This document shows, in pieces, positions 1 through 64,000 of a DNA stretch of 64,000 nt. A model generated the notes under the pieces. The model was given only the letters and a program-made list of their open reading frames with translations. It was not told where the DNA came from and made no database searches. Location of the stretch: NCBI RefSeq assembly GCF_003574655.1, contig NZ_QNUM01000004.1, positions 248,001-312,000 on the forward strand, in the 5' to 3' direction. The stretch is from Cohaesibacter haloalkalitolerans. GTDB taxonomy: Bacteria; Pseudomonadota; Alphaproteobacteria; Rhizobiales; Cohaesibacteraceae. Within the stretch, counting starts at the first letter, position 1. Every line of letters starts with the position of its first letter. Position numbers and translations under genes: made by a program.

Positions 1-281
1 GTGGTGATATTCTCGCCCATGTCGGCAGGCTGGATCGTGAACCCCTTGAGGGCCATTTCCTCGAACAGCTCCTGATGCATGAGATGCACCTGCCGCAGAT
101 TGGGCTGATCCGGGTTGGCACGCACCCGCGACCGATGTTGTACCTTTTCGCCCATATGGGCATCGCCCTCGACACCAAGGCCTTCGAGCAATCGAATGGA
201 ATCTTTCAGCTTTTTGGAAAAGGCATGCCGGTCATCAAGACTGACAGCACGCACGACACCTTCAAGGATTTCATCTTGCAC
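1..281 (-). CDS. MOSC domain protein, N-terminal part (runs off the left edge)
   Basis: Partial gene read on the minus strand from a GTG at 281 to the window edge, giving 93 residues. The translation contains GVEGDAHMGEKVQHRSRVR, then NLRQVHLMH and a DMGENITT stretch. This pattern (a GDxH turn followed by RQVHL and GENxTT) is typical of stand-alone MOSC proteins of the YiiM type, which carry sulfur or handle the molybdenum cofactor. A GGAG lies about 10 bases before the GTG. The catalytic-region cysteine of MOSC proteins would be in the missing part, so the exact role cannot be judged. It points away from leuA's promoter and lies downstream of the leuA terminator. Confidence 0.75.
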   Translation of the reverse strand, partial: MQDEILEGVVRAVSLDDRHAFSKKLKDSIRLLEGLGVEGDAHMGEKVQHRSRVRANPDQPNLRQVHLMHQELFEEMALKGFTIQPADMGENIT

Positions 282-320
282 AGCAGGTCTCCAAAGTGAG
301 GGGGCCAGCGAACTGACACT

Positions 321-352
321 AAAAAGGGAGGGCAGACAGTGTCTACCCTCCC
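321..352 (-). terminator. Rho-independent terminator of leuA
   Basis: On the minus strand, shortly after the leuA stop, GGGAGGG...CCCTCCC with an inner GTCT/AGAC forms a long stem followed by TTTTT. It separates leuA from the MOSC gene. Confidence 0.8.
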
Positions 353-377
353 GTTATGACGTCAATTTGACGACGGA

Positions 378-1928
378 TCAATCTGCCACATTGCTTCTCT
401 GGGCGTTGTGGATTTCTTTCTCGCGCCGCACCATCAGCTTGTTGAGAGCCGAGACATAGGCCTTGGCAGACGACACCATGGTGTCGGTATCGGCCGACCG
501 ACCCGTGACCGTGTGGTCGCCCTCGCGCAGTCGGCAGGACACCTCGGCCTGAGCATCGGTACCGGCGGTCACCGCGCTCACCTGATACAGCATCAGGCGT
601 GCCTTGTGCGGGATCATCTGCTTGATGGCGTTGAAGATCGCATCGACCGGGCCGTCGCCGGTTGCTTCCTTGGTCACGTGGGTGCCGTCCATGTCCAGCG
701 TCACGATGGCTTTCTGAACACCGCTGGTACCAGCGATCACGGTCATGGCAATGACCTTGATCTTGTCGGATGCTGCACCGACTTCGTCATCAACCAATGC
801 CTCGATGTCTTCATCGAAGATGTTTTTCTTCTTGTCAGCCAGATCCTTGAAACGGTTGAAGGCATCCTGGAAGGCGTTTTCGCCCAAATGATAGCCCAAC
901 TCGTCCAGCTTCTGCTTGAAGGCGTGACGACCGGAGTGCTTGCCCATCACCAGGTCGGTACCGCCAACGCCCACGTCTTCCGGCTTCATGATTTCGTAGG
1001 TTTCGGCATTCTTCAACATGCCATCCTGATGGATACCGGACTCATGGGCAAAGGCGTTCTTGCCGACAATGGCCTTGTTATACTGCACTGGGAAGGCCGA
1101 TACGGCAGACACCAGCTTGGATGCGCGGGTCAGCAGCTTGCTGTTGACGCCGGTTGTGTAGGGGAAAATATCATTGCGGGTGCGGATCGCCATGACGATC
1201 TCTTCCAGCGCAGCGTTACCGGCGCGCTCACCCAAGCCATTGATGGTGCATTCGATCTGCCGCGCGCCACCCTTGGCCGCAGCCAGCGAGTTGGCAACCG
1301 CCATGCCCAGATCGTTGTGGCAATGGGCCGAGAAGATCGCCTTGTCGGAGTTTGGCACATTCTCGATCACGCGGGAGAACAGCGCCGTGATTTCGTCTGG
1401 GGCCGTATAGCCGACTGTGTCGGGGATATTGATGGTTGTCGCACCGGCATTGATGGCTGCCTCCACGCACTTGCACAGGAAGTCGAATTCGGTACGGGTG
1501 CCGTCTTCTGCCGACCATTCCACATCATTGGTCCAGTTGCGTGCGCGGGTAACGGACTCGATTACCTTCTCGTATACCCGATCCGGCTCCATCTGCAGCT
1601 TGTATTTCATATGCACGGGGCTGGTGGAAATGAAGGTGTGAATACGGCTCTTTTCAGCGTGCTTGACGGCTTCGCCTGCCCGGTCGATATCCTTGGCGCC
1701 AGCACGGGCCAATCCACAAACAGTGGCCTTCTTGACGACCTTGGCAATCTCACTTACGGCCTCGAAGTCGCCGTTGGAGGCGATCGGGAAGCCGGCTTCG
1801 ATCACGTCGACCCCCAATTCGTCCAGCAAATGAGCGACCTGCAATTTCTCTTCCAGGGTCATGGACGCCCCCGGAGACTGTTCACCATCGCGCAAGGTCG
1901 TGTCGAAGATTACGATATTGTTGTTCAT
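378..1928 (-). CDS. leuA: 2-isopropylmalate synthase
   Basis: Condenses acetyl-CoA with 2-oxoisovalerate, the first committed step of leucine synthesis, in the cytoplasm. The 516-residue length fits the bacterial LeuA type. The TIM barrel opens with [13 protein letters not shown] (metal ligand Asp9, catalytic Arg13). The second HMGL signature reads [10 protein letters not shown] (metal ligands His202 and His204) and continues to GLGERAGN (Asn238). The last ~130 residues form the LeuA dimer/allosteric domain that binds leucine (family knowledge). ATG start with AGGAAGAG a few bases upstream. A leucine-rich leader peptide and two hairpins precede it, so expression is probably controlled by leucine supply as well as by feedback inhibition. 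Confidence 0.97.
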
Positions 1929-1946
1929 TGAACTCTTCCTGCTTTT

Positions 1947-1990
1947 GCCGCGCCAGCAAAGTCTATGTCATGCATGGCTGGTCACGCGGC
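1947..1990 (-). promoter_or_regulatory. Hairpin just before the leuA ribosome site
   Basis: On the transcript, GCCGCG-TGA-CCAGC pairs with GCTGG-CGCGGC (11 base pairs with a 3-base bulge and a 19-base loop). The downstream arm ends a few bases before the leuA ribosome site AGGAAGAG. There is no U-tract after it, so it looks more like a translation-blocking or anti-blocking stem than a terminator. Confidence 0.5.
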
Positions 1991-2020
1991 TGGAATTTTT
2001 CCTGCTGCTTGTGATGTCAT

Positions 2021-2071
2021 CCCCTGAAGATCCGCCGCCGAACGAGCTCAGCGCCTGTCGATGTTCAGGGG
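2021..2071 (-). promoter_or_regulatory. Inverted repeat spanning the end of the leucine leader peptide
   Basis: CCCCTGAA, which contains the leader stop codon, can pair with TTCAGGGG about 35 bases later. A ribosome stalled on the preceding Leu codons would cover or free the first arm. This is the geometry expected of a stalling-controlled RNA switch. Confidence 0.5.
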
Positions 2072-2172
2072 CACATAAGGAGGAGTAGTTCGGAATCTAG
2101 ACGAGCGAGAGCATTGGGAGCCTGCAGCTCAACCAACTCGATCAGACCAATTTTGCTCTCAGGAGCGGTCAT
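2065..2172 (-). CDS. Leucine leader peptide upstream of leuA
   Basis: A 35-codon ORF starting ATG ACC GCT and ending ATG TGC CCC TGA. Ten of the 35 residues are leucine. Four Leu codons in a row (CTA CTC CTC CTT) come just before the end (sequence ELLLLMCP). The first arm of an inverted repeat overlaps the stop, and a second hairpin lies between it and leuA. Position, Leu-codon run and structures are those of an attenuation leader: when charged tRNA-Leu is scarce the ribosome stalls and the downstream RNA refolds. The upstream bases GAGAGAGAT serve as a purine-rich ribosome site. It is expected to act through its translation, not its product. Confidence 0.75.
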   Translation of the reverse strand: MTAPESKIGLIELVELQAPNALARLDSELLLLMCP

Positions 2173-2235
2173 GGAAATCTCTCTCACTCTATTTCAACAC
2201 CCGCGCGATCTTGGCGCAGATTGCTTACCCAAGAA

Positions 2236-2264
2236 TGTCTAACCGATTGCCCGCCCTGAAACAA
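2236..2264 (-). promoter_or_regulatory. Putative promoter of the leuA leader transcript
   Basis: Minus strand: TTGTTT, 17-base spacer, TAGACA. It would start transcription about 55 bases before the leader ATG. Confidence 0.4.
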
Positions 2265-2567
2265 GAGCTATTTTTTACAAACTTCCACCAAGGGCACAAC
2301 CAGAAGAGTTGAAAAGACAACAGTCTTCAACCAATAAAACCACAACTTAAGAATGCACATCCATAGTTAAATAACCTAAAATTAAATATCGAAAAACTCA
2401 TCTATATAAAAATACAATAAAAACCATCTATTGAATATACATATATGCAGACAAATAAATATTTATTAAGTCTTTCCTCTTACAAGAAAGTTATAAAAAA
2501 CGTCCCCCGCCAACGATTACTCATTGAGAATTGTTGTAAAGAAAAGTAAATTCGAAAGGTTATAAAA
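2265..2567. other. AT-rich intergenic stretch between the leuA leader and the chemotaxis receptor
   Basis: About 300 bases with very low GC: a hand count of 2341-2400 gives 16 G+C in 60, against well over 30 in coding DNA. A perfect 14-base palindrome (AATAAATATTTATT) sits at 2454-2467. No gene is visible. It holds the promoter of the + strand receptor, whose ribosome site is GAAAGG just before 2568. Confidence 0.6.
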
Positions 2568-4280
2568 ATGAACCTGCTTTCGAAACTGAAGCTGACTCAG
2601 AAAGTGACATTTCTGATCATCGGCTCCGTGCTTATATGCATGGTCTCGCTCGCCACGGCGACGTGGTTCACAATCAGCAACAAGATCAAGAGCGATGTCC
2701 TGCACCAGCAGTCGATCAGCATCCGCGTAGCCACCCAAATCTTCGAGACCGGCATCGCAGGCGTCTCGGTAACCAGAAGCACTTCGGGGGATATATCCCG
2801 GCTTGTCATGACGGAAATTCCGGCCTTTACCGATCACAACATGATTGACCGTGTTGGCGACATCACTGGCGAAACGGCAACCGTATTTGCCTGGGACAAT
2901 GAAAGCAAGGATTTCTGGCGCAAGACCACCAACATCAAGAAACCAGATGGCTCGCGCGCCGTGGGCACCCCCCTCGGCAAGACCGGAGCCGTCTATCCGG
3001 TTGTAACCGCAGGCAAGACCTTTGTAGGAGAAGCCGTCATTCTGGGCGTCCCCTACTACACCCTTTATCAGCCGATTTTCTCTGCCAGCAATCAGGTCAA
3101 CGGCATCCTCTATGTAGGCATCCAGAAAGAACGCGTTCAGTCGATCCTTGGTGAGGTGACACGCAGCCTTCTGATTTCCGCCCTCGTCGTTGGCGTTCTA
3201 ATCGCGGCCTTCGCCTTCTTTGCTGGGACCCGTATGATGAAGCCGCTGCCCGTCATGACAGCACTGCTGACAGCAATTGCCCGCGACGAGCAGATCGTTG
3301 AAATTCCCTACAAGAGCCGCAAAGACGAGATTGGCGACATGGCCGAAGCTGTTGCCGTGTTGAACGAGAAGAATGTCCATCGCCTTGAGCTGGAACAGCA
3401 CAAGAATGCCACGGACAGAGAGCGCGAGGTGCGTGAGCGGAAGATCCTGCAGACCGTGACGGATTTCGACAAGGACATCCAGGCGATCCTGTCCGCCGTC
3501 GCCGAGAACTCCCGAACCATGGAAGGCACGGCCCAGCGCCTGACGGAAATCGCCGAAACCACCGCAGAGCAGTCCACCAGCGCGGCCTCGGTTTCCAACG
3601 AAGCGGCCAGCAACGTCCAGACCGTCGCCTCCGCCTCGGAAGAACTGTCGGCCTCGATTGGCGAAATTTCCCAACAGCTGGGCAAGACCCGCAGCGTTGT
3701 TGCGCTGGCTTCCGAGGAATCGAACGCCACCAACGACAAGGTGGAAAGCCTAGACAAGGCTGCCCAGAAGATCGGGGAAGTGGTGAACCTCATTCAGGAC
3801 ATCGCAGAACAGACCAACCTGCTGGCCCTCAATGCCACCATCGAGGCTGCCCGCGCCGGAGAGATGGGCAAGGGCTTTGCCGTGGTCGCAGCCGAAGTCA
3901 AGGAGTTGGCCACTCAGACCTCCAAGGCAACCGAGGAAATCGCCAACCAGATCGCAGACATCCAGACCTCGTCGCAGGATGCGGTGGCCGCAATATCCAA
4001 AATCTCCGAGACCATGAGCGAAGTGAACGAATACACCAATTCGATCGCAGTGGCCGTGGAACAGCAGGGCTCTGCCACCATGGAAATCAGCGCGAATGTT
4101 CAGCAGGCCTCCAGGGGCACAAGCGAAGTGAGCGAGCGCATGGCATTGGTCAACAGCTCCGTTTCTGACACCCACCAATCCGCCAGCAACGTGTTGGAAG
4201 CCTCTCGTGCATCCGCCCAGCAGGCAACACAGCTGCGCAGCCGCATCGAAAGCTTCCTCAAGGACATTCAGGCGGCATGA
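2568..4280 (+). CDS. Methyl-accepting chemotaxis protein with periplasmic Cache sensor
   Basis: Inner-membrane chemoreceptor of 570 residues that signals to CheA/CheW. Layout: TM1 about 13-35; periplasmic sensor 37-198 with a single-Cache look ([38 protein letters not shown]); TM2 about 200-222; HAMP about 222-275; methyl-accepting coiled coil 300-565. The hairpin tip reads [20 protein letters not shown] (about 411-430), the strongly conserved CheA/CheW contact site. No C-terminal NWETF-like pentapeptide for CheR docking is present. The ligand cannot be predicted; related Cache_3 sensors bind small carboxylates (family knowledge). It is transcribed alone, away from leuA, and ends at a strong terminator. 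Confidence 0.93.
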
Positions 4281-4306
4281 TCTGCCGTCTCAAGGCGAAG
4301 CGTACA

Positions 4307-4341
4307 AAAAAGACACGGTGCCCGAGGCACCGTGTCTTTTT
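4307..4341. terminator. Bidirectional terminator
   Basis: AGACACGGTGCC-CGA-GGCACCGTGTCT, a 12-base-pair perfect stem flanked by A-runs on the left and T-runs on the right. It serves the + strand receptor and the convergent racemase-like gene. Confidence 0.9.
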
Positions 4342-4381
4342 GCTTTAAAGCTGCATCCCTTGAGAGCAGACGGACCGGCTC

Positions 4382-5053
4382 TTATCTGTAATGGGACAGA
4401 AGATAGGCGCGTGTGGCGCTGAGGGCGGACATAACCTTCGGCGCCCGTGGCGACTTGCACAGAGCAAGCGACGGCGCGATGGAAACCTGACCGACCCCAA
4501 CGTGGGTGAATTTGTCATCATTCTCGAGAAACTCGTCAAGAGCCGTGACGCAGGCCTGCTTATAGCCTTCCAGATCACCAGCCAGAAAGATATCCCAGAC
4601 CTTGGGCAGCAGGATGGTCTCGACACCGATCGATTCCGCGCCCAGCACATCACGGCAGGTCTTGAACAGCCCACCGGTTGCTTCCATCGTTGATGGAGCC
4701 GTAACGAGAATGGCGATATCACTGCGTCCCGGGTTCGACATGGCCTTCTTGAAGACATCATCGGCAAGCAAACGGTCGGTACGCAGCACCGGAGCCCCTT
4801 CGACCATCAAACGGTCGGCAATGGGGCTAAGCGTCGAGCAGGTAACCAGCAGCAGATCGACCCCGCGAGCACATTCCAGAATAGCCCGTTCGATTTCATT
4901 GCCTATATCCGCATCGATATACCCAAGCTCGGTCACCTTCTGCAGCAGATCGTTCCGCACAAAATGCTGCTCGGGCACCAGATTTGTTCCTTCGAGCGCT
5001 TCGGAAAAAAGCGCAATGTTACTCTCGATGCTGTGTAGGAAAGAAAAAGACAT
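4382..5053 (-). CDS. Asp/Glu/hydantoin racemase-like protein
   Basis: About 223 residues from the chosen ATG. An in-frame TTG at 5134 would add 27 residues that do not look like a family N-terminus. MSFSFLHSIESNIALF matches the usual FLHTxxxNI opening of one branch of the aspartate/glutamate racemase family. The first active-site cysteine is in LLVTCSTLSPIA. The expected second cysteine motif near the C-terminus is replaced by VSIAPSLALCKSP, so racemase activity is doubtful. The rest (two similar alpha/beta halves, GRSDIAILVTAPSTMEATGGLF in the hinge region) fits the fold. Single gene between two terminator/promoter gaps; substrate unknown. Confidence 0.75.
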   Translation of the reverse strand: MSFSFLHSIESNIALFSEALEGTNLVPEQHFVRNDLLQKVTELGYIDADIGNEIERAILECARGVDLLLVTCSTLSPIADRLMVEGAPVLRTDRLLADDVFKKAMSNPGRSDIAILVTAPSTMEATGGLFKTCRDVLGAESIGVETILLPKVWDIFLAGDLEGYKQACVTALDEFLENDDKFTHVGVGQVSIAPSLALCKSPRAPKVMSALSATRAYLLSHYR

Positions 5054-5146
5054 TGGAATAGCCTGGGACGATATTGGATGAAAAGATGAGGTCTTTGGAC
5101 GGCCTGTTGAGCGCACAATAAGACCAAAATTCAACCAATGCCAGTG

Positions 5147-6073
5147 TTAAATATACAATTTTCCTTCAGAAACGAGAACGGTTCGGCCACCGACGCGAAC
5201 ACTCGACAAACGCCCCTCGGCAACATCGAGTTCCAGTTCAATGATCGAGGGACGCCCCATCTCGAAACCCTGTTCGATGCTGTAGCGATGGGTGCCCTGC
5301 CCCGGCTTGTCGAACTGGCAGATCACGCCAGCAAAGGCCGCGGCAGCAGATCCTGTGGCAGGGTCTTCGACAATTCCCATGCCCGGCGCAAACATGCGGG
5401 CATGAAAACTGGAAGCATGGCAGGTTGTCTCACGGGTGTAGAGGAAGGCATCATTGTGGTCATGAGCCCCGAACGCCGTGCTCCAGCTTGGCATCACCGG
5501 CCGCGCCCGTTTCATCGCATCCAGATTGCGAATGGGCACCATGGCAAAGGGAACGCCTGCCGAATAGGCGGTCGGCACATGGTTCTCGAACCCGATATCC
5601 TTGATATGCAACCCGAGCGCTGCGGCAATTTCGTCCTTCGAGCCCAGCTTGACTGACGACAGCGGCTTGGAAATCTGAGGCACCTCGAAAACAGCCTTGC
5701 CCAGACGACCGGAATAGAGTTTGACCTTGGCGCGAATCCGCCCGACCTTTTCCTCCATCAGCATGACGCAATTCTGCTCGGTCTCCAGATGCGGGAAGCG
5801 CAACAGCCCCAACAGAACCGCCGTCCCGACTGTCGGGTGCCCAGCGAAGGGCAGCTCATAGGCTGGCGTGAAAATTCGCAAGGAGGCGCTATGTGCCTTG
5901 TTCTCGGGCGAACAGACGAAAACCGTCTCGGAGAAATTGAATTCCCTTGCGATCTTCTGCATCTGCTCATCCGACAGATCGTCGCAATCAAGCACAACGG
6001 CAAGCTGGTTGCCCGCAAACAGCTCTTTCGTGAACACATCCAGGGTGAAATAGCGGTGCTCGTTTTCAGACAT
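5147..6073 (-). CDS. PhzF family isomerase/epimerase
   Basis: PhzF-fold enzyme of 308 residues, close to the family length (about 260-310). It opens YFTLDVFTKELFAGNQLAVV, the typical DVFTxxxFxGNxLAVV start, with the conserved catalytic glutamate in FNFSETVFV. The other conserved blocks are LPFAGHPTVGTA and MGIVEDPATGSAAAAF. The start is the ATG at 6073 (GGAAC upstream) rather than a TTG five codons earlier. Most PhzF proteins outside phenazine clusters have no known substrate, and no phenazine genes are nearby. Tail to tail with nothing; it follows the ilvC terminator on the same strand. Confidence 0.88.
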   Translation of the reverse strand: MSENEHRYFTLDVFTKELFAGNQLAVVLDCDDLSDEQMQKIAREFNFSETVFVCSPENKAHSASLRIFTPAYELPFAGHPTVGTAVLLGLLRFPHLETEQNCVMLMEEKVGRIRAKVKLYSGRLGKAVFEVPQISKPLSSVKLGSKDEIAAALGLHIKDIGFENHVPTAYSAGVPFAMVPIRNLDAMKRARPVMPSWSTAFGAHDHNDAFLYTRETTCHASSFHARMFAPGMGIVEDPATGSAAAAFAGVICQFDKPGQGTHRYSIEQGFEMGRPSIIELELDVAEGRLSSVRVGGRTVLVSEGKLYI

Positions 6074-6183
6074 ATGTTCTTGTTCCAAAGTGCTTGAGCA
6101 AAGAAAAGGGAGTTAGACAGTATAGGCGTATCCCGGTATCGAGACCAACATCAATCAACGACAAACCTAAACAAAGCATAAAG

Positions 6184-6213
6184 AAAAATCCCGATCGCCA
6201 GGACCGGGATTTT
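6184..6213 (-). terminator. Terminator of ilvC
   Basis: AAAATCCCG...CGGGATTTT stem followed on the minus strand by TTTTTCTT, about 27 bases after the ilvC stop. Confidence 0.8.
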
Positions 6214-6239
6214 CGTAGAATTTACAAGACGCAAGAAGC

Positions 6240-7286
<1,047 letters not shown>

Positions 7287-7424
7287 CTAACAAAATTACC
7301 CTAACAGGCTGATATTTGGTCGAAACCGAAAGATTTGAACCCGACCTAAAAGAAGACAGGGACAAGGTCAAGCCCAAATATGAACTGAATGCTCCCCAAA
7401 GGGAGCGGGATGGCCAAAGGCCGC

Positions 7425-8168
7425 TTAAATTTCACCCATGGCGCGCTGGAACCGGCGCACGCTCTCCGCAAAGCCGTAAATCAGGGCATCGGCGATAAAG
7501 CCGTGTCCGATCGACACTTCGCGGATAAAGGGCACTTCCTTCATCAGGGCTGGCAGATTGTCCGGCGTAAGGTCATGACCGGCGTTGACATCAAGCCCGG
7601 CTTCCCTTGCCGCCTTGGCGGTTGCGGAAACCTCGGCCAGACGTGTTGCCGCCAGCGCCGGGTCCGAATGGCAGGCGCCATAGGGGCCGGTGTAGATTTC
7701 GATGCGGTCTGCCCCGAAAGCTGCTGCCTTTGCCGGTTGCTCCGGATCCGGATCAACAAACAGCGACATCTTGATACCGGAGCGCTTGATCACATCGATC
7801 GAAGACCGCAGCAAGGCGTCACTGGCCTCGAAGTCCCAACCATGATCTGACGTCTGCTGGCTCGGATCATCCGGAACAAACAGGGTCTGGTCCGGCTTCA
7901 CTTCCTCGCACAGGGTCAGAAAACGGTTGTCAGGGAACCCTTCAAGGCAAAGCTCCTTGCCGGGGAAATCCTTGCGGATCATGTCGGCAAGATCCCAGAC
8001 ATCCCTGCGCCGGATATGACGTTCGTCGGGACGAGGGTGAACCGTGATCCCCTTTGCTCCGGCTTCCAGTGCAATCCGGGACAGGCCTGTGACACTCGGC
8101 CAGGGCAGGTCGCGCCGGTTGCGCAACACGGCCACGGCATTCACATTCACGCTCAATCGTGTGTTCAT
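7425..8168 (-). CDS. pdxJ: Pyridoxine 5'-phosphate synthase
   Basis: Last ring-closing step of DXP-dependent vitamin B6 synthesis: condenses 1-deoxyxylulose 5-phosphate with 3-amino-2-oxopropyl phosphate. 247 residues, the family length. It opens with RLSVNVNAVAVLRNRR and holds the catalytic ITVHPRPDERHIR loop. Phosphate-site blocks are IEIYTGPYG and GLDVNAGHDL, and it closes with VSIGHGFIADALIYG. It sits between ilvN and ilvC on the same strand with 110- and 165-base gaps. Two short hairpins (GCTCCC/GGGAGC at 7391-7406, and one 15 bases away) follow its stop, without a clear U-tract. Confidence 0.96.
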   Translation of the reverse strand: MNTRLSVNVNAVAVLRNRRDLPWPSVTGLSRIALEAGAKGITVHPRPDERHIRRRDVWDLADMIRKDFPGKELCLEGFPDNRFLTLCEEVKPDQTLFVPDDPSQQTSDHGWDFEASDALLRSSIDVIKRSGIKMSLFVDPDPEQPAKAAAFGADRIEIYTGPYGACHSDPALAATRLAEVSATAKAAREAGLDVNAGHDLTPDNLPALMKEVPFIREVSIGHGFIADALIYGFAESVRRFQRAMGEI

Positions 8169-8207
8169 AGAATTTCAGTCCTTCCAACTTAAACCCGACA
8201 AAAGCCA

Positions 8208-8231
8208 CCCGGCAAAGACAAGCACGCCGGG
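8208..8231 (-). terminator. Possible terminator after ilvN
   Basis: CCCGGC...GCCGGG stem followed on the minus strand by TGGCTTTTG. The U-tract is weak. Confidence 0.35.
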
Positions 8232-8278
8232 CATCCTTCAGGAGACGGATGCCGATCTGTTGTCTCCCCTGCCGGGGC

Positions 8279-8821
8279 TCAGGTCTTGTTCGGTCCACGG
8301 CGCAAGGCAACGACGCCGGTGCGGCAGACCTCGACCAGACCAAGCGGCTGCATGATCGAGATGAACTGCTCGATCTTGTTCTGCCGACCGGTCATCTCGA
8401 ACACAAAATGCTCGGCCGTAGCATCGATCACCGTAGCACGAAATGCATCAGCCAATCTCAGGGCTTCCACTCTTTTATCGCCTGTTCCGGTCACCTTGAT
8501 CAAGGCCAGCTCCCGTTCCAGCGGTGCGACATCGAATGTTGACAGATCAGCCACTTCATGCACCGGCACCAGCCGCCCCAACTGGGAGCGGATCTGCTGC
8601 AGCACCGGCGGTGTTGCGGTCGTGACGATCGTGATGCGGGAGATGTGTTCCTCGTGGGAGGTTTCCGACACGGTCAGTGAGTCAATGTTGTATCCGCGCC
8701 CGGAAAAAAGGCCGATGACGCGCGCCAGAACGCCGGGTTCGTTGTCCACCAGGACAGATAGCGTATGGGTTTCCTGTACGGTCGATACTTCTTCAATGAA
8801 ATAGGCAGATCCCTGTTGCAT
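8279..8821 (-). CDS. ilvN: Acetolactate synthase small (regulatory) subunit
   Basis: Regulatory partner of IlvB that confers valine feedback and raises activity. 180 residues from the ATG at 8821, which has GAAGGAA at the right distance; an upstream in-frame TTG is less likely. The N-terminal ACT domain begins HTLSVLVDNEPGVLARVIGLFSGRGYNI. The C-terminal ALS_ss_C domain covers about 85-165 and ends GLVEVCRTGVVALRRG. It lies 39 bases after ilvB and is surely cotranscribed with it. Confidence 0.95.
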   Translation of the reverse strand: MQQGSAYFIEEVSTVQETHTLSVLVDNEPGVLARVIGLFSGRGYNIDSLTVSETSHEEHISRITIVTTATPPVLQQIRSQLGRLVPVHEVADLSTFDVAPLERELALIKVTGTGDKRVEALRLADAFRATVIDATAEHFVFEMTGRQNKIEQFISIMQPLGLVEVCRTGVVALRRGPNKT

Positions 8822-8860
8822 CTTGCCGTTCCTTCTCTTGAAATGCGGTTGCGTTGCCAA

Positions 8861-10630
8861 TCAGACAAGTTTCTTGCCAGCGTCTCCGATGGCGTTTGCG
8901 ATCATGGTTTCGTCCTCGGCTTCATCGGAGAACAGCATGTCGTTGTGTGCCCGCCCCGATGGGATCATCGGGAAGCAGTTTGCCAGCTTGGCGACGCGGC
9001 AATCGAAAATGACAGGGCCGTCATAGGCGATCATCTCGTCAATGGCAGCGTCCAGCTTGTCAGGCTTGTCGCAGACAATCCCCTTCGCACCGTAGGCGTC
9101 CGCGAGCTTGACAAAGTCCGGCATGGCCTCGACGTAGGAGTTGGACAGGCGGTTGCCATGTAGCAGCTGCTGCCATTGGCGAACCATGCCCAGATGCTCG
9201 TTGTTCAGGATCATGATCTTGACCGGCAGATTGTGCTGGATGGCCGTGGCCAGTTCCTGAATATTCATCTGCACCGACCCGTCGCCGGAGATATCGACAA
9301 CAAGGCTCTCGGGATGGGCTGTCTGAACACCGATGGCGGCAGGGAAGCCATAGCCCATGGTGCCCAGACCACCGGAGGTCATCCAGCGGTGCGGTTCCTC
9401 AAAGCCGAGGAACTGGGCAGCCCACATCTGATGCTGTCCGACCTCGGTGGTGATGTAATAGTCCCTGCCCTTCAGCTTTTCGCTAAGGCGCTGCAAGGCA
9501 TATTGCGGCATGATGACATCTTCATTGGGGCGATAGGCGAGGCAATCGCGCTTTCGCCAGATCTTGATCCGCTCCCACCAGGTAGCCAGATCCTGCTTGT
9601 CATTCTTCTTGCCACCGGCCCGCCAGATGCGAACCATGTCTTCCAGAACATGCCCGACATCACCGACGATCCCCAGATCGACCTGAACGATCTTGTTGAT
9701 CGAGGACGGGTCGATATCGATATGGATCTTCTTGGAATTTGGCGAAAAGGCATCAAGACGCCCGGTGATACGGTCGTCAAAACGCGCCCCGACGCACAGC
9801 ATGACATCGCATTCATGCATCGCCATGTTGGCTTCATAGGTGCCGTGCATGCCCAACATGCCGAGCCATTCCTTGCCGGAAGCCGGATAGGCACCAAGCC
9901 CCATCAGCGTAGAGGTGATCGGGAAACCGGTGAGAGCAACCAGTTCGCGCAACATCTGGCAAGCTTCGGTGCCCGAGTTGATGACGCCGCCACCGGTGTA
10001 AAGGATCGGCTTCTTGGCGTTGACCAGCATGTCGACAGCCTTGCGAACCGCATCCAGATCGCCCTTGAGCTGCGGATGATAGGTCTTGTGGCTGACATTG
10101 CTCGGACCATGATAGGTGCCTGTCGCAAACTGGACGTCCTTGGGAATGTCGACAACGACCGGACCAGGACGACCGGAGCGGGCAACATAGAAGGCTTCAT
10201 GCAGAATGCGCGGCAGCTCTTCGACCGAGCGAACCAGATAATTGTGTTTGGTGCATGGACGGGTGATGCCGGAGGTGTCGCATTCCTGGAAGGCATCGGA
10301 GCCGATCAGGGAGGTCGGAACCTGACCGGAAATGCAGACGAGAGGAATGGAATCCATCAGTGCATCGGCAAGCGGCGTCACGGCATTGGTCGCACCCGGT
10401 CCGGAGGTCACCAGCAGCACGCCGACTTTTCCGGTTGAACGGGCATACCCCTCAGCTGCATGGCCTGCGCCCTGTTCGTGGCGCACGAGAATGTGACGAA
10501 TATCTTCCTGCTGAAAGATTTCATCATAGATCGGGAGAACAGCGCCCCCAGGATAGCCAAAAATATGGTCCACGCCCTGATCTTTCAGAGCTTGAATAAC
10601 CATTTCAGCACCTGTCATCTGCCGTGTCAT
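8861..10630 (-). CDS. ilvB: Acetolactate synthase large (catalytic) subunit
   Basis: ThDP-dependent synthase that joins two pyruvates, or pyruvate and 2-oxobutyrate. 589 residues. N-terminal Pyr domain with GYPGGAVLPIYD and the ThDP-activating Glu52 in RHEQGAGHAAEGYAR. The central FAD-binding/TPP_enzyme_M domain follows. The C-terminal PP domain has the ThDP motif GDGSVQMN...LNNEHLGMVRQWQ. ATG with AAGGAA upstream. Preceded by a promoter, an Ile/Leu/Val leader peptide and an attenuator, so the ilvBN operon should be repressed when branched-chain tRNAs are charged. PP-domain and quinone-like FAD use are family knowledge. Confidence 0.97.
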   Translation of the reverse strand: MTRQMTGAEMVIQALKDQGVDHIFGYPGGAVLPIYDEIFQQEDIRHILVRHEQGAGHAAEGYARSTGKVGVLLVTSGPGATNAVTPLADALMDSIPLVCISGQVPTSLIGSDAFQECDTSGITRPCTKHNYLVRSVEELPRILHEAFYVARSGRPGPVVVDIPKDVQFATGTYHGPSNVSHKTYHPQLKGDLDAVRKAVDMLVNAKKPILYTGGGVINSGTEACQMLRELVALTGFPITSTLMGLGAYPASGKEWLGMLGMHGTYEANMAMHECDVMLCVGARFDDRITGRLDAFSPNSKKIHIDIDPSSINKIVQVDLGIVGDVGHVLEDMVRIWRAGGKKNDKQDLATWWERIKIWRKRDCLAYRPNEDVIMPQYALQRLSEKLKGRDYYITTEVGQHQMWAAQFLGFEEPHRWMTSGGLGTMGYGFPAAIGVQTAHPESLVVDISGDGSVQMNIQELATAIQHNLPVKIMILNNEHLGMVRQWQQLLHGNRLSNSYVEAMPDFVKLADAYGAKGIVCDKPDKLDAAIDEMIAYDGPVIFDCRVAKLANCFPMIPSGRAHNDMLFSDEAEDETMIANAIGDAGKKLV

Positions 10631-10794
10631 TCATCCATTCCTTAAACCCGAGCCTGCGCACAGCACGTAAGCTCACTTTTCGATTTCGCCACCAGATCGG
10701 GTGAGGATCACTCCACCCCGGCAGGCGACACTGGCCCTGACGACCGTCAACCCTCAAAGACTGCCAATATTCCCAGCGTGGTTCCAATTCAGGC

Positions 10795-10820
10795 AATAAA
10801 AAAGGGCCTCTGAAAGGCCC
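10795..10820 (-). terminator. Attenuator terminator before ilvB
   Basis: On the transcript GGGCCT-TTCAG-AGGCCC followed by TTTTTTATT, a classic intrinsic terminator. It lies between the leader peptide stop (10847) and the ilvB start, about 165 bases before the gene. Premature termination is expected when the leader is translated without stalling. Confidence 0.9.
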
Positions 10821-10846
10821 CGGACGCGCACCACCATTTGCAACGG

Positions 10847-10903
10847 TTACCCAACCATTACAGCAGTGCGCCTACCCACTAGAATCACAAGAATATTTCG
10901 CAT
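10847..10903 (-). CDS. ilvBN leader peptide
   Basis: An 18-residue peptide, MRNILVILVGRRTAVMVG, far below usual gene-finding cut-offs. Codons 4-9 are ATT CTT GTG ATT CTA GTG (Ile-Leu-Val-Ile-Leu-Val), with more Val codons near the end: the control codons for the operon's three end products. It lies between a good promoter and an intrinsic attenuator. GCGCAC inside the peptide can pair with GTGCGC about 40 bases downstream, giving a pause or alternative stem that competes with the terminator. It acts through ribosome stalling rather than through the peptide. Confidence 0.88.
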   Translation of the reverse strand: MRNILVILVGRRTAVMVG

Positions 10904-10937
10904 AACAGCTTTAGACTTTCCGTTCGTTTCGCGAGGC

Positions 10938-10966
10938 ACGTTAGTCCGTCATGCCAGTGAGGTCAA
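10938..10966 (-). promoter_or_regulatory. Promoter of the ilvBN leader transcript
   Basis: TTGACC, 17-base spacer, TAACGT on the minus strand. Transcription would start about 30 bases before the leader ATG. Confidence 0.65.
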
Positions 10967-11008
10967 CCCGCTTTGAACAGATTTTCCCAAAATGCCAGCA
11001 ATATTAGA

Positions 11009-11974
11009 CTAGTTTCCCACCTTATATTTTTTCATTTCTATCAAAAAATGGGCAATCGCAGCCTCGGCGCTATCAAAAAGGGGCCAATCAGCCATCTGAT
11101 TGCGGATCCAGGTCATCTGTCGCTTGGCATAGCGGCGGGTGTCGCGCTTGCACAGGCGGATGGCCTCGTCATAATCCAGCGCCCCCCGATCGTAATCGGC
11201 CAGATAGGAAACCCCGATCGCCTTCATCGCCGGCAGGTCAGGATCGATGCCGAGACCGGCCATGTGAACTGCCTCATCGATACCGCCAAGCTCGACCATC
11301 TGGTCGAAGCGCTTTTCGATCTTGGCATAGACCAGCTCCCGCGGCGGACAGAGCGCCATCCGGATCGCCCCTTCGGCGATGGCCGGATCATGGCGCAGGG
11401 CGTCGCTCTTCTGCCAGTCGAGCAGGGACTTGCCGGTCGCATCAAGGATTTCCAGTGCCCTGAGGATCCGCTGCCCATCGGCAGGCTTCAGCGTGGCGGC
11501 CATTGCCGGATCGCGCTCAACCAGAACCGCATGCAGCGCCTCGGGGGCTTCAAGACGATCAAGCTCCGCTTCCCAGAAGACCCGGATGGCCTCCGGCACA
11601 TCGGGCACCACATTGAGCCCCTCGATCAGAGCCTTGAAATAGAGCCCGGTGCCGCCGACGAGAATGGGACATTGCCCCCCTGCCCGCACATCCCGGATTG
11701 CCTCGACAGCATCATCAAGCCAGCGCCCGACCGAGTAGCGCTCGCCGGGGGCAACATAGCCATAGAGCCGATGTTCGATGGCGCCCATTTCCTTGACAGT
11801 CGGACGGGCGGAAAGAATGGACAATTGGTCATAGATCTGCATGGAATCTGCGTTGATAATGACACCATCAACGATTTCTGCGAGCCTTAGTGCAAGAGAA
11901 GACTTGCCGCTGGCCGTTGGCCCGGCTATCAACACCGCTGACGGGGCCGATGCAATCTGTGTTCCGCTATCCAT
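11009..11974 (-). CDS. miaA: tRNA dimethylallyltransferase
   Basis: Adds a dimethylallyl group to A37 of tRNAs that read U-starting codons. About 321 residues from the ATG at 11974. P-loop AGPTASGKSSLALRLAE, then INADSMQIYDQLSILSARPT (tRNA and substrate contacts) and ILVGGTGLYFKALIEG. The C-terminal YAKRQMTWIRNQ motif is usual for the family. Start uncertain: AGGAGG lies 11 bases before an in-frame GTG at 11977 and 14 before the ATG, and an ATG at 12010 lies further upstream. It diverges from serB with almost no spacer. Confidence 0.95.
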   Translation of the reverse strand: MDSGTQIASAPSAVLIAGPTASGKSSLALRLAEIVDGVIINADSMQIYDQLSILSARPTVKEMGAIEHRLYGYVAPGERYSVGRWLDDAVEAIRDVRAGGQCPILVGGTGLYFKALIEGLNVVPDVPEAIRVFWEAELDRLEAPEALHAVLVERDPAMAATLKPADGQRILRALEILDATGKSLLDWQKSDALRHDPAIAEGAIRMALCPPRELVYAKIEKRFDQMVELGGIDEAVHMAGLGIDPDLPAMKAIGVSYLADYDRGALDYDEAIRLCKRDTRRYAKRQMTWIRNQMADWPLFDSAEAAIAHFLIEMKKYKVGN

Positions 11975-12024
11975 CACGCCGCTTGCAGCCTCCTGAAAAG
12001 AGGTTCCCATTTTTTGGAGGTTTC

Positions 12025-12918
12025 ATGTCCTTCACCCTGACCCTCATCAGCGCCCCGGCCAATCCCGCCGTCGACGCCGACCTTGTGGCCAAAGTCCGTT
12101 CCATCGTCTCTGTCGATACAGGCTTTGACTGGCTGATGGAAGGGGTCGCCTGTGATTTTGTCATCCCCAGCCACCCCGATCTCGCCAACCTTCGCGCAGA
12201 ACTGCACACAGCTCTTTCTCAAAGGCCAGTTGATATCGTGTTGCAGCCAAGCGCCAGACGCAAAAAGAAGCTGCTGCTGGCCGACATGGACTCCACCATG
12301 ATCCAGCAGGAATGCATTGACGAACTGGCTGACGAGGTTGGACTCAAGGCAAAGGTCTCAGACATCACCGCACGCGCCATGCGTGGCGAGATTGAGTTCG
12401 AACCGGCGCTCAAGGAGCGGGTCGGGCTGCTCAAGGGCCTCAGCCTCGACATTGTCGACAAGCTGTTCGCCGAGCGCATCACCTTCACCCCCGGCGGCAA
12501 GGCCCTCATCCACACGATGAAGGCGAACGGCGCCTATTGTGCGCTGGTCTCGGGCGGCTTCACCCATTTCACCTCCCGCGTCCGCACGCTCCTTGGCTTC
12601 GATGAGGACCGCGCCAACCTGCTGATTGAGGAAGATGGTCGCCTGACCGGCGAAGTCGGCATGCCGATTCTGGGCAAGGACGCCAAGCTGGCACGCCTCA
12701 ATGACCTGATCCGCGAGCGCGGCCTTGACCGTTCCGAAACCATGGCCGTTGGCGATGGCGCCAATGACCTGCCAATGATCCTCAATTCTGGCGCGGGCGT
12801 TGCCCTGCATGCCAAGCCAAAGGTGGCGGCTCAGGCGCAGCATGTCATCAACCACGGCGACCTGACCGGCCTTCTGTTCATTCAGGGCTACAAGGCCGAA
12901 GAGTTCGTTCTGGCCTGA
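12025..12918 (+). CDS. serB: Phosphoserine phosphatase
   Basis: Last step of serine synthesis (phosphoserine to serine). 297 residues, including a ~75-residue N-terminal extension with a degenerate ACT-like look, then a HAD core. Motif I is LLADMDSTMI (nucleophile Asp87, acid Asp89). Next come the substrate glutamate region EIEFEPALKERVGLL, motif II LVSGGFTHF, and motif IV AVGDGANDLPM. The ATG at 12025 has GGAGG four bases upstream. It is divergent from miaA; the two ribosome sites lie within about 30 bases, so their promoters must lie inside the opposing genes or the few bases between. Confidence 0.96.
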   Translation: MSFTLTLISAPANPAVDADLVAKVRSIVSVDTGFDWLMEGVACDFVIPSHPDLANLRAELHTALSQRPVDIVLQPSARRKKKLLLADMDSTMIQQECIDELADEVGLKAKVSDITARAMRGEIEFEPALKERVGLLKGLSLDIVDKLFAERITFTPGGKALIHTMKANGAYCALVSGGFTHFTSRVRTLLGFDEDRANLLIEEDGRLTGEVGMPILGKDAKLARLNDLIRERGLDRSETMAVGDGANDLPMILNSGAGVALHAKPKVAAQAQHVINHGDLTGLLFIQGYKAEEFVLA

Positions 12919-12949
12919 CAATGCGAACAGCATGATGGACCAGACAATG

Positions 12950-12972
12950 AAGGGGCCGATTGGCCCCTTTTT
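12950..12972. terminator. Bidirectional terminator between serB and the Do protease
   Basis: AAGGGGCC-GATT-GGCCCCTT followed by TTT on the + strand. The two genes converge here. Confidence 0.8.
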
Positions 12973-12990
12973 CACGAGCTGCCCGCTTGG

Positions 12991-14532
12991 TCAGTTCTCG
13001 CCAGGCCCTGCGCCCGGTTCATCGAACTTCAGCGAAACGAATTCCAGCTCCCCGCCGTCCGGCTTGGCAACCAGCAACAATACTGTTCTCTTGCCTTTTG
13101 CGTCTTTGAGACGATCAAGGCGCTCGACCAGATCGTTCGGCGAAGAGACGATTTCCTGATTCATCTCGACAATCACCATGCCCGGCTCGATGCCCTTGAG
13201 GTCGGCCTGACTGTCCGGTTCGACGCTGGCCACAACAACCCCTTCCACATCCTCGCCAAGATGATGCTTCTTGCGTTCTGATGGGTTGAGCCGCGTCAGC
13301 GCCATGCCAAACAGCGAGGCACCATTGGCCATCGCCATCCGCTTCTTCGCCTCGCCGTGTGTCTGATCGGCCTGTTGGGCCACCGTCACCGAACTCGTCA
13401 TGATCTGGCCCTTGCGCGCCACTTCCAGCGTGACAGTCTTTCCGGCATCCGTTTCGGCAACCATTCGTGTCAGATCCTTGACCTGCTCGATCCGCTTGCC
13501 ATCATAGCTCAGAATGACGTCCCCCGATTTGAGCCCCGCCTCGAAAGCGGGCCCTTCCGGATTGACCCAGGTGACCAGAGCGCCACGCACCTCACTGACC
13601 CCGAGCCCTTCGGCCAGATCGACGGACAGCTCCTGAATGCGCACACCAAGCCAGCCACGTCGTGCTTCGCCATATTCCTTCAGCTGCCCCACGACACGGG
13701 CAACGATGTCAGAGGGAATGGCAAAGCCGAGCCCGATCGACGAGCCAGTGGGAGAAATGATTGCAGTATTCACCCCCACAACATTGCCATACATGTCAAA
13801 CAGCGGCCCGCCCGAATTGCCTCGGTTGATCGCGGCGTCGGTCTGGATGAAATCGTCATAGGGCCCGCTGTTGATGTTGCGATTACGCGCCGACACGATA
13901 CCGATGGAAACCGAGCCGCCAAGCCCGAACGGATTGCCGATCGCCATGACCCAGTCGCCGACTCGCAGCGCCTTGGCTCCACCGAAGGAAACTGTGGCAA
14001 GCGGTTTGCCTGCCTCGACCTTGAGCAGCGCCAGATCCGTCTTGCTGTCGAAGCCGATGAGATCGGCCCGCAGGCTGGAACCATCGTGAAACTTCACATT
14101 GATCCGGTCCGCTTCGGAAATCACGTGATAGTTGGTAACGATCAGTCCCTTGGCATCGATCACGAAACCAGAGCCCAGCGATTGCATGCTGCGTTTGCGA
14201 TCGGCATCCGGTCCGAGATCCTCGTCAAAATAATCGTCAAAGAATTTCTTGAAGGGCGAGCCGTCCGGCACCTTGGGCATGGGAACAGCCCCTTCGGCGG
14301 CGACAAGTGAAATGGTGGAGATATTGACCACGGCAGGGGTCAGGCGTTCGGCAAGATCGGCAACGCTACGCGGCCCCTTGGCGGTTTCATGCATTCCCTC
14401 TTCAGGGGCAGGCTCGGCCATCACAGGCGCAGTCAGCGCCATCCCCGCAGTGCAGGCAACCACAATGGCAACAAACCGGCAAAACCCGGCACCGGACAGC
14501 CCGAAGGACAGACCATTGAGCAAACGCTTCAT
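12991..14532 (-). CDS. Periplasmic Do-family serine endoprotease (DegP/MucD-like)
   Basis: Envelope protease/chaperone. From the ATG at 14532 it has 513 residues and a clear Sec signal peptide (KR, hydrophobic core, VMA-EP cleavage). Earlier in-frame starts at 14580 and 14589 would spoil the signal. Trypsin-like domain with His136 (TNYHVI), Asp166 (KTDLALLKV) and Ser240 (RGNSGGPLFD). Two PDZ domains follow: about 275-365 (GWLGVRIQELS) and a more divergent one about 400-500. It lies downstream of hflK, hflC and DUF2065 on the same strand, the usual quality-control neighbourhood, but a terminator before it suggests a separate promoter. Confidence 0.94.
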   Translation of the reverse strand: MKRLLNGLSFGLSGAGFCRFVAIVVACTAGMALTAPVMAEPAPEEGMHETAKGPRSVADLAERLTPAVVNISTISLVAAEGAVPMPKVPDGSPFKKFFDDYFDEDLGPDADRKRSMQSLGSGFVIDAKGLIVTNYHVISEADRINVKFHDGSSLRADLIGFDSKTDLALLKVEAGKPLATVSFGGAKALRVGDWVMAIGNPFGLGGSVSIGIVSARNRNINSGPYDDFIQTDAAINRGNSGGPLFDMYGNVVGVNTAIISPTGSSIGLGFAIPSDIVARVVGQLKEYGEARRGWLGVRIQELSVDLAEGLGVSEVRGALVTWVNPEGPAFEAGLKSGDVILSYDGKRIEQVKDLTRMVAETDAGKTVTLEVARKGQIMTSSVTVAQQADQTHGEAKKRMAMANGASLFGMALTRLNPSERKKHHLGEDVEGVVVASVEPDSQADLKGIEPGMVIVEMNQEIVSSPNDLVERLDRLKDAKGKRTVLLLVAKPDGGELEFVSLKFDEPGAGPGEN

Positions 14533-14609
14533 GAAACTTTTCCCAAGCCGGCATCGGTCAGCCAGCGACACATCCCGCATCTCTTTCAAGAGACCCCAAA
14601 CCTATCAGG

Positions 14610-14653
14610 AAAAAATAAATAAAGCCTCATCGCCAATCAGGCAAGGAGGCTTT
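14610..14653 (-). terminator. Terminator after the DUF2065 gene
   Basis: AAAGCCTC...GAGGCTTT stem followed on the minus strand by ATTTATTTTTT. Confidence 0.75.
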
Positions 14654-14672
14654 CAACTACACCAGATTGGGC

Positions 14673-14858
14673 TCAGTGGCGAATGAGCCAGACGATCAGC
14701 ACCCCGATCACCATGGCCACGACACCCCCGATCCGGAGGCTGGTGCCGGGAATGGTCGCGACTTCCAGCATCATGCGCTTCATGCTGCGGGGCATGGCCG
14801 CCCACAAGAAGCCTTCGATCACGAAGACCAGCCCGACTGCAGCTAAAAAGTCTGACAT
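14673..14858 (-). CDS. DUF2065 family small membrane protein
   Basis: 61 residues with two hydrophobic helices (about 3-20 and 43-59) around a short basic loop with MPRSMKRMM. Length, EGFLWAAMP and the position beside hflC/hflK and a Do protease match DUF2065. Members lie in this cluster across proteobacteria; the function is unknown, possibly accessory to HflKC. ATG with GAGGGAAT upstream. Confidence 0.85.
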   Translation of the reverse strand: MSDFLAAVGLVFVIEGFLWAAMPRSMKRMMLEVATIPGTSLRIGGVVAMVIGVLIVWLIRH

Positions 14859-14885
14859 AATTCCCTCTTGCGCCTAAATTGGCAA

Positions 14886-14916
14886 GGTCTGCGCGGCTCA
14901 TGAAACCGCGCAGACC
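14886..14916 (-). other. Strong hairpin without U-tract after hflC
   Basis: GGTCTGCGCGG...CCGCGCAGACC, an 11-base-pair perfect stem with a 9-base loop, 15 bases after the hflC stop and before DUF2065. With no U-run on either strand it is probably an mRNA-stabilising or processing hairpin inside the operon. Confidence 0.6.
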
Positions 14917-14931
14917 GTTATTCTGTCCTGA

Positions 14932-15918
14932 TCAATTGGCAGCCGGAGCTTCCGGAGCAGTCACAACAGCCGGGGCCGGAGCAACAGGGACCGGGACTGC
15001 GGAGGCCGGGGCAGCAGCGGCAGCTTTTTCCGCTTTCTGCACATCCGCCGCAGGCACCTTGCCAGCATCATTGAAGTAGCTGAAGAACTCACCTTCCGGA
15101 GACAGAACCAGTCGGGTGTCACCATTGGTGAGGCTGCTTTCATAAGCCTTCATCGACCGGTAGAACTCGAAGAAGTCCGGGTTCTTGCCATAGGCTGCGG
15201 CAAAGATGGCGTTCCGCTGGGCGTCACCAATACCACGCTGGATATCAGAATCCCGGTTGGCATTGGCGATGATGACCGTCGCATTACGATCAGCGATGGA
15301 GCGGATCTGCTGGGACAGCTTTTCACCATCAGCGCGGATACCATTGGCTTCCTGCTGACGTTCTGTCTGCATCTGGCGATAGACAGCCTCGGAGTTTTCC
15401 TTCGGCAGGTCGGCACGACGAATGCGATAGTCAACCAGTTCAACCCCGAGACGTTCGGTCTTTTCGTTGACGCTCTGGCGGATCAGCTCGACCAGTTCAT
15501 CGCGCTTGTCGCGCACGATGTCCTTGAAGGTGAACTCGGCAACAACGTCACGCAGGGAGGCTTCCATGAAGCCGTTCAGCTGGCTTTCGAAGTTCGACAG
15601 GAACTTGGCCTGACGCTTGAAGAGGATCGGATCCGTGATGCGGTAGCGGGCGAAGGAGTCGATCAGCAGGCGTTTCTTGCCAGAGTCGATGACTTCCCGT
15701 TCAGACTGCTCAAGATAGCGAGCCCGTTTGTCCAGATACTCGACGCTCTGGATGAACGGCGTCTTGAAATAGAGGCCCGGCTCAGGCACGGCCCGTTCGA
15801 TACGGCCGAACTGGGTCACGATAGCCTGTTCGTAAGGATAGACCAGGAAAAGCGAGCCATACAGTAGCACGGCAACAACAGCGGCAACAACCAGACCGAT
15901 AATGGATTTAACAGACAT
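14932..15918 (-). CDS. hflC: HflC, membrane protease modulator
   Basis: 328 residues. With HflK it forms the large SPFH/prohibitin ring around FtsH and limits its access to membrane substrates. One N-terminal TM (about 4-26, LVVAAVVAVLLYGSLFLVY), then the SPFH domain from YEQAIVTQFGRI, and a long helical region ending in EFYRSMKAYESSL. Unusual: the last ~40 residues are an Ala/Pro/Val-rich tail, probably flexible and periplasmic. Two bases separate it from hflK, so the two are translated together. Confidence 0.95.
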   Translation of the reverse strand: MSVKSIIGLVVAAVVAVLLYGSLFLVYPYEQAIVTQFGRIERAVPEPGLYFKTPFIQSVEYLDKRARYLEQSEREVIDSGKKRLLIDSFARYRITDPILFKRQAKFLSNFESQLNGFMEASLRDVVAEFTFKDIVRDKRDELVELIRQSVNEKTERLGVELVDYRIRRADLPKENSEAVYRQMQTERQQEANGIRADGEKLSQQIRSIADRNATVIIANANRDSDIQRGIGDAQRNAIFAAAYGKNPDFFEFYRSMKAYESSLTNGDTRLVLSPEGEFFSYFNDAGKVPAADVQKAEKAAAAAPASAVPVPVAPAPAVVTAPEAPAAN

Positions 15919-15920
15919 GA

Positions 15921-17057
15921 TCAGTTCCCCGCTTTCTTGCTAAGTTCATTGAGGGGCAGATAAGGCACGACACCCGTGTCGCCGCCTGCCTTGCCGTCAA
16001 GAATGATCTTGTCCGATTTACCCAAAACCCGTTCCATTGTTTCCAGATAAAGACGTTTGCGCGTGATGACAGGTGCCTTTTCATATTCGCCGAGAATCTG
16101 CGAGAAGCGCTGCGCCTGACCGTTGGCGTCAGCCACGGTCTGTTCGCGGTAGGCATTGGCCGCTTCCAGAATCTTGGCAGCCTGACCTTCAGCCTCAGGC
16201 ACAACCTTGTTGGCATAGGCCTGCGCCTCGTTCTGCATGCGCACCTTGTCCGCCTTGGCGGTCTGCACATCGCGGAAGGCATCGATAACTTCTGCCGGTG
16301 GCTCCACACCCTGCAACTGCACCTGAATGATGCTGACGCCAGCGTTATACTTGTCGAGCATCTTCTGGGTCAACTCTCGCGCGGCCAACTGAATGGCGAC
16401 ACGGTCGCCGGTCTGCACTTCGTCCATGGTGTTGCGACCAACGATTTCGCGCATGGCCGATTCCACGACCTGCTTGACCGCGATTTCCGGATTGTCGACG
16501 TTGAACAGATAGGACTGCGGATCCTTGATGTTCCACTGAACCTTGAAGACCACATCGATGATGTTTTCGTCACCGGTCAGCATCAGGCTTTCTTCAGGCA
16601 CATGCTGGCTGCGGATCGAGCCGGACCGGTTGGAGAATTCCTTGGTCCCAATGGTCACGTCACGGATCTGGTCAACGTTGACCGTCTCGGCGCGACCGAT
16701 CGGATAGGGAAGATTGTAGTTCAGACCGGATGTGGACACGGCAACAGGCTGCCCCAGAACCAGCTCGACACCCAGCTCACCTTCCTTGACGGTATAGAAG
16801 CCGGTTGCCATCCAGATGGCCAGTGCGCCAAGTGCCAGAAGCCCTGCACCCTTTACCCCGAGCGAGCCGCCACCAGAGCCGCCACCGCCGGGAAAAGCTT
16901 TCTTGAGACGTTCCTGTCCCCTGCGGATCATTTCCTCTAGATCTGGCGGATTGGGTCCGGAATTCTGAGGGCCTTGCCCCCATGGACCGCCATTGCGACC
17001 ACCGCCGCCGCCCCCCCAAGGGCCACCGTTACCACCATTCTGATTGTTCCAAGGCAT
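15921..17057 (-). CDS. hflK: HflK, membrane protease modulator
   Basis: 378 residues from the ATG at 17057 (AAGGA upstream; a TTG two codons earlier is less likely). A Gly/Trp/Asn-rich cytoplasmic head (residues 1-38) and DLEEMIRRGQERLKKAF, then a Gly-rich linker. One TM follows at about 69-88, then the SPFH domain from VKEGELGVELVLGQPV and a helical region with ARELTQKML and AYREQTVADANGQA. It forms the HflKC ring with HflC around FtsH. First gene of hflK-hflC(-DUF2065). Confidence 0.95.
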   Translation of the reverse strand: MPWNNQNGGNGGPWGGGGGGRNGGPWGQGPQNSGPNPPDLEEMIRRGQERLKKAFPGGGGSGGGSLGVKGAGLLALGALAIWMATGFYTVKEGELGVELVLGQPVAVSTSGLNYNLPYPIGRAETVNVDQIRDVTIGTKEFSNRSGSIRSQHVPEESLMLTGDENIIDVVFKVQWNIKDPQSYLFNVDNPEIAVKQVVESAMREIVGRNTMDEVQTGDRVAIQLAARELTQKMLDKYNAGVSIIQVQLQGVEPPAEVIDAFRDVQTAKADKVRMQNEAQAYANKVVPEAEGQAAKILEAANAYREQTVADANGQAQRFSQILGEYEKAPVITRKRLYLETMERVLGKSDKIILDGKAGGDTGVVPYLPLNELSKKAGN

Positions 17058-17399
17058 AATCAATCCTTACGTTAGGAACCCTATATCTGTCATTCAAACC
17101 ACCCCTCTGCCGGGCAGAGCGCACCCTAGGGGAGAAAAGTTGACTATATTTAAAGTCTTGGCGCGTTTCCACACCTGCCCGCAACAATGAAGCCAACCCG
17201 TTGCACGACAAGTCTGAAACGGCTCCTCGCCTGACTATCTTATAAGGGACGAACGGACGAGGTTGCAAACGCGACTTTGGAGACAAGGTGGGGAGTTAGA
17301 TGCCGAAATTCAAGACTAAACCGGCTCATTTTAGCAAATGGAGTAATATAATAGGATGGAACAACAAGATGCAGGAAAATCAAAATTGTATAGATAAAA
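17058..17399. other. Intergenic gap between folA and hflK
   Basis: About 340 bases with lower GC towards folA. No gene, RNA or clear terminator was recognised. It must carry the hflK promoter if hflKC is not read from folA. Confidence 0.5.
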
Positions 17400-17939
17400 T
17401 TAAGCCGCATGACCGATACGGTTGGCAACTCGCCGATCATAAATAGCGAAAGTCATATTAGCGGAATCGTTAACACCACGATCTGCGGACTTTTCATAAA
17501 TTTTTTCCCAATCAGAATCCTCAATTGAAGGCAAAAAGGTGTCACCCTCCGGCCTAGCATGCACATGCGTCACATATAGACGGCTAGCAACCCCCCAAAG
17601 GGCCCCGTAGATAGCACCACCGCCAATTACAGCAATCTCATCCACACCATCATCATAGGCCTGGCGGCTCGCGGAAGACAATGCATCCTCAATCGAGTTG
17701 AGCACAGAAACACCGGACGACAAATACGACGTATCACGTGTCAAAACGTTATTCTTTCTGCCAGGAAGAGGGCGGCCAATAGACTCGAAAGTGCGGCGCC
17801 CCATTATCAATGGTTTGCCCCAAGTTAGTTCTTTAAATCGTTTCAAATCGGTTGCAACATGCCAAGGCATATCATTATCCTTGCCGATGACACAATTATC
17901 AGCCATTGCAAAATGAAAGACAATTTTGGGATCTAGCAT
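17400..17939 (-). CDS. folA: Dihydrofolate reductase
   Basis: NADPH-dependent reduction of dihydrofolate, the partner reaction of ThyA. 179 residues from the ATG at 17939 (GGTGAG just upstream; an in-frame GTG three codons earlier overlaps that site). Conserved stretches: NCVIGKDNDMPWHVATDLKRFK with the substrate-site acid Asp, the cofactor loop IMGRRTFESIGRPLPGR, and IAVIGGGAIYGALW. The gene order thyA-folA-hflK is the usual one. However, base composition is far lower in GC than its neighbours (27, 25 and 29 G+C in three successive 60-base lines), and both flanks are also AT-rich. Confidence 0.94.
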   Translation of the reverse strand: MLDPKIVFHFAMADNCVIGKDNDMPWHVATDLKRFKELTWGKPLIMGRRTFESIGRPLPGRKNNVLTRDTSYLSSGVSVLNSIEDALSSASRQAYDDGVDEIAVIGGGAIYGALWGVASRLYVTHVHARPEGDTFLPSIEDSDWEKIYEKSADRGVNDSANMTFAIYDRRVANRIGHAA

Positions 17940-18268
17940 TGCGCTCACCGAGATCGACGAAAAACCAAACAGTCAAACGTACCAATTAGAGTATAGTACA
18001 ATTCGCTAACGAATTACTCAACACGCCTTAGTGAAAGCAACGTTTGACACACAACGACATATGGAAGCGGATGCCCGCAAATACAACACGCCACTCGAAC
18101 GTGTTTAGGCGATTCACAGCAAACATGCAAAAAAAAACAAACGCAGGTTTACAACGTTTGGTGCTGAAGCCGTGTATTGGGGAAAACAGTATGAGACGCC
18201 GACGTATGGAGAACCTGTACAAAGTATTGTAACGCGACACTTGCCCAAACTACGAGTATGCAACCTCC
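17940..18268. other. AT-rich gap between thyA and folA
   Basis: About 330 bases. Only short unconvincing ORFs on both strands (up to about 70 codons), none with a recognisable product. CAACGTTTG occurs twice (near 18037 and 18150). In relatives thyA and folA are nearly adjacent, so this gap is unusual. Confidence 0.5.
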
Positions 18269-19063
18269 TCAAACCGCGACCTGAGCGGCGATATGGGGAT
18301 GCGGATCATAGTCCTTGAGCTCGAAATCCTCGAAGACAAATCCGAAAATATCCCGCTTGTCGGAGTTGAGCGCCATGGTCGGCAAAGGACGTGGCGCGCG
18401 CGTCAGCTGCAGGCGGGCCTGTTCAAAATGATTTGAATAGAGATGTGCGTCACCGAGGCTGTGCACAAAGTCACCGAGCTGAAGATCACACACCTGTGCC
18501 ACCATCATGGTCAGCAAGGCATAGGAGGCGATATTGAACGGAACGCCGAGGAACACATCCGCCGACCGCTGATAGAGCTGGCAGGACAGTCGGCCGTCGG
18601 CCACATAGAACTGGAACAGGCAGTGGCAGGGCGGCAGCGCCATCCGGTCGACATCGGCCGGGTTCCACGCCGTCACGATCAGGCGGCGGCTGTCAGGATT
18701 GGCCTTGATCTGTGCAATCAACTGGCTGATCTGATCGATCGTGCCGCCGTCCCGCGCTGGCCACGAGCGCCACTGATGGCCATAGACCGGCCCCAGATCG
18801 CCATTCGCGTCGGCCCATTCATCCCAGATCCGCACCTTGTGTTCCTTGAGATAACCGATATTGGTATCCCCGGCCAGAAACCACAAAAGCTCGTGAATGA
18901 TCGAGCGCAGATGCAGCTTCTTGGTGGTCAGCAGCGGAAAGCCCTTGGCTAGATCGAACCGCATCTGATAGCCGAAAACCGACCGCGTACCGGTTCCGGT
19001 ACGGTCGCCCTTGTCGGTGCCATTGTCCAAGATATGTGCCAACAAATCCAGATAGGTCTGCAT
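18269..19063 (-). CDS. thyA: Thymidylate synthase
   Basis: Makes dTMP from dUMP with methylenetetrahydrofolate. 264 residues from the ATG at 19063, exactly the common bacterial length, with GGAAGGG upstream. [19 protein letters not shown] opens the fold. The nucleophile is Cys146 in [32 protein letters not shown] and HLYSNH are the folate/dUMP blocks, and it ends in a usual ...PHIAAQVAV. It works with the folA product next door. Confidence 0.97.
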
Positions 19064-19284
19064 GTCGATCCCTTCCGCCAAACCAGCCATTTGATCCGGT
19101 GTTACACGATTCTTGCCCGATGGAATATGAAAGAAGCAAGGCGTGCAAGCCGTTTGCCAAACGGCTGGGAAACGACACCGGCCGCTCGCGGACACCGCGC
19201 AGATACGACGTCACAGCGTATCCCCGCCACACGCCCCTTCCCACAGGGGAAATGCACATCATGCGGATAGTTCGGATTTCCCAC

Positions 19285-19313
19285 TTTAAATTTGCAGAAC
19301 GCCACCCTATATT
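19285..19313 (+). promoter_or_regulatory. Putative ssrA promoter
   Basis: TTTAAA, 17-base spacer, TATATT, placing the start at about 19319-19320. The -35 is weak. Confidence 0.4.
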
Positions 19314-19318
19314 CGCGT

Positions 19319-19690
19319 TGTCACGCAAGTGACTATGGCAATAAATGGCCTTTGTAATAAGCCTATCGGACCCGGGGGCGGTACCCGGCGCCTCCACCAA
19401 AAGCATCGTTTCGCCAACCGGCGGTTCGGGGCGGTGTTTTTGCTGGGGGCGAAATAGGATCGACGAGGGTGTAAAGATCGTGTTTTTGCTCGGCATTGTA
19501 CCACCGTTATCGGGCTACTTGAGTAGTTGCAAATGACAACTATGCAGGCTCTCGTCTCGCTGCTGCTTAAGCAGTGCGACTAGCCACATAAAGCCCTAGC
19601 CGGTATGCTCGGTTAGGCGGGGTTCGGGGGCACCTGGCAACAGAAGCCCTCACCGAACCGCGAGTTTGCGACTGGATAAAGTGGCAACGG
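19319..19690 (+). ncRNA. ssrA: Two-piece (circularly permuted) tmRNA
   Basis: Rescues stalled ribosomes and tags the product for ClpXP. Alphaproteobacterial permuted layout: the acceptor piece comes first, with GACCCGGGGGCGGTACC and the encoded CCA end at 19397-19399. An intervening loop of about 45 bases is expected to be removed. The coding piece then starts GGGGGCGAAATAGGATCGACGA at 19445. The two acceptor arms pair: GGGGGCG (19445-19451) with CGCCTCC (19389-19395), with one G-U. The tag is at 19529-19570. A GCAA-tetraloop hairpin (19321-19332) opens the transcript. Both outer ends are estimates; mature ends cannot be set by eye. Confidence 0.9.
19529..19570 (+). other. tmRNA proteolysis-tag reading frame
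   Basis: Resume codon GCA, then codons for ANDNYAGSRLAAA and TAA. The ANDNYA start is usual for alphaproteobacteria. The GSR middle and the Ala-Ala-Ala end are a mild variant of the common LAA/VAA ending read by ClpX. The SspB-binding part is the N-terminal half. Confidence 0.88.
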
Positions 19691-19694
19691 TTGA

Positions 19695-19718
19695 TATCTG
19701 ACTGACAGATACATTTTT
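19695..19718 (+). terminator. Terminator of ssrA
   Basis: TATCTG-ACTGA-CAGATA followed by CATTTTTCC. Confidence 0.75.
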
Positions 19719-19794
19719 CCTAGTAGTTTGCTTGACTTTCATTCTTCGCCTCGGACATTGTGGCGACAAAATTGTTCCAGTTATTGGAGGCTTC

Positions 19795-20382
19795 ATGAGT
19801 GAAGACCTGATCAGGTATGACATCCTCGCACAGGATGCCCTGCGTGGCGTAGTGAAAACGGTGCTGACTGAAGTGGCCCGGACAGGCCTTCCCGGCGAGC
19901 ACCATTTCTACATCACCTTCAATACTCAGGCTCCCGGCGTGCGCATTTCGCCGCGCCTGCTGGAAAAATATCCCGATGACATGACCATTGTCCTGCAGCA
20001 CCAGTTCTGGGACCTGCAGGCCAACGATCAGGCCATTGAAATCGGCCTGTCCTTCGACGGCATCCCTGAAAAGCTTTATATTCCCTACACCTCGATCATC
20101 ACCTTCATCGACCCGAGTGTGCATTTCTCGCTGCAGTTTGAAATCGAGATGGACGACGAGGACGAGGATCTGGACGACGAGGAAGGCGATGAAATCCTGA
20201 CCGTCATGGCTCCGGGTGACGAAGCCTTCACCATGCCGGAAGAGCCGGAAGAGGAAGCATCCGGGGGTAAGACTGCGTCTGAAAAGGGCAAGAAAAAGGC
20301 CGACAGCGCCGACAAATCCAAGGCTGACAAGTCCAAGGAAGGGGCAGAGGTCGTATCTCTGGACGCGTTCCGCAAGAAGTGA
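19795..20382 (+). CDS. sspB: SspB, ClpXP adaptor for ssrA-tagged proteins
   Basis: 195 residues from the ATG at 19795 (TTGGAGG upstream). The first ~115 residues form the SspB fold (IRYDILAQDALRGVV, GEHHFYITFNTQAPGVRIS, IVLQHQFWDLQ, LYIPYTSIITFIDPSVHF). Then comes a strongly acidic stretch (DDEDEDLDDEEGDE), a Lys/Ala-rich linker and the C-terminal VVSLDAFRKK, the ClpX-binding XB motif. It delivers tagged substrates to ClpX. Its place right after ssrA links tag and adaptor in one locus. Confidence 0.93.
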   Translation: MSEDLIRYDILAQDALRGVVKTVLTEVARTGLPGEHHFYITFNTQAPGVRISPRLLEKYPDDMTIVLQHQFWDLQANDQAIEIGLSFDGIPEKLYIPYTSIITFIDPSVHFSLQFEIEMDDEDEDLDDEEGDEILTVMAPGDEAFTMPEEPEEEASGGKTASEKGKKKADSADKSKADKSKEGAEVVSLDAFRKK

Positions 20383-20423
20383 CTGCAGCTATCGCGAAGG
20401 CATGAAAGCAAGGTGATTGCGCC

Positions 20424-20642
20424 ATGGGCAACGTCGTGAATCTCAGGCAGGCACGCAAGGCCAAGGGTCGTGCCGAAAAGGAAAAGCAGGCCGAAACCAA
20501 CCGTGCCCGCTTCGGCAGGACCAAGGCGGACAAGACCAGACAGCAGTTTGAAGCCGATAAGCTGGAACGTCACCTTGACGGGCACAAGCGGGACCTGCCA
20601 GAGCTCCGAGCGCCTTCCGGTGAAACCCACGAGAGCGAATGA
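20424..20642 (+). CDS. DUF4169 family small basic protein
   Basis: 72 residues, very polar and rich in Lys, Arg and Glu. It opens MGNVVNLRQARKAKGRAEKE and has a conserved-looking NRARFGRTKADK core and LDGHKRD, the pattern of DUF4169. No known function. ATG preceded by AAGGTGA. It follows sspB by 41 bases, and the next gene starts within about 12 bases of its stop, so the three probably form an operon. Confidence 0.82.
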   Translation: MGNVVNLRQARKAKGRAEKEKQAETNRARFGRTKADKTRQQFEADKLERHLDGHKRDLPELRAPSGETHESE

Positions 20643-20653
20643 ATGGCGGAGCC

Positions 20654-20899
20654 ATGAAAAAGCATTCCGTGACCATTGCTGGCCATCGCACGTCCATTTC
20701 CCTTGAAGATGAATTCTGGCAGGGCCTCAAGGCCCTTGCCGACAGCCGTAACAAGTCTCTGGCCGACATCATTCGCCAGATCGACAAGGAACGCGGCATC
20801 AACAACCTGTCCTCAGCCATACGCATTGCCGTTCTGGACTATTACAAGTCACAGATCCCGCAAGAAGACGCCCTCCCCTCACTGTCTGCCAGCCAATAA
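20654..20899 (+). CDS. Ribbon-helix-helix domain protein
   Basis: 81 residues from the ATG at 20654 (GGAG six bases upstream); an ATG at 20639 overlapping the previous stop is an alternative start. HSVTIAGHRTSISLEDEFWQGLKALADSRN is the beta strand plus first helix of the RHH_4 type, and SLADIIRQIDKER...NLSSAIRIAVLDYYK the rest. It is probably a small DNA-binding protein. Pairing with a DUF4169 gene recurs in alphaproteobacteria (recollection, not checked). Confidence 0.82.
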   Translation: MKKHSVTIAGHRTSISLEDEFWQGLKALADSRNKSLADIIRQIDKERGINNLSSAIRIAVLDYYKSQIPQEDALPSLSASQ

Positions 20900-20916
20900 C
20901 CCTGTTGTTGGCTTTC
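20891..20916. terminator. Weak hairpin between the RHH gene and the AsmA-like gene
   Basis: AGCCAA...TTGGCT with TTTC after it on the + strand. It overlaps the stop codon of the RHH gene. Confidence 0.35.
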
Positions 20917-20946
20917 AATTGAAACGCACCGGCCAATCGGGGCGGC

Positions 20947-23900
20947 TCAGTAATTCTGGATGATATAGTCCGAGGACAGGTCCTTGTCCGTAAATGGCAG
21001 CGCGATCCCCTGATTAAGCAAAGGTGCCACCCTGTCCCGTGGCAGCACGGGCAGTTTTCCCGGCAGCGGAATGTAGGTTTCTTCCGGAGCGATCGGCTCA
21101 AGAGGCAACGGGGTCACGGGAGATGGTGTCACCGGTGTCGGGGTTGCAGGCGTCGCCGTCAGGTCTTCCAACGGCCTGATAACGATCCCGCCAGACTTGA
21201 TCTCCGGCTCCACAAGGGGCTGGTCACTGCCCTGTTGTTGTTGCAGGGCCTTAAGGCGACGCGCCTCCGCTTCGGCCTTGCGCGCCTCTTCGGCCAGCTT
21301 TTCGGCCTGACGTCTGGCAGCTTCCACCTTCTGCGCTTCAGCCTCGGCCCGCTGTTTTGCCTGTTCCGCCTCAAGCGCCTTCTGTTCGGCGGCCTTCCTT
21401 GCCGCTTCGGCACGTGCGGCCGCTTCCTGCTCCGCTTTTATCCGTGCAGCAACCGCATCCTGAGCGGCCTTTGCCTCGGCCGCCTTTTTCGCGTCCGCTT
21501 CTTCAGCTGCCTGCTGGGCGGCCTTCCGGGCATCGATCACGGCCTGTTCGGCTGCAAGACGCTCGTCTTCGCGATGCTTGGCCTGCTCGCGATAAAGCCG
21601 CAGCAGACGCCGCATCCGGTCTTTTTCCAGAATATCGGCCTGCAGCTTTTCGACCCGATCCACCTCGCGTTCGAAAGCGCGGATGGTGAGATAGCCGGTG
21701 AACGGCGCCACATCAACCATACGCTTGGGCGCGGCGAGCGGGCCGGAGAAGGACAGGCCGACTTCAGGCTGGGCACCTGTCACCGCATCTTCCTTGGCCG
21801 GTTCCACCTTGATCGACCAGTCGCCATCGAGCGTCTGGTTGGACAGATCGATCATCAGATTGCCCCGCGACTTGAGAATTTCAGCATCTGCCTCGATGTT
21901 GCTCGCCCGCAAGGCCCCTCCGGCAATGACAAAGGTGCCTTCCATCCGTTTGACATCCGTCGAGCCGGCATCCATGTGGGAGAGGAAGACCTTGCGGATG
22001 TCCGTATCCTTGAGGTCCATGCCCGCATCGACCGCCCGCACCACCTGAGCGAAAGCCTGCGGATTGATATAGTTCAGCACCGCGTCGCGCAGTGCAAAGG
22101 TGCCCGTGCCGGACAGTCCGGAGATGACCCCGGCCATCGAGCGGCCCTGACTTTCGACATCCAGATTGACATCAACCTGCCCGCGCGCCACGGCTCGCCC
22201 ATCCCGTTCCCAGATAAGCGGCGCAAGTGCCGCCCCATCGATGCGGACATGGGATTTGAGAACCGCCTCACCCTCGACATTGTCCAGATCAAGCCCGCCA
22301 CTCACCTTGCCACCCTGTAGCAGCCCATTGAAATCACGCACGGAGAGCCCGGCATCCTGCCAGACAAGGGTGAAGGACGGCTGCTGGAAGATATAGGGGG
22401 CGGCCAACTCCAGACTGCGCGCCTTGATTGCCAGATCCAGCTTGATCGGGAGATCCTCAGCCGCAGCAACGGGCGCGATGAACGGTAGATCGGGCCAGCC
22501 GCTGCCAACGGAGGTCAGACGCCCTGCACCCACAACCGTCTCGCCAAGCCAGATACCATCCATGTCCCCCAGTTCAACAGATCCCTTGAGCTGGCGACTG
22601 TTGGCGATCTGCGTGAGGGCGAGCGTTCCGGACACCGGTTGTTCATCCCATTGCCCCTTGATCCCCTCAAGAGACAGATTGCCCTTTTCAAAAGCAAGAG
22701 TTGCCGCCAGCGAAACCGTTAACGCCTCACCGGGATTGCTCAGGGATACGCCGGTCGACATCAGATAGGGGGCAAGATCATCGGTCTTGAAACTGAGGTC
22801 ACCGCTGGTTTCGATGCCTTGAGCCGAGCCAGCCCCCGGCACAGCTTGCAGGCTGCCCTTGTAATCGAGTGCACCCTCATCGGACTTGAGCGAGGCCGCA
22901 ACCGTGGCTCCGTCCGACAGTACGCCATCCAGAGACAGCGATGCCGACAGCGCAGGCAGATCGACCAGCCCGTGACCAAGGCCGATCAGACTCAGGAGCT
23001 TCTGGCCGTCCGGATTGTCGAGTTTGGCGCTGAGCGAAAGCTTGCCCTTGGCCCAATCATCCAAAGGCCCGTCCAGCGAGCCCTCAAGCGATCCGCGCCC
23101 ACCGCCAAGCATGCCTCCCAGTTGCACCGTCAGGCCATGATCGGCATTGCCGCCAGCGATGGTGAAGGAAAGGTCCGCAGGTGACATGACATCCTGCTTG
23201 CCAGCCAGCCAGTCAGCGACCGGCTGATCGGGCAGCAAGCGCTTGATCAGTGTGGAAAGCCCTTCCAGATCGGCGGCGCTGACCTTGCCGGTAATGCGCC
23301 CGTTCGGCTTGCTGGCAAGATCCTTCAGGACACCGCTTGCAGAAATGGTTGCCCCGGCAAAATCATCAACGCTCAGATGGTCAATCTCAACACCGCCTTC
23401 CGCCAGATGCAGCTTGGTGCTAAGGGTTTTGCCCTCGAAATCCCCCGCCGACAGGCTGCGAGTTTCGATATCAAGCGCAATATCACGCAAGGGCGCGGCC
23501 TTGCCGGTGGAATTGTTGAGCAGAAGCGAGCCGAACCCCATCACGGCGTCGAGATCAATGCGCTCGGCGTCGAGATTGATCGAGAGTGCATCGCCCTTGC
23601 CATCGGCGCCCGGCTGACCGGCGTACCAGTCGATATAGCCGGAGGCACGGTCTCCATCCATGAAGATATCGAGATCGGAAATCTGGATCCGGTCCGATTT
23701 GACGAGCAACTGCCCGCTCATGTCAAAGGGCTTCAACTGGCCGCTGGTCGGAGCGTCCTTGAGCCACCATTTCGAGAAGGCGGCAGGCTGATCGGAGCGA
23801 ATCCGCGCCTGCCCCTCAAAGCCGTGATGCTGGCCGCCGCTGTCGATCTGACGCGAGAACAGCCCCGACAGCGAAACCGTCGTCTGTCCCGGCAGATTTG

Positions 23901-25050
23901 CCGTCAGTTCATCGATCCGCCAGGCCGAGCCGACCAACTCGGCGTCAAACTGCAGATCCCGGATCACGCCACCGCCAAGGATCACACCGGGAACGTCAAA
24001 ACCGACATGACCGGGAATATCCGGCAGGGGCATGCGGACAAGGGCTTTGGCGAGCCTGGAGACACCCTCCTGAAGATTGATCGGCGCATTCGGGCCCTCG
24101 CCCAGCGCCCGGTCAAAATCGAGCTGGCGCGACGACACCACGACATCGAAGCGCGGATTGGCACCGAAATCCACCGTCCCTGCGCCATTGAGGCGATAGG
24201 CCTGATCCACGGGCCCGTGTGAGAACTCGAATTTCGGCAAGACCAGTGACGACGCGGTCAGATCGCTGCTGCCGGAGAGCGACCATGGCGTCACCGCCCC
24301 CTCGGCCCCTTCAACAGCATTGGAGATTTCGGTCGAGCCGATATAGTGGAAGCGCTGGTCCTCCCCTTCCTTGACATTGCCGTCCATGGCAAGGGAAACC
24401 GCGAAATTGGCCGGGGTCAAAAGGCTCTTGACGCGCATGCCTTCCGCGCTGGCAGCCCCCGTTGACAGCATCAGCGAATAGGGCTCGCCATCCATCCGGA
24501 AAGAGGTTTCGATCTTGTAGGGACCGATCAGCGAGCGCGCTTCCAGCGCACCATTGAGCCCGGAAATCGCCTTGCTGCGACCGGTGCTCTTGTCGAGGAA
24601 ATCGATCCGGCCATTTTCGATCCGCACATCATTGAGGCGGATCTTTTCCATGTCGAGATCCCAGAGCTTGCCGCCTTCGCGCCGCCAGTCGAACCGGCCC
24701 TCTTCATCCACTTCCAGCTTGAGGGAAGGATTGTTGAGGGTCATGTCCACGACTTCGATCTTGCCCTGCACCAGCGGAAACAGCTCGATCCGCACATCGA
24801 AGGCATCGACCGTCAGAATGGGGGATTGCTCGTCAGGGCCCACATGCACGCTCTCGAAATGCAGGCGCGGCATGGGCAGGATCTGCATGTCGGCATCGCC
24901 CAGCACATGCACCGGCTGACCGAGGGCCAGCGTGGCCTCCCGCTCGAACGCGGCACGATAGGATGTCCAGTCGACAAACAGAGGCCCGACCAGCGCAATC
25001 ACCAGCGCCAGCAAGATCGATCCACCAATCGTGAAGTACAGACTATTCAG
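20947..25050 (-). CDS. AsmA family protein with C-terminal coiled coil
   Basis: Very large envelope protein, about 1367 residues, anchored by one N-terminal TM (LNSLYFTIGGSILLALVIALVGPLFVDW). AsmA-like proteins are thought to form long beta-groove bridges carrying lipids between the membranes. The AsmA N-domain (SYRAAFEREATLALGQPVHVLGDADM), many amphipathic beta repeats and the C-terminal AsmA-2 part (LSGTGTFALRDAVLNYINPQAFAQVVRA) are visible. Unusual: residues about 1130-1272 are an Ala/Lys/Glu/Arg coiled coil, followed by a Pro/Thr-rich stretch. Start: a TTG at 25014 would cut the TM in half. The frame runs on upstream with no ATG/GTG, and CTG at 25050 has AGGGGGA before it, so a CTG start is inferred. 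Confidence 0.85.
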   Translation of the reverse strand: MNSLYFTIGGSILLALVIALVGPLFVDWTSYRAAFEREATLALGQPVHVLGDADMQILPMPRLHFESVHVGPDEQSPILTVDAFDVRIELFPLVQGKIEVVDMTLNNPSLKLEVDEEGRFDWRREGGKLWDLDMEKIRLNDVRIENGRIDFLDKSTGRSKAISGLNGALEARSLIGPYKIETSFRMDGEPYSLMLSTGAASAEGMRVKSLLTPANFAVSLAMDGNVKEGEDQRFHYIGSTEISNAVEGAEGAVTPWSLSGSSDLTASSLVLPKFEFSHGPVDQAYRLNGAGTVDFGANPRFDVVVSSRQLDFDRALGEGPNAPINLQEGVSRLAKALVRMPLPDIPGHVGFDVPGVILGGGVIRDLQFDAELVGSAWRIDELTANLPGQTTVSLSGLFSRQIDSGGQHHGFEGQARIRSDQPAAFSKWWLKDAPTSGQLKPFDMSGQLLVKSDRIQISDLDIFMDGDRASGYIDWYAGQPGADGKGDALSINLDAERIDLDAVMGFGSLLLNNSTGKAAPLRDIALDIETRSLSAGDFEGKTLSTKLHLAEGGVEIDHLSVDDFAGATISASGVLKDLASKPNGRITGKVSAADLEGLSTLIKRLLPDQPVADWLAGKQDVMSPADLSFTIAGGNADHGLTVQLGGMLGGGRGSLEGSLDGPLDDWAKGKLSLSAKLDNPDGQKLLSLIGLGHGLVDLPALSASLSLDGVLSDGATVAASLKSDEGALDYKGSLQAVPGAGSAQGIETSGDLSFKTDDLAPYLMSTGVSLSNPGEALTVSLAATLAFEKGNLSLEGIKGQWDEQPVSGTLALTQIANSRQLKGSVELGDMDGIWLGETVVGAGRLTSVGSGWPDLPFIAPVAAAEDLPIKLDLAIKARSLELAAPYIFQQPSFTLVWQDAGLSVRDFNGLLQGGKVSGGLDLDNVEGEAVLKSHVRIDGAALAPLIWERDGRAVARGQVDVNLDVESQGRSMAGVISGLSGTGTFALRDAVLNYINPQAFAQVVRAVDAGMDLKDTDIRKVFLSHMDAGSTDVKRMEGTFVIAGGALRASNIEADAEILKSRGNLMIDLSNQTLDGDWSIKVEPAKEDAVTGAQPEVGLSFSGPLAAPKRMVDVAPFTGYLTIRAFEREVDRVEKLQADILEKDRMRRLLRLYREQAKHREDERLAAEQAVIDARKAAQQAAEEADAKKAAEAKAAQDAVAARIKAEQEAAARAEAARKAAEQKALEAEQAKQRAEAEAQKVEAARRQAEKLAEEARKAEAEARRLKALQQQQGSDQPLVEPEIKSGGIVIRPLEDLTATPATPTPVTPSPVTPLPLEPIAPEETYIPLPGKLPVLPRDRVAPLLNQGIALPFTDKDLSSDYIIQNY

Positions 25051-25402
25051 GACCCCGTCCCCCTGGAGAATAGGCAGCGCACACCGAAGCCACCGACCCC
25101 GACAAAAAAAAGCGGTTCGACCGAGCCCTCCCGGCCCGACCGGCTGATAAACACAAAGGAGACCCTGCTGCTAAAACCGCTTGTCCAATCCGGGTTCCGT
25201 CAACAACGCAGGCAACAGACAGGAAGCCTGCCCGTAATGGCTCGCTGACGGGATGACCGCTTCAATGCACTCCGTTGGTAATTCTTAAAAAATCCTTATT
25301 CCCAAATAGCACCTGCACCGCCATCTGAAAAGGACAAACCGGACAGCACAGGGACTGATGAGACAAAGGAATTCTGCTCTTTGGGAAAGCTAACGCACTG
25401 AA
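25051..25402. other. Gap upstream of the AsmA-like gene
   Basis: About 350 bases, non-coding as far as can be seen. No terminator with a clear U-tract or RNA was recognised. The stop region of the oxidase gene forms AATTCTGC/GCAGAATT. Confidence 0.4.
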
Positions 25403-26824
25403 TTAATTCTGCTGAGGCAGAATTTTCCCCGGATTCATGATGTTTTTGGGGTCAAATGCCTGTTTGATGGCAATCATGTAGGCAAGCGCCGGGCCGAATT
25501 CCTTTTCCATGTATTTCATCTTGCCCTGTCCAACGCCATGCTCTCCGGTGCAGGTTCCGCCCATGGCGATCGCCCGCTCGGCGAGTCGTCCCAGGAATTC
25601 ATCCGCCCGGGCATGCTCTTCCGGGTTCTCCGGATCGAGCAGCAGCTGGACATGGAAATTGCCATCCCCGACATGTCCGACGACCGGGGCCAGAAAGCCG
25701 CTGGCCTCGATGTCCTTCTGAGTTTCGCGCACGCATTCGGCGAGACGGGAAATGGGGACACAGGCATCGCTCGAAACGCTCTTGGCGCCCGGACGCAGCG
25801 AAAAGGTTGCCCAGTAGGAATCATGACGCGCTGCCCAGAGCCGCGTCCGGTCTTCCGGCTTGGTGGCCCATTCGAAGTCGGAGCCGCCAAATTCCTCGAT
25901 GATGTCGGCGAACAGCTCGGCCTGTTCGGCCACGCCGCTTTCAGTGCCATGAAACTCCACCAGCAGTGTCGGCCGTTCAACGAGACCGATCTTGGAATGC
26001 AGGTTGACGGCCTTCACCTGAAGGCTGTCGAGCAGCTCGATGCGGGCCACCGGAATACCGCACTGGATGGTCATGATCACGGCATTGCAGGCGCTTTCCA
26101 GATCGGGAAAGCCGCAAATGCCGCCCGAAATGGCTTGCGGGATGCCCGAGAGCTTGAGCGAGACTTCCGTGATGATGCCAAGAGTGCCTTCCGAGCCGAC
26201 CAGCAACCGGGTGAGGTCATAACCCGCCGAGCTCTTCTTGGCCTTGCTGGCCGTCTCGATGATCGTGCCGTCGGCCATCACCGCCTTGAGCGCGAGGACA
26301 TTGTCCTTCATCGTGCCATAGCGCACTGCGTTGGTGCCAGACGCGCGGGTCGCCGCCATCCCGCCTAGCGAGGCATCCGCCCCCGGATCGATGGGAAAGA
26401 ACAGCCCCGTATCGCGCAGATATTCGTTGAGCTGCTTGCGGGTGACGCCAGCCTGAACCGTGCAGTTGAGATCCTCCGCACAGACCTCGACAATGGCATT
26501 CATGCCCGACAGATCAAGCGAGATGCCGCCATAGGGAGCGTTCAACTGACCTTCCAGCGATGAACCGGACCCGAATGCGATGACCGGCACCGAATGAGCG
26601 TTGCACAGCGCCACGACACTGGAGACCTCCTCCGTGCTCTTCACAAAGACAACGCCATCGGGCATCTCATTGGCCAGCCCGGTCGTCGTGTGGGCATGCT
26701 GTTCCCTGAGCGCCTTGCCGGTCGTGAAGCGTTCGCCGAATTGCTCGGCCAGTTGCGAGCAGACCGCTTTGACGGCATCGGCATCAGTCTCTCGTTTGAA
26801 ATGGGGCTGGACGGCAGAAGACAT
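25403..26824 (-). CDS. FAD-linked 2-hydroxyacid dehydrogenase (GlcD / D-lactate dehydrogenase type)
   Basis: 473 residues from the ATG at 26824 (GGAG upstream; an ATG 16 codons earlier lacks a ribosome site). VAO/PCMH FAD domain: IAFGSGSSLEGQLNAPYGGISLDLSGMN binds the FAD pyrophosphate, then PIDPGADASLGGMAATRASGTNAVRYGTM and LLVGSEGTLGIITEVSLKL. The FAD-oxidase_C domain follows and ends with VVGHVGDGNFHV and CTGEHGVGQGKM, the catalytic His/Glu region. Likely oxidises D-lactate or glycolate to feed the respiratory chain; the substrate cannot be told. No GlcE/GlcF partners are nearby, so a single-subunit D-lactate dehydrogenase is favoured. Confidence 0.92.
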   Translation of the reverse strand: MSSAVQPHFKRETDADAVKAVCSQLAEQFGERFTTGKALREQHAHTTTGLANEMPDGVVFVKSTEEVSSVVALCNAHSVPVIAFGSGSSLEGQLNAPYGGISLDLSGMNAIVEVCAEDLNCTVQAGVTRKQLNEYLRDTGLFFPIDPGADASLGGMAATRASGTNAVRYGTMKDNVLALKAVMADGTIIETASKAKKSSAGYDLTRLLVGSEGTLGIITEVSLKLSGIPQAISGGICGFPDLESACNAVIMTIQCGIPVARIELLDSLQVKAVNLHSKIGLVERPTLLVEFHGTESGVAEQAELFADIIEEFGGSDFEWATKPEDRTRLWAARHDSYWATFSLRPGAKSVSSDACVPISRLAECVRETQKDIEASGFLAPVVGHVGDGNFHVQLLLDPENPEEHARADEFLGRLAERAIAMGGTCTGEHGVGQGKMKYMEKEFGPALAYMIAIKQAFDPKNIMNPGKILPQQN

Positions 26825-27249
26825 GGGAAACTCCGGAGTGGTGATTTTGATTTTTTGAACAATTAGGCACACTCACGGGCAAAATGCCAGACCGGGAGCA
26901 GCAATTCGCACAGATGCGCCCCTCCCCTGCGGCAGGTCCCAACATATGCATAGCTCCTCTTTCAAATATGCTCTTCTGTCCCATAATGTGCAGTGTTATC
27001 AACCCGAAGTTCGGGCGAAACACTTCGTTTTGCAGATCGCTTGCGATTGTCTTCGAACAAACATCCGTTGAATGACAGATAAAAGCAGTAATGACCGGGT
27101 TGCGCACGGTTGACCCTCATTCTGCCTTTGCTATTGTTGCATAACCAAACCATAGCCGGTTCTGACATTTCGATGAATGCGGAAGGCACTTTGCCTTTCA
27201 TCACCAGTGACCGCCAGCAAACGACCCCAGAAAAAGCCAGCCGAGAATC
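26825..27249. other. Divergent promoter region between the oxidase and the first ClC gene
   Basis: About 425 bases without a convincing gene. It contains a good + strand promoter (27110-27137). The promoter for the oxidase must lie in the left half but was not clear. Confidence 0.5.
27110..27137 (+). promoter_or_regulatory. Putative promoter of the ClC genes
   Basis: TTGACC, 16-base spacer, TATTGT; a start near 27145 leaves a leader of about 105 bases. Confidence 0.5.
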
Positions 27250-28620
27250 ATGAACCAATTCATTAACCTGCATATTCCGCATGGCAAACAAGTCCGAGCC
27301 CAACGTCTGATCTGGCAGAGACGGATCATCTTCGGGTTGGGCGGTGTCATGGTCGGCTTTGCTGCCGTGGCTCTGGCCATGGGCGCAGACGCCAGTCAGG
27401 ATCTCTATCGCCAGTTGATCGCAGCTTACCCTTACGCTGGCCTCCTGGTGACGCCACTCGGCTTTGGCGCAATCGTCTGGGTGACCAATCGCTACTTCCC
27501 CGGCACGCAGGGCTCCGGCATTCCGCAAGCCATCGCCGCCCGGCGGCTCAAGCGCCCAACCAGCCGGGCAAAGCTGGTCGGTATACGCTCGGCCATCGGC
27601 AAGATCGTGATGACGCTGCTCGGCATGATGATCGGCGCCTCGACCGGCCGTGAAGGCCCGACCGTTCAGGTCGGGGCCGCCGTGATGTTCCTGACGGGGC
27701 GCATTGCCCCCAAACGGCAGGTCGGTCTCATTCTGGCCGGTGCCGCGGCCGGTATCGCCGGTGCCTTCAACACGCCACTGGCCGGGATCGTCTTTGCCAT
27801 CGAGGAAATGAGCCGCTCGTTTGAAATGCGCACCAGCGGCATGATCCTCGGCACGGTCATCCTCGCCGGTCTGACCTCCATGGCCATCTTCGGCAACTAC
27901 ACCTATTTCGGCACCTCGCACGATGTGCTGCAGTTCGGCTGGGGCTGGATTGCCGTACCCATCGTTGGTGTGGTCGGCGGCCTCGCTGGCGGCCTGTTCT
28001 CCAAGGTTCTGGTGCTCTTCACCTATGGCCTGCCCGGCGCTGTCGGCGCGATGATCAAGGCTCACCCGATCCCCTTTGCCATTCTCTGCGGCCTGATCGT
28101 CGCACTTGCCGGCCTCTACACCGATGGTGCCGTCAATGGCTCCGGTTATGAGGCAGCCCGCGATGTGCTGCATGGTGACACGGAGCTGCGCCTTGAATAT
28201 GCGCCCTTGAAACTGCTGGCCACCATAGCCTCTTCCATCGGCGGACTGCCCGGCGGCATTTTCTCGCCGTCACTCTCGGTGGGCGCCGGACTGGGCGCCG
28301 ACCTTGCGGGCCTGTTCCCCAAGGTGCCCGTTGGCGCCATCGTGCTGCTTGGCATGGTTTCCTACTTCACCGGCGTCGTTCAGGCTCCCATCACCTCCTT
28401 CGTCATCGTCATGGAGATGACCGACAACCACCAGATGATGCTGCCGCTGATGGCTTGCGCCCTCATTGCCAACGCCTTCTCCAAGGTCTTCTGCAAGGAA
28501 GGCGTCTACCATATGCAGTCCGGCAAATTCTACGATTTCGCCCGCCATCGAGACCCGGAACCTGCGGCAGAAACGCCAACACCGGAAGCACCGGACGCAA
28601 AGACGGAAACCAAACCGTAG
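27250..28620 (+). CDS. ClC-type chloride/proton antiporter-like protein
   Basis: 456 residues, polytopic inner-membrane protein of the ClC family. Anion-path motifs: GTQGSGIPQ (about 86-93, central Ser), GASTGREGPTVQ with the gating glutamate Glu135, and GLPGGIFSP. The inner proton glutamate is present in FAIEEMSRSF (Glu186), which in this family points to H+-coupled exchange rather than a channel. Short C-tail (PEPAAETPTPEAP) with no CBS domain. A terminator follows, then a second, different ClC gene. Confidence 0.93.
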   Translation: MNQFINLHIPHGKQVRAQRLIWQRRIIFGLGGVMVGFAAVALAMGADASQDLYRQLIAAYPYAGLLVTPLGFGAIVWVTNRYFPGTQGSGIPQAIAARRLKRPTSRAKLVGIRSAIGKIVMTLLGMMIGASTGREGPTVQVGAAVMFLTGRIAPKRQVGLILAGAAAGIAGAFNTPLAGIVFAIEEMSRSFEMRTSGMILGTVILAGLTSMAIFGNYTYFGTSHDVLQFGWGWIAVPIVGVVGGLAGGLFSKVLVLFTYGLPGAVGAMIKAHPIPFAILCGLIVALAGLYTDGAVNGSGYEAARDVLHGDTELRLEYAPLKLLATIASSIGGLPGGIFSPSLSVGAGLGADLAGLFPKVPVGAIVLLGMVSYFTGVVQAPITSFVIVMEMTDNHQMMLPLMACALIANAFSKVFCKEGVYHMQSGKFYDFARHRDPEPAAETPTPEAPDAKTETKP

Positions 28621-28700
28621 CGCGTCTCCCTGCGAACAGCGGGCACCTGCGCGCCACGCTCTCGCCTCCGGACCGGACAGATTTGATGAAGATTACGAAA

Positions 28701-28728
28701 GAGCCGCCTTCCCGGGCGGCTTTTCTTT
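28701..28728 (+). terminator. Terminator between the two ClC genes
   Basis: GCCGCC-TTCCCG-GGCGGC followed by TTTTCTTT. Confidence 0.75.
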
Positions 28729-28863
28729 GTTCCTGTGGCAGCATCCGAAGGTTAGGCTTGACCTTTCTGGCAAAAGTTTCAAAGCTTTCAAAAGAAAACA
28801 GGGGAAACCCGCTGACCACGGGACAGACGCCCTGCTCCTCATAGCAACAAGACTTTGCCGACC

Positions 28864-30492
28864 ATGTTCTGGACCAACCCGATCAAACTGATACGCAGCT
28901 GGATAGAGCCGAACTGGTCGATCTACCTGTCGACACAACAGCCCAAACTGTGGCTGTTTGCCATCCTTATCGGCTTTCTGGTCTCGCTGGCGGCCATCCT
29001 CTTCCGGCTCGGCATCGGCGGTGTGCAGTGGTTCTGGCTCGGCACCAGCAGCGAGACAATCATAGCCACGGTTCGGGCAAGCCCTGCCTGGATCGTCATT
29101 CTTGCGCCAACCCTTGGCGGCCTGTTCGTCGGAGCTTTCCTGCAATATGTCCACCCCATCAAACGCGCCGAAGGGGTTGCCGATGTCATCGAGGCCCGGG
29201 CACGAGGCGGCCGGGGGCTGCGCTTCTGGCAGGCCCTCGACAGCGCCGCCATCACCATCGTCTCGCTGGGATCTGGCGCAAGCGCCGGGCGCGAGGGGCC
29301 TATCGTCCATTTCGGGGCCAGCCTCGCCAGCTCCCTCAGCCGCAAGCTGTCGCTGCAACCGGCTGCCCGCAAGATCCTTCTGGCCTGCGGGGTTGCCAGT
29401 GCCGTCTCGGCCTCGTTCAACGCCCCGATCGCCGGCGTGCTGTTCGCCCATGAAGTCATTCTGGGGCATTATGCCTTCTCGGCCTTTGTGCCGATCGTGC
29501 TGGCCTCCGCCGTGGGCACCACCTTCTCGCGCCTCTATTTCGGCGATACTGCCTCCTTCATCATTCCCGACTATCAACTCACCTCCTATTGGGAACTGCC
29601 GTCCTTCGCCCTTTTGGGCATTGTCTGTGCCATTGTGGCGGTGCTGTTCCAGACTTCGCTGCTCGGCACCGACTGGATTGCCCGCCACATCAAGATGCCG
29701 CTGGTCTTCCGCCCCGTTGTCGGTGGTTTCCTTGTCGGTCTTCTGGCGCTGGCCTTTCCCGAAGTGCTCGGCGTCGGCTATGAGGCAACCGATCTGGCCC
29801 TCAAGCAGCAATTACCGCTGATGACACTTCTTTGGCTGATCTTTGCCAAGATGCTGGCGACCTCGATCACGCTGGCCTCCCGCTTTGGCGGCGGCATCTT
29901 CTCGCCCTCGCTCTATATCGGAGCCATGGTTGGCGGCACCTTCGGGTTGATTGCCCAGCCATTGCTGCCAGAAATCGCCTCTACCCACGGCCTTTATGCC
30001 TTGTTGGGTATGGGCGCCGTCGCATCCGCCGTGTTGGGCGCGCCCATTTCAACTACCATGATCGTGTTCGAGCTGACCGGCGGCTACGCCCTGTCCATCG
30101 CGCTGCTGCTGACGGTCTCGATTTCCAATGGCATCGCCGTAGCCCTCAGTGGCCGCTCCTATTTTCACTGGCAACTGGCCATGCGCGGCATCTTCCTCAA
30201 CGAAGGCACCCATCGCTACATCGTCAACCAGGTGACGGTTGCCGAGGTCTACACCCCGCTGGCTGCGGACGTCGCCGCTGAAGACACCGTGCTGCGACAC
30301 GACATGGAAGCCATCCGCATGCAGGATACGCTGGAACTGGCACTCAAGACCTTCAATGACAACGGCGGCGCCGATCTCGCGGTGCTGGATCCGCACAATC
30401 CCGGCAGGATTGTCGGCTGGGTGCGGCAGGTGGATGCCCTGCGCTATTTCAACGACGTTCTCATCAGCACGCAGGTGGAGGAGCATCGCTGA
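28864..30492 (+). CDS. ClC-family chloride channel-like protein with CBS-like tail
   Basis: 542 residues from the ATG at 28864 (a TTG three codons earlier is possible). ClC pore: GASAGREGPIVHFG keeps the gating Glu144; SASFNAPIAGVLFAHEVILG; SRFGGGIFSPSLYIGAM; tyrosine in SYFHWQLAMRG. Differences from the gene upstream: GSGIP is replaced by RAEGVADV, and the proton-glutamate position after the conserved Glu197 is Val198, as in channel-type members. The last ~100 residues (VNQVTVAEVYTPL...TLELALKTFNDNGGADLAVLD) look like one degenerate CBS domain. The two ClC copies are not close paralogues. Confidence 0.92.
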   Translation: MFWTNPIKLIRSWIEPNWSIYLSTQQPKLWLFAILIGFLVSLAAILFRLGIGGVQWFWLGTSSETIIATVRASPAWIVILAPTLGGLFVGAFLQYVHPIKRAEGVADVIEARARGGRGLRFWQALDSAAITIVSLGSGASAGREGPIVHFGASLASSLSRKLSLQPAARKILLACGVASAVSASFNAPIAGVLFAHEVILGHYAFSAFVPIVLASAVGTTFSRLYFGDTASFIIPDYQLTSYWELPSFALLGIVCAIVAVLFQTSLLGTDWIARHIKMPLVFRPVVGGFLVGLLALAFPEVLGVGYEATDLALKQQLPLMTLLWLIFAKMLATSITLASRFGGGIFSPSLYIGAMVGGTFGLIAQPLLPEIASTHGLYALLGMGAVASAVLGAPISTTMIVFELTGGYALSIALLLTVSISNGIAVALSGRSYFHWQLAMRGIFLNEGTHRYIVNQVTVAEVYTPLAADVAAEDTVLRHDMEAIRMQDTLELALKTFNDNGGADLAVLDPHNPGRIVGWVRQVDALRYFNDVLISTQVEEHR

Positions 30493-30738
30493 CAAGCCCT
30501 CCACTTCAGACAGAGGCCTCCTCCCTCCGTTGGTTCACCTCCGGTCACAAAACACCAGAACAACAAATTTGCCCCTGACAAACCACATTTGTTGCTATAA
30601 TGTTCTTATCCAGATTCGGTCTGTTCACCCCCTTTTTCGACCGCAGTGCCTTGTAAAAGGCGCATAAAGCCGATAGATGGCGACCAGGAACCCCAACGAA
30701 CAATCCCAGATAACACCAAGCCGGAACCGATAGTATCA

Positions 30739-33123
30739 ATGTCTGATCTTTTTGCGACACCACCCGTATCCCCGATCCGTGAGCGTGAGGAGGAAGATCA
30801 GGAAGGCATTCGCGCAAGGCTCGCCCGCATGCACCCGACGCCCTATCTGGATGGCCTCAACCCCGAACAGAGAGATGCGGTGGAGAGCCTTGACGGCCCG
30901 CTGCTGGTTCTGGCTGGCGCAGGCACCGGCAAGACCCGCGTATTGACCACCCGCATCGGCCATATTCTGGCAACGCGCCGCGCCACGCCGTGGCAGATCC
31001 TGTCGGTGACCTTCACCAACAAGGCCGCCCGCGAGATGAAGGATCGCATTGGCAAACTCATTGGCGGCTCCGTGGAAGGCATGCAATGGCTTGGCACCTT
31101 CCACTCGATCGGCGTCAAGATCCTGAGGCGTCATGCCGAGCTGGTCGGGCTGCGGTCCAACTTCACTATCCTCGATACCGACGACCAGATCCGCCTGCTC
31201 AAGCAGCTCATTCAGGCCGCGGCCATCGAGGAAAAGCGCTGGCCCGCCCGCCAGCTTGCCACCCTGATTGACGGCTGGAAGAACCGTGGTCTTTCCCCCA
31301 ACCAGGTGCCGCAGGACGAGGCCTTCCTGTTTGCCCAGGGCAAGGGCATCGCGCTTTACGCCGCCTATCAGGAGCGTCTCAAGATCCTCAACGCCTGCGA
31401 CTTCGGCGACCTGCTGCTGGAGTGCATCCGCCTGTTCCGCGAGAACCCGGATGTGCTCGCCAGCTACCACGACAAATTCCGCTATATTCTGGTGGACGAG
31501 TATCAGGACACCAACGTCGCCCAGTATCTCTGGCTGCGCCTTCTGGCCCAGTCCAGCCACAACATTTGCTGCGTCGGTGACGATGACCAGTCGATCTATG
31601 GCTGGCGTGGTGCCGAGGTCGACAATATCCTGCGCTTCGAGGAAGACTTCCCCGGCGCCAAGGTCATCCGGCTTGAACGCAACTATCGCTCCACCGCCCA
31701 TATTCTGGCGGCCGCCTCCCATCTTATTACCTATAATGAAGGGCGCCTCGGCAAGACCCTGCACCCGCAGATCAAGGACGATGAGGCCGAGAAGGTCACG
31801 GTTGCCTCCGTCTGGGATTCGGAAGAAGAGGCCCGAACCATCGGCGACCAGATCGAGGCCTTTCAGCGCGCCGGGCACGAGCTCAACGACATGGCCATTC
31901 TGGTTCGCGCCTCCTTCCAGATGCGCGAATTCGAAGACCGTTTCATTACCATGGGCCTCAACTATCGCGTCATCGGCGGCCCGCGTTTCTATGAGCGCGC
32001 CGAGATCCGCGATGCGCTGGCCTATTTCCGCGCAGTGGTCCAGTCCGCCGACGACCTTGCCTTCGAGCGCATCGTCAACACCCCCCGCCGCGGCCTTGGC
32101 GATGCGACCATTCGTCAGATCCACACGCTGGCTCGCGCCGAGGAAATTCCGCTGATGGAAGCGGCCTCTGAAATGGTGGAAACCGAAGAGCTGAAACCCA
32201 AACCGCGCAACGCCCTCAAGAGCCTTCTGGGTCAGTTCAACCACTGGCGCACCATGATGCCGACCATGAAGCACACGGAACTGGCCGAGATCATCCTTGA
32301 TGAATCCGGCTATACCGAAATGTGGCAGAAGGACAAGTCACCGGACGCGCCGGGCCGCCTTGAAAACCTCAAGGAACTGATCCGCTCGATGGAAGAGTTC
32401 GACTCGCTGCCGAGCTTCCTTGAGCATATCGCACTGGTGATGGACCGCGACGCAGGCGAGACCAACGACGCGGTTTCGATCATGACCCTGCATTCGGCCA
32501 AGGGGCTAGAATTCGATACGGTCTTCCTGCCCGGCTGGGAAGAAGGCCTGTTCCCCCACCAGCGGGCACTGGATGAAGCCGGCACCAAGGGGCTGGAGGA
32601 AGAGCGCCGCCTCGCCTATGTAGGCATCACCCGCGCCAAGAAGCGGGCCAAGATCTACGTCGCCTCCAATCGGCGCATCCATGGTCTGTGGCAGAATTCC
32701 ATCCCCTCGCGCTTCCTTGACGAATTGCCGTCCAAGCATGTGGAGATCGAGGAGAGCCAGTCGACCTATGGCGGCTATGGTGCTTCCGGCGTTGGAGGCT
32801 CCATCTATGGCAAAAGCCGGTTCGACACATCCGACCCCTTCGAGAACACCTACGAAACGCCGGGCTGGAAGCGGGCACAGGCCAACAAGGCCAACCGCAC
32901 GAAGGCCAGCGCCCCCAAGGCAAAGCGTGCAACGACGACCATCGAGGGCGAACTGGTCGCCAAGAGCGTCTCGGACACGCCATCGAAGTTTTCCGTCGGT
33001 GAACGGGTGTTCCACCTCAAGTTCGGCTATGGCGAAATCCGCACCATAGAGGGCAACAAGCTGACCATCCAGTTCCAGACAGGACAAAAGCGGGTGCTCG
33101 ACAGTTTCGTGGAAAAACATTAA
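30739..33123 (+). CDS. UvrD/PcrA-type DNA helicase (SF1A)
   Basis: 794 residues from the ATG at 30739 (MSDLF); longer in-frame starts upstream are unlikely. 3'-5' helicase for mismatch and nucleotide-excision repair and for clearing RecA or RNA polymerase. Motif order: Q-motif LNPEQRDAV; Walker A LAGAGTGKTRVL; Ia SVTFTNKAAREMKDRI; II ILVDEYQDTN; III VGDDDQSIYGWRGA; IV LERNYRST; V SIMTLHSAKGLEF; VI RRLAYVGITRAKKRA. The C-terminus GERVFHLKFGYGEI...ITIQF-like is the Tudor fold that binds RNA polymerase in UvrD/PcrA. Followed 69 bases later by prmA. Confidence 0.95.
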   Translation: MSDLFATPPVSPIREREEEDQEGIRARLARMHPTPYLDGLNPEQRDAVESLDGPLLVLAGAGTGKTRVLTTRIGHILATRRATPWQILSVTFTNKAAREMKDRIGKLIGGSVEGMQWLGTFHSIGVKILRRHAELVGLRSNFTILDTDDQIRLLKQLIQAAAIEEKRWPARQLATLIDGWKNRGLSPNQVPQDEAFLFAQGKGIALYAAYQERLKILNACDFGDLLLECIRLFRENPDVLASYHDKFRYILVDEYQDTNVAQYLWLRLLAQSSHNICCVGDDDQSIYGWRGAEVDNILRFEEDFPGAKVIRLERNYRSTAHILAAASHLITYNEGRLGKTLHPQIKDDEAEKVTVASVWDSEEEARTIGDQIEAFQRAGHELNDMAILVRASFQMREFEDRFITMGLNYRVIGGPRFYERAEIRDALAYFRAVVQSADDLAFERIVNTPRRGLGDATIRQIHTLARAEEIPLMEAASEMVETEELKPKPRNALKSLLGQFNHWRTMMPTMKHTELAEIILDESGYTEMWQKDKSPDAPGRLENLKELIRSMEEFDSLPSFLEHIALVMDRDAGETNDAVSIMTLHSAKGLEFDTVFLPGWEEGLFPHQRALDEAGTKGLEEERRLAYVGITRAKKRAKIYVASNRRIHGLWQNSIPSRFLDELPSKHVEIEESQSTYGGYGASGVGGSIYGKSRFDTSDPFENTYETPGWKRAQANKANRTKASAPKAKRATTTIEGELVAKSVSDTPSKFSVGERVFHLKFGYGEIRTIEGNKLTIQFQTGQKRVLDSFVEKH

Positions 33124-33192
33124 GCCTTGCCGCTTGCCATTGCGGCTGCGAAGGTCTATCGACGTGCCAGATTTCAGGAACAAGAGGGAACC

Positions 33193-34065
33193 ATGCCCCA
33201 ATATCTTTATGCCGAAGGCCCCATCAAGGACATTCAGACCGCAGCCGACCATCTGCAGAAGGTCTTCGAGGAAGATGGCTTTGCCATTTCCAACTTCGAG
33301 GTTGATGAGGATCGCGGCATCTGGGCCCTCTCCCTCTATCCGTCCGACGAGCAGATGAGCGATGTCTATCGCACCACCCTTGCGGAACTTTCTGCCCTGT
33401 CAATGGCGCTACCGCTCCGCACGGAAGAGCTGGCCGATGTCGACTGGGTGACGAAAAGCCTTGAAGGTCTGGTACCGGTGGAAGCCGGACGCTTCATCAT
33501 CCATGGTTCCCATGATCGTGGCCTCGACACAAAGGGCCGGATTCCGGTGCAGATCAACGCCGGGCAGGCGTTTGGTACGGGCCACCATGGCACCACCGCC
33601 GGATGTCTGAAGGTTCTGAGTGAAGAGCTGCGCCGCTTCCATCCCCTGCGGCTGCTTGATCTGGGCACAGGGTCTGCGGTTCTGGCCATTGCGCTGGCCA
33701 AATTGCTCAAACAGGAGATCGTCGCAACCGACATCGACCCGATCTCCATTGAGACCGCCAATGAAAACATACGCATCAACGAGGTGCAACCGTTCGTCAA
33801 AACCGCGGTTGCAGCCGGTTTCAGCCATCAGATTTTTGCGAAAAAAGGCCCGTTTGACCTGATCGTTGCCAATATTCTTGCCGGGCCACTGTGCAAGATG
33901 GCCCCGGAAATGGCCAGGCACATTGCCAGAGGTGGACGCGTCATCCTGTCGGGCCTGCTGCCGCATCAACGCGCACGCGTTCTTGCTGCCTACCGGCTGC
34001 AAGGTCTGCGTCACGTCAGAACAATCAAGGAAGATGGGTGGTTGGTTCTGGTCCTGGAACGATAA
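33193..34065 (+). CDS. prmA: Ribosomal protein L11 methyltransferase
   Basis: 290 residues from the ATG at 33193 (GAGGGAA upstream). SAM-dependent methylation of L11. N-terminal substrate-binding domain (about 1-95), then the Rossmann methyltransferase: QAFGTGHHGTTAGCL, motif I LLDLGTGSAVLAIALAKL, TDIDPISIETANENI, and the N-methyltransferase NPPF-like site as LIVANILAGPL, which is the PrmA form. It ends with the usual SGLL...DGWLVLVLER. Probably cotranscribed with the helicase gene. Confidence 0.95.
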   Translation: MPQYLYAEGPIKDIQTAADHLQKVFEEDGFAISNFEVDEDRGIWALSLYPSDEQMSDVYRTTLAELSALSMALPLRTEELADVDWVTKSLEGLVPVEAGRFIIHGSHDRGLDTKGRIPVQINAGQAFGTGHHGTTAGCLKVLSEELRRFHPLRLLDLGTGSAVLAIALAKLLKQEIVATDIDPISIETANENIRINEVQPFVKTAVAAGFSHQIFAKKGPFDLIVANILAGPLCKMAPEMARHIARGGRVILSGLLPHQRARVLAAYRLQGLRHVRTIKEDGWLVLVLER

Positions 34066-34102
34066 GGCTGGCGCCAATCATATTGCCAGTTGGTTTTCTT
34101 TG

Positions 34103-34126
34103 CGAAAACGGCCGGGACCTCCCGGC
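34103..34126 (-). terminator. Terminator of the 42-codon small gene (may also stop prmA)
   Basis: GCCGGG-ACCT-CCCGGC; on the minus strand it is followed by CGTTTTC. A second C/G hairpin (about 34128-34140) lies beside it. Confidence 0.55.
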
Positions 34127-34180
34127 TCCCCCCAAGGGGGATGCATAAAATGGCCTTTTGCCTCTTTCATGCGAATGGAC

Positions 34181-34210
34181 ACTTGAGCTTCCCCGTAGGG
34201 AAGTTCAAGT
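34181..34210 (-). other. 3' hairpin right after the 42-codon small gene
   Basis: ACTTGA-a-CTTCCC-TACG-GGGAAG-c-TCAAGT, a 12-pair stem with one mismatch, four bases past the stop codon. There is no U-tract. Likely protects the short mRNA from 3' decay. Confidence 0.6.
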
Positions 34211-34213
34211 GGA

Positions 34214-34342
34214 TTATTTGTCGTTGTTGTCGCGAGCAGAGAAAACTTCAGAGAAGTTCGGGGAGTAGAGTTCGATGTAAGAACGAGCTTCGGCTTCACG
34301 AGCTGCGATCATACGTTCGAAAGCATTGCTGAGGATGGACAT
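34214..34342 (-). CDS. Uncharacterised small protein A (42 residues)
   Basis: Begins MSILSNAFERMIAAREAEA and continues with RSYIELYSPNF to a polar end, DNNDK. Function not recognised. It is judged real for several reasons. There is a strong ribosome site (AAGGAAAAATCA before the ATG). Codon choice leans to GCT, CGT, GAA, AAC and TTC, unlike the GCC/CGC-rich neighbours, as in highly expressed genes. A GGTCGA/TCGACC hairpin lies in the leader and a stable hairpin right after the stop. A paralogue with the same xxxIAAREexAxxYxxxY core lies 350 bases upstream on the same strand. One amphipathic helix (about 6-26) is likely; no TM or signal peptide. Confidence 0.72.
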   Translation of the reverse strand: MSILSNAFERMIAAREAEARSYIELYSPNFSEVFSARDNNDK

Positions 34343-34364
34343 TGATTTTTCCTTTTCATCATCC

Positions 34365-34381
34365 GGTCGATCTTCTCGACC
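34365..34381 (-). promoter_or_regulatory. 5' UTR hairpin of small gene A
   Basis: GGTCGA-GAAGA-TCGACC, ending about 22 bases before the ATG and close to the AAGGAAAA ribosome site. Upstream, TATATAAC near 34400 may be the -10. Confidence 0.45.
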
Positions 34382-34539
34382 TCTTTCTTATACCAAAGTT
34401 ATATAGCAAATCTGCTTAGTAAGAAAATGCACAGTTTCTCACGACAGCCACGGCAAAAGTGCATGGCATGACACTTAGCTATGTCAGTCGCACTGCGGTT
34501 CGGGACTCTCGGAGAGGCATTTCTCCAGTTCGCCAAAAC

Positions 34540-34572
34540 ACAAAAACAAAAAAAGCGGGCCGAAACCCGCTT
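34540..34572 (-). terminator. Terminator of small gene B
   Basis: AAGCGGG-TTTCGG-CCCGCTT followed on the minus strand by TTTTTGTTTTTG. Strong intrinsic terminator that makes gene B a separate transcript from gene A. Confidence 0.85.
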
Positions 34573-34620
34573 GTTTTCATGGAGTTTTATTTGGGACGGC
34601 TTATCTCCTCCCGTCCGAAA

Positions 34621-34679
34621 CTTCTCTGGATGACCAAGCAAATGTCTTCTACGCAATTTTTCGTAGATCATCCGAGAAG
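34621..34679 (-). other. Structured 3' element of small gene B
   Basis: Transcript arms CTTCTC-GGATGA-TCTACG pair in order with CGTAGA, TCATCC and GAGAAG. The inner TCTACG/CGTAGA hairpin is offset from the outer 12 pairs by a bulge of about 14 bases. It starts 11 bases after the stop codon and lies before the terminator. There is no coding potential. Confidence 0.6.
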
Positions 34680-34690
34680 CCTCACGGCGA

Positions 34691-34825
34691 TTAGCCGCGA
34701 GGATCGTTGGTCAGGTCGATGAAAGAGCCGAGGCCACGTTCGGACATGTATTCGTCAACGTAACGCTGAGCCTGTTCTTCACGAGCAGCGATAACTTTTT
34801 CCAGAGCACGGTTAAAGAAGTTCAT
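34691..34825 (-). CDS. Uncharacterised small protein B (44 residues), paralogue of A
   Basis: Begins MNFFNRALEKVIAAREEQA, then QRYVDEYMSERGLGSF and ends LTNDPRG. It shares with protein A the hydrophobic start and the IAAREexAxxY block. Strong ribosome site (AAAGGAAATTACA before ATG). Codons such as CGT, GCT, CTG, GAA, TAC and AAC indicate high expression. Monocistronic: own leader of 100 bases or more towards the aminopeptidase gene, a structured 3' element and a strong terminator. The ARExQAxxYV core faintly recalls other short uncharacterised alphaproteobacterial proteins (memory only). No function proposed. Confidence 0.78.
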   Translation of the reverse strand: MNFFNRALEKVIAAREEQAQRYVDEYMSERGLGSFIDLTNDPRG

Positions 34826-35142
34826 TGTAATTTCCTTTCTTCTCATCGGTGATTGATCTGTTTGATCTATGTCATGGAATATGGTCCACCTGGAGCAATT
34901 CAAAAAGGCCCAATACATCAAAACAGTAATGCGTTTTGTGCATAGCGCGATTTTGAGTCCATATGATTGCGCAAATATGCAAGAGCAATGAATTATTAAA
35001 TCCCTGTCAACCGACGCGACTGCCCTTGCTCGAACCACACAAATTTGGCACTGTTGTCCAACCATCCATCATATCTGGACTCATCACCGGACAGACGCGG
35101 AGCCGGATTCCGCCCCGCCAGGTTTCCTTTAGGAAAGTTCTA

Positions 35143-36960
35143 ATGTTTCAAGAATTTAGCAACACCGCGAACCCCGAACAAGGCCGGCTGCGGATCCCCT
35201 TGCTGCGGGCGCATCTGCAAGAAGCCGGACTGGATGGCTACATCATGTCCCGCGCCGACGAGTTTGGCGGTGAAAACATGGCTCCCTATGCCGAGCGGCT
35301 TGCTTGGCTCACCGGCTTCACCGGGTCGGCGGGCAGCGCAGTCATTCTCAAGGACAAGGCCGCCATCTTTGTGGATGGGCGTTATACCCTGCAAGTTCAG
35401 GATCAGGTCGATGCCGAATTGATCACACCTGTCGCCATTCTGTCAAAATCGGTTGCCGAATGGCTCGCCGAAACCCTTCAGGGCGGCGAGGTCATCGGAT
35501 TCGATCCGTGGCTCTACACCCAGAGCGCCGTCGACCGGTTTGAGAAGACATGCAAGGAAAAGGGGGCAACCCTTGTTGCCTGCAAGAGCAATCCGGTGGA
35601 TGCGATCTGGACCGACCGGCCAAGCCGCCCCCAGAACCCCATCCTGCCCCACCCGCGGGAACTGGCTGGCGAAGCCTCAACGGATAAGCTCGACAAGATT
35701 GCTGCGGGCTTTGCGGCCAAGGCGGATGCGACCTTCATCACGCAGGGCGACAGCATAGCCTGGCTGTTCAACATCCGTGGCAGTGATGTGGCCTGCGCAC
35801 CCTTGCCGCTGGCCTTTGCCATCGTGCGCGCCGACGGCAGCGCCTATCTGCTGACCGATCTGGCCAAGCTGCCGGAGGAAACCCGCACCCACCTCCCCGC
35901 TTCGGTTACCATTGCACCGTTTGAAGAGCTGCCAAACCTGATCAAGTCGCTGTCCGGCGCCAACAAGACATGGATGCTGGACGAGACCCTCGTGCCTTAT
36001 GCGATCAAGACAATGATCGAGGATGCCGGCTCGCGCATCCTCAACGCCTCCGATCCCTGCCTCAAGCCCAAAGCCGTCAAGAATGCCGCCGAGCTTTCAG
36101 GCATGCGCAAAGCGCATCATCGGGATGGGGTGGCCATGTGCCACTTCCTGCACTGGCTCGACACCATGGCCCCAACCGACACCCTCGACGAGATCACGGC
36201 AACCAAGGCGCTGGAAGATTTCCGCGCTGAAACCGGCTGCCTCAAGGACATCTCCTTTGACACCATCGCCGGAGCAGGCCCCAACGGCGCCATCGTCCAC
36301 TATCATGTCACCGAGGCCACCAACCGCAAGTTCGTGCAGAACTCGCTGTTCCTTGTCGATTCCGGCGGACAGTATCCGGATGGCACCACCGACATCACCC
36401 GCACGATTGCCATCGGCACGCCCGACGCGGAGATGAAGGACCGGTTCACCCGCGTGCTCAAGGGCATGATCGCCCTGACGCTGGCCCGCTTCCCTGAAGG
36501 CACCAAGGGCATCCAGCTCGACACGCTGGCCCGCCAGCCGCTTTGGGAGGTCGGGCTTGACTATGCGCATGGCACGGGCCATGGCGTTGGCTCCTATCTT
36601 TGCTGCCATGAGGGGCCGCAGAGCATTTCCAAGCGGGGTGGCGCGGCGCTTGAGGCCGGCAATGTTCTGTCCAACGAACCCGGCTACTACAAAACCGGCG
36701 CCTGGGGGATTCGCATCGAGAATCTGGTCACGGTCACCGAGGCCAAAGCGATGGAAGGGGGCGAATTGCCGATGCATGGCTTTGAAACCCTGACGCTCTG
36801 CCCGATTGATCAGCGCCTCATCGAGGTCTCTTTGCTAACCGCCAGGGAAATCAACTGGCTCAATGATTATCACGAAGAGGTCTTTGCCGAGCTGTCCGCA
36901 GAGCTGCCGGAGGACGTGCGCGCCTGGTTGGCCGAAGCAACCAAACCCCTGCACGCATGA
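35143..36960 (+). CDS. Xaa-Pro aminopeptidase (peptidase M24B)
   Basis: 605 residues from the ATG at 35143 (AGGAAAG upstream); the open frame extends 60 codons further up but without protein-like sequence. Metallo-exopeptidase that removes an N-terminal residue before proline. Long eukaryote-like form: creatinase N-domain 1 (about 20-150, GLDGYIMSRADEF, LTGFTGSAGSAVI, FVDGRYTLQVQDQV), N-domain 2 (about 160-310), M24 catalytic domain (about 320-540) and M24_C tail. Metal ligands: VDSGGQYPDGTTDITR (two Asp), HGTGHGVGSYLCCHEGP (His), and two Glu in SNEPGYY and IRIENLVTV. Cytosolic. Divergent from small gene B. Confidence 0.95.
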   Translation: MFQEFSNTANPEQGRLRIPLLRAHLQEAGLDGYIMSRADEFGGENMAPYAERLAWLTGFTGSAGSAVILKDKAAIFVDGRYTLQVQDQVDAELITPVAILSKSVAEWLAETLQGGEVIGFDPWLYTQSAVDRFEKTCKEKGATLVACKSNPVDAIWTDRPSRPQNPILPHPRELAGEASTDKLDKIAAGFAAKADATFITQGDSIAWLFNIRGSDVACAPLPLAFAIVRADGSAYLLTDLAKLPEETRTHLPASVTIAPFEELPNLIKSLSGANKTWMLDETLVPYAIKTMIEDAGSRILNASDPCLKPKAVKNAAELSGMRKAHHRDGVAMCHFLHWLDTMAPTDTLDEITATKALEDFRAETGCLKDISFDTIAGAGPNGAIVHYHVTEATNRKFVQNSLFLVDSGGQYPDGTTDITRTIAIGTPDAEMKDRFTRVLKGMIALTLARFPEGTKGIQLDTLARQPLWEVGLDYAHGTGHGVGSYLCCHEGPQSISKRGGAALEAGNVLSNEPGYYKTGAWGIRIENLVTVTEAKAMEGGELPMHGFETLTLCPIDQRLIEVSLLTAREINWLNDYHEEVFAELSAELPEDVRAWLAEATKPLHA

Positions 36961-37000
36961 GCCTTGTAGGCTAAGGCGACTGCGACGAACCGCAAAACCC

Positions 37001-37036
37001 AAAAAAGCCAGCCTCTTTCGGGGCTGGCTTTTGTTT
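37001..37036. terminator. Bidirectional terminator between the aminopeptidase gene and ligA
   Basis: AAAAGCCAGCC...GGCTGGCTTTT with flanking A and T runs. Confidence 0.85.
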
Positions 37037-37064
37037 TCAGCGCTGAGGGGTGCGATGGCGCAGT

Positions 37065-40867
<3,803 letters not shown>

Positions 40868-41035
40868 GGTTTCCTCATAGAACAGACAGCAATGAGCGGC
40901 CGCAAAGCTGACTCGATTTGCGCGTCATGCTATGCCAACTGCCTCATCAAAAGCAATTGGCAACGGCATATCCATCATGAACAAAACATGATCATTTCAA
41001 CAGGATTGTAGCAGCTTCAGCGGAAACCGAGGTCC

Positions 41036-41854
41036 CTAGCCGAAAACACGCGCCATCCAGGAACCCTTGTTGACCTCGGGCTCCAGACCACCCTTGTTCA
41101 GCATGCTATAGGCCATCTTGTACCACTTGCTGTCAGGATAGTTGTGGCCCAGAACAGCAACGGCTGTCTTGGCCTCATGGGTAATGCCCAGTGCCATATA
41201 GGCTTCCGCGAGACGCATCAGGGCTTCTTCCACCTGACGGGTGGTCTGATAGTCGGTCACGACCACCTTGAAGCGGTTGATCGCGGCAATGTATTCCTTG
41301 CGCTCGAGATAGTAGCGGCCGACCTGCATTTCCTTGCCAGCCAGCTGGTCCATGGTCACGCGGATCTTGCGGCGAGCATCGCTGGTGTATTCAGAATCCG
41401 GATAGTTCTGAACCAGCTCGTTCATCGCCTGCAGCGCCTTCTGCGTCATTTCCTGATCACGCGTCACATCGGGGATCTGCTTGAAGTAGGACTGGCCGAT
41501 CAGATAGTAGGCATATGGCACATCCTCGTCACCGGGGAACAGTGTCAGGAAGCGCTCAGCGGCGGAAATACATTCCGTGAACTGACCACTCTTGTAATAG
41601 GTGTAGGCGGTGAGGATCATCGAGCGGCGAGCATAGTTGGAATAGGGATGCTGGCGATCCAGTTCCTCGAATTTCTTCTCCGCGCCCTTGCGGTCACCGG
41701 TTTCCATGGCCACGAGACCTTCGGCATACAGCTTCTCGGCAGGGATTTCCTCAAAGGCAAGATCCGATGGATCCTTGCTGGCACAAGCACCAAGGCCGGA
41801 AACTGCAATGAGAGCGAGCCCGAACCAGATCCGTTTCGCGAAAAGAAAATCCAT
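41036..41854 (-). CDS. bamD: Outer membrane assembly lipoprotein BamD
   Basis: 272 residues, lipoprotein: hydrophobic signal with lipobox SGLGAC (Cys24). Five TPR-like repeats follow (KLYAEGLVAMETGDRKGAEKKFEELDRQHPYSNYARRS opening, YYKSGQFTECISAAERFL, VGRYYLERKEYIAAINRF). An essential part of the Bam complex, joining BamA in folding outer-membrane beta barrels. Transcribed singly between recN and lpxC, a conserved order after ftsZ in this group. Confidence 0.95.
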   Translation of the reverse strand: MDFLFAKRIWFGLALIAVSGLGACASKDPSDLAFEEIPAEKLYAEGLVAMETGDRKGAEKKFEELDRQHPYSNYARRSMILTAYTYYKSGQFTECISAAERFLTLFPGDEDVPYAYYLIGQSYFKQIPDVTRDQEMTQKALQAMNELVQNYPDSEYTSDARRKIRVTMDQLAGKEMQVGRYYLERKEYIAAINRFKVVVTDYQTTRQVEEALMRLAEAYMALGITHEAKTAVAVLGHNYPDSKWYKMAYSMLNKGGLEPEVNKGSWMARVFG

Positions 41855-42172
41855 CGATGCTTCTATCCTTTAACTGGAACAAATAACAACCGGTACGAAG
41901 GACACGATTGTTCCAAATATCTGGCCAAAGAATCCCGATCCAGCAAAATCAGCAAACCCTGACAGAGGGGCAATAAGCGCGCGTAAAGCCGCCGCGACGT
42001 CGTCACCCCCAAGACCTCTGTCTTAACAACAAAGCACACACTTGCCATCAGAGAAATCACAATTGGGGAAAAATTGTGTCTCAAGACCAAAAGCCTCACC
42101 AAATCTACACAGCAAACCGGTCTTTGCAAGCAAATCGTCTGAAGTTCAAGCGATTTTGAGCCTCACAGACAC
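41855..42172. other. Gap upstream of bamD
   Basis: About 320 bases between the lpxC terminator and bamD. A minus-strand frame of about 88 codons exists but lacks a ribosome site and protein-like composition. No other feature seen; it must hold the bamD promoter. Confidence 0.4.
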
Positions 42173-42196
42173 AAAAAAGGGTGGCCTTCACCACCC
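42173..42196 (-). terminator. Terminator of lpxC
   Basis: GGGTGG-TGAAGG-CCACCC followed on the minus strand by TTTTTTG, 25 bases after the stop. Confidence 0.85.
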
Positions 42197-42220
42197 TCCT
42201 CATCACAGGCATAAACAGCA

Positions 42221-43186
42221 TCAGTTGGTTTCAGGACCAAGAACGACCCGCACCGTGGCGGTATCTACTGAAGTGCCAACGCGCGCCGACTTGCGAAAGG
42301 CAGGCACGGCTTCGACCCACTCCCAGTTGCTGGCATCGGCAAACAGCGCTTCAAGCATGTTGAAGTTGAGCTTGTGGCCACCCTTGTAGGAGCGGTAATG
42401 GGCAAGCAGGGGAGCGCCAGCCAGCGACAAATCGCCGACCGCATCCAGAGTCTTGTGACGCACAAACTCGTCGGTATAACGCAGCCCGTCGGGGTTGACG
42501 ATCTTCTGATCGTTGTCGATCACCACCGAGTTTTCCAGCGACGAGCCGAGTGCATACCCGGCAGCCCAGAGGCGTTCCACGTCAGACATGAAGCCGAAGG
42601 TACGGGCTAGGCTGATTTCGCGTTTGAAAACATCCGGCGTCATCTCACCGTCGAAGTGCTGCACGCCGATGGCCTCGCTCTCGAAAGCGATAGTGACATC
42701 GAAGCGCTGGCCTTCATAAGGCAGAAGCTCACCGACAGAATCGCCGTTCTGCACCCGAACCGGCTTCAGAACGCGAATGTAACGGCGGGAATAGGGAAGC
42801 TCCTTGAGACCGACCTGATCGATGGCATCGATATAGGCGCGGGCGCTGCCATCCATGACAGGCACTTCGTCGCCGTCGATTTCGACAACCACATTGTCGA
42901 CGCCATAGCCACGCAGGGCGGCCATCAGATGTTCGATCGTCGCGACCATGCCCTTTTCAGGGTGGCCAACGATGGTGCAGAGACGCGTATCAATGACGGA
43001 AGAATAGTCACCCTTGATTTCGAACTCGGTCTTCTTCTCGCGGTCGACACGCAGGAAAACAATGCCCGTGTTGGCATCCGCCGGATGCAGGATCATTTCT
43101 ACAGGTTTGCCACTATGAACACCGACACCTGAAACCGCAACGCGGTCTTTCAAAGTGGTCTGTTTGGCGTTTAGCAGTTTGGCCAT
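42221..43186 (-). CDS. lpxC: UDP-3-O-acyl-N-acetylglucosamine deacetylase
   Basis: Committed zinc-dependent step of lipid A synthesis. 321 residues. Zn ligands His86 in ATIEHLMAALRG and the His/Asp pair in EFVRHKTLDAVGDLSL; catalytic His in YKGGHKLN. The substrate-site FGF motif is in RTFGFMSD. LpxC starts with QTTLKDRVAVSGVGVHSGKPV, the usual sugar-binding opening. It lies after ftsZ with its own terminator. Confidence 0.97.
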   Translation of the reverse strand: MAKLLNAKQTTLKDRVAVSGVGVHSGKPVEMILHPADANTGIVFLRVDREKKTEFEIKGDYSSVIDTRLCTIVGHPEKGMVATIEHLMAALRGYGVDNVVVEIDGDEVPVMDGSARAYIDAIDQVGLKELPYSRRYIRVLKPVRVQNGDSVGELLPYEGQRFDVTIAFESEAIGVQHFDGEMTPDVFKREISLARTFGFMSDVERLWAAGYALGSSLENSVVIDNDQKIVNPDGLRYTDEFVRHKTLDAVGDLSLAGAPLLAHYRSYKGGHKLNFNMLEALFADASNWEWVEAVPAFRKSARVGTSVDTATVRVVLGPETN

Positions 43187-43416
43187 TCTCTTGTCCCTAA
43201 TCGTATCTGGCTTGTTGCCGATCTGGGCAGGCTAAGAGCGCTCTGTTGGCGCAGCCCGCGCGGCAAATTTCGATACGCCTCGCATCTATTTCGAAGTCAA
43301 CATACCGTGGCAGTCTTCTGTTTACCAAATCACGCTTTCTTACCCATTGTTACGGATTTTCCGCGCAGGAACGAGACCCACGGAAACGCGACAAAAATAC
43401 ACTATTACAAACACTT

Positions 43417-43445
43417 AAGGCCGACGTTCATGGAACGCCGGCCTT
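43417..43445 (-). terminator. Terminator of ftsZ
   Basis: AAGGCCGGCGTTC-CAT-GAACGTCGGCCTT with one G-U pair, 38 bases after the ftsZ stop. The U-tract is poor (AAGTGTTTGT). Confidence 0.65.
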
Positions 43446-43482
43446 TTGATAACTTGAAATATTATCGCCTTGTAACAAACCG

Positions 43483-45351
43483 TTACCTGGACTGGCGACG
43501 CAGGAATGCAGGAATTTCAACCTGGTCTTCTTCACTGATTCTCTGGGGCTGCTGAACAGGGGCCGAAACCATGCGGCCCTGGGCATCCAGCTGGCCCTGC
43601 TGCGGCTGATAACCGGCGTTCGGCATCGGGCGCTGCTGCTGCGGGCGAGGAGCAAACTCATTGAGCGGAGACCCGGAAGCCGGCATGCCGCTCATGGAAG
43701 ACATCGGAGCCTGCGGTGAGGCAGGAGCGCTCATGCGTGGCATGACAGGCATTTCCTGCTGCTGATGCTGCGGAGCCTGAGGTGCCATGCGAGCCTGCGG
43801 AGCGGGCTGTGCATGATAGGCATCCTGCTGATGACCGTCGAATTCCTCTTCCCGGCGACCAAGACCAACTGCAGCAAGACGCTTCAGCAGGCTCATCGGA
43901 CGAGTGTCGTCTTCGTGGTGATCATGCTCCTCCCTGTTGCGCAGGGCAGCCAGTTCACGCTGGATCATCGGGGGCAGTTCATCAACGGTCGGCATCGGGC
44001 GATGCAGATTTTCCGGAACTTCCGCTACCGGCGGGATGAACGGCGTTGCGGCGTCAACGGTGGATTCCTGAACCGCCGTCGGGGCTACGAACTCTTCCTC
44101 TACGATCGGCTCTCTGGCAGCTTCCGGTTTGAAGGGAGCGATGGAAACAGCAGGGTCCTGCTCGGAAGGACGAGCAACCGACTGTTCACGCTTTTCAAAA
44201 TCGTTCGAGAAGCTCTCGACGGGTTTGGCAGGCGCAGACATCTGAACAGGTTCAGCCTGTGCTTTCACCGGAGCCTGAACAGGGGCTTCCTTGTGAGCGA
44301 CTTCCGGAGCAGGCGCTGCGACATTGCGCAGGCGATCCGTCAGCTCTTTCATGCGCTGGTCGGCAGGAACAACGGTCTCGGTCAGGATCTGATCAATACC
44401 GGTTGCCACGACAGACACGCGGATCATGCCTTCCATGTTTTCGTCGAAGGTAGCGCCAAGGATGATGTTGGCGTCTTCGTCCACTTCCTCACGGATGCGG
44501 GTAGCGGCTTCATCGACTTCAAACAGGGTCAGATCCTTGCCGCCGGTGATCGAGATGAGCAGGCCCTGAGCGCCTTTCATCGAGATGTCATCAAGCAGCG
44601 GGTTGGCAATGGCGGCTTCAGCAGCGGCAAGAGCACGGCCATCGCCGGAAGCTTCGCCGGTTCCCATCATCGCCTTGCCCATAGCGCGCATGACCGAACG
44701 CACATCGGCAAAGTCGAGGTTGATGAGACCTTCCTTGACCATCAGATCGGTAATGCAGGCAACACCGGAATAAAGCACTTCGTCAGCCATGGAGAAGGCA
44801 TCTGCAAAGGTGGTCTTCTCGTTGGCAATGCGGAACAGGTTCTGGTTCGGAATGACGATCAGCGTGTCGACATTCTTCTGCAGCTCTTCAATCCCGGCTT
44901 CGGCAAGACGCATGCGGCGCTGGCCTTCGAAATGGAACGGTTTGGTAACCACACCTACCGTCAGTATACCCTGCTCACGGGCAGCGCGCGCAATAACCGG
45001 GGCGGCCCCTGTGCCGGTACCACCGCCCATGCCTGCGGTGATGAAAACCATATGCGAGCCATCGAGATGATCATTGATCTCGTCGATCACTTCTTCGGCA
45101 GCAGCACGCCCGACTTCGGGCTGGGAGCCAGCGCCCAGTCCTTCGGTGACCGCAATGCCCATCTGGACAATACGTTCAGACCGGGACAGGGTCAGCGCCT
45201 GCGCATCCGTGTTTGCCACCACAAAATCGACACCCAGCAAACCGGTCTCGATCATGTTGTTCACTGCGTTTCCGCCTGCACCACCGACACCGAAGACCGT
45301 GATTCTCGGTTTCAATTCGGTAATATCGGGCATCTTCAAATTGATGGTCAT
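43483..45351 (-). CDS. ftsZ: Cell division protein FtsZ
   Basis: Tubulin-like GTPase forming the Z ring. 622 residues, longer than many because of a ~290-residue disordered linker (Pro/Gln/Glu/Met-rich) between the globular part (1-325) and the C-terminal peptide [10 protein letters not shown] that binds FtsA. Tubulin signature [14 protein letters not shown] (about 108-121), opening [19 protein letters not shown]7 loop [14 protein letters not shown] with GAGGG. A 205-base gap to ftsA probably contains its own promoter; no TTAA-type CtrA pair was seen there. Confidence 0.97.
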
Positions 45352-45556
45352 AGTACCCTCATCTCACTGCATGGATCGAATTGCTACCGATCTCAATCCG
45401 CCTAACTGTGGAGCCACGCAAACTCATACTGCTCCAATTTCTCTCTTCAATTCTTTTCGAGTGAGGCAGCAGGACGAATCATTCCGTCCAATATACCTCA
45501 AGCCCTTGATTCCGATCAACGATTCACGAGTGTTTCACGACACTATCCAATCGAAA

Positions 45557-46882
45557 TCAGAAGCTTTCCGTAAACCAGCGCCTGAAAATCCCGCCGCGAC
45601 CACTGCTTCCATTGAGCGCTTGCTTGATCGGCACTTTCTCAAACTGTTCGATCTGGGCAACCTGCGGATAGATCATCAAGCCGACCGCCGTAGCAAAAGC
45701 AGGTCCCTTTCCGATATCCGGCAACCCGGCGACGCCCAGCGGACGCCCCAATCGTACATTCCGTCCCATGATGCGCCTTGCGGTTTCGGCCATGCCCGTA
45801 AGCTGGCTGCCACCACCGGTCAGCACCACCCGTCGTCCCACATGGCCGGAAAAGCCCGAAGCTTCGATCCGGTCACGGACGACTTCCAAGATCTCCTCGA
45901 CGCGCGGCTTGATGATCCGCGTCAGCGAGGCCTTGGGAACCTGATTGAGCAGATCCCGGTCATCGTCGCCAACCGGCGGAACGGCAACCAGTTCCTGATC
46001 ATCGGACAGCGACAGAAGGGCGCTGCCGTAAAGCGTCTTGATGCGTTCCGCATCGGCAAGGCGGGTCGAAAGACCGCGCGCCAGATCCATGGTCACATGG
46101 TGCCCGCCCATGGCGATGGCATCGGAATGAACAAACTGGCCGTTGACGAAAATCGAGATCGACGTCGTCCCGCCGCCAAGGTCGACACAGGCAACCCCAA
46201 GCTCGGATTCATCATCCACCAGACAGGAAAGGCCCGAAGCGTAAGGCGTGGCAACCATTGCCGCCACGTCGAGATGGCAGCGGTTGATGCACAGTTCCAG
46301 ATTCTTCAAGGGCGCCGTCTGCGCCGTAACCACATGCATGTCTACGGCCAGATCGTCGCCAATCATGCCGCGCGGATCGCGGATGCCCTTGCCGCCATCA
46401 AGCGAATAGCCGATCGGCATGGAATGAACCACCGTGCGGTCCATCGTCAGCAAATGGCTGGCTCCGGCCTGCAGCACCCGGCGAATATCCACCTCGTCCA
46501 CCTCATGGCCGCTCAGGGACACCGATGCGCTGAGAGTATCGCTATGGATGCGCCCGCAGGACACGTTGACAATCAGCGACTGCACCGTCATATCGGCCTG
46601 CGTTTCGGCAGCACCAACGGCGAGACGGATGGAGTTTTCCGCCTGATCGAGATCAACGACAACGCCCGACTTGATGCCTCGTGCCTGATGCAGCCCGAAC
46701 CCGAGCACCTGAACGGTGTGGGTGCGATGCGGCAGCGCCTCGCTCTGTGGCCGCGGCACAAGACGCGCAATCATGCAGCAGATCTTGGTCGAACCGACAT
46801 CCAGAATGGTGATGATCTGCGACCGCTTGTGAATGAGACCACGTCCGCGTGAATCCCGTTTACCCCAGGGAGAACCGATCAT
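45557..46882 (-). CDS. ftsA: Cell division protein FtsA
   Basis: Actin-like ATPase that ties FtsZ to the membrane and recruits later divisome proteins. 441 residues. Phosphate-1 loop ITILDVGSTKICCMI, domain 1C about 95-180, phosphate-2 ACVDLGGGTTSISIF, adenosine motif VVLTGGGSQLTGM. The C-terminal amphipathic membrane helix is RGGIFRRWFTESF. The ATG overlaps the ftsQ stop (ATGA), giving translational coupling. Confidence 0.96.
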   Translation of the reverse strand: MIGSPWGKRDSRGRGLIHKRSQIITILDVGSTKICCMIARLVPRPQSEALPHRTHTVQVLGFGLHQARGIKSGVVVDLDQAENSIRLAVGAAETQADMTVQSLIVNVSCGRIHSDTLSASVSLSGHEVDEVDIRRVLQAGASHLLTMDRTVVHSMPIGYSLDGGKGIRDPRGMIGDDLAVDMHVVTAQTAPLKNLELCINRCHLDVAAMVATPYASGLSCLVDDESELGVACVDLGGGTTSISIFVNGQFVHSDAIAMGGHHVTMDLARGLSTRLADAERIKTLYGSALLSLSDDQELVAVPPVGDDDRDLLNQVPKASLTRIIKPRVEEILEVVRDRIEASGFSGHVGRRVVLTGGGSQLTGMAETARRIMGRNVRLGRPLGVAGLPDIGKGPAFATAVGLMIYPQVAQIEQFEKVPIKQALNGSSGRGGIFRRWFTESF

Positions 46883-47811
46883 GTTTCCACCTCCCGAGGA
46901 ATGTCTGCCCCCAGCGTGCGCAGCGCAGCGCGACGCTTGGCAGCAGCATCCTTGCTCATGCGAACGAACGTCCTGTCGGCAAGACGCATGTCAACTGTCG
47001 TGATATCCTTGCGGGAAAGTGCCCCCTTCTCATCGAAGGCAAGCAGCTTTTCCAGTGCGTCAGCCACGCCGACTTCCGGCAGCTTGGCCTGAACGCCATT
47101 CTTGAAATAGAGATCCCAGCGCCGTTCGGAGACATAGACCACGGCCCGTGTCTTGCGTGAGATCGAAGGGAACTGCGCCAGCAGTTCGAACATCGCCGCA
47201 GCCTGCCGCTGCGCTCCATGGCCAACGACCAGAGGTAGCTTGGCAAACTCGGGATCGATGTGATCGGTCAGCACCGAGCCATCATAGGCAATGACGGAGA
47301 CATATTCCCCGCGCTGCCACAGCGCAAAGGGCTTCTGCTCGCGGATCACCACCTGCAGCTTGTTCGGATAGAGTTTTTGCACCTGCGCTTCGGCAATCCA
47401 GCTCATGCTTTCCAGCTTCTTGCGGGCATCATAGGCATCAAAGGTCAGCAGTGAGCTGTCCTCATTGATGCCGAGCACGCGCAGGATATCAGACTCGGAC
47501 ACTTCCTTCTGGCCGGAGATCAACACAGCCTCTACCTTGAGACCGAATACCGACGACGCCTTTTCCAGCGTCGTCTGGTTCTCGCCACCAATCGAGGCAC
47601 CATAGAGAATGGTCACGCCGAGAAAGCCGACGCTGAGCCCCCAGCCGAACCCGCGCGGAATCCAGGCCTCCGCCAGCGGAATGATCCGGCGGTAGAAAGG
47701 CAGGCGACGCTGCTCATAGGCATAGGCACGGGGGTCCTGCGCAGCTCGCTTTCTGCGAGCGCCACCGGACACCGTCCTGCCATCCTTCTGTTTGCCCTTT
47801 ATCGGTCGCAC
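46879..47811 (-). CDS. ftsQ: Cell division protein FtsQ
   Basis: Bitopic divisome protein, linking FtsL/FtsB with early proteins. 310 residues from the GTG at 47811, which has GGAGGA six bases upstream; an in-frame TTG at 47832 is the alternative. Basic cytoplasmic N-tail of about 55 residues, one TM (WGLSVGFLGVTILYG), POTRA domain (VEAVLISGQKEVSESDILRVLG), then the FtsQ beta domain. The start lies inside the end of ddl (13-base overlap). Confidence 0.94.
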   Translation of the reverse strand: MRPIKGKQKDGRTVSGGARRKRAAQDPRAYAYEQRRLPFYRRIIPLAEAWIPRGFGWGLSVGFLGVTILYGASIGGENQTTLEKASSVFGLKVEAVLISGQKEVSESDILRVLGINEDSSLLTFDAYDARKKLESMSWIAEAQVQKLYPNKLQVVIREQKPFALWQRGEYVSVIAYDGSVLTDHIDPEFAKLPLVVGHGAQRQAAAMFELLAQFPSISRKTRAVVYVSERRWDLYFKNGVQAKLPEVGVADALEKLLAFDEKGALSRKDITTVDMRLADRTFVRMSKDAAAKRRAALRTLGADIPREVET

Positions 47812-48722
47812 GAAGCGTCCTCCACCATCCAACTGACCAGTTCTTTAAAATCCATGCCCGCATGCCTTGCCATGTCAGGCACCAGAGATGTCGGCGTCAT
47901 GCCTGGCTGGGTGTTCACTTCCAGACAGATGAGGTCGCCATCCTCTCCGGCAGTCTCGTCATAGCGAAAATCAGCGCGGGAAATACCCCGGCAACCAAGC
48001 GCCTGATGAGCCTTTATGGTTAACGATTGAATATATTGGTAAATATTCGGTTTAAGATCTGCCGGCAAAATATGCGTCGAACCGCCCGGAGCATATTTGG
48101 CGTCATAGTCATAGAAGGTATTGTTGTTGGAGATGATATCGATGATATCGAGCGCCCGATCGCCCATTGCTGCGCATGTCAGGTCGCGACCACCGACATA
48201 GCGTTCCACCATCACCAGATCGCCGTAGGGCCAATCTGCGGAATAAAGTTCCTGTGGAGGATGCGACTGATCCGCGCCAACAATCAGCACGCCGAAGCTC
48301 GACCCTTCATTGACCGGCTTGATCACGTAAGGCGGCGGCAGGATATGGGACTTGGCAGCTTCCAGCCGATGAACAACGCGGGATTCAGCCACCGGAATTC
48401 CGGCAGCACGCATGATATCCTTGGCTTTTTCCTTGTTCATCGCCAAGGAAGAGGCAAGCACGCCACTGTGGGTATAAGGAATACCAAGAACTTCGAGCAT
48501 CCCCTGAATGCAGCCGTCTTCACCGAACGGGCCATGCAGGGCATTGAATGCAACATCAGGTTTCAGTTCGGACAAAACGGTGGATATGTCTCTCTGGACA
48601 TCGATGCGGGTCACCTTGTACCCGGCAGACTCGAGTGCATCGGCACAGTCTTTTCCGGAACTCAACGAAACCGGACGCTCCGATGACCACCCACCCATCA
48701 ACACTGCAACATGCTTTGCCAT
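47799..48722 (-). CDS. ddl: D-alanine--D-alanine ligase
   Basis: Joins two D-Ala for the peptidoglycan stem. 307 residues from the ATG at 48722 (MAKHVAVLMGG; AGAGG upstream); the frame extends upstream without protein-like content. ATP-grasp: HGPFGEDGCIQGMLEVLGIPYTHSG, then P-loop-like KPVNEGSSFGV, and RADFRYDE...ICLEVNTQPGMTPTSLVP with Mg ligands. An AT-rich stretch in its middle (48010-48060) holds a TTAACCAT octamer. Confidence 0.96.
   Translation of the reverse strand: MAKHVAVLMGGWSSERPVSLSSGKDCADALESAGYKVTRIDVQRDISTVLSELKPDVAFNALHGPFGEDGCIQGMLEVLGIPYTHSGVLASSLAMNKEKAKDIMRAAGIPVAESRVVHRLEAAKSHILPPPYVIKPVNEGSSFGVLIVGADQSHPPQELYSADWPYGDLVMVERYVGGRDLTCAAMGDRALDIIDIISNNNTFYDYDAKYAPGGSTHILPADLKPNIYQYIQSLTIKAHQALGCRGISRADFRYDETAGEDGDLICLEVNTQPGMTPTSLVPDMARHAGMDFKELVSWMVEDASCDR
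48016..48023 (-). promoter_or_regulatory. TTAACCAT octamer inside ddl (possible CtrA half-site)
   Basis: TTAACCAT on the coding strand inside an unusually AT-rich part of ddl, about 200 bases before ftsQ. This octamer is the reported CtrA half-site in rhizobia (recollection). It might drive or modulate ftsQAZ. Confidence 0.3.
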
Positions 48723-48854
48723 TAACCAAACCTCTTTTGCCAGAATAAATCCCGTGCGGGAAAACCACATTTCTGGCCGGAACCCTTGCACGACACAGAG
48801 GCCAGAGGATGGCACTCTTGCAGGTCATGCAATTTGCACTTGATCCCTATAGTT

Positions 48855-48862
48855 ATGGTTAA
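48855..48862 (-). promoter_or_regulatory. TTAACCAT octamer upstream of ddl (possible CtrA half-site)
   Basis: TTAACCAT in the gap before ddl, 133 bases before its ATG, within AT-rich DNA (GATTTTTAACCATAACTATAGG). GTTAG lies 10 bases before it as a poor second half. Suggests a cell-cycle-regulated promoter for ddl-ftsQ-ftsA. Confidence 0.35.
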
Positions 48863-48980
48863 AAATCCCTAACAAATCATAAGCAAGAATCACTTATCAT
48901 CGTCAGAAGCAGAAGAAGAACGGGGAAATGGAGGCAAACCCTTGAATTGACTGAAATTCCAGATTTCGTCTGAAAGGGGA

Positions 48981-49322
48981 TTATTCAGGCTTTGAGGAAA
49001 GATAGCGAAACCATTTGGTCTGCAGGGCCTGCTCGATGTTAATGTTTCTGTGTTTTGCGAACAACAAAAGATGGGCAAACAGGTCGGCCAGCTCCTGTTC
49101 CACGGCCTGTTCGAGTTCTGCTTTGCTCTTGCCGCGATCCCGTCCGCGCCCCGAGAGGCTGAGAAAGGCGGAATGCAGCTCGCCCAACTCTTCGGAAAGC
49201 TTGCAAAGATGCCAGAGGTCGTCGCGCTCAATGGCGAAGCGTTCAGCATAGATATCGGAGACCTGTGCGATCTTGTCGCCAAGGGATGACAGCGTCTCGC
49301 TTCCCTCGTTCAGCTCGTCCAT
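48981..49322 (-). CDS. MazG-like all-alpha NTP pyrophosphohydrolase family protein
   Basis: 113 residues, all-helical prediction. The family's metal-binding pattern is visible: KLSEELGELHSAFLSL (ExxE), then after a basic loop QELADLFAHLLLFAKHRN (ExxD), ending NIEQALQTKWFRYLS. Such domains split (d)NTPs or related nucleotides to monophosphates. 113 residues fits a single-domain form. It sits inside the dcw cluster between murB (42 bases away) and ddl, where relatives usually have nothing. ATG with GAGGGG just upstream. Substrate unknown. Confidence 0.8.
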   Translation of the reverse strand: MDELNEGSETLSSLGDKIAQVSDIYAERFAIERDDLWHLCKLSEELGELHSAFLSLSGRGRDRGKSKAELEQAVEQELADLFAHLLLFAKHRNINIEQALQTKWFRYLSSKPE

Positions 49323-49364
49323 ATCCCCTCAGCCTTCCGCTGTTGTGTCCCCTTTAGGGGCTCG

Positions 49365-50318
49365 TCAGTCAAGAAAAGGCGTAATCGTCTTGCCCTCGGC
49401 GAAAGCTCCGATGCGCTTGATCTCCCAGTGCAGGGAAACCCCGGTCATCGCCCGCACCTTCTGGCGAATCGTTTCGCCAAGCCGCTCGATGTCGTCGGCG
49501 GTTGCATCACCTGTATTGATGAGAAAATTGGTGTGCTTGGGGGAAACCTGCGCGCCGCCCAGACTGAAGCCACGGAACCCCGCCTCGTCCACCAGCTTCC
49601 ATGCACTCATGCCATCAGGGTTGCGGAAGGTCGAGCCACCGGTGCGCTCCTTGGTTGGCTGGTTTTCCTCCCGATAGGCAGAAACCTCGTCCATCTCGTC
49701 TTTCAATACATCCGGATCACCGGCTTCGCCCTGATAAGTCGCCTCGGTGAAGATATAGGAGGCAGGCACCGAACAGGAGCGGTAGCCGTGGCCAAGATCG
49801 TCGGGTGTCAGTTTGTGAATATCGCCCTGACGGTCCATTGCGCGCGCGCCCAGAAGGCGCCGTTTGGTCTCGTCGCCATGCGCCCCGGCATTCATCCGCA
49901 AGGCCCCGCCGATCGAGCCGGGAATGCCCTTGTAGAAGGCAAAACCACCAACTCCCTGCCGCGCCATCTGCTGGGCAAAACGCATGTCCGGCATCGCCGA
50001 CCCCACGCGGACGACATAATCGTCATCGACCTCGACAGAGCTGAAAGCCTTGCCTGACAGACGGATGACCACCCCTTCGATACCACCATCGCGCACCAGC
50101 AGGTTGGAGCCAAGCCCGATGGTTGTGACCGGGATATTCTCCGGCAGATGCTTGAGGAAATAGGACAGATCCGCTTCGTCTGCCGGATTGAAGAACAACT
50201 GGGCTGGCCCGCCCACCCGAAACCAGGTGAACCCGGCAATATCGAAGTTGCTCGACAGGCGCCCACGCACCTTGCCCGTCCAGTCGCCCAGCTCTTCAAG
50301 CAGATCTGCAAACATCAT
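49365..50318 (-). CDS. murB: UDP-N-acetylenolpyruvoylglucosamine reductase
   Basis: FAD/NADPH reduction of UDP-GlcNAc-enolpyruvate to UDP-MurNAc. 317 residues from the first of two adjacent ATGs (AAGAGG upstream). FAD domain: FTWFRVGGPAQLFF, TIGLGSNLLVRDGG, GIPGSIGGALRMNAGAHG. The active-site Ser is in RTGGSTFRNP, and the last catalytic region is SPKHTNFLINTGDATADDI. Eight bases from murC stop to murB start. Confidence 0.95.
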   Translation of the reverse strand: MMFADLLEELGDWTGKVRGRLSSNFDIAGFTWFRVGGPAQLFFNPADEADLSYFLKHLPENIPVTTIGLGSNLLVRDGGIEGVVIRLSGKAFSSVEVDDDYVVRVGSAMPDMRFAQQMARQGVGGFAFYKGIPGSIGGALRMNAGAHGDETKRRLLGARAMDRQGDIHKLTPDDLGHGYRSCSVPASYIFTEATYQGEAGDPDVLKDEMDEVSAYREENQPTKERTGGSTFRNPDGMSAWKLVDEAGFRGFSLGGAQVSPKHTNFLINTGDATADDIERLGETIRQKVRAMTGVSLHWEIKRIGAFAEGKTITPFLD

Positions 50319-50326
50319 CAAGCCTC

Positions 50327-51733
50327 TTAGCCAGCCAGTGCCTTCAGAGCGCCAGCAAGCCCGTTGGCCCAAGTGGTGATGCTGCCAGCCCCAAGGCAGA
50401 CCACATAATCGCCCGGTGCCGCAATGTCACGAATACGCTGAGGCAAACCTTCAGATGGGCCAAGCAAAGTGGCGTTGCGGTGACCATGGCTCTTCAGCCC
50501 TTCCACCAGTGCTTCGGCATTGACCCCTTCAATCGGCTTTTCACCGGCCGGATAGACATCGGCCACCAGCACATGGTCGGCGATGTTCATGCAGGTGCAG
50601 AAATCCTCGAAATGGTTCTGCAGGCGCGAATAGCGATGAGGCTGCATCACGGCGATCACCTTGCCCTGCGAAGCCTGACGGGCAGCGCGCATGACAGCGG
50701 CGATTTCGACCGGATGATGGGCGTAGTCGTCAATCACCTCGATGCCGTTCCAATTGCCCACGCGCGTGAAGCGGCGCTTGACACCGCCGAAGGAAGAAAG
50801 CCCCTTGCGAATGGCTTCAGCCGGAATATCCAGCTCATGGGCCACAGCAATCGCCGCGGTCGCGTTGGCAACGTTGTGCTCGCCGGGCATCGGCAGCGTC
50901 AGGCCGGAGATTTCCTCAACGGCACCGCTGCGACGATCACGGATCTCGACGGTAAAGCGGCTGACACCACCGTCAGACCGCAAATCCTTGTAGCGGACAT
51001 CTGCCTGCGGGTTGGTGCCATAGGTCACGATGCGCCGGTCCTCGATCTGCCCGACAAGGGTCTGCACCACCGGATGGTCAAGACACATGGCCGCAAAGCC
51101 GTAGAAGGGAACATTCTCGACGAAGGCCTTGAAGGCAGCCTTGACCGCATCATAGGTATGATAGTGGTCCAGATGCTCCGGATCAATGTTGGTAACAATG
51201 GCGATATCGGCAGGCAGCTTGACGAAGGTGCCGTCGCTCTCGTCGGCTTCCACCACCATCCAGTCACCATCCCCCATGCGGGCGTTCGTGCCATAGGCGT
51301 TGATGATGCCACCGTTGATAACCGTCGGGTCCATGCCGCCAGCATCCAGAAGGGCGGCAACCAGCGAAGTGGTGGTGGTCTTGCCATGGGTGCCACCAAT
51401 CGCGATGGCTTCCTTGAAGCGCATCAGCTCGGCCAGCATTTCAGCGCGACGCACCACAGGCAGCAGCCGTGCACGGGCTTCCTTCAGCTCCGGATTGTCT
51501 GCCTTGATGGCGGACGAAACCACGACGACCTGAGCATCACCGATATTCTCGGCGGCATGTCCGACCATCACCTTGATGCCCTGCTCGCGCAGCCGCACCA
51601 CATTGGCCCCTTCGGCTATGTCACTGCCCTGCACCGTATAGCCGAGCTTGAGCAGCACTTCCGCAATACCGGACATGCCGATCCCTCCAATCCCGACGAA
51701 ATGGACCGGACCAATATTCTGAGGCATCTTCAT
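50327..51733 (-). CDS. murC: UDP-N-acetylmuramate--L-alanine ligase
   Basis: First amino acid added to the stem peptide. 468 residues. N-domain with [32 protein letters not shown]-loop [30 protein letters not shown], domain 3 with [18 protein letters not shown]. The ATG overlaps the murG stop by 4 bases. Confidence 0.97.
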
Positions 51734-52836
51734 TGGGCAACTCCTGTAGCACCGGCCAATTCTTCCACCAGATCTGCCAGCCTTTCGGCAGCATCCAGCT
51801 TTCCCTCACCCCGCGCAGCGGCCGCTGCGGCTGTGAGCTTTTCGGGATTGGCAATCAACTCTTCAAGCAAATCGGAAATATCGTTGGGCCGCATGCCACG
51901 CTGCTGCAAAACCCATGCACCACCAGCCGATTCCAGAACCTTGGCATTGGCATGCTGATCCTGATCGAGCGTTCCAGGCAGCGGCACCAGAATGGACGGG
52001 CGACCAATGGCGGCCAGTTCACTGACCGAAGACGCCCCGGACCGGCAGACAACCAGATGCGCACCGGCGATCTGGGCAGGCATATCGGCAAAGAAAGGCG
52101 CCAGCTTTGCGGAAAGCCCCAGCTCGCGATAGCCGACCTTCACCTTCATCAGGTCTTCCGGGCGGCACTGCTGAGTGAGCTGGATGCGGGCACGCATGGC
52201 TTCCGGCAGGCGACCAAGCGCACCGGGCATATATTCGGAGAAGAAACGCGCCCCTTGCGAGCCGCCAAACACCACCAGATTGAACGCGCCATCGGCAGTC
52301 AACGGGGAATAGGGCAGCTTGGCCGCTTCGGCAACAGCCGGACGCACCGGATTGCCGGTCAGCCGCACCTTGTCTTCCAGCCCTTCGGTGCCCTTGAGGA
52401 TCGGGAAGCTGGCAGCAATTGCGCTTGCGCCCTTGCCCAGAAAACGGTTGGCGCGTCCCATCACCCCATTCTGCTCATGCAAACAGCTGGGCACACCGAG
52501 CGAACGGGCAGCCAACATCGGCGGAACGGTCGGATAACCGCCAAACCCGACCACCACATCAGGCTTCAGCGTCTTGATGACCTTGCGCGCCACCATGTAG
52601 CCACGGGCCAGTTTCAGCGCAGCCTTTGCCATCTTGAGAGGGTTCTTAACCGAAGGCGTTGCGGACGGTATGATCTGGATGGACTCGGCCGGGAAGTCCT
52701 GGCCATACTGGGTCGCACGGCCATCGGTCGCCAGATGCACCTTCCAGCCGCGCTCGATCAGCGCGTGGGCCAGAGCCTGTGCGGGAAACAGGTGACCGCC
52801 GGTTCCTCCTGCCGTAAGCAAAACGGTTTTTGTCAT
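51730..52836 (-). CDS. murG: UDP-GlcNAc:undecaprenyl-PP-MurNAc-pentapeptide GlcNAc transferase
   Basis: Makes lipid II from lipid I at the inner face of the membrane. 368 residues, GT28. Motifs: [18 protein letters not shown] (first G-loop), [10 protein letters not shown] (G-loop 2), [16 protein letters not shown] (G-loop 3), and donor-site [26 protein letters not shown]. The Asp/Gln pair DQDQHANA is also present. Followed by murC with overlap; a 206-base gap separates it from ftsW. Confidence 0.97.
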
Positions 52837-53042
52837 TCAAATCTCCACCCGTTGGTGGCTCCTTCTATGCCGTGCTTTCCATGCCGTACCGTCAGACCGA
52901 CCCAAAGAGCCCACCCATCAGACAATGGCCACGAGGTCTAAGAGGGCTTTGAGGCAATCCCGTGGCACTCAAGGCCGTCACCCACCGCGGGTTTTCCGCA
53001 TAGTCCGATCCGCCAGACCTGTCAACGCCCAGTCCAACCGCA

Positions 53043-54185
53043 TCAGTCATAAGGCTTGAAGAACTGCCGTTTTTCCAGCCCAACCTCAGGCCGCTTGCGC
53101 GTTAGTGCTAAAAGAAATCCCATGGTCAAGGCAACAGAAAGTAGCGAGGATCCACCATAGGAAATGAAGGGCAGCGTCATGCCCTTGGCTGGCATCAGCT
53201 TGAGGTTCACAGCAATATTGATCACCGCTTGCAGACCGAACAGCAGCGCAAGGCCCGATATCGCAAGTCGCTTGAACAGATCATGCGTCTGCAACGCCAG
53301 CTTCAGCGCCCTTACGACAATGAACAGATAGACCGAGACAAGCAGCATACAGGCGATGATGCCGAACTCTTCAGCCAGCACGGCAAAGATGAAGTCGGTG
53401 TGGGAGTCCGGCAGGGTACGCTTGACCATGCCCTCACCCGGACCGACGCCCAACCAGCCGCCCCGGATGATGGCATCCATGGCGGTATCCACCTGAAAGG
53501 TATCGCCCGATGCCGGATCAAGAAAGCGGTTGATACGACCCGTCACGTGCGGAACGAAGAAATAGGCCATCGTCAAGCCACCCGCGCCAAGGCCAGCCAA
53601 CAGGAAGATCCAGAAAATCGGCATGCCTGCCATGAAGAAAAGGCCCGACCACACGATAGCCAACAGCCCCGTCTGGCCAATATCGGGCTGAGCCACCAGC
53701 AGCGCCACCACGATCATGAACAACACGATGGAAAACAGGTTGCCGGGAATTTCCGGCCTGCGATCATTCTCGGCAAATAGCCATGCCACAATGACCACAA
53801 AGGCAGGCTTCATGAATTCGGAGGGCTGCATCGTGAAGCCCGCAATGGAAATCCAGCGTTGCGCCCCCTTCACCGAGCCGCCAACCAGCAGCGTCATCAC
53901 CATGCCGATCAGCGAGCACACCAGCACGAACAGCGCCAGTCGCCGCGTCCGGCGCGGGTTGAGAAAGGTCACGCCAATCATGACGGCAAGCGCCAAAGGC
54001 ACAAAGAAGGCGTGACGCTTGACGAAATGGAACGCATCCAGATTGAGCTTCATGGCAATCGCCGGACTGGCCGCCATCGACAGAACCAGACCGAAGAACA
54101 ACAGCAGAATGAGCGCGACAAGCATCGGGCGGTCGATCGTCCACCACCATTCCGTCAGCATGTTTTTCCGCGTTCGGTGCATCAT
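53043..54185 (-). CDS. ftsW: SEDS peptidoglycan polymerase FtsW
   Basis: Septal glycosyltransferase that works with FtsI. 380 residues, about ten TMs. SEDS motifs: KGAQRWISIAGFTMQPSEFMKPAFV, LLVAQPDIGQTGLL with the catalytic Asp region, GWLGVGPGEGMVKRTLPDSHTDFIFAVLAEEFG, and KGMTLPFISYGGSSLL. ATG overlaps the murD stop by 4 bases. The FtsW call, rather than RodA, rests on the dcw context. Confidence 0.95.
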   Translation of the reverse strand: MMHRTRKNMLTEWWWTIDRPMLVALILLLFFGLVLSMAASPAIAMKLNLDAFHFVKRHAFFVPLALAVMIGVTFLNPRRTRRLALFVLVCSLIGMVMTLLVGGSVKGAQRWISIAGFTMQPSEFMKPAFVVIVAWLFAENDRRPEIPGNLFSIVLFMIVVALLVAQPDIGQTGLLAIVWSGLFFMAGMPIFWIFLLAGLGAGGLTMAYFFVPHVTGRINRFLDPASGDTFQVDTAMDAIIRGGWLGVGPGEGMVKRTLPDSHTDFIFAVLAEEFGIIACMLLVSVYLFIVVRALKLALQTHDLFKRLAISGLALLFGLQAVINIAVNLKLMPAKGMTLPFISYGGSSLLSVALTMGFLLALTRKRPEVGLEKRQFFKPYD

Positions 54186-55630
54186 TGCTCCTCGTTCGCC
54201 AGACCGCCCGTCTCAAGGTGGGCGGGATCAACCGCAACAGACCCGGTTTGCAGATAATGCTGGACTGCTTCGCGGAAGATGTCACCCCTCTTCATGAAAT
54301 TGGGGAACTGGTCGAAGGAAGCGCAGGCTGGCGACAGCAGAATAACCCGGTCGGCCTTGTCCTCGACAATCGCACGTTCACTGCAGGCCTTGACCGCATG
54401 ATCAAGGGCAACGTCCATATGGCTGCAATGGCTGAAGGCAACGCCATGCTTTGCCAGCGTTTCGGCAAACTCGGTTGCCGCCTCGCCAATCAGATAGGCA
54501 TGCTCGATGCGGTCGAAATAGTCCACCAGCGTGGTGATCCCGCCTGCCTTGGCCAGCCCGCCAAGGATCCAGTGGATCCTGTGGAAAGAGGCAAGCGCCC
54601 GTGAGGTGGCGTCCGCATTCGTCGCCTTGGAGTCATTGATGAACAGCATCCCCGCCGTCGCGCCAACCTCTTCCATGCGGTGTTCAAGGCCACCAAAGGA
54701 CTTGAGCCCATGCGTCAGGGCAGCCGGTGGCAGGTCCAACTGACGGGCCACTGCGATAGCGGCCGCCGCATTCTGGGCATTGTGCGTGCCGCGCAGAGCA
54801 CGGGCCTGATCGAGATTGAAGAGGAAATCCCCCTCCATGCTCTGCAAAACCCCATCAGGAGCAGCAATCATCGCCCGCTCGTTGCCAAAGCCAGAGACTG
54901 TCACCACCGCATGACCCTTGAGGCGCAGATTGGAGGCCACATTGGCCGACAACCGGTCATCAAGCGCCACCACTGCCAGATCCGAGGCAGTGACCAAACG
55001 GCTCTTGATCCGGGCATAGTTCATCAGATCGCCATGGCGGTCGAGATGATCGGCTGAAATATTCATCAGAACACCGATGGACGGATCAATCGTCGGGGCT
55101 AGATCGATCTGGTACGAGGACACCTCGATGACATAGATGCGATCCGGAGCAAGCGGTTCGAGCGCCAGAACAGGCGTGCCGATGTTGCCGCCCATCTGCA
55201 CATCCAGCCCGGCTTCACTGAGCAGGTGGGTGATGAGGGCCGTTGTGGTCGACTTGCCATTGGTACCGGTGATGGCAATGAAAGGAGAATCGATCCCGCT
55301 CGCCCGCCGCTGACGGCAGAACAGCTCGATATCACCGATGACCTCGACGCCTGCGTCCTTGGCCATCCGGACACTCCAGTGTGGCTCGGGATGGGTGAGC
55401 GGCACACCGGGTGCCAACACCAGTGCAGCAAACTGCGACCAGTCAGCCGCCTTCAGGTCGCAGATCTCGACCCTTTCGATCTCGGCGGCCTTGTCGCGGC
55501 TGGCTTCCTTGTCGTCATAGGCGAACAGCTCGGCACCCCCGGCCGCAAGCGCCTTAAGCGTCGCAAGGCCACTGCCCCCGAGCCCGAATACCGCTATTTT
55601 CTGGCCTTCAAAGATGGTAATCGGGATCAT
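54182..55630 (-). CDS. murD: UDP-N-acetylmuramoyl-L-alanine--D-glutamate ligase
   Basis: Adds D-Glu. 482 residues from the ATG at 55630 (AAGGAACG upstream; a TTG five codons earlier is less likely). IAVFGLGGSGLATLKALAAGGAELFAYDD, P-loop AITGTNGKSTTTALITHLL, EVSSYQIDLAP, MNISADHLDRHGD, and FINDSKATNADATSRAL of domain 3. 68 bases after mraY. Confidence 0.96.
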   Translation of the reverse strand: MIPITIFEGQKIAVFGLGGSGLATLKALAAGGAELFAYDDKEASRDKAAEIERVEICDLKAADWSQFAALVLAPGVPLTHPEPHWSVRMAKDAGVEVIGDIELFCRQRRASGIDSPFIAITGTNGKSTTTALITHLLSEAGLDVQMGGNIGTPVLALEPLAPDRIYVIEVSSYQIDLAPTIDPSIGVLMNISADHLDRHGDLMNYARIKSRLVTASDLAVVALDDRLSANVASNLRLKGHAVVTVSGFGNERAMIAAPDGVLQSMEGDFLFNLDQARALRGTHNAQNAAAAIAVARQLDLPPAALTHGLKSFGGLEHRMEEVGATAGMLFINDSKATNADATSRALASFHRIHWILGGLAKAGGITTLVDYFDRIEHAYLIGEAATEFAETLAKHGVAFSHCSHMDVALDHAVKACSERAIVEDKADRVILLSPACASFDQFPNFMKRGDIFREAVQHYLQTGSVAVDPAHLETGGLANEEQ

Positions 55631-55698
55631 TTCACGTTCCTTCAAGAAAATTCACACGAAAGCAGGCATGGCTCCTCCTCGGAGAAGCGGGCCGAAAT

Positions 55699-56784
55699 CT
55701 AACGAAGTTTGAGCGTGGAAAGACCGATCAAGGCCAACACCACGGCAATGATCCAGAAGCGGATCACCACCTGCGCCTCGGTCCAGCCCTTGTGCTCGAA
55801 ATGATGGTGGATCGGCGCCATTCGGAAGACGCGTCGCCCGGTCAGCTTGAAGGAAGCCACCTGAATGATGACCGAAACGGCCTCGAGAACAAACAAACCG
55901 CCAACGATGGCCAGCACCAGCTCATGCTTGGTAACCACGGAGATGGCCCCGAGCATGCCACCAAGAGCAAGCGAGCCAGTGTCGCCCATGAAGATTGCAG
56001 CCGGAGGCGCATTGAACCAGAGGAAGCCAAGCCCTGCCCCGATCATGGCACCACACAGCACCAGCAGCTCACCGGTACCGGGCACATAGTGGATTTGCAG
56101 ATAGTCTGCGAAGATCTCGTTACCGGAAAGATAGGCGATCACGCCAAAGGTGGCGCTGGCGATCATCACCGGCACGATGGCCAAACCGTCAAGACCGTCA
56201 GTGAGGTTGACCGCATTGCCAGCCCCGACAATCACGAACAGGCCGAAAGGCACAAAGAACCAGCCCAGATCAAGGAGGATATCCTTGAAGAAGGGGAAGG
56301 TAACAGAGGTCGCAAAGGCATCCTGCCCGAGCTGCGCAACGGCGATGCAGGCCACACCGGCGATCACCGCCTCGATGGCCAGACGCATGCGGCTCGAAAA
56401 GCCCTTGTGCGACGAACGGGAAACCTTGAGATAGTCGTCATAGAAGCCGATCAGCGCAAAGCCGACGGTCACAAACAACACGATCCAGATATAGGGGTTG
56501 GCCCAATTGACCCACAGCAGTGTTGCCATGATCATCCCGGTCAGGATCATCAGACCGCCCATCGTGGGCGTGCCCTTCTTGGTCAGCAGATGGCTTTGCG
56601 GACCATCCTCGCGGATCGGCTGCCCCTTGCCCTGCCTGGCACGCAGCGCCCGGATGATGGCCGGGCCGAACATGAAGACAAACAGCAGCGCGGTGATGAT
56701 GGCTCCGGCCGTTCGAAACGTGAGATAACGGAACACGTTGAATGCGGATATCTGATCAGATATTCCGACAAGATACATCAGCAT
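55699..56784 (-). CDS. mraY: Phospho-N-acetylmuramoyl-pentapeptide transferase
   Basis: Makes lipid I from UDP-MurNAc-pentapeptide and undecaprenyl phosphate. 361 residues, ten TMs. [33 protein letters not shown] (Asp pair), [24 protein letters not shown] and [20 protein letters not shown] are the five family blocks with the catalytic Asp and the HHH Mg site. Confidence 0.97.
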
Positions 56785-56831
56785 TGTAGATACAGGCCTT
56801 TCACATACATCACCGGCTCAAAAGCTCGGGT

Positions 56832-58235
56832 CTAATTCTTGAAATCGTCAAGCAGGGCCGCAACAATCGGCGCCATTCTGGAGCCCAGCGATCCCTTGAC
56901 CATGATCGCGTCACCAGCCCTGATCTCGGCCTTCAACGGCGCAATCAGGTCGGCCGATGCTTTAGCATAGTGCCCCCGCAATGCGATAGGCACTATTTCC
57001 CATAGTTTCAGCATTTCAGGTCCGCACAAATGGACACGGTCGACACCCGCAGCGATCAGGGGATCAATCAGCCCTTCATGCAGCCGCTGACTGTCTTCGC
57101 CAAGCTCCAGCATGTCACCAAGCACGGCAACCTTGCGCTTTGCCTCCTTCACCAGCCCGAGCGCCGCAAGGGCGGCTGAAACGGAGGAAGGGTTGGCGTT
57201 GTAGCTCTCGTCAATCAGCAGCGCTTCGGCTCCCTCGACCGACAACCGGTGACGCTGCCCCCTGCCCTTGCTGGCCCCGTGTCCGGCAAGCGCATCGCAG
57301 GCAGCGGCAACATTGCCGCCAACCAGCGCCACGGCGCCCAGAACCGCCAGCGCATTATGCGCCAGATGTTCCCCGGGAGCCCCCAGAGTGCACCGGACGA
57401 CATCGTCAAACAGCTTCACGGAGAGGTGCGAACCATCGGCTTCAAGCGTCAGCGCATCCAGATGCACGTCGGCCCCTTCGCTGCTTCCAAAGCGATAGCA
57501 ACGGTTGATGCCCTGTGCTCTGGCGCTCTGTTCGAGAAAATCGGCAAAGGCAATATCGCCATTAAAAAGCGCGGCACCGCCCGGAACCACGCCCTCAAAA
57601 ATCTCGGCCTTTGCCGCCGCAATCTCCTCAATGCCCGAGAAGTTGCCGATGTGTGCTGCCACAATGGTAGTGATGACCGCCAGATCCGGCTGCACCATGG
57701 CAATGAGATGGCGGATTTCGCCGGGATGGTTCATCCCGACCTCGAAAATGCCGAACTCGGTATCCCGTGGCATGCGCGCCAGGGTCAGCGGTACGCCCCA
57801 GTGATTGTTGAAGGAGGAAACTGCAGCATGCACTTTGCCGCTCGGTTTGAGCGCAGCCCAAAGCGCGTCCTTGGTGCTGGTCTTGCCAACGCTACCGGTG
57901 ATCGCAACCACCTTACCCGTAACCCGAGCCCTAGCGGCCACGCCAAGGCGTTCCAAAGCCTTCAGAACATCGTCAACGAACACGACACGCTCAGAAAGAT
58001 CGGCGAAATCCTGCCGTTGTGCATCCTCGAGCACGACCACAGCCGCCCCTGCATCAAGAGCAGAGCGCGCAAAGCCATGCCCGTCAAACCGTTCGCCCTT
58101 GATGGCAAAAAAGGCATCCCCGGCGCCGACCGTACGGCTGTCGATGGAAATGCCGGTGACGTCGCCGATTTCGCCGGGCTGGGCAACGGGTGTCGTCGCC
58201 GCAACAAACTCGGCTGAGGTCCAAAGCACCGTCAC
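56832..58235 (-). CDS. murF: UDP-MurNAc-tripeptide--D-Ala-D-Ala ligase
   Basis: Adds D-Ala-D-Ala made by Ddl. 467 residues. SIDSRTVGAGDAFFAIKGERFDGHGF, P-loop AITGSVGKTSTKDALWAAL, FEVGMNHPGEI, IDESYNANPSSVSAAL (domain 3). GTG start overlaps the murE stop (GTGA). Confidence 0.96.
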   Translation of the reverse strand: MTVLWTSAEFVAATTPVAQPGEIGDVTGISIDSRTVGAGDAFFAIKGERFDGHGFARSALDAGAAVVVLEDAQRQDFADLSERVVFVDDVLKALERLGVAARARVTGKVVAITGSVGKTSTKDALWAALKPSGKVHAAVSSFNNHWGVPLTLARMPRDTEFGIFEVGMNHPGEIRHLIAMVQPDLAVITTIVAAHIGNFSGIEEIAAAKAEIFEGVVPGGAALFNGDIAFADFLEQSARAQGINRCYRFGSSEGADVHLDALTLEADGSHLSVKLFDDVVRCTLGAPGEHLAHNALAVLGAVALVGGNVAAACDALAGHGASKGRGQRHRLSVEGAEALLIDESYNANPSSVSAALAALGLVKEAKRKVAVLGDMLELGEDSQRLHEGLIDPLIAAGVDRVHLCGPEMLKLWEIVPIALRGHYAKASADLIAPLKAEIRAGDAIMVKGSLGSRMAPIVAALLDDFKN

Positions 58236-59728
58236 ACCATTTCTCCCTTGCCAGTATCGGCCAGAGCCTGCGCCACAGCCTCATGGTCAGAGAAATGCAG
58301 GGTCTTGCCCGCGATGATCTGACCACGCTCATGGCCCTTGCCGGCAACCAGCAGGATATCGCCCGGCTTCATCATGTCGACGCCGAATGTGATGGCATCC
58401 TGCCGACCGCCGATTTCCACCCCGTTGCCAACCGGCTCCATCACGGCAGCCCGAATGAGGGCAGGATCCTCGGAACGCGGGTTGTCATCGGTGACAATCG
58501 AGTAGTCGGCAAAGTCGTTGGCAACCTTGCCCATCATCGGGCGTTTGCCAGTATCTCGATCACCACCAGCGCCAAACACGACGATGAGACGCCCCTTGAC
58601 GAACGGACGCAGTGCCTTGAGAGCGACTTCCAGCGAGTCCGGTGTGTGGGAATAGTCGATATAGATCGCGGTATCCGCTCCGGCGTGCGCCACCAGTTCC
58701 ATGCGCCCGCAGGCACCCTTGAGGTTGGGTATGGCCGCGAGCACACTTTCGGCATCAACGCCGCTGGCATAGGCCATGAGCCCGGCCACCAGAACGTTGG
58801 ACACCTGGAAGGCACCGACCATCGGCACCCGGAAGGAAACGTCGCCCCAGAGCCCGGACAACTCCACCACCTGCTCAAGACCATCCACGACGATCGAGCG
58901 AATGACGAGATCGGCCTCAGTATCATGTCCGACAGTGAGGCAATTAAGCCCGCGCTTGCGGGCCACCGCAAGAAAATGCACCCCGTTGGGATCATCCAGA
59001 TTGATCACCACATGGCCATCCTTGCGGACCAGTCGGCTGAACAACTGACTTTTGGCGTCGCGGTAGTTTTCGAACGTCAGATGGTAATCGAGATGATCCC
59101 GGGTAAGGTTGGTGAAGGCGCCGACGTCAACTGTCAGGCAATCCAGCCGCTTCTGCTCCAGACCATGACTGGACGCCTCAAGCGCAAGATGGGTCACGCC
59201 CTCCTTGGCAAGCACGGAAACGCTCGCCATCAATCCGACCGGATCCGGCGTCGTCAGACCACCATAGGTGGCACCCGAAGGGCCTTCGATGCCGATGGTG
59301 CCGATGTTGGCAGCAAGCTTGCCGGTGGAGGCCCAGATCTGGCGCAGGAAGGAAGCAATCGACGTCTTGCCATTTGTGCCGGTGACGGCAGCAACTTTCT
59401 CCAGCTTCACGTGATAGAAGCCACCGGCCAGATCGGCCAATGCCAGATGCGGATCCTGAAGACGGAAAACGGGCTTGCCAGTGGGGTCGAAATCGCGGGG
59501 CAGTTTGGACTGGTCCGAGATGATCGCCAGAATGGCCCCCTGCTCAAGCGCCTTGGGAACGAATTGTGCCCCGTCGATCTTGCTGCCGGGGACACCCACG
59601 AATATGAAACCCTTTTTGACACGGCGGCTATCAGCCGTTACGCCGACCACCTGCTTCTCGCCAAAATTGACCAAGAGAAAATCTTCAATGGGCTCCCTCA
59701 GTTTGCCCAGCAATTCCACCACTTTCAT
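58232..59728 (-). CDS. murE: UDP-MurNAc-L-Ala-D-Glu--meso-DAP ligase
   Basis: Adds the third stem residue. 498 residues from the ATG at 59728 (GGAG about 10 bases upstream; an in-frame TTG lies 10 codons earlier). GVTADSRRVKKGFIFVGVPG, P-loop VTGTNGKTSIASFL, EASSHGLEQKRLD, LDYHLTFENYRDAK, and VTDDNPRSEDP. The DNPR motif marks meso-diaminopimelate rather than lysine as substrate, as expected for a Gram-negative. Confidence 0.97.
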   Translation of the reverse strand: MKVVELLGKLREPIEDFLLVNFGEKQVVGVTADSRRVKKGFIFVGVPGSKIDGAQFVPKALEQGAILAIISDQSKLPRDFDPTGKPVFRLQDPHLALADLAGGFYHVKLEKVAAVTGTNGKTSIASFLRQIWASTGKLAANIGTIGIEGPSGATYGGLTTPDPVGLMASVSVLAKEGVTHLALEASSHGLEQKRLDCLTVDVGAFTNLTRDHLDYHLTFENYRDAKSQLFSRLVRKDGHVVINLDDPNGVHFLAVARKRGLNCLTVGHDTEADLVIRSIVVDGLEQVVELSGLWGDVSFRVPMVGAFQVSNVLVAGLMAYASGVDAESVLAAIPNLKGACGRMELVAHAGADTAIYIDYSHTPDSLEVALKALRPFVKGRLIVVFGAGGDRDTGKRPMMGKVANDFADYSIVTDDNPRSEDPALIRAAVMEPVGNGVEIGGRQDAITFGVDMMKPGDILLVAGKGHERGQIIAGKTLHFSDHEAVAQALADTGKGEMV

Positions 59729-59772
59729 CCAACAGCACTCCGGCCCGATTCTTGCCAACCTTACTTCAAGGT

Positions 59773-61506
59773 TTAAAAGGATGCTTCGACTGTTGGAACA
59801 TCCTTTTGGCCAAATCGTGGTTTAACCCCCAAAATTGAGCCAACTCTGCGGATAACATCCCCTGCAAGCGGTGCAGCATTCACACCTGCGGTCGCATAGC
59901 CATAGGTTTCCTTGAGGCCTTTCGGCTCGTCGAGCATGACCAGCACGACATATTGCGGATCATCGATCGGGAAGGCTGCAAGGTAGGAGTTGCGCAGGCG
60001 GTTGCCGATATACTTGCCATCAATCACCTTCTCGGCCGTGCCGGTCTTGCCGCCGACCATATAGCCATCGACCCGGCTGCGCTTGCCTGAGCCTTCGACA
60101 GCATTGAGGCGCATCAGGTAACGCACTTCGGCACTGGCCCGCTCGCTGATCACGCGGTCAGAGTGATCCGTATTCTCCACTTCCTGCTTGCTTTTCCTCA
60201 GGAACGTCGGCTTGACATAGTAGCCACCATTGACCAGCGATGCCGCGGTTGCAGCAAACTGCAACGGGGTCACCTGCACGCCATGCCCGAAGCTGATGGT
60301 CATCGTCGAAAGATCGGACCAGCGCTTGTCGGAGGGATAGACAGGGGCCGCAGTTTCCGGCAGCTCGGTCCGCACCCGTTCCAGAAGGTGGGCTCTCTGA
60401 AGGAATTCCTTGTGGCCTTCCTTGCCGATCTTCAGGGCCATCTTGGCCGACCCGACGTTCGAAGAGTAGATGAAGACCTCAGGCACCGAGAGAATGCGTT
60501 TCTTGGAATGGAAGTCGCTGATTGTGCTGCCGCGCACCCGGATCGGCTGACGCGCATCGAAACTGTCATTGAGATGGACCAGACCGGAATCGAGCGCCAT
60601 GGCCACGGTCACGGTCTTGAAGACCGAGCCCATTTCGTAGACACCTGCCGTCATCCGGTTGAGGCGATCCGGCTCACCCACGTTGACCGGATGGTTGGGA
60701 TCGAAATCAGGCAGAGAAGCCATGCCCAGCACTTCGCCGTCCTTGGCATTGAGCACAACACCGGCAGCGGCAATGGCCTTGAACTTGGTCATGTATTTTT
60801 CAAGCTCGTCGCGCAGGGCATGCTGCACGCGCAAATCGATGGAGAGCCGGACAGGATCCGCTTCCAGAGCACTGCCGCCAAAGCCGCCATCGGCCTTGGC
60901 AAGACCAGCCGTATCGATATATTTCTCCATCCCGGCAATGCCGACGTTGTCGACATTCACCAGCCCGAGAATATGCGAAGCGGTTGCCCCGGCCGGATAG
61001 AAACGCTTGTTCTCGGTCTTGTAGCCAAGCCCCGGAATACCCTTCTCGTGGATGGCCTGCTGCTGCTTCGGTGTCACCTCACGCTTGATCCATGTAAAAC
61101 CGAGCTTCTTGTTGGAGAGCCTGCGCCGCAGCGACTTGGAATCCAGATCCGGAAACACGCCGGTGATCGCGTCGAGCGCTTCCTCGACATCAATGATCTT
61201 GTTCGGCTCGGCGTAGATCGAGGCGGTCTTGATATCGGTCGCCAGAATTTCGCCGTTGCGATCAACAAGGTCGGGACGGAAGGTTGCAATGCCCTCCTCC
61301 TCACTGGCCCGTTGAGCAAGAGCCGGACTGTCGAAGCCCAGCATCACAAGCCGGGCAAACATCATCACGAAGCAGAAGCCGAAAGCCGCCATGGCGAGCA
61401 GAATCCGACCACGGGTCGCCTTTGAGCGCACCTTGTTCGCGCCTTCGAAATCGAACCGGTGGTCAATCGAGCTGGTGATAGTGAATTCATTGCTGGTATC
61501 AACCAT
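59773..61506 (-). CDS. ftsI: Septal peptidoglycan transpeptidase FtsI (PBP3)
   Basis: 577 residues, class B PBP. Cytoplasmic tail, TM about 36-56, pedestal (about 70-210, RPDLVDRNGEILATDI), then transpeptidase. Nucleophile Ser294 in EMGSVFKTVTV (SxxK), SSN at 348-350, KTG at 487-489 in VGGKTGTAEK. Partner of FtsW. The ATG shares a base with the ftsL stop (TAATG). Confidence 0.97.
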   Translation of the reverse strand: MVDTSNEFTITSSIDHRFDFEGANKVRSKATRGRILLAMAAFGFCFVMMFARLVMLGFDSPALAQRASEEEGIATFRPDLVDRNGEILATDIKTASIYAEPNKIIDVEEALDAITGVFPDLDSKSLRRRLSNKKLGFTWIKREVTPKQQQAIHEKGIPGLGYKTENKRFYPAGATASHILGLVNVDNVGIAGMEKYIDTAGLAKADGGFGGSALEADPVRLSIDLRVQHALRDELEKYMTKFKAIAAAGVVLNAKDGEVLGMASLPDFDPNHPVNVGEPDRLNRMTAGVYEMGSVFKTVTVAMALDSGLVHLNDSFDARQPIRVRGSTISDFHSKKRILSVPEVFIYSSNVGSAKMALKIGKEGHKEFLQRAHLLERVRTELPETAAPVYPSDKRWSDLSTMTISFGHGVQVTPLQFAATAASLVNGGYYVKPTFLRKSKQEVENTDHSDRVISERASAEVRYLMRLNAVEGSGKRSRVDGYMVGGKTGTAEKVIDGKYIGNRLRNSYLAAFPIDDPQYVVLVMLDEPKGLKETYGYATAGVNAAPLAGDVIRRVGSILGVKPRFGQKDVPTVEASF

Positions 61507-61889
61507 TATCGCGCCCCCTGTTCTGTTTTGGCCGCGGCGGGATGGGCATGATCAAGGAGCTTTTCAAGATCATTGACAACGGTGCCCGGCAAGGCGGAAT
61601 CCTCGGACCGGTCCGGCACATCGCCGATGGTGCCGATCTGATAGGGCTGAATGGCCTGCAAGCCCAGTTCATTGGAGAATTCATCGGCAAGACGCTGCAC
61701 GCGCTGCGGACGGTTGAGATAGCTCCACTCAGCCTTCAGCAGCATCAGGGCATCTTTCTCGTCCTGAATCTTCTGTTCGAGGGCGGCAATCTTCTCCCCT
61801 TCCTCTTTGGACTGGTGTTTCACCTGGAAGAGCCAGAAGGCCCCCACCAGGACAGAAAGGAAGAGGAGAAAGTTGATGAGTCTGCTCAT
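61506..61889 (-). CDS. ftsL: Cell division protein FtsL
   Basis: 127 residues: short cytoplasmic start, TM about 4-22 (LINFLLFLSVLVGAFWLF), then a coiled coil (EEGEKIAALEQKIQDEKDAL) with leucine-heptad look and AEWSYLNRPQRVQRLA. Bitopic divisome protein, called from position between rsmH and ftsI as well as features; sequences of FtsL vary greatly. Overlaps rsmH by 4 bases. Confidence 0.9.
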   Translation of the reverse strand: MSRLINFLLFLSVLVGAFWLFQVKHQSKEEGEKIAALEQKIQDEKDALMLLKAEWSYLNRPQRVQRLADEFSNELGLQAIQPYQIGTIGDVPDRSEDSALPGTVVNDLEKLLDHAHPAAAKTEQGAR

Positions 61890-62917
61890 GAATGGCCTCC
61901 AGAGCGGCTCTCCGCCAGCATTCGGGGCAATCCAAGCCCGCGCGCATCAAGCTCATGAGGAACGGCATCCGTCCGCAGTCCGGCCCGCATCTTGGCCGAA
62001 CGGGCACGCGGATTGCGTTCCAGTTCTTCGTCATCCGGCCCGACCCCACCCTTGACAAGCATTTCAAAGCTCGGGTCCGGAATATCTTCTTCCGGCAGAT
62101 AGCGAGATCCACCGGAACGGGTTTTCGTGCGCTCCTGAAAGAAGCGTTTGACAATTCTGTCTTCAAGGGAATGGAAGGTGACGACAACAAGCTTCCCGCC
62201 GGGCTTCAGACATTTCTCTGCCGCAACAAGGCCATCGACCAGTTCGTCCAGCTCGCCATTGACGAAAATGCGCAGCGCCTGAAACACTCGTGTTGCCGGA
62301 TGGATCTTCTGCTGCGGCTTGCGCCCGACAACGCGCTCGATCACATTGGCCAGATCCAGCGTGCGCGAAAAAGGCGTCACACCACGCCGCGCCAGAATGG
62401 CACCAGCAATGCGGCGCGCCTGCTTTTCCTCGCCCAACTCGCGAAAAATCTGCACCAGCTCCGTCTCGGAATAACTGTTGATCACATCCGCAGCCGTTGC
62501 ACCGCTCTGGGACATGCGCATGTCGAGCGGGCCATCATTCATGAAGGAAAAGCCGCGCTCTGCCTCGTCAAGCTGCATCGACGACACACCGATATCAAGC
62601 ACCACAGCATCAAGCGGCGCGTGACCGGCAGCCTCGGCAATATCGGCCAGTTCACTGAAGCAGCCAGAAACAAATGCCAGCCGCTCACCATAGACACCTT
62701 GCAGCTCTTTGGCCCGCATCGCCGCTTCCGGGTCACGATCAACACCCAGCACATTGGCGCCAGCCTTCAGGATGGCTTCGGAATAGCCACCAAAGCCGAA
62801 GGTGCCATCAAGCACCCACTGCCCCGCCTGCGGGTCAAGCGCCGCAAGCACGGGCGCCAGCAACACCGGCACATGGCGAGCACCTTCAGGACCATCGACA
62901 GTCAGATCCCGGTTCAT
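61886..62917 (-). CDS. rsmH: 16S rRNA (cytosine-1402 N4)-methyltransferase
   Basis: 343 residues. HVPVLLAPVLAAL opening, SAM motif VLDGTFGFGGYSEAIL, GVDRDPEAAMRA, and VVLDIGVSSMQLDEAERGFSF with DGPLDMRMSQS. The insertion domain is about 110-220, and FHSLEDRIVKRFFQER is the last block. Methylates C1402 in the ribosomal P site. ATG overlaps the mraZ stop. Confidence 0.97.
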   Translation of the reverse strand: MNRDLTVDGPEGARHVPVLLAPVLAALDPQAGQWVLDGTFGFGGYSEAILKAGANVLGVDRDPEAAMRAKELQGVYGERLAFVSGCFSELADIAEAAGHAPLDAVVLDIGVSSMQLDEAERGFSFMNDGPLDMRMSQSGATAADVINSYSETELVQIFRELGEEKQARRIAGAILARRGVTPFSRTLDLANVIERVVGRKPQQKIHPATRVFQALRIFVNGELDELVDGLVAAEKCLKPGGKLVVVTFHSLEDRIVKRFFQERTKTRSGGSRYLPEEDIPDPSFEMLVKGGVGPDDEELERNPRARSAKMRAGLRTDAVPHELDARGLGLPRMLAESRSGGHS

Positions 62918-63399
62918 GCAGCCCCTCCGCTTCCCGCTTCGCGCAGGGCCTTCCGACGGGCACTGAGCGAGGCACGCAGAGCCATGGCCTGCTTGGCCGC
63001 ATCAGCCTTGAAGATCTCGTATTTCTCAGGCTCCCAGATCTGGAACTTGTAGCCATGACCAACAAAGACCACTGCTTCAGTGATGCCGGTGTGCGCCTTG
63101 ATTTTCTCGCTCAATACCACGCGACCATCCTTGTCGATCTTCAAACTCTCACTCTCGCCCAGCAGCGCCGTTGCGAGAAACTCACGCTCTTCGGTGAAAA
63201 CATCGAAGGGCTCCAGATATTCATCAATTGCCTTGCGCAAACTCAGGCCACCGGCATCCACCGCAGCACGATCCATGGAAGGGCAGCAAAACAGGTTTTC
63301 ATGGCCTTCGCGCGCAAGAATCTGCCGATAAGGCGCCGGGATAGACACCCGCCCCTTTGAATCAAGCCGATTCACATAACTGGACACGAAATCGTCCAT
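62914..63399 (-). CDS. mraZ: Transcriptional regulator MraZ
   Basis: 161 residues from the ATG at 63399 (AAGG upstream; a GTG two codons earlier is too close to the ribosome site). Two SpoVT/AbrB-like swapped-hairpin domains: YVNRLDSKGRVSIPAPYRQIL (about 8-28) and SLKIDKDGRVVLSEKIKAH (about 86-104). DNA-binding regulator of its own dcw operon. A phased array of ATGGG repeats lies upstream, its expected operator. Confidence 0.96.
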   Translation of the reverse strand: MDDFVSSYVNRLDSKGRVSIPAPYRQILAREGHENLFCCPSMDRAAVDAGGLSLRKAIDEYLEPFDVFTEEREFLATALLGESESLKIDKDGRVVLSEKIKAHTGITEAVVFVGHGYKFQIWEPEKYEIFKADAAKQAMALRASLSARRKALREAGSGGAA

Positions 63400-63516
63400 A
63401 CGCACTGCCTTCAGAAAGCCTACACCGCCGCTTGCCTGCTCGCTGACACAGTCGCTGAACCGATTTTTCAGATTGGTTGGGTCATTTCTAACGACATGGT
63501 CTGAGCTTCGCTATAA

Positions 63517-63566
63517 ATGGGATACCATGGGATCTTATGGGCGTCAACGGATTCCTATGGATTCCA
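63517..63566. promoter_or_regulatory. MraZ operator: five phased 10-bp repeats
   Basis: On the + strand ATGGG starts at 63517, 63527 and 63537. The same 10-base register continues with ACGGA (63547) and ATGGA (63557), the last two each followed by TTCC. Three TGGG units separated by 6 bases match the known MraZ box. They overlap the spacer and -10 of the putative mraZ promoter, so binding should repress. Confidence 0.75.
63519..63547 (-). promoter_or_regulatory. Putative mraZ promoter
   Basis: TTGACG, 17-base spacer, TATCCC on the minus strand; the leader would be about 115 bases. The -10 is weak. Confidence 0.45.
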
Positions 63567-63594
63567 AAGCCAGCAACAAGGGAGCCAATTCTAA

Positions 63595-63608
63595 TAACGT
63601 TAACGTTA
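63595..63608. repeat. 14-bp perfect palindrome TAACGTTAACGTTA
   Basis: Perfect inverted repeat containing a GTTAAC tandem (63599-63610), about 50 bases upstream of the mraZ -35. A further TTAA lies at 63620-63623. Confidence 0.6.
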
Positions 63609-63807
63609 ACAAAGAGTTGTTAAAAAGAAGGAAACGAGAGGGCAAAGAATTAGGGACGGGATAAGTATTTTGGCAATGACAGCCCAATCCGGAACCGCCT
63701 TGGCGACAAAAACCGCACACTGCTGAAGCAAATCAGCAGCGGCATGGAGAAAAGGATCTCCATTTCGTTAGCAACGACGAGAATTCCGGAGATTTTGGGA
63801 AGAAAAA

Positions 63808-64000
63808 TACCAGTCGGTCTATAAGCCGGGTTTTGTACGGCAAGAACAAAGTCTCGCGTGGCAACCATTCATCTGCGACACCCATTGCTGAATGTCTCTA
63901 GCAACCCACCCGAATGACTGGCCTGAAAGCCGACTGAGCTTGCGCTCGCGCCATTCCTATTCGGTTTTGCTCCCGGTGGGGTTTACCCTGCCACCTTCAT
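63808..64000 (-). ncRNA. rnpB: RNase P RNA (3' part; runs off the right edge)
   Basis: Catalytic RNA for tRNA 5' maturation, bacterial type A. Read on the minus strand, GGTGGCAGGGTAAACCCCACC (the tRNA CCA-binding P15 loop region) is followed by GGGAGCAAAACCGAATAGG. It ends with ACAAAACCCGGCTTATAGACC and GACTGG, the conserved 3' end, then a T-rich run (TATTTTTC). The 5' half lies beyond the window. Confidence 0.92.

Follow-up and report, generated by a model that had tools for sequence, protein, structure and literature searches.

The LysR-type regulator LsrB is redox-responsive and, in the excerpts available of the papers concerned, is reported only from the order Hyphomicrobiales, in other members of which LsrB/VtlR controls AbcR small RNAs as well as small proteins (PMC11975290, PMC8844928, PMC7486931, PMC12595884). 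The small-protein targets named in the available parts of two of these papers (PMC7486931, PMC12595884), including Atu1667 of Agrobacterium and BAB1_0914 and BAB2_0512 of Brucella, are DUF1127 proteins. As described in excerpts of a further paper, small DUF1127 proteins bind the sensor kinase PhoR, and CcaF1, a DUF1127 protein of Rhodobacter, is RNA-binding and arginine-rich (PMC12501420). The VtlR/LsrB box is given as GCAT-N3-TG-N3-T in the accessible text of PMC7486931, and that of PMC8844928 places an LsrB box at -61 to -49 of AbcR1 in S. meliloti, together with a CTATAT -10 element.

We examined two very small genes, here called P1 and P2, in a stretch of 64,000 nucleotides (hereafter the window) from the alphaproteobacterium Cohaesibacter haloalkalitolerans. 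Judged by their sequences, they appear to resemble the small LsrB/VtlR-controlled proteins, and by the tests applied would not be counted as members of DUF1127. The whole reading that we favour, and consider reasonably probable, is that LsrB controls P1 and P2 as effectors of its regulon, helical proteins made in large amounts that probably bind a protein partner.

Two small genes at a conserved genomic address

An earlier note, made from the letters of this DNA alone, had described two minus-strand genes of 42 and 44 codons between prmA and an aminopeptidase gene, and both open reading frames were confirmed there (Table 1). The neighbouring M24 aminopeptidase gene also encodes creatinase N-terminal domains, and an NCBIfam scan returned no equivalog over cut-off for it. 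Alignment of P1 with P2 bears out the shared IAARE block that had been noticed, as IAARE-x-x-A-x-x-Y, and the ribosome site ascribed to each gene is found as AAAGG, 9-13 nt ahead of both ATG codons. The further statement that each gene has its own hairpins and terminator holds entirely for P2, where a long hairpin (fold z -3.7) lies between the gene and a canonical terminator; for P1 the hairpin stands and the terminator does not, there being no T-run. Two structural RNAs were also located elsewhere in the window, an alphaproteobacterial tmRNA at 19281-19654 (+) and an RNase P RNA at 63806-64000 (-), the latter cut by the window end.

Table 1. Features of the P1/P2 locus, in window coordinates
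Feature	Position	Strand	Basis or remark
prmA, conserved convergent neighbour	33127-34065	+	PF06325 E 8e-58; NCBIfam L11 methyltransferase over cut-off
14-pair hairpin directly after P1 stop, without T-run on the P1 strand	34180-34211	-	conserved (nine-genome alignment)
P1 small-protein gene, 42 aa, MSILSNAFERMIAAREAEARSYIELYSPNFSEVFSARDNNDK	34214-34342	-	ORF
P1 ribosome site AAAGG	34351-34355	-	sequence; mostly conserved (alignment, nine Cohaesibacter genomes)
P1 -10 region GCTATATAACTTTGGTATAAG	34387-34407	-	nearly invariant in nine Cohaesibacter genomes
P1 predicted weaker LsrB/VtlR site	34441-34464	-	10/12; combined 14/18, spacing 35
P2 intrinsic terminator AAGCGGGTTTCGGCCCGCTT, then T-run	34553-34572 (34572-34553 on its strand)	-	conserved in nine genomes
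P2 small-protein gene, 44 aa, MNFFNRALEKVIAAREEQAQRYVDEYMSERGLGSFIDLTNDPRG	34691-34825	-	ORF
P2 ribosome site AAAGG	34834-34838	-	sequence; conserved (alignment, nine Cohaesibacter genomes)
P2 predicted -10 element CATATT	34878-34883	-	36 nt from predicted site
P2 predicted LsrB/VtlR site ATGCA-N6-GCAT-N3-TG-N3-T	34920-34943	-	12/12 match
M24-family aminopeptidase gene (aminopeptidase P type), conserved divergent neighbour	35143-36960, ATG 35143	+	PF00557, PF01321, PF16189, PF16188 over cut-off

The pair is not only a local duplication: P1 and P2 are two of five copies of the family in this genome, the others (C22, C11 and C16) being 77%, 63% and 48% identical to P2, respectively. Across the order, a profile built from eight relatives matched at E <= 0.01 in 132 of 297 genomes and 57 of 122 genera, the weakest of these matches including frames of more than 500 codons that may be chance. 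At 28 of the 30 best loci, one of which is the window, prmA and the aminopeptidase gene both occur within about 1.5 kb; the two exceptions have only the aminopeptidase gene (L050) or only prmA and uvrD (L056). Examination of 57 named loci, which may overlap in species with the order-wide sample and which include Stappia, Roseibium, Breoghania, Hoeflea, Rhizobium, Pararhizobium, Mesorhizobium, Nitratireductor, Ahrensia and Aurantimonas, showed the gene in 55 cases to be flanked by prmA and the M24 aminopeptidase gene and encoded on the strand opposite to both; one of the remaining loci is cut by a contig end (L123), and in the other prmA was not found in the 3 kb present (L079). Neither Pfam nor NCBIfam has a model for the family, P1, P2 and their relatives giving only weak, inconsistent matches below cut-off, and no paper on the small-gene locus between prmA and the aminopeptidase gene was found in the open-access literature. 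Having both an AREx[QE]A.RYV-type helix and this position and orientation, P1 and P2 are members of an unnamed Hyphomicrobiales family housed between prmA and the M24 aminopeptidase gene.

Coding status and predicted expression

Alignment of nine Cohaesibacter genomes reveals the signature of protein-coding sequence in both genes. Variable sites at the first, second and third codon positions number 16/7/28 in P1 and 5/6/16 in P2, and the pooled Nei-Gojobori dN/dS ratios are 0.22 and 0.12, respectively, values that are descriptive only, as genome pairs are not independent; a pN/pS as low was obtained in none of 300 column shuffles for either gene. The earlier note had proposed that frames lacking conservation, or nucleotides conserved without a codon pattern, would speak against its reading; what was found is conservation of the frames with a codon pattern. 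These results bear directly on the notion that the transcripts are regulatory RNAs acting through their 3' hairpins, with the peptides incidental. Strong, conserved 3' hairpins and a terminator are what such RNAs would have, and sRNAs are also under LsrB/VtlR according to the available text of PMC7486931, but the codon-position pattern, dN/dS ratios far below the column-shuffle null and conservation of the protein across the order make this explanation very unlikely.

Codon usage points in addition to strong translation. The codon adaptation index is 0.866 for P1, 0.891 for P2, 0.831 for C22, 0.781 for C11 and 0.670 for C16, compared with 0.652-0.786 for 15 mostly ribosomal reference genes of one region (which, from their sequences, we take to be 14 ribosomal proteins and one EF-Tu) and with a median of 0.559 and a maximum of 0.796 for 40 window genes. 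None of 20,000 random 43-codon stretches of window genes reached the values of P1 and P2. When the same peptides were recoded with the codon use of the window, the observed index was attained in none of 10,000 recodings for P1, P2 or C22, in 12 for C11 and in 1,043 for C16; the index and these recodings suggest very high expression of P1 and P2, but not of C16. The claim that both genes use codons unlike those of their neighbours is thereby upheld, since their indices exceed those of all 15 reference genes as well as the window median. We infer, with considerable confidence, that the P1 and P2 proteins are abundant. The broader picture of coding, duplicated genes with high predicted expression is likewise supported, by dN/dS, by the five copies and by codon adaptation.

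A predicted LsrB/VtlR site at the promoters

Conserved blocks lie 5' of both P1 and P2 in the nine-genome alignment of the interval between prmA and the aminopeptidase gene. The second half of the predicted P2 site is the published VtlR/LsrB box, matched exactly and 36 nt from the predicted -10 element, which is also the geometry of the box at -61 to -49 of AbcR1 in S. meliloti; the P1 site is weaker. Genome-wide, only two exact 12-base sites occur, that of P2 and one before the C11 paralog. A composite of site and -10 element was built on P2 itself and the published box, and P2 accordingly lends it no independent support. Tests were made on 71 upstream regions, relatives included, comprising those of 55 of the 57 named loci and 16 from the window genome and other genomes of the Cohaesibacter family. 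The palindrome ATGCA-N5-TGCAT is present at a level of at least 9/10 in 31 of the 71, where dinucleotide shuffles predict 1.5; taken by itself, the published box is matched perfectly in 6 regions (1.4 expected) and at no fewer than 6/7 positions in 47 (20 expected). A CATATT element (at least 5/6) comes exactly 36 nt after the best site in 24 regions, no other spacing between 15 and 74 accounting for more than 2. Site and -10 element together score at least 14/18 in 42 regions, with 0.3 expected; once similar regions are clustered, 33 of the resulting 60 still do. The remaining 29 of the 71 fall short of 14, and 15 do not exceed 12, low values being seen in Breoghania (L082, 10), Mesorhizobium (L120, 11), Aquamicrobium (L116, 11), Aurantimonas (L124, 12), Stappia sediminis (L109, 12) and the ORFs at the P2 position in G007 and G012 (11).

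Within the genome, with as many as 3 mismatches allowed, the 18-base composite matches at 10 places and its reversed control at none. The 10 are P2 (0 mismatches), C11 (1), C16 (2), C22 (3), an AbcR-like RNA considered below (3) and five others (3), one of which lies inside long ORFs (C21:400697). Of the 12-base site alone, matches with one mismatch number 12 (1 in the reversed control); the 6 inside ORFs of at least 100 aa were taken as chance, and one, L170, is upstream of another small ORF. Upstream of the genome's four own DUF1127 matches the combined scores are 13, 11, 12 and 12, which is within chance and gives no sign that DUF1127 genes are co-regulated in this genome. A separate observation concerns a small ORF of 48 codons, MFSEFFETTRHVIACLPAASRVAYDVEIGRQPDQADLEKLNVADVFPR, at locus L207 (G000:C17 about 353600-354700, -; ORF at 562 of the reverse strand), which is preceded by an 11/12 site with TATATT at 37 nt (combined 16/18) and is a candidate further LsrB target. 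Also apart from the predicted LsrB/VtlR sites, a dyad, CATAGC-N10-GCTATG, is found upstream of P1 (window 34462-34483), degenerate here and clearer in other Cohaesibacter; together with the nearly invariant TATATAACTTTGGTATAAG block at 34387-34407, it suggests a further regulator at the P1 promoter.

Because the predicted P2 site occupies intergenic space shared with the divergent aminopeptidase gene, it could in principle serve that gene, with the small genes as bystanders. Copies of the family dispersed elsewhere in other Cohaesibacter genomes tell against this: all 15 of those checked have a site at exactly 36 nt, with scores of 14-17, and neither prmA, uvrD nor the aminopeptidase gene was seen at these 15 loci or at the three dispersed loci of the window genome. 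The site accordingly belongs to the small gene, the -10 element also being on the small-gene side of it; the dispersed copies largely refute the aminopeptidase explanation, to which we give almost no credence. That LsrB binds and activates the P1 and P2 promoters is, from these predicted sites, very probable.

The same promoters bear on the role of the proteins, for which the earlier note had offered a structural, stress or regulatory function. An abundant structural or chaperone-like peptide, whose function resides in its amount and not in the specificity of a partner, would accord with codon adaptation above the ribosomal reference, five gene copies and a single helix; however, separate promoters, each with a predicted activator site, fit a regulated effector better, and the C16 copy is without strong codon bias. 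We regard such a peptide as improbable. As the promoters point to LsrB/VtlR, a regulatory or stress effector is favoured and the structural part of the earlier suggestion recedes.

The genome also contains a candidate for the regulator. An lsrB-like gene at C19:452541-453428 encodes a protein 59% identical to the LysR protein whose gene adjoins AbcR in a related genome (G042), its identity as lsrB resting on its place beside AbcR and on this similarity and not on a named sequence. Its counterparts were found in 275 of the 297 genomes, for which reason presence of the regulator cannot be correlated with presence of the family. Directly downstream, at C19:453586-453722 (+), is an AbcR-like RNA (RF02345) scoring 29.9 bits against a gathering score of 40; the match was not recovered at E <= 1e-4, and at E <= 1 the search also returned weak matches, none over cut-off, in 8 of 14 control genomes, so that the call leans on position beside lsrB. 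The predicted -10 of the composite site ends 7 nt before this match. In G042, the same site (16/18, 36-nt spacing) accompanies a strong AbcR match next to the LysR gene, and a second AbcR locus of that genome scores 16 at 37 nt. The predicted promoter plan of site, 36 nt and -10 element is thus common to P2 and to the AbcR1/ar15 (RF02345) matches beside the LysR gene in G042 and beside the lsrB-like gene of the window genome; the difference is that AbcR1 is a non-coding RNA and P1 and P2 are proteins, and that the window-genome RNA match is below the gathering score. Another sub-threshold AbcR-like match, of 35.5 bits, was recorded at C22:238181-238317 (-), about 3.5 kb from the C22 paralog, with a weak upstream site. 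What is new here is the predicted LsrB/VtlR box 36 nt before CATATT at promoters of this family and at the AbcR-like RNA.

Protein architecture and relationship to DUF1127

Canonical members of the family (54 counted) are 51-74 aa long; their N-terminus varies and leads into a helix whose motif, AREx[QE]ARRYV (AREKQARRYV), is nearly invariant, with a subsequent LLsLDDaTL..xGYdRxEL segment in most. Their C-terminal 26 columns align at 87% probability with a profile of 22 DUF1127 sequences, drawn from the window genome and related ones, column-permuted controls giving at most 6.8% (0 of 200 as high) and a reversed control 3.7%. P1 and P2 retain the helix without the DUF1127-like C-terminal segment (of the L..LDD..L.D.G..R.DI type), and neither matched PF06568 in a Pfam scan. 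Net charge is +1 to +5 in all 54 canonical members, compared with -2 in P1 and P2 and -2 or -3 across all five copies of the genome. The arginine-rich, positively charged character of DUF1127 is thus not found in P1 or P2, although this is a weak criterion, a 32-residue segment of one of the genome's own DUF1127 proteins also being net -2.

These features allow comparison with the described systems. Like the LsrB/VtlR-controlled DUF1127 proteins of Agrobacterium and Brucella (PMC7486931 and PMC12595884, in excerpt), P1 and P2 are very small Hyphomicrobiales proteins with an LsrB/VtlR promoter, predicted in the present case, and canonical members of their family share the DUF1127-like C-terminal segment. 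The family nonetheless differs by its N-terminal AREKQARRYV helix, its fixed place between prmA and the M24 aminopeptidase gene and its scores below the PF06568 cut-off, and the window copies differ further in being acidic and without the DUF1127-like segment. It could be argued that the family comprises RNA-binding proteins of the DUF1127 type, like CcaF1, of which P1 and P2 are shortened forms. The profile match and the uniformly positive charge of canonical members are in keeping with this idea. Only 2 of 40 canonical members match PF06568, however (best E 0.058), the genome has separate DUF1127 genes, and P1 and P2 share with CcaF1 small size and alphaproteobacterial origin but are net negative, lack the segment to which the DUF1127 similarity of canonical members is confined and match no DUF1127 model, the argument from charge again being a weak one. 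Such RNA-binding proteins are an unlikely explanation, slightly more so than the structural peptide weighed above. Another similarity of the canonical C-terminal motif, to repeat-bearing IcmE/DotG sequences in the PDB (E 7e-8), probably reflects a shared short helix-turn motif; the profile search matched only two PDB sequences, over a 20-column C-terminal stretch, and the match was treated as motif convergence.

A diverged C-terminus is also seen in members from Aurantimonas and Mangrovicella, and forms of graded length occur within Cohaesibacter. A 55-aa form ending in YLPF is present as a single copy in G010 and G017 and at the position of P1 in G015; intermediates of 50 aa and of 47 aa, the latter ending in DLPF, are found in G016 and G012, respectively; and nine core Cohaesibacter genomes have, at the P1 position, a form of 42 aa ending in RDNNDK or RDDNDK. 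Given these single-copy and intermediate forms in other Cohaesibacter, P2 is most simply viewed as a duplicate born inside the genus that then spread. ORFs of a different kind, beginning MSF[FL]SMLVGKDVQHIDGSVE, occupy the P2 position in G012 (L130) and G007 (L129); they are without the ARE block and have a promoter score of 11, which suggests strongly diverged copies or replacements.

An AlphaFold model of P2 comprises one helix, residues 2-30, and a loose tail, with blocks at pLDDT 81-93; the model of a canonical member is weak (mean pLDDT 67), and the amphipathicity of the helix is not beyond that of shuffles.

Proposed mode of action and implications

In the mechanism that we propose for P1 and P2 as LsrB-regulon effectors, each would be made, as a mostly alpha-helical protein, from its own short mRNA. 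The LysR-type regulator LsrB (VtlR in Brucella) would activate transcription through ATGCA-N6-GCAT-N3-TG-N3-T, 36 nt upstream of the -10 element, and the AbcR-like RNA beside the lsrB-like gene appears to follow the same promoter plan. Activation would yield much small helical protein from short, strongly translated messages. The N-terminal helix, AREx[Q/E]A.RYV, which hardly varies, would then be the active part of the protein; its target is most likely a protein partner, and binding of that partner may tune metabolism or stress physiology in concert with AbcR. A protein is the most likely target by analogy with the small DUF1127 proteins that bind PhoR, but the partner need not be PhoR, since the window proteins, at net -2, are opposite in charge to the arginine-rich DUF1127 proteins. 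Action by protein-protein contact, drawn from this analogy, is a possibility to which we would give a little less than an even chance.

A more specific and distinctly tentative proposal is that of a stand-alone effector helix. Cohaesibacter may have shed the DUF1127-like half of the protein, reversed its charge and multiplied the helix to up to five genes driven by LsrB, of which two surpass the ribosomal reference in codon use. On this view it would be the helix, through a partner shared with the AbcR network, and not the DUF1127 segment, that does the work in this family and perhaps in further small proteins under LsrB.

An order-wide family of small proteins without a Pfam or NCBIfam model can thus be given a set place in the genome, together with a predicted regulator and a promoter that can be tested. 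In this order LsrB/VtlR matters for the redox response and for interaction with hosts. With a second family predicted to belong to its circuit, and the DUF1127-like part dropped in one genus, the question of which part of these proteins does the work becomes testable.
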